A stretch of DNA of 10,869 bases from Actinomycetota bacterium. GTDB taxonomy: Bacteria > Actinomycetota > Thermoleophilia > RBG-16-64-13. Made by a program: the position numbers and the translations under genes. Positions 1 to 10,869 of the stretch are shown here, in pieces; the first letter of the stretch is position 1, and every line of letters begins with the position of its first letter. Location of the stretch: contig JAMDDA010000033.1 of the NCBI GenBank assembly GCA_023488925.1, forward strand, positions 1 through 10,869, given 5' to 3'. The notes beneath the pieces were generated by a model. That model was not told where the DNA came from, did not search any database, and saw nothing but the letters and a program-made list of their open reading frames with translations.

Positions 1-218
1 GTGAAATTCGGGTCGCCCTTGGCGATGGTCGCCGCCGGTGCGAGCACGTTGTACTGGGCATGAAGCTCGGGACTCGTGAGGTCGATGAGCATGCCCCCGC
101 CCTCGGCGTAGCGCACGATGCCGAGCTCCGAGGCCACTTGGATGAGTGCCCGCTCCTGCGGCCGGACGCGCTCGAGCGCCTGGCCGGGGGGGTCTTTCTG
201 CTTGGCTGCTGTAGACAT
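1..218 (-). CDS. Phage early-operon protein, N-terminal part only
   Basis: This is the 5' part of a leftward gene that leaves the window at position 1; 72 codons are visible. The ATG at 218 has a strong ribosome binding site (GGGAGGAG, 6 bases upstream) and lies 16 bases after the stop of the preceding gene, so it is the next cistron of the same operon. The visible protein starts MSTAAKQKDPPGQ, is charged, and continues with a mixed alpha/beta-looking stretch containing GGGMLIDLTSPELHAQYNV. I do not recognise the family. Its place at the distal end of a Cro-led operon fits a phage replication or recombination accessory gene, but that is position-based inference only. Confidence 0.75.
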   Translation of the reverse strand, partial: MSTAAKQKDPPGQALERVRPQERALIQVASELGIVRYAEGGGMLIDLTSPELHAQYNVLAPAATIAKGDPNF

Positions 219-234
219 CTGCTACTCCTCCCTG

Positions 235-582
235 CTACGATGTAACTGGATGTTGGGAGGCCTCTGCGGAGGCCTTCCGGCGTTGTAGGCGGCCGCGCAG
301 CTCCTGCACTACGTCGACGACTCGATTGCAGTAGGCCTGGGCGTGCCCGGCGAGGCTGAGCTGCTCCTCGTTTAGCCGGTGCTCCAGGCGCACGTGCCGG
401 CGGAGATAGAGGACGTCCGGCCGGTCGTCCGGGTCGATCTTCCCGTCGGCGAAGATGCGGTGAAGCGCGCCCAGCATGCCGCGGGTATTGGCGAGCTGGG
501 TTTCGGCTCCCCGGGCCGCATCGCCCAAGCAGTCGTCCAGCTGGCGGACGGCCATCGGCAGCGGCCCTCTCGGTCTCGTCAT
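235..582 (-). CDS. Hypothetical phage protein, 115 aa
   Basis: The chosen ATG at 582 is preceded by an excellent ribosome binding site (AGGAGGTGATC, then CAACAG). The 115-residue product is charged and probably helical, with RPDVLYLRRHVRLEHRLNEE mid-protein and an Arg-rich segment near the C-terminus. No catalytic motif or membrane segment is visible. The frame stays open upstream to a GTG at 696, which overlaps the stop of the preceding gene as GTGA. That longer form (154 aa) would add an N-terminal CRRCG motif. The strong internal site favours 582, but the GTGA overlap is typical of this operon, so both starts are plausible. I do not recognise the family. Confidence 0.7.
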   Translation of the reverse strand: MTRPRGPLPMAVRQLDDCLGDAARGAETQLANTRGMLGALHRIFADGKIDPDDRPDVLYLRRHVRLEHRLNEEQLSLAGHAQAYCNRVVDVVQELRGRLQRRKASAEASQHPVTS

Positions 583-692
583 CTGTTGATCACCTCCTCT
601 CTCGATCGTCTCGGCGGCCGCCGGGGCGGAACGGGCCATGGGGCCGGCTTCCTCGCCGCAGCGACGGCAGACACCAGATGCTGGCGTCAGGC

Positions 693-917
693 TCACAGCG
701 CCTCCGGCCCCCACAATGCCGCGATGAGCAGCGCCACCACGATCACCAGGACCGGCCAGAAGGGCAGAGGCCGGGGCTGTGCTCGGCGCATGCGGGACAG
801 CCGGAGCGACTGCTCCGCCCGCCAGTACAGGTCGACGCCGCGCGCCTCGTAGAGGTCGGAGAGTGCGCCCAGTGTCATCGCCCGCCCCTGGGAGAGCGAG
901 GGCCAGATCCGGATCAT
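693..917 (-). CDS. Small single-pass membrane protein, 74 aa
   Basis: The start ATG at 917 follows a GAGGAGGAGA ribosome binding site and overlaps the stop of the upstream cistron as ATGA, a classic coupling junction. The protein has a charged N-terminal half, a basic stretch (RLSRMRRAQPRP, about residues 39-50) and one hydrophobic helix (about 53-69: WPVLVIVVALLIAALW) close to the C-terminus. The topology is that of a tail-anchored protein, with the basic side probably cytoplasmic. No family is recognised. The frame also stays open upstream to 1064, but the Cys-containing upstream gene in another frame explains that stretch better. Confidence 0.7.
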   Translation of the reverse strand: MIRIWPSLSQGRAMTLGALSDLYEARGVDLYWRAEQSLRLSRMRRAQPRPLPFWPVLVIVVALLIAALWGPEAL

Positions 918-1058
918 TTCTCCTCCTCGCCCTCGACCTCGGATGCCGGGTCGAGCTCGTGCAGCATCACAGTGGTCGCGGCCAGGTGAGGACGGCCGCA
1001 CACAGAGCAGGGGTACCGGGGGCCGGCTGGGGTAGAGACGGGAGTGGGGGAAGTTCAC
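914..1058 (-). CDS. Small CxxC protein with an apparent +1 frameshift
   Basis: A GTG at 1058 sits at ideal distance from GGAGG (1066-1070), three bases after the stop of the preceding gene. Its frame begins MNFPHSRLYPSRPP. The convincing 3' end lies in the +1 frame: PRYPCSVCGRPHLAATTVML followed by an acidic tail ending EGEEEK, with its TGA overlapping the next ATG as ATGA. The two frames join at a run of five G (1018-1022 on the + strand, C on the coding strand). The total of 145 bases is one more than a multiple of three. Either a base is extra in the assembly, the gene is broken, or there is programmed +1 frameshifting. The product would be about 47 aa with a CSVC zinc-knuckle-like motif; its function is unknown. 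Confidence 0.5.
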
Positions 1059-1060
1059 GG

Positions 1061-1318
1061 TCACACCTCCAGGAGGATCGAGTCGGGAGAGGGCGCCCCC
1101 GCCCCGGCTGCAGCCGGGGCGGGGGAGGTGCGGGGAAGGAGTGTCGCGGCGGCCGGCGTGGCGGGCCGACCTTGAGCGGCGATGTTCGCGCCGGAGCGCC
1201 GGGCCTCTACCGCCTCAGCCCGCAGAGCGTGGAGCAGGGTGTGCAGGAGAGAGGGAGTGGGGACGGGGACGTCCCCGAGGGCGCGGAGTGCGGCGATGAG
1301 CGAGTCGTGGCCGCTCAC
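1061..1318 (-). CDS. Hypothetical phage protein, 85 aa, Ala/Pro-rich tail
   Basis: The GTG start at 1318 overlaps the stop of the upstream gene as GTGA, and the TGA at 1061-1063 lies three bases before the next GTG, so it is tightly packed in the leftward operon. The N-terminal half is predicted helical (SLIAALRALGDVPVP, then LLHTLLHALRAEAVEARR). The C-terminal half is a low-complexity Ala/Pro stretch, probably disordered. No domain is recognised. Confidence rests on the overlaps, the G/C-rich third positions and the frame length, not on homology. Confidence 0.6.
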   Translation of the reverse strand: MSGHDSLIAALRALGDVPVPTPSLLHTLLHALRAEAVEARRSGANIAAQGRPATPAAATLLPRTSPAPAAAGAGAPSPDSILLEV

Positions 1319-1521
1319 GCGGCACCCCGCTTTCGCTCACACTGGGTACGCTCGGCCTCGGCGACCCAGATCTGCCGCGCCTCGGGGTGAGCCTCGAGGT
1401 CCTCCTCGATGATCCGGCGGATGCGGCCGGCGATCTCCTCGGAGAGGACGGGGTAGGCAACGCCGTCGACCAGGATGTGGTCGGTGGGGACGCTACAGGC
1501 TTTGGATACGCTGTCGGCCAT
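1315..1521 (-). CDS. Hypothetical phage protein, 68 aa
   Basis: The ATG at 1521 lies four bases after the stop of the Cro-like gene; a GAGGTGG upstream inside that gene can serve as ribosome binding site. The protein reads MADSVSKACSVPTDHILVDG and continues with an amphipathic helix (SEEIAGRIRRIIEEDLEAH) and a charged, Arg-rich end. The second position in a lysogeny-switch operon could suit an excisionase or a small regulator, but no helix-turn-helix is evident and I do not recognise the family. Confidence 0.65.
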   Translation of the reverse strand: MADSVSKACSVPTDHILVDGVAYPVLSEEIAGRIRRIIEEDLEAHPEARQIWVAEAERTQCERKRGAA

Positions 1522-1525
1522 TGGG

Positions 1526-1768
1526 CTATGCCACCTCTGGCATTTCTCGGCCGGCGACGACCAGGTCCTCGACAGTGCACCGAAGTGCTCGGGCATAAAG
1601 AATGAGAGTGTCGCCGCGCGGCCAGCGCTTCCCGGTCGCGTGATCGCTTACTCGAGCCTCCGTGAGGCCCACTATTTCGGCGAGTCGCCTCTGCGTCATC
1701 GGCCCTTCACCGGGGTGCCGTCGGGTCGCGTTGAACGCCTCGATCTGTTCCGCCAAGAGCAGTTTCAC
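1526..1768 (-). CDS. Cro-like XRE-family HTH regulator, 80 aa
   Basis: First gene of the leftward operon. The GTG at 1768 is chosen because GAGG lies 8 bases upstream and it falls well inside the transcript predicted from the promoter at 1808-1836; starts further upstream would cover that promoter. Residues about 24-70 form an HTH_3 (lambda-repressor-like) fold: MTQRRLAEIVGLTEARVSDH, then a basic turn TGKRWPRGD and the final helix ILYARALRCTVEDLV. At 80 residues it is essentially only a DNA-binding domain, as in Cro proteins. It is divergent from the 121-aa repressor across three palindromic operators, so it likely helps flip the lytic/lysogenic switch. The role comes from context; the fold is clear. 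Confidence 0.8.
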   Translation of the reverse strand: MKLLLAEQIEAFNATRRHPGEGPMTQRRLAEIVGLTEARVSDHATGKRWPRGDTLILYARALRCTVEDLVVAGREMPEVA

Positions 1769-1792
1769 CTGACCGTCCTCGTCTGTACGAGC

Positions 1793-1810
1793 TATGCCAA
1801 CGCTGGCATA
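1793..1810. promoter_or_regulatory. Operator O1
   Basis: The sequence TATGCCAACGCTGGCATA is a perfect 7-4-7 inverted repeat. It overlaps the -10 and start region of the leftward promoter, so a dimeric repressor bound here would block the Cro-like operon. Confidence 0.8.
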
Positions 1811-1836
1811 ATAGCACGCTATGCCAGCGTTGGCAA
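1808..1836 (-). promoter_or_regulatory. Leftward early promoter
   Basis: On the minus strand, a -35 TTGCCA (1831-1836) is followed by exactly 17 bases and a -10 TATTAT (1808-1813). The predicted transcript starts near 1800, inside O1. Operators O1 and O2 overlap both elements. Confidence 0.8.
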
Positions 1837-1837
1837 G
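1820..1837. promoter_or_regulatory. Operator O2
   Basis: TATGCCAGCGTTGGCAAG is the reverse complement of O1 in 16 of 18 positions, centred 27 bp from O1. It overlaps the -35 element of the leftward promoter. Confidence 0.75.
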
Positions 1838-1841
1838 CACC

Positions 1842-1859
1842 ATTGCCACCGCCAGCATA
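1842..1859. promoter_or_regulatory. Operator O3 (degenerate)
   Basis: ATTGCCACCGCCAGCATA matches O1 at 13 of 18 positions, centred 22 bp from O2 and just before the start codon of the divergent repressor. It is placed as an autoregulatory site would be. Weaker match, hence lower confidence. Confidence 0.5.
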
Positions 1860-1870
1860 GAGTGGGCGCA

Positions 1871-2236
1871 ATGGGCGATCAGACCATGGAAACCATCGAC
1901 ATAGCCCTGCGCCGATTGATGGATGAGCAGGGTCTGACCGAGACCGACCTCGCCGGCCGGACCGAGCTCAACCAGAGCACGGTGAATAGATACCTGCGGA
2001 AACGTCGCGGCCGCCAGCTCAATCCTCGCACCATAGAGACGATCACCCAGCTGGCCAGGGCCGTCGGGAAGGACCCCTCCTATTTCCTCGAGGTGCGGAT
2101 CTACGAAGCCCGGCACCAGGTCGAGAAGGCCATGCGCGAGGGCCTCCTCAGCCTAGAGACCCTGGAGACCCTTCTCGAGGAGCTCCGTCTGGAGAGGGAG
2201 GCCCGGGAAGCGCGGAGCGCCGGAGGAACACCGTGA
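1871..2236 (+). CDS. Phage-type XRE repressor, 121 aa, no peptidase domain
   Basis: Divergent from the Cro-like gene, this is the likely lysogeny repressor. Residues about 8-80 form an XRE/HTH_3 domain with the recognition segment LTETDLAGRTELNQSTVNRY, a basic RKRRGRQ turn and a closing helix ending PSYFLEVR. Residues about 78-115 are a charged, probably coiled-coil helix (LETLETLLEELRLERE), a candidate dimerisation arm. There is no Ala-Gly cleavage site and no S24 peptidase domain as in lambda CI or LexA, so RecA-stimulated self-cleavage is not expected. ATG 1871 is preferred over ATG 1886 because the paralog at 3579 begins with the same MxxxTME pattern. The ribosome binding site is weak; a short-leader or leaderless mRNA is possible. 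Confidence 0.85.
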   Translation: MGDQTMETIDIALRRLMDEQGLTETDLAGRTELNQSTVNRYLRKRRGRQLNPRTIETITQLARAVGKDPSYFLEVRIYEARHQVEKAMREGLLSLETLETLLEELRLEREAREARSAGGTP

Positions 2237-2336
2237 GCCGGCGCGCCTCAAGCACCGCCCAGCGGTGGTATCGGTCCTCCTCGTCCACCTCCTGCAGCAC
2301 CTTCGCCGCCCGCTCGACTGCCTCTCTACCGGTCAT
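2148..2336 (-). CDS. Small SOS-boxed protein, 62 aa (antirepressor candidate)
   Basis: The ATG at 2336 has a GGGAGG ribosome binding site five bases upstream, and a perfect LexA-type box lies 25 bp upstream at 2361-2374. The first 43 residues look like a real charged helical protein (EAVERAAKVLQEVDEEDRYH, then RWAVLEARRLTVFLRR). The last 19 are Pro/Gly/Ser-rich and read antisense to the repressor's coiled coil: the two genes converge and overlap by 89 bp. I do not recognise the family. SOS control plus adjacency to a non-cleavable repressor makes an antirepressor role attractive, but this is inference. Part of the frame could be a shadow of the repressor 3' end. Confidence 0.5.
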   Translation of the reverse strand: MTGREAVERAAKVLQEVDEEDRYHRWAVLEARRLTVFLRRSALPGPPSPDGAPREGSPGSLG

Positions 2337-2360
2337 CCTGCCCTCCCCCTCGCGGCCTAC

Positions 2361-2374
2361 CGAACACTTGTTCG
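2361..2374. promoter_or_regulatory. LexA (SOS) box 1
   Basis: CGAACACTTGTTCG is a perfect CGAAC-N4-GTTCG palindrome, the LexA/DinR operator type of Gram-positive bacteria. It lies 25 bp before the start of the leftward 62-aa gene. Confidence 0.8.
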
Positions 2375-2432
2375 TAGCCTACGCCAATCCCCGGACGGAA
2401 AACAAGGCCTCTCTACATGCAAATATCCTGCA

Positions 2433-2444
2433 ATTACGCATAAT
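2433..2444. repeat. 12-bp near-palindrome, copy 1
   Basis: ATTACGCATAAT is the exact reverse complement of the 12 bases at 2939-2950, so the two copies bracket the zinc-ribbon gene in opposite orientation. It contains CATAAT, a possible rightward -10 element, so it may be an operator. Confidence 0.5.
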
Positions 2445-2474
2445 GCCAGGACGGTTGTGTCTGGCCGCTAGGGG

Positions 2475-2488
2475 CGAACAGATGTTCG
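2475..2488. promoter_or_regulatory. LexA (SOS) box 2
   Basis: CGAACAGATGTTCG is a second perfect CGAAC-N4-GTTCG palindrome, 67 bp before the start of the rightward zinc-ribbon gene. Together with box 1 it frames the divergent promoter region. Confidence 0.8.
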
Positions 2489-2555
2489 CAACAAGCGCGG
2501 GAGGCGTCCGCTCAGGGCGGCGGACATGTGGAGCGAGTAGAAGGGGAGGTGGCTG

Positions 2556-2939
2556 ATGCCGGCATGCCCGCGATGCGGAGAATCGGTCGACGCGAACAAT
2601 CACTGTCCAGCCTGCGGGGCGACTGCCCTGCCCTTGCAGGCAGCCCCCGCCCCAAAGCGGCGGAGCCTCAAGCCTCTCTTGGGAGCACGCCATTCCGGCG
2701 GGCGGGTTTGCGAGCACTGCGGCGCGGCCGTGAGCTCCCAGGCCATTATGTGCGCGAACTGCGGGGCACCGCTGAAGCCCGAAGTATGTCTCCAGAAGCC
2801 CGTGGTCGCCCAGCCCAAGGGCCCGGTGGCGCAGGGCTTCTACATGGCGTTCGGCGCCTTTCTGTTCCTCATCGTGCTCGGCCTGTTCCTGGCGGTCCTG
2901 AATTTCATGTGCGCCGCAGCTCTTCTGTCGGGGTCGTGA
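2556..2939 (+). CDS. Double zinc-ribbon membrane protein, 127 aa, SOS-boxed
   Basis: The ATG at 2556 follows GGGGAGG with 6 bases of spacing. Two zinc-ribbon units are visible: CPRC (Cys 4, 7) with CPAC (17, 20), and CEHC (52, 55) with CANC (66, 69). A hydrophobic helix at about 95-118 (GFYMAFGAFLFLIVLGLFLA) anchors the C-terminus, so the ribbons probably sit in the cytoplasm. This resembles the generic bacterial zinc-ribbon (double zinc ribbon) membrane proteins, whose biochemical role is mostly unknown. The perfect LexA box upstream suggests DNA-damage induction. A membrane effector or a sequestering antirepressor is conceivable; neither is shown by the sequence. Confidence 0.8.
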   Translation: MPACPRCGESVDANNHCPACGATALPLQAAPAPKRRSLKPLLGARHSGGRVCEHCGAAVSSQAIMCANCGAPLKPEVCLQKPVVAQPKGPVAQGFYMAFGAFLFLIVLGLFLAVLNFMCAAALLSGS

Positions 2940-2950
2940 TTATGCGTAAT
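2939..2950. repeat. 12-bp near-palindrome, copy 2
   Basis: ATTATGCGTAAT is the exact reverse complement of 2433-2444. It starts at the last base of the zinc-ribbon stop codon and covers the ATG of the 18-codon frame. Confidence 0.5.
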
Positions 2951-2998
2951 GCGAGGAAGGCGGCCGGTCGGGCGGATAGAGGGAAGAAGGTAGCGTGA
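2942..2998 (+). CDS. Possible 18-aa basic peptide / coupling ORF
   Basis: The frame reads MRNARKAAGRADRGKKVA and its TGA overlaps the GTG of the next gene (GTGA at 2995-2998). The composition is strongly basic. Only a distant GGGG could act as ribosome binding site. It may serve to couple translation of the next gene, or it may be chance. Confidence 0.25.
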   Translation: MRNARKAAGRADRGKKVA

Positions 2999-3222
2999 AG
3001 GAACGGGTCGCCAAGATCATCAGGTTTCCTGTGGCTCGCCGGTGGAAGCAGAACGACCTGATCGCCCGCGGCTTGAATTGCTCGAACCCCAGCCAGATCT
3101 GGCTGGAGGGTAGCCCTGGGCCGAAGCTCCCGGCAAGCTCCCCCGGCGAGGCCATCGAGCTCCACAGGTTCCAGACCCCGGCCACCGATGACACCGCGGA
3201 CGACGGTCCCGGCGATGCGTGA
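2995..3222 (+). CDS. Hypothetical phage protein, 75 aa
   Basis: The GTG at 2995 is preceded by AGAAGG at 4 bases. The protein starts MKERVAKIIRFPVARRWKQN, basic and probably structured, then contains LIARGLNCSNPSQIWLEGS, and ends in an acidic Thr/Asp-rich tail that is likely disordered. It follows the SOS-boxed zinc-ribbon gene in the same direction with a 55-bp gap, so it may share that transcript. No family is recognised. It converges with the leftward gene ending at 3224. Confidence 0.5.
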   Translation: MKERVAKIIRFPVARRWKQNDLIARGLNCSNPSQIWLEGSPGPKLPASSPGEAIELHRFQTPATDDTADDGPGDA

Positions 3223-3223
3223 G

Positions 3224-3478
3224 CTAGCACGAGGCCTCGTAGGTCTCCGTGAGCTCGACGTGCCGGCAGTCGGGACAGATGAGATGCAGGTGCTCGCCGG
3301 AGACGCCCAGACGGCAGCGCTCGCCGCCCGCGCAGTAGCGCACTCGGGGCCGGCCGGTGCTACCGCACTTCGCGCACCAGACGTCGCCGGGGGTCAGCAG
3401 GGGAGGGTCGAGGGAGCGGAATGGCGAGAGGCTGATGGGTGGCCGTTCACAGTTCTCGCGGTCTTCGGCAGGAATCAC
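3224..3478 (-). CDS. Cys-rich zinc-binding protein, 84 aa
   Basis: The GTG at 3478 follows GGGAGG at a good distance, and the promoter at 3513-3541 would give a leader of roughly 25-30 bases. An upstream in-frame ATG at 3541 lies inside that promoter's -35 element and is rejected. Cysteine pairs are C35/C38 (WCAKCG), C49/C55 (YCAGGERC) and C68/C71 (ICPDC), with His 63 and His 65 between: one or two zinc sites, like small zinc-ribbon phage proteins. It occupies the position relative to the second repressor that the Cro-like gene occupies in the first switch, but it is not an obvious HTH. Nucleic-acid or protein binding is possible; the exact role is unknown. Confidence 0.75.
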   Translation of the reverse strand: MIPAEDRENCERPPISLSPFRSLDPPLLTPGDVWCAKCGSTGRPRVRYCAGGERCRLGVSGEHLHLICPDCRHVELTETYEASC

Positions 3479-3512
3479 GGCGCCTCCCTTCTTGCGTGGC
3501 CGGCGCGGCTCG

Positions 3513-3541
3513 AATATAGCGGGGTGTTGCACCGATGTCAA
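3513..3541 (-). promoter_or_regulatory. Near-consensus leftward promoter of the second switch
   Basis: On the minus strand a consensus -35 TTGACA (3536-3541) is followed by exactly 17 bases and a -10 TATATT (3513-3518). It is the closest match to the sigma-70 consensus that I found in the window. Confidence 0.85.
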
Positions 3542-3562
3542 TTATGGTTTGCATCCGTGCAT
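3528..3562. promoter_or_regulatory. Candidate operators of the second repressor
   Basis: TTGCATCCGTGCAT (3549-3562) holds a 4-4-4 inverted repeat (TGCA/TGCA). A related site, TTGCACCGATGTCA, begins at 3527 and overlaps the -35 element; the two are spaced 22 bp. Also TGCACCGATG (3528-3537) and CATCCGTGCA (3552-3561) form a 10-bp inverted pair with one mismatch. The layout parallels O1-O3 of the first switch with a different sequence. Confidence 0.5.
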
Positions 3563-3578
3563 TAGCTTTGTGGCCGGA

Positions 3579-3890
3579 ATGCACGAGCGAACGATGGAAC
3601 CACTACCGCAAGCCCTGCGCACGCTCATGAATGAGCGCGGCATCACCGATGGGATCGAGCTCTCCGGGATAGCGGACGTTTCCGCGGCGACTGTAAGCCT
3701 GTACTTGTCCGGTCGGCGCGGGAGGGAAATCAACTCCCGCTCCATCCGCACCGTCGAGAAGTTCGCCGCCGCCCTGCGAGTGAAGCCGGAGTACTTCCTC
3801 GAGTATCGGCAGATGAAGGCGGAGAGGCTGGTGCGGGAGGCGATGGCGGCGGGGACACGGTCAAGGTGCTCGACCCACAAGGGCACATAG
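3579..3890 (+). CDS. Second XRE repressor, paralog of 1871-2236
   Basis: The 103-aa product aligns along its length with the first repressor: MHERTMEPLPQALRTLMNER against MGDQTMETIDIALRRLMDEQ, then a shared HTH, a GRRGREI/KRRGRQL turn and PEYFLEYR against PSYFLEVR. ATG 3579 is preferred because both proteins share the MxxxTME start. The C-terminus in this frame (TRSRCSTHKGT) looks wrong. A -1 shift at the four Gs at 3851-3854 gives DTVKVLDPQGHIVLSQSY ending at 3910, which looks like genuine coding sequence. So either an assembly indel, a decayed end, or -1 frameshifting. It is divergent from the Cys-rich gene and presumably represses its promoter. Confidence 0.8.
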   Translation: MHERTMEPLPQALRTLMNERGITDGIELSGIADVSAATVSLYLSGRRGREINSRSIRTVEKFAAALRVKPEYFLEYRQMKAERLVREAMAAGTRSRCSTHKGT

Positions 3891-3916
3891 TGCTGAGCCA
3901 GAGCTACTAGGGGGAG

Positions 3917-4077
3917 ATGAGCATCTGAGCATCGAGGGCACACGCGGGATCCTCTACCTGCTCGCGCGCCTCCTCGGCGACGTGAGCGCCGTGCAGAAGG
4001 GGCGGATCGGGCGTCGGGTTGGTCGCCGGGTCGCCGGCAAGATCACGGGGAGGGCGCTCGGGCGGCTGCTCAAGTAG
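3917..4077 (+). pseudogene. Small basic phage protein with disrupted start
   Basis: From 3925 a 51-codon frame encodes a basic peptide with GILYLLARLLGDVSAVQKGR and then many Gly/Arg repeats, ending at TAG 4075-4077. It resembles small phage and prophage proteins of the pattern LARLLxDVxAVxxGRxGRR; I recall these only as hypothetical. The natural ATG at 3917, placed after GGGGAG, runs into TGA after three codons. The cause is visible: TGAGCATC is duplicated in tandem (3918-3933). With one copy, ATG-AGC-ATC-GAG would run in frame into the rest. Translation could still begin at CTG 3925, which the duplication creates, so the gene may be weak rather than dead. Confidence 0.65.
3918..3933. repeat. 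8-bp tandem duplication
   Basis: TGAGCATC occurs twice back to back, directly after the A of the ATG of the small basic protein, and shifts its frame. Confidence 0.9.
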
Positions 4078-4114
4078 CTTACCGCGCGGGAACGAGCCGA
4101 CCCTCCGCTGCAAG

Positions 4115-4138
4115 GACCGCGCGAACCCGCGGTCTTAT
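4115..4138 (+). terminator. Hairpin, possible terminator of the second-repressor transcript
   Basis: GACCGCG (4115-4121) pairs perfectly with CGCGGTC (4128-4134) across a 6-base loop, followed by TTAT. The U-tract is short, so termination may be weak. Confidence 0.45.
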
Positions 4139-4148
4139 CCGCCGTCTC

Positions 4149-4181
4149 CGGTAGGATAGGGCCATGCGCGGTCGCCTACCG
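4149..4181. repeat. Inverted repeat at the 3' end of the HNH remnant
   Basis: CGGTAGG (4149-4155) and CCTACCG (4175-4181) form a perfect 7-bp inverted repeat with a 19-base loop. The stop codon of the HNH remnant lies in one arm. It may be a terminator for that gene. Confidence 0.35.
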
Positions 4182-4319
4182 TATCCTTCTCGCCCACGAA
4201 CGTCTATTGTTCTCGGCGGTCGTCACTGGCTCCAGGTGGTCCGGGTTCACGCAGGAGGGGTTAGGGCACAGATGATCGATTACAAGTCCTGAGGGACCGA
4301 CCACTACGACGACTAGCAC
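4176..4319 (-). pseudogene. HNH endonuclease remnant
   Basis: Reading leftward from about 4289, the frame encodes [20 protein letters not shown] followed by [12 protein letters not shown], ending at the stop 4176-4178. This is the core of an HNH nuclease: the DH of the first H motif, C-x4-[10 protein letters not shown] and ENNRR. The N-terminal part normally present in phage HNH proteins (over 100 aa) is missing. Upstream the frame is a run of Val codons with a GTG at 4319 but no ribosome binding site. I infer a homing-type endonuclease gene truncated by rearrangement next to the integrase. A 47-aa expressed fragment is unlikely to be active. Confidence 0.7.
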
Positions 4320-4339
4320 TAACCGACAACAACTAGCAC
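4312..4339. repeat. Direct repeat ACTAGCAC x2
   Basis: ACTAGCAC occurs at 4312-4319 and 4332-4339, 20 bp apart (two helical turns), upstream of the integrase. It could be a regulator or accessory site; no partner is known. Confidence 0.35.
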
Positions 4340-4345
4340 CACCAC

Positions 4346-4374
4346 CGTCCCGCGTGGCCTGCCCTGGCGGGACG
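4346..4374 (+). promoter_or_regulatory. Stem-loop before the integrase gene
   Basis: CGTCCCGC (4346-4353) pairs perfectly with GCGGGACG (4367-4374), loop 13 bases. It ends 30 bases before the integrase ATG and could attenuate the transcript or control its translation. The 326 bases between 4078 and 4403 otherwise hold only the HNH remnant and the repeats listed here. Confidence 0.4.
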
Positions 4375-4403
4375 TGGGGCCCTCGGACCTGGAGCTACAG
4401 AGC

Positions 4404-5858
4404 ATGATGACGGCAGGTTCGGACAGAGGACGGCGGGCCTTCGGCTACGTCAGAGTCTCAAAGTCGCGCGATGACATGATCTCGCCCGAGATCCAGCGAG
4501 ATGAGATCACCCGCTTCGCCGAGCAGAAGGGCTGGACCGTCATAGCCGTGTACGAGGACCTCGACCTCTCCGGACGCTCGTGGGACCGGGGCCGCCGCGA
4601 AGGCCTCAATCGCCTCCTCGACGACGCCCTCGCCGGGGCCTGCGACGTTGTCCTCTTTTATCGCATCGACCGCTTGGCCCGGGAGGAGGCCGACTTCCAT
4701 GCCATCCTCGCGACGCTCACCCGGGCCGGCATCCACTGCGATTCCCCAGGCAACCCCAACGACGGGAGCCCGGAGTCGGCGTTGATCTGGTCCATCTCCG
4801 CGGCGCTCGCGAAGTACGAGAGCGTGAAAATTGGGGCCCGCCTCAGGGACGCCCACCGGCGGCTGGCCCGAGAGGGACGCTGGTCCGGGGGCCCACCGCC
4901 CTACGGGTTCAAACGCGTGCAGGATGGAAACGGAGTACGCCTGGTAGCCGAGCCGCAGGAGCAGGAGGTGCGGCTCTGGATACACGAGAAGTACCACCAA
5001 GGCTGGGGGGCGCAGAGGATAGCGCGAGCCCTCAACCAGCGCGGCGTCCCGACGCAGCAGGGCAAGACCTGGCAGAGGGCAACCGTCGAGGTGATCCTCT
5101 TCCGACCGATTCAGGTCGGGGCGCGGGAGGTCGACGGGAAGCTCGTCTTCGGCGGGAATATCGAGGCCATCGTGCCCCTCGACATCTACCAGCAGACGCT
5201 CGCCATCCGAGAGGCCCGCCGACACAAGCCCCAGAAGGGGCGGCCGCCGCGTACGCCCCTAACCGGCCGCCATGTTCGTTGTGGAACCTGCGGCAGCCGG
5301 CTGTACGCGCGATACCACAGGAAGCCGCCGGTCCTCTATTACACCTGCCATGGTCGCAGGCAAGGTCTGTGTGATCGTGGCCCAGCCGTGAAAGTAGATG
5401 AGCTCATATCTCACGTCGAGGAGCGGCTCTTCCAGCGTCTCAAGCGCGCCCACGCTCCCCGCACCCGCCCGCCAGCGCCATCAATCGCGCCTCTGCGCGA
5501 GGCGGTCGACCAGGTGGAGCAAGCCCTCGGCCGCTTGGCATCCATGTACGCCGCAGGAGAGCTCTTAGAGGGAGAGTACCGGGCGGCCCGGGAGCTCCAG
5601 CTGAAGCGCCTCGAGAAAGCGGAGCGGGCGCTGGAGCGCGCGATCGCGCGCACGGAGGACCTGGCCCAGGCCGACATCATTGATGCGACTTGGGAAGACC
5701 TGGGAGAGATGACCCGAGCCCAATGGCGAGCGCTGAGCGTCCAAGCGCAGAGGGACATCTACGACCTGGTGCTCGACCGAGTCGTGGTGTACCCAGTGGA
5801 GGAGCCGAGCCGCCTGCGCAGCAGAAAGGCGCGGCGGATCGAGGTCTACTGGCGATAG
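4404..5858 (+). CDS. int: Large serine recombinase (phage integrase), 484 aa
   Basis: Serine integrases join phage attP to host attB without high-homology sequences. The catalytic domain is complete: YVRVS gives Arg17 and nucleophile Ser19, and YRIDRLAR gives Asp89, Arg90 and Arg93. A recombinase domain follows at about 165-275 (PPYGFKRV, then LNQRGVPTQQGKTWQRATVE). The zinc beta-ribbon uses Cys293, Cys296, Cys315 and Cys323, and a coiled coil at about 364-420 matches the region that controls directionality in large serine integrases. ATG 4404 is chosen for the GGAG nine bases upstream; the GTG at 4374 lies in the hairpin. At 484 aa it is full length and appears intact. It points toward the ssb fragment, where the att site is inferred. 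Confidence 0.95.
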   Translation: MMTAGSDRGRRAFGYVRVSKSRDDMISPEIQRDEITRFAEQKGWTVIAVYEDLDLSGRSWDRGRREGLNRLLDDALAGACDVVLFYRIDRLAREEADFHAILATLTRAGIHCDSPGNPNDGSPESALIWSISAALAKYESVKIGARLRDAHRRLAREGRWSGGPPPYGFKRVQDGNGVRLVAEPQEQEVRLWIHEKYHQGWGAQRIARALNQRGVPTQQGKTWQRATVEVILFRPIQVGAREVDGKLVFGGNIEAIVPLDIYQQTLAIREARRHKPQKGRPPRTPLTGRHVRCGTCGSRLYARYHRKPPVLYYTCHGRRQGLCDRGPAVKVDELISHVEERLFQRLKRAHAPRTRPPAPSIAPLREAVDQVEQALGRLASMYAAGELLEGEYRAARELQLKRLEKAERALERAIARTEDLAQADIIDATWEDLGEMTRAQWRALSVQAQRDIYDLVLDRVVVYPVEEPSRLRSRKARRIEVYWR

Positions 5859-5888
5859 GAGCGGACCGACAGCCGACCCGCGTAGGTA

Positions 5889-5910
5889 GATGTCACAAGT
5901 TGGCGTCATC
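5889..5910. other. Predicted att core (prophage/host junction)
   Basis: Between the integrase stop (5858) and the broken end of ssb lies an imperfect dyad (GATGtCaC against its partner in GGCGTCATC) centred on GT at 5899-5900. Serine integrases recombine at such imperfect palindromes through a central dinucleotide. The ssb frame stops at 5893-5895, just past the centre, as expected for a junction. The exact core is inferred. Confidence 0.5.
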
Positions 5911-6018
5911 CCCGTTGCGATCGACGGCCAGGATGAAGCTGCAGACCTTGGAGCCTCCGGTCACTTCCCTGATGTCGACGTCGGTGGCCAGCCGGCCGAT
6001 GAGATGCACGCTGTTCAT
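5893..6018 (-). pseudogene. ssb: Single-stranded DNA-binding protein, 3'-truncated
   Basis: The ATG at 6018 has a strong ribosome binding site (AAGGAGG, then CGACAC). The 41 residues begin MNSVHLIGRLATDVDIREVT and continue with SKVCSFILAVDRN, the first strands of the bacterial SSB OB-fold. The frame ends DDANL-stop, where SSB normally continues NFxxV(V/T)xW and so on; a full protein is about 130-180 aa. The missing part holds the Trp DNA-stacking residues and the acidic C-terminal tip, so the fragment cannot function. The break lies next to the integrase end, so I infer insertion of the element in ssb; the other part should be beyond the far prophage end. Since SSB is essential, another ssb copy is expected. 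Confidence 0.8.
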
Positions 6019-6042
6019 GTGTCGCCTCCTTGCTCGCTCTCC

Positions 6043-6064
6043 CTCCCGGACACTCCGCCGGGAG
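6043..6064. repeat. Inverted repeat upstream of ssb
   Basis: CTCCCGG (6043-6049) and CCGGGAG (6058-6064) form a 7-bp stem with an 8-base loop, about 25 bp before the ssb start. Possible leader hairpin or operator. Confidence 0.35.
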
Positions 6065-6085
6065 CACGAGCGTAGCCGGGCGGAT

Positions 6086-6182
6086 GGGCGGGCGGAAATA
6101 CGCCCTTGGTTGGAACCGGGGCCGCAGCCAGGCGGGGCCGGACCGCCCCCTTGTGGATTCCCGGGCGGGGTGCAGCTGGGCA
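6086..6182 (+). repeat. 97-bp dispersed repeat, copy 1
   Basis: The stretch matches 7753-7849 in the same orientation at 95 of 97 positions (differences at 6092 and 6161). It is GC-rich, contains GGAAATACGCCC near the left end and GTGCAGCTGGGCA at the right end, and has no obvious coding. Candidate types are a short nonautonomous element, an IS end, or a REP-like sequence. Confidence 0.85.
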
Positions 6183-6225
6183 AAGTTCCGCAACCCGTGC
6201 AGGTTCGGTCCGTGCGCACGGCGTA

Positions 6226-6312
6226 GATGACCAGGCGGACGCCGGAGAGCCCGCGGGCAGGAAGATCACGCAGGAAGGCCGTCCCGGCGGCCCCGTGCTC
6301 GGCGTCCACCTC
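6226..6312 (-). pseudogene. IS256/Mutator-type transposase fragment
   Basis: Leftward, a 29-codon stretch reads EVDAEHGAAGTAFLRDLPAR and then GLSGVRLVI. It resembles the segment before the SDAHEGL motif of IS256-family transposases (usual form xFLRxLVARGLxGVxLVISDAH). Here similarity stops after LVI and the frame changes character some 40 bases before the 97-bp repeat. No catalytic DDE residues, inverted ends or full frame are visible, so it is a relic. The region 6183-6540 otherwise shows only a small direct repeat (GAGGATGGAAC at 6337 and 6351) and no gene that I can support. Confidence 0.5.
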
Positions 6313-6540
6313 GGTCCAGGGAACTAACCCACCCTCGAGGATGGAACGAAGAGGATGGAACAGCGGTCACCTCATCTCAAGAGGCGGCCACGGGAGCTAC
6401 TCCTGTGGACGCTAAGGATTTGGCCAGACGGCGGTTCGTTCCCGGGCCGGATGTTCCCAGGGCGGCCGGGCGGCTCCGGACCTTCGGCAATCGTCACCAT
6501 GAACGCATGGTGGCGTACGGACAGACCGCGGGGTGAGCCC

Positions 6541-7002
6541 TCAGCTTGGCCCCTGGGACCGGACTTCATTCGGTTGCGGGTGTCGGATCGGTCCAAGAGC
6601 GCAGACCGCCGTCTCCAGCCTCTCGGCAGCTGTCATGAGGTCTTCAAGGAGTCGGCGGTCGATCTCCGCATAACCCTCGTATTCGGACATGTTGCGGGGG
6701 CCATGACACTTGTCCAGGACGCGCCATACCTCTGGACCAAGTCCGACGGTGTGCGGAAGAGCTTGGAAGACCATGTAGCGGCTGTCGGACCGAAACCCGT
6801 GCCAGCGAAGAGCCGCCGAAGCCAAAGCATGGGAGGCGTTGTACGCCAAGTCGAAGCGGCTCTCGAGCGCCAAGCTGGGATCATGCGCATCTTTCAACCG
6901 CGCCCGTGCGGAACGCACTAGACCGGCGAACTCGGCCTGAGTCGCGACCTCGCGCTTCAGCTTGCCCACCCGGCCCAGGTTCTCAAGTTCACTCGAGGTC
7001 AC
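6541..7002 (-). CDS. HEPN-domain protein, SAV_6107-like, 153 aa
   Basis: The GTG at 7002 overlaps the end of the nucleotidyltransferase gene by 14 bp, so the two are translated together. Helical throughout, it carries the signature of SAV_6107-like HEPN proteins: RFDLAYNASHALASAALRWH (from residue 49), then FQALPHTVGL, and CHGPRNMSEYEG (99-110). HEPN domains paired with MNT nucleotidyltransferases form toxin-antitoxin systems in which the HEPN partner is typically an RNase. Here the usual RX4-6H motif is replaced by R103-N-x3-Y108, with His100 before it, so RNase activity is uncertain. An alternative is a ligand-binding or regulatory HEPN partner of the transferase. Confidence 0.75.
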   Translation of the reverse strand: MTSSELENLGRVGKLKREVATQAEFAGLVRSARARLKDAHDPSLALESRFDLAYNASHALASAALRWHGFRSDSRYMVFQALPHTVGLGPEVWRVLDKCHGPRNMSEYEGYAEIDRRLLEDLMTAAERLETAVCALGPIRHPQPNEVRSQGPS

Positions 7003-7594
7003 TCTCCGACCCCAGGATGAAGATCTTCGGCTGAACGGAAATCTTGCTCACAAAGTGGCTTTTCTCGGCTCGTTTCTTCCGCCATTCTTCCCCGGTCAGA
7101 AGGCTTGGGTTGACTCGCCTGCCAATCCGCTCTTCTGCCCCTTCCAGCGCCGCAAACAGCTCCGCGTAGGAGAGTTCATTGCTCAGGATCATGAGGTCGA
7201 TATCGCTCCCGGCGGTATCGGCGCCTTTGGCGACCGAGCCATAGACAAATGCGGCCACGATCCGTTCGGCCAACGGAGCCAGCGCCTGGCGCAAGGGTTC
7301 CGCCAATCCCACCGTCTTCAGCACCAGACCATGGAGTTCCGTGAAAACCGGAGAGGCCCGGTTCGCCTGGTAATGCCTTTGCCGCCCAACCGGGGTCACC
7401 GTGACCAGTCCACTGCCGGCCAGCCTGGCCAGCTCGCGGTGCACGGCGCCGGTGCCGACAGCGGCCAGGCGAATCAACTCCGTCGCCAGGAAACTCCGGT
7501 CGGGTTGCGCGAAGAGCAGACCCAGCACCCGCTGCTGCACGCGGGTGAAAAGCGCATCGGCGAGGCTGGTATTCTGTGGCTCCTTGCTTCCCAT
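6989..7594 (-). CDS. Winged-helix plus MNT nucleotidyltransferase, 201 aa
   Basis: First gene of the two-gene unit. Residues about 11-80 form an ArsR-like winged helix (RVLGLLFAQPDRSFLATELI, AVHRELARLAGSGLV). Residues about 105-200 hold a minimal nucleotidyltransferase (NTP_transf_2) core: FVYGSVAKG at 117-124, followed by GSDIDLMI with metal ligands Asp131 and Asp133. In MNT/HEPN pairs the transferase commonly neutralises the HEPN toxin, in characterised cases by adding AMP to it; here it would also repress its own promoter through the wing. ATG 7594 is chosen because it lies in an operator palindrome right at the predicted transcription start, so the mRNA would be leaderless; no ribosome binding site is present. 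Confidence 0.85.
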   Translation of the reverse strand: MGSKEPQNTSLADALFTRVQQRVLGLLFAQPDRSFLATELIRLAAVGTGAVHRELARLAGSGLVTVTPVGRQRHYQANRASPVFTELHGLVLKTVGLAEPLRQALAPLAERIVAAFVYGSVAKGADTAGSDIDLMILSNELSYAELFAALEGAEERIGRRVNPSLLTGEEWRKKRAEKSHFVSKISVQPKIFILGSESDLE

Positions 7595-7603
7595 ATTGGG
7601 AAG
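7587..7603. promoter_or_regulatory. Operator A over the start codon of the MNT gene
   Basis: CTTCCCATATTGGGAAG is a perfect 7-3-7 inverted repeat that contains the gene's start codon and overlaps the -10 element. Likely autoregulatory site of the winged-helix domain. Confidence 0.75.
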
Positions 7604-7630
7604 CTTACGACCCAATCTGGGAATGTTCAA
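7602..7630 (-). promoter_or_regulatory. Promoter of the MNT/HEPN unit
   Basis: Minus-strand TTGAAC (7625-7630), 17 bases, TAAGCT (7602-7607). The predicted start falls at or within a few bases of the ATG at 7594, so the transcript would be leaderless or nearly so. The remaining stretch 7631-7752 shows no gene. Confidence 0.65.
7611..7621. promoter_or_regulatory. Operator B in the promoter spacer
   Basis: CCCAATCTGGG repeats the core of operator A (CCCA-N3-TGGG), centred 21 bp away on the same helix face. It lies between -35 and -10. Confidence 0.7.
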
Positions 7631-7752
7631 GTGCCGGCTTCTTAGCCCCAACCCACCGGTCAACCGCCCAAAATCGAGCCGCAAATAGAAGACAGCTGCC
7701 CTCTTTCCTGGGACGATGTGGGTTGCTGAACACCCCACCGACAGTGAGTATA

Positions 7753-7849
7753 GGGCGGCCGGAAATACGCCCTTGGTTGGAACCGGGGCCGCAGCCAGGC
7801 GGGGCCGGACCGCCCCCTTGTGGATTCACGGGCGGGGTGCAGCTGGGCA
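7753..7849 (+). repeat. 97-bp dispersed repeat, copy 2
   Basis: Second copy of the repeat at 6086-6182, same orientation, two differences (7759 and 7828). It begins 159 bp upstream of the MNT start and ends 3 bp before the stop codon of the histidine kinase gene. Confidence 0.85.
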
Positions 7850-7852
7850 GGC

Positions 7853-9775
7853 TCAGGCGTCCAACACCTCCCGCACCCTGCGGGCCAGGACATCGGGGGT
7901 GAAGGGCTTCTCTAGGAACTCGATTCCGAGGTCCAAGAAACCGTCGTGTACGATGGCGTTCTCAGTGTAGCCCGAGGTATAGAGCACCTTCAGACCAGGG
8001 TAGCGCTCCAACAGGAGCTGGGCGAACTGCCAGCCGCTCATTCCGGGCAGCACCACGTCGGTGAGCAGCAGATCGAGCGGGCCTGGTTCCGCGGCGAGGA
8101 TCTCCAGCGCCTCGGCGGGGCTTGCGGCGGCGATGACGGCGTAGCCCTGCGCCGCCAGGACGCGCTCCACAAGCGTACGGACGGTGGGTTCATCCTCGAC
8201 CAGCAGGATCGCTTCACTGCCGCCCCGTGCCGGGGCGAGCGTCGGCTCGAGCCGCGCCGGACACCAATCGATGCCCTTCTCGACCCTGGGCAGGTAGATC
8301 TTGAAAGTGGTCCCGCGGCCCGGCTCGCTGTAGACCCAGATGCTGCCGCCGCTCTGCTTCACGATCCCATAGACGGTGGAGAGACCGAGCCCCGTCCCTT
8401 TGCCCTCCTCTTTGGTGGTGAAGAAAGGCTCGAAGGCCCGGGCGCGAACCTCCGGGGTCATTCCCATCCCCGTGTCGGTCACGGCAAGCATCACGTACGG
8501 ACCGGGTCTCGCCTCGAGGTGCGTGCCGGTGTAGGCTTCGTCGAGCTGCACGTTGGCCGTTTCGAGGGTGAGCGCACCTCCGTTGGGCATGGCGTCACGG
8601 GCGTTGACCGCGAGGTTCAGGATAATCTGTTCGACCTGCCCCGGATCCGCCTCCACCGGCCAGAGCCCCGTTCCGTACCGGATGACGAGGCTGACATCCT
8701 CTCCCAGGGTGCGGCGGAGGAGGCCCTCCATGGCCGAGAGGGCCTCGTTCAGATCGAAGACACGGAGACGCAAAGGCTGTCGCCGGGAGAAAGCCAGAAT
8801 CTGTCGGGTGAGGGTGGTCGCCCGGTTCACGCCCGCAAGGATCTCCTCGACCTCCGGGTGCAGCCCGGGATCGAGGCGCTCGTCGGCGAGCATGAGCGCG
8901 GCATGGCCCCCGACGGCGGTGAGCAGGTTGTTGAAGTCGTGGGCGATCCCGCCGGCCAGGCGGCCGACGGCCTCGAGCTTCTGACTCTGGCGGAGCTGCT
9001 CCTCGCTCGCCCGCAAGGCCCGCTCGGCCTCCTTGCGGGCGCTGATATCCCGCACGATGACCTGGACCGCCGGCCGGCCTTCGTACACGAAGGGAACGGC
9101 CTGCACCTCGACCTCCACCGCGAGTCCGTCGGCCCGCAGGAGCTTCTCCTCGAGCAGAGGGGCCGGCTCGCCGGTCTCGGCCATCCGGCGCATACGGGCC
9201 ATGACGACCTCACGCCAGTCCGGGTGCACGAGGTCGAGGGCACGCCGGCCGAGAAGCTCGAGTGGCGTCTCGTAACCCAAGATGGCCGCTGCCGCAGCGT
9301 TGGCGAAGACGATCTCGCCGTCGACGTAGACAGCGATCCCGTCGGGCGAATGCTCCACGACGAGGCGGTAGCGTTCCTCGCTCGCCCGCAGGGCCCGCTC
9401 GGCCTCCTTGCGCGGCGTGACGTCGGAGAACACCGTCACGAACCGGCCCCGCTCCGGGCAGTAAGCCGTGACCTCGTAGAACCGTCCGAGCGCGGCGGAG
9501 TACGACTCGAATCGGTCCGAGAGGCCGGTGAGAGCCACCTTCCCGTAGCGCTCGATCCAAGACGACTCCAGACCGGGCAGCACCTCTTTGGCGGTACGGC
9601 CGATCACATCTTCCCGCCGGAGACCGGTGAGCTCCTCGAAGGCCCGGTTGACCTCCAGGAAACGGTAGTCCTGGGGCCTGCCCTCCGCATCGCAGACGAT
9701 CTCGTGCAGGGCGAACCCGAAATGCATGGTCTCGAAGAGGAGACGGTACTGCTGGTTTACGTCATGCCTGCTCAC
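7853..9775 (-). CDS. Hybrid sensor histidine kinase PAS-PAS-HisKA-HATPase-REC, 640 aa
   Basis: Two PAS sensor domains (about 10-120 and 132-250) are each followed by the linker RKEAERALRASEE, which occurs twice. The HisKA domain has phospho-acceptor His279 in GGIAHDFNNLL. The ATPase domain has the N box (NLAVNARDAM, 387-396), DTGMGM (434-439) and GKGTGLGL (458-465). A C-terminal receiver (about 521-638) has the acidic pair E527/D528, phospho-acceptor Asp573, Thr600 and Lys623. No membrane helix is visible, so it is a soluble kinase of the type with an attached receiver and no output domain. GTG 9775 is chosen because the first PAS begins right after it; a TTG at 9856 with GAGG upstream is an alternative. 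The signal and partner are unknown. Confidence 0.9.
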   Translation of the reverse strand: MSRHDVNQQYRLLFETMHFGFALHEIVCDAEGRPQDYRFLEVNRAFEELTGLRREDVIGRTAKEVLPGLESSWIERYGKVALTGLSDRFESYSAALGRFYEVTAYCPERGRFVTVFSDVTPRKEAERALRASEERYRLVVEHSPDGIAVYVDGEIVFANAAAAAILGYETPLELLGRRALDLVHPDWREVVMARMRRMAETGEPAPLLEEKLLRADGLAVEVEVQAVPFVYEGRPAVQVIVRDISARKEAERALRASEEQLRQSQKLEAVGRLAGGIAHDFNNLLTAVGGHAALMLADERLDPGLHPEVEEILAGVNRATTLTRQILAFSRRQPLRLRVFDLNEALSAMEGLLRRTLGEDVSLVIRYGTGLWPVEADPGQVEQIILNLAVNARDAMPNGGALTLETANVQLDEAYTGTHLEARPGPYVMLAVTDTGMGMTPEVRARAFEPFFTTKEEGKGTGLGLSTVYGIVKQSGGSIWVYSEPGRGTTFKIYLPRVEKGIDWCPARLEPTLAPARGGSEAILLVEDEPTVRTLVERVLAAQGYAVIAAASPAEALEILAAEPGPLDLLLTDVVLPGMSGWQFAQLLLERYPGLKVLYTSGYTENAIVHDGFLDLGIEFLEKPFTPDVLARRVREVLDA

Positions 9776-9889
9776 CGGCTGCACCCCCAGCTGGCCCTCG
9801 CCCCGTGCGCGCGTGCCGACGCCCGATGCATCCACCGTGCGTCCAAAGGCGCGCAACCTCGCCCTCTGCGCACGTGCTCGCGCCGCCCC

Positions 9890-9931
9890 TTGTTATGCCC
9901 GCGCCGTTCCTTGTTATGCCCGCGCCGTTCC
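9890..9931. repeat. 21-bp tandem repeat, two full copies
   Basis: The unit TTGTTATGCCCGCGCCGTTCC occurs at 9890-9910 and 9911-9931, with partial copies on both sides. It lies upstream of the kinase gene and may be its leader or a regulator site. The region 9776-10191 shows no convincing gene. Confidence 0.75.
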
Positions 9932-10038
9932 TTCTTGTCTCGGTCGCCCGGCGGCTTTCCTTGAGAGACAAATGCAAGAACACCACCTGAGTGACCTGTG
10001 CGGCTCGGGCAAACGACAAGAGAGCCAAAGTCAACCAA

Positions 10039-10048
10039 TTGTGCACAA
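10039..10048. repeat. Palindrome TTGTGCACAA
   Basis: A perfect 10-bp palindrome, followed 5 bases later by TATACA, which could be a -10 element (read as TGTATA on the other strand). Possible operator upstream of the kinase gene. Confidence 0.3.
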
Positions 10049-10117
10049 GGAGTATACAACCCGCCGTTTGTGCGCTACCATGGGGCCTTCAGGAAGGGCG
10101 GCATGCCCTCCCCCTTT

Positions 10118-10153
10118 GGAGACCCGTCCTCATTGGGCCAAGGGCGGGTCTCC
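10118..10153. repeat. 9-bp stem inverted repeat
   Basis: GGAGACCCG (10118-10126) pairs perfectly with CGGGTCTCC (10145-10153) across an 18-base loop. No T-run follows on either side, so an intrinsic terminator is doubtful. Confidence 0.45.
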
Positions 10154-10191
10154 CATTCAAGTCGGGTCCACGGTCTGTCGATAACCCCCGC

Positions 10192-10490
10192 ATGAGAACC
10201 GGCCATTCGGAAGGACTGCTCACTCTCAGCGCCCTCATCGTCGAGGTCCTTGGGGATCACGCAGACGATCCCCGCCTGCTGCCGGTCGTCGTGCTGCCTT
10301 CATCCGGTCCAGAGCGTCTCGACTGCAGGTGCGTCCCCCTCCCGCCGTCGCCGGGCCCTGCTGGGTCGTCACCCTACCCGACGCCGAACTCCGCCGCTTC
10401 GTCACCGCCGGCCGCCGCCTTCTGCGCCCCGCGGCTCCCGTGACCCCCAGTCGGTCCCGGCGAACCGGGAACGCCGGGCGGTCTCAGTAG
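10192..10490 (+). pseudogene. Possible frameshifted gene of unknown function
   Basis: From ATG 10192 the frame reads like coding sequence (MRTGHSEGLLTLSALIVEVL, then PRLLPVVVLPSSGPERLD) up to about 10325, after which it becomes Pro/Ser-rich. In the frame starting at GTG 10329 the sequence GPCWVVTLPDAELRRFVTAG continues to TAG 10488-10490. Joining them requires a -1 shift (299 bases, one short of a multiple of three) near the C-rich stretch around 10331-10345. No ribosome binding site precedes the ATG. I do not recognise a family; it may be a decayed gene or chance in GC-rich DNA. Confidence 0.3.
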
Positions 10491-10760
10491 GCGACGCTCA
10501 GTCCGGACGCCGCCGCACCACCGATGGCTGTCCAGACACGACCCAAGGAGGTGGTATCCGTTCGGACATCGGCCGGCAGGTCTGCGCCAAGAGACGTGGC
10601 GCCGGTGCCGGAGCCATCCGACCGTTGGTCTTGTCGTGGCAGTCGTGACACGACTCACCGCCGGAGGCGGCGACCGCCGTGAACGCTCCCGCCCGCGGGT
10701 AGGTCGGACCGGGGCGCAGGGTCGAACCGGCCGTACCGGCAATCGGGCCGAGGCGGACGG

Positions 10761-10800
10761 GGTCGGATCGGTGGTGGACCGGTCGGATCGGTGCCGGACC
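10761..10800. repeat. 20-bp tandem repeat
   Basis: GGTCGGATCGGTGGTGGACC (10761-10780) is followed directly by a copy with two changes (10781-10800), within a longer GGTCGGAnCGG-rich stretch. The region 10491-10869 holds no gene that I can support. Confidence 0.6.
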
Positions 10801-10869
10801 GCTCCCGAGCCCCAACCGCAGAGCCCCACCGGACTTCTGCTATTTTACCCTCGATAAATCGTGGCATTG

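Follow-up and report, generated by a model that had tools for sequence, protein, structure and literature searches.

Antirepressor proteases of the ImmA/IrrE type (Peptidase_M78), known from ICEBs1, form one class of proteins that relieve repression in mobile elements: ImmA acts by cleaving the ICE repressor. Antirepressors under LexA control form another, and the named ones come from enterobacterial phages: Tum of phage 186, AntC of phage N15, and GfoA and GftA of the Gifsy prophages of Salmonella (PMC3121763). As described in that source, the Gifsy proteins are small, LexA-repressed and inactivate a repressor that remains uncleaved, their LexA-controlled unit lies outside the immunity region beside a dinI homologue, and Tum has 146 residues with a DinI-like second half. 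In TF-smORF prophage modules, the phage repressor is inactivated by a small protein with few homologues; these modules are described as SOS-independent, with autoproteolytic repressors (PMC10432266). In phage GIL01, LexA is reported to bind a set of boxes at the lysogenic promoter (PMC4551915). Mycobacteria possess LexA/RecA-independent damage promoters that depend on PafBC, with the reported consensus tTGTCRgtg, 8 nt, TAnnnT (PMC5656591) and a -26 motif read by PafB (PMC11804915); the M. smegmatis motif is seemingly not conserved in S. venezuelae (PMC9380542).

The locus described here adds a small protein family, P62, that is accompanied by a LexA box and situated beside a non-cleavable repressor in actinobacterial prophages. 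P62 probably acts in the same manner as the LexA-controlled antirepressors from Gifsy, 186 and N15, but no family common to it and them was recognised in the libraries searched. It differs from the Gifsy proteins in phylum and in mostly abutting the repressor gene, and from Tum, compared by description, in length (members have 43-68 residues) and in lacking the DinI-like half. P62 has no protease domain and, unlike ImmA/IrrE, would act by binding. The TF-smORF modules are set apart by their trigger, which here would be the host LexA, and by their repressors, here one without a peptidase domain. A literature search found no paper joining "prophage induction" with "Thermoleophilia".

Table 1. 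Coordinates of the features of the locus and the basis of each assignment
Feature	Coordinates	Strand	Basis and remarks
Xre3, likely Cro-like first gene of the leftward, putatively lytic operon	1526..1768	-	Pfam; start GTG 1768 chosen
Operators (putative), inverted 16-nt arms 1795-1810 and 1820-1835	1795..1835	.	repeat search
Xre1, likely CI-like lysogeny repressor; HTH domain followed by a helical tail	1871..2236	+	Pfam, model; start may be ATG 1886
P62, 62 aa, candidate antirepressor; core conserved over residues 1 to ~40	2148..2336	-	family profile and alignment
LexA box 1 (predicted), CGAACACTTGTTCG	2361..2374	.	exact CGAAC-N4-GTTCG; immediately after the -10 of the P62 promoter, which points leftward
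Predicted damage-promoter core of P62: GTCCG (2396-2392), 10 nt, TAGGCT (2381-2376)	2376..2396	-	alignment of P62 upstreams
LexA box 2 (predicted), CGAACAGATGTTCG	2475..2488	.	exact CGAAC-N4-GTTCG; before the rightward 127-aa gene
127-aa protein, two zinc-ribbon matches, hydrophobic C-terminal stretch (by eye)	2556..2939	+	Pfam
75-aa frame after the 127-aa gene, relatives in L045 and L047	2995..3222	+	Pfam scan, locus comparison
Xre2, Xre1 paralogue, separate cassette with 105-aa leftward frame 3224-3541	3594..3890	+	locus comparison
Large serine integrase (phrog_95)	4374..5858	+	Pfam and PHROG matches
ssb, first 41 codons, frame then breaks off; likely attachment site	5893..6018	-	compared with G004

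The prophage end and its regulators

The window, that is, the whole stretch of 10,869 nt analysed, corresponds to contig C114 of a 1.25-Mb draft genome that is 65% complete, and represents the immunity and integration end of an actinobacterial prophage. Only this end is present on the contig; the left part is missing. The genes are ordered, from left to right, as Xre3, operators, Xre1, P62, the boxes, the 127-aa gene, the 75-aa frame and the Xre2 cassette. In a relative, G004, whose integrase is 72% identical to that of the window, the start of ssb lies ~0.7 kb from the integrase stop and matches the same 41 codons, and here too it is followed by unrelated sequence. Since ssb is broken after codon 41 near the integrase in both cases, it is the likely attachment gene, and the prophage has apparently been inserted at this point. 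The genes on the Xre3 side of G004 encode a DNA methyltransferase, portal, tape measure (a weak match) and endolysin; judged from this relative, the portal, tape measure, endolysin and integrase place the element among the tailed temperate phages (Caudoviricetes). An Xre protein of G004 is 100% identical to one in the IMG/VR viral contig L077.

The extension of the Xre3-side genes of G004 to portal, tape measure and endolysin also identifies Xre1 as the CI-like partner, so that Xre1 is the likely repressor and the Xre3 side the likely lytic one. The arms of the predicted operators overlie a leftward promoter-like site, TTGCCA-17-TATTAT (1836-1808). Xre1 has 121 residues, forms six helices in the model and has relatives of similar length. 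The initial annotation had described the neighboring repressor as devoid of a self-cleavage domain, and Pfam agrees: HTH-type domains are the only ones of note in Xre1 and in the other two Xre regulators, and no peptidase domain was matched. Damage must therefore reach Xre1 by another route.

Several further features of this region were recorded. Xre2 and the divergent 105-aa frame (3224-3890) recur beside other genes in G001 (L047, 8216-8958), and the Xre2 tail differs from that of its G001 relative. When phage records were searched with the DNA of the window, only positions 4187-4280 gave a match, to two records that belong to a single phage; this stretch shares ~81% identity with an HNH endonuclease gene from Streptomyces phage Hydra and is perhaps a fragment. 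Two leftward frames at 6541-7738, which by eye we take to resemble a HEPN/nucleotidyltransferase toxin-antitoxin pair, are flanked by direct repeats of 97 bp with 98% identity (6086-6182 and 7753-7849).

LexA boxes and the damage promoter

Two exact CGAAC-N4-GTTCG palindromes had been reported in the initial annotation, one before a leftward 62-aa frame and one before a rightward 127-aa frame; both palindromes and both frames are present as described, and the frames are preceded by purine-rich stretches that by eye resemble ribosome-binding sites. The mean number of exact boxes expected in the window is 0.02, and none of 200 shuffled versions contained two. The whole draft genome has six exact box places: two on C114 and one each on C104, C147, C182 and C199. 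Three of the four boxes outside the window lie inside listed open frames; that of C182 lies between frames, ~420 nt from the nearest listed frame start. The form GTC.G-N10-TAnnnT followed by a box, described below for P62, is absent from all four.

A search of 31 genomes for the LexA family HTH gave matches in 28, of which 26 reached E 2.9e-20 or better and two were weak; LexA was not found in the host's own incomplete bin (65% complete). Each of the 20 lexA loci of relatives examined has, just upstream of lexA, a match to CGAAC-N4-GTTCG that deviates at no more than one position, and the sites of L007 and L011 are identical in letters to box 2. Recognition of a different motif by the host LexA had been named initially as a possible objection; as far as can be judged from sequence, the motif is the LexA box of this clade, and it is very likely that the predicted boxes act as LexA sites.

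The arrangement of the boxes recurs in relatives of the locus. Box 1 occupies the same position relative to the P62 gene in L046, L049, L050 and L084. A second box at a distance of 107-118 bp from the first is also found in L046 and L084; L085 has one as well, at 112 bp from a box 1 that is a 13-bp variant. L045 lacks box 1 and retains the far box, box 2, alone. A GTTGCA element that is conserved before box 2 could not be read as a promoter.

Alignment of the regions upstream of P62 gave a candidate damage promoter in which GTCCG occupies the position of the -26 element of PafBC promoters. The exact form GTCCG-N10-TAnnnT precedes P62 in seven of the nine loci not chosen by promoter (shuffle mean 0.008, maximum 1). 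The exceptions are L085, with a spacer of 7, and L084, where the -10 is CAGGGT and not TAnnnT. The GTCCG element was first spotted by eye in these same loci, which include two close pairs (L048/L080 and L049/L050), so these shuffle figures flatter the element and tests on host genes are fairer. Of the 20 lexA loci, 11 carry the same form no more than 150 nt before the lexA HTH (shuffle mean 0.02, maximum 1); when spacers of 6-15 nt were tried, 10 nt gave these 11 loci and each other length gave none or one. Of 299 genomes from the class, 193 contain element and box together, and a single one (G007) contains the reversed pattern. G001, G004 and G013 (L123-L125) have a gene of the dnaE type, likely a member of the host damage regulon, at a distance of a few hundred nucleotides behind the same promoter and box; PHP and DNA_pol3_alpha domains were found in the G013 copy, to which the Pfam scan was confined. 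As for the box itself, it stands a few bases after the -10 in the window, L046, L049, L050 and L084, and precedes the GTCCG element in L048 and L080.

Compared with the mycobacterial consensus, the GTC core and the 8-nt spacing before TAnnnT are kept in seven of nine P62 loci and 11 of 20 lexA upstreams, whereas a C follows GTC, giving GTCCG and not TGTCRgtg, the tg is absent, and a LexA box comes directly after (PMC5656591). The HTH_PafC family was matched in 20 of 21 genomes searched, 15 of them over the cut-off, and was not matched in the incomplete genome G000; as it is also matched in five of 14 control genomes, including E. coli, the family match is not proof of PafBC. PafBC dependence in this clade is putative, and a PafBC-type second input at the P62 promoter is a well-placed guess that we put forward tentatively. 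Literature searches combining prophage and PafBC gave no report of such a link at the level of titles and abstract openings.

The P62 family and its genomic context

Ten P62 loci were counted: the window, L045, L046, L048, L049, L050, L080, L084, L085 and L134. The first relatives (L045, L046, L048, L049 and L050) were obtained through Xre homology, not through boxes. A profile of these and the window gave L085 and L084, both in G014; L080 came from a scan of genomes with Xre, and L134 from a promoter search. Box and promoter governed the choice of L134, and that of L084 rested partly on its TGxE start and two boxes, so that seven loci besides the window were not chosen by box. A LexA box with at most one mismatch lies within 160 nt upstream of P62 in all ten loci, and the pair of gene and box is conserved among relatives. 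Of 20 Xre-homology loci examined, five contain P62, each with a box within 160 nt, and 15 have no P62 at E 0.05. Among these 15, L043 has an exact box and some others have scattered one-mismatch matches, and none has the form GTC.G-N10-TAnnnT followed by a box, which is present in its strict version in two of the five loci with P62.

At E 0.01, the P62 profile matched 24 of 399 genomes. Seven of them, matched at 2.3e-7 or better, all belong to the host family, in which they make up seven of 18 genomes; six of the seven are sources of the profile itself. The counts exclude the 17 weaker genomes (E 1.7e-4 to 0.0096), L084 excepted, and L058-L060, examined among these matches, have no box within one mismatch. 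In a phylum-wide sample of 396 genomes, P62 was matched in three, all from the host family. L085 is a clear copy (E 2.3e-7) with a stop inside the gene. L084 scored E 0.003 in the first profile and 4.6e-22 once itself part of the alignment. A further relative, L075/L086 (G014:C43; E 2.9e-5, and 8.2e-9 with a later profile), is found in a different setting, in a 3.1-kb locus with no box within one mismatch, and was left out of the counts.

The core of the family has the consensus MTGRE.L..VA..L..VP..DP.A.WC.ALA..I...L. For L049/L050, the dN/dS ratio is 0.15 when the whole gene is taken and 0.10 for codons 1-33, and for L048/L080 it is 0.02; third-position changes dominate in both pairs. By these ratios, purifying selection acts on P62 in the pairs that could be assessed. 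The model of the L050 protein is a two-helix hairpin with a mean pLDDT of 92-98 over residues 1-40. Six members scanned gave nothing below E 0.04 in Pfam or PHROG and no sequence match in PDB, and a fold search of PDB with the L050 hairpin returned nothing at E 0.001, only chance matches. Viral contigs searched directly with the 62-aa and 127-aa proteins, or with a profile of two P62 members, gave no match, nor did tblastn of a P62 member and an Xre1 relative against phage records.

An Xre protein of one family is found in the same element in eight of the ten P62 loci, directly convergent with P62 in seven and 1.6 kb away in L134. In L085 there is no Xre match at E 0.001, and the frame before P62 resembles an Xre tail by eye; in L084, no Xre is present on the 6.3-kb contig. 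The L084 region (1391-3281), which comprises the P62-like gene, two LexA boxes and an HSDR_N-domain gene, adjoins a tRNA-like sequence (by eye) and may be either a remnant or a satellite with the trigger alone.

A search of 2.9 million viral contigs for the promoter with an exact box found eight stretches, and a reversed control found 13. The count is thus not above chance, and only the content of three of the eight speaks for the search: (i) in L134, the first gene behind the promoter belongs to the P62 family (profile E 1e-7, among 21 loci), and proteins related to Xre1 (46%), to Xre3 (51%) and to the integrase (57%) are encoded close by; (ii) in L137 and L138, two related viral contigs, GTCCG-N10-TACATT with an exact LexA box immediately precedes a gene of the Peptidase_M78 (ImmA/IrrE) type. 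The Pfam match in L137 is just over the cut-off and the L138 gene is near-identical by eye; a gene for an HTH regulator lies further along in L137. The other five stretches were read as downstream and divergent frames only, L133 and L136 also as frame lists. Since this promoter also stands before ImmA-type genes in prophages that are unrelated, it may serve actinobacterial prophages as a general alarm site, and the signature GTCCG-N10-TAnnnT plus box provides a search key for their induction genes.

The proposed induction switch and alternative readings

The initial annotation suggested that one or both of the small proteins may be an antirepressor of a new type. For P62 this suggestion is strengthened by conservation together with the box, the convergent Xre gene, coding selection and the promoter; for the 127-aa protein, which has a relative at this place in one other locus and sits in a variable slot, it is not borne out. 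We favor P62 as a damage-induced antirepressor of the non-cleavable Xre1, and on balance this part of the element appears to be the induction switch of a tailed prophage. The switch would operate as follows: (i) in the lysogen, Xre1 bound to the operators would silence the leftward lytic operon that starts with Xre3, and the host LexA on box 1 would hold the P62 gene off; (ii) upon DNA damage, cleavage of LexA, together with a PafBC activated by single-stranded DNA if the clade resembles mycobacteria in this respect, would turn P62 on from a promoter that has the form of host damage promoters, GTCCG-N10-TAnnnT, possibly with a PafBC-type activator, and then a LexA box; (iii) P62 would bind and inactivate Xre1, and the phage would be induced. 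Through box 2, LexA would likewise control the rightward cargo, in this case the 127-aa zinc-ribbon membrane protein. A dual-sensor version, in which P62 is released by LexA cleavage and simultaneously activated by a PafBC-type sensor of single-stranded DNA, copying a host promoter, is conceivable but short of likely. If it is true, induction reads two damage pathways at one promoter and responds even when RecA is limiting. The promoter in any case suggests that prophages may tap a second damage pathway of the PafBC type.

Four other readings were weighed against an antirepressor function of P62. Both P62 and the 127-aa protein could be damage-induced cargo serving, for example, growth arrest, defense or counter-defense, with Xre1 inactivated from the missing left part. 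The single prophage end on the contig, the variation of the box-2 gene between elements and the P62 relative L086, found in another setting without a box, are compatible with this; yet P62 is constant, unlike the box-2 genes, an Xre of one family accompanies it in most loci, and in L137 and L138 its position behind the promoter is occupied by a gene of the ImmA/IrrE type, which leaves cargo for both proteins unlikely. P62 could instead be an excision or recombination partner (directionality factor), LexA then timing excision. In L048, L080 and L134 it is indeed divergent from the integrase gene across a single box. However, the integrase is kilobases away from P62 in the window, L045 and L046, none was seen beside it in L049, L050 and L084, the family occurs with serine as well as tyrosine integrases, and the L050 model is a bare helical hairpin with no evident DNA-binding fold; we consider such a role quite improbable.

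The LexA-controlled leftward transcript might act chiefly on xre1 as antisense RNA or by convergent transcription, the protein being secondary. The P62 gene and xre1 are convergent with a 3' overlap of 89 bp in the window, and overlaps with xre are also found in L045, L046, L049 and L050. This proposal is weakened by the dN/dS values, which point to strong selection at the protein level also outside the part shared with xre1, by the ~1.6 kb that separate P62 from Xre in L134 and by L084, where no Xre was found, and we give it a slim chance. Finally, LexA could be a phage co-repressor as in GIL01, the boxes serving lysogeny directly. Two boxes flank the divergent promoter region, comparable to the set of boxes described for GIL01 (PMC4551915), but the lytic operon has Xre-type operators of its own 0.5 kb away without a box, and the boxes stand at P62 and the cargo genes; of the four readings, we regard this one as the least probable.

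The gene behind box 2 was compared across the loci. A relative of the 127-aa protein occupies this place in only one other locus, L046 (40% identity), and in L045 and L084 the box-2 gene encodes an HSDR_N-domain protein, the two copies being 80% identical. The single box of L048 and of L080 is between P62 and a tyrosine integrase gene. Since the box-2 gene differs between elements, it looks like replaceable damage-induced cargo and not a second antirepressor; the 127-aa zinc-ribbon protein is probably cargo of this kind. An inverted 19-nt repeat around ATTACGCATAAT, a possible operator, has one arm between the two boxes (2426-2444) and the other at the end of the 127-aa gene (2939-2957).
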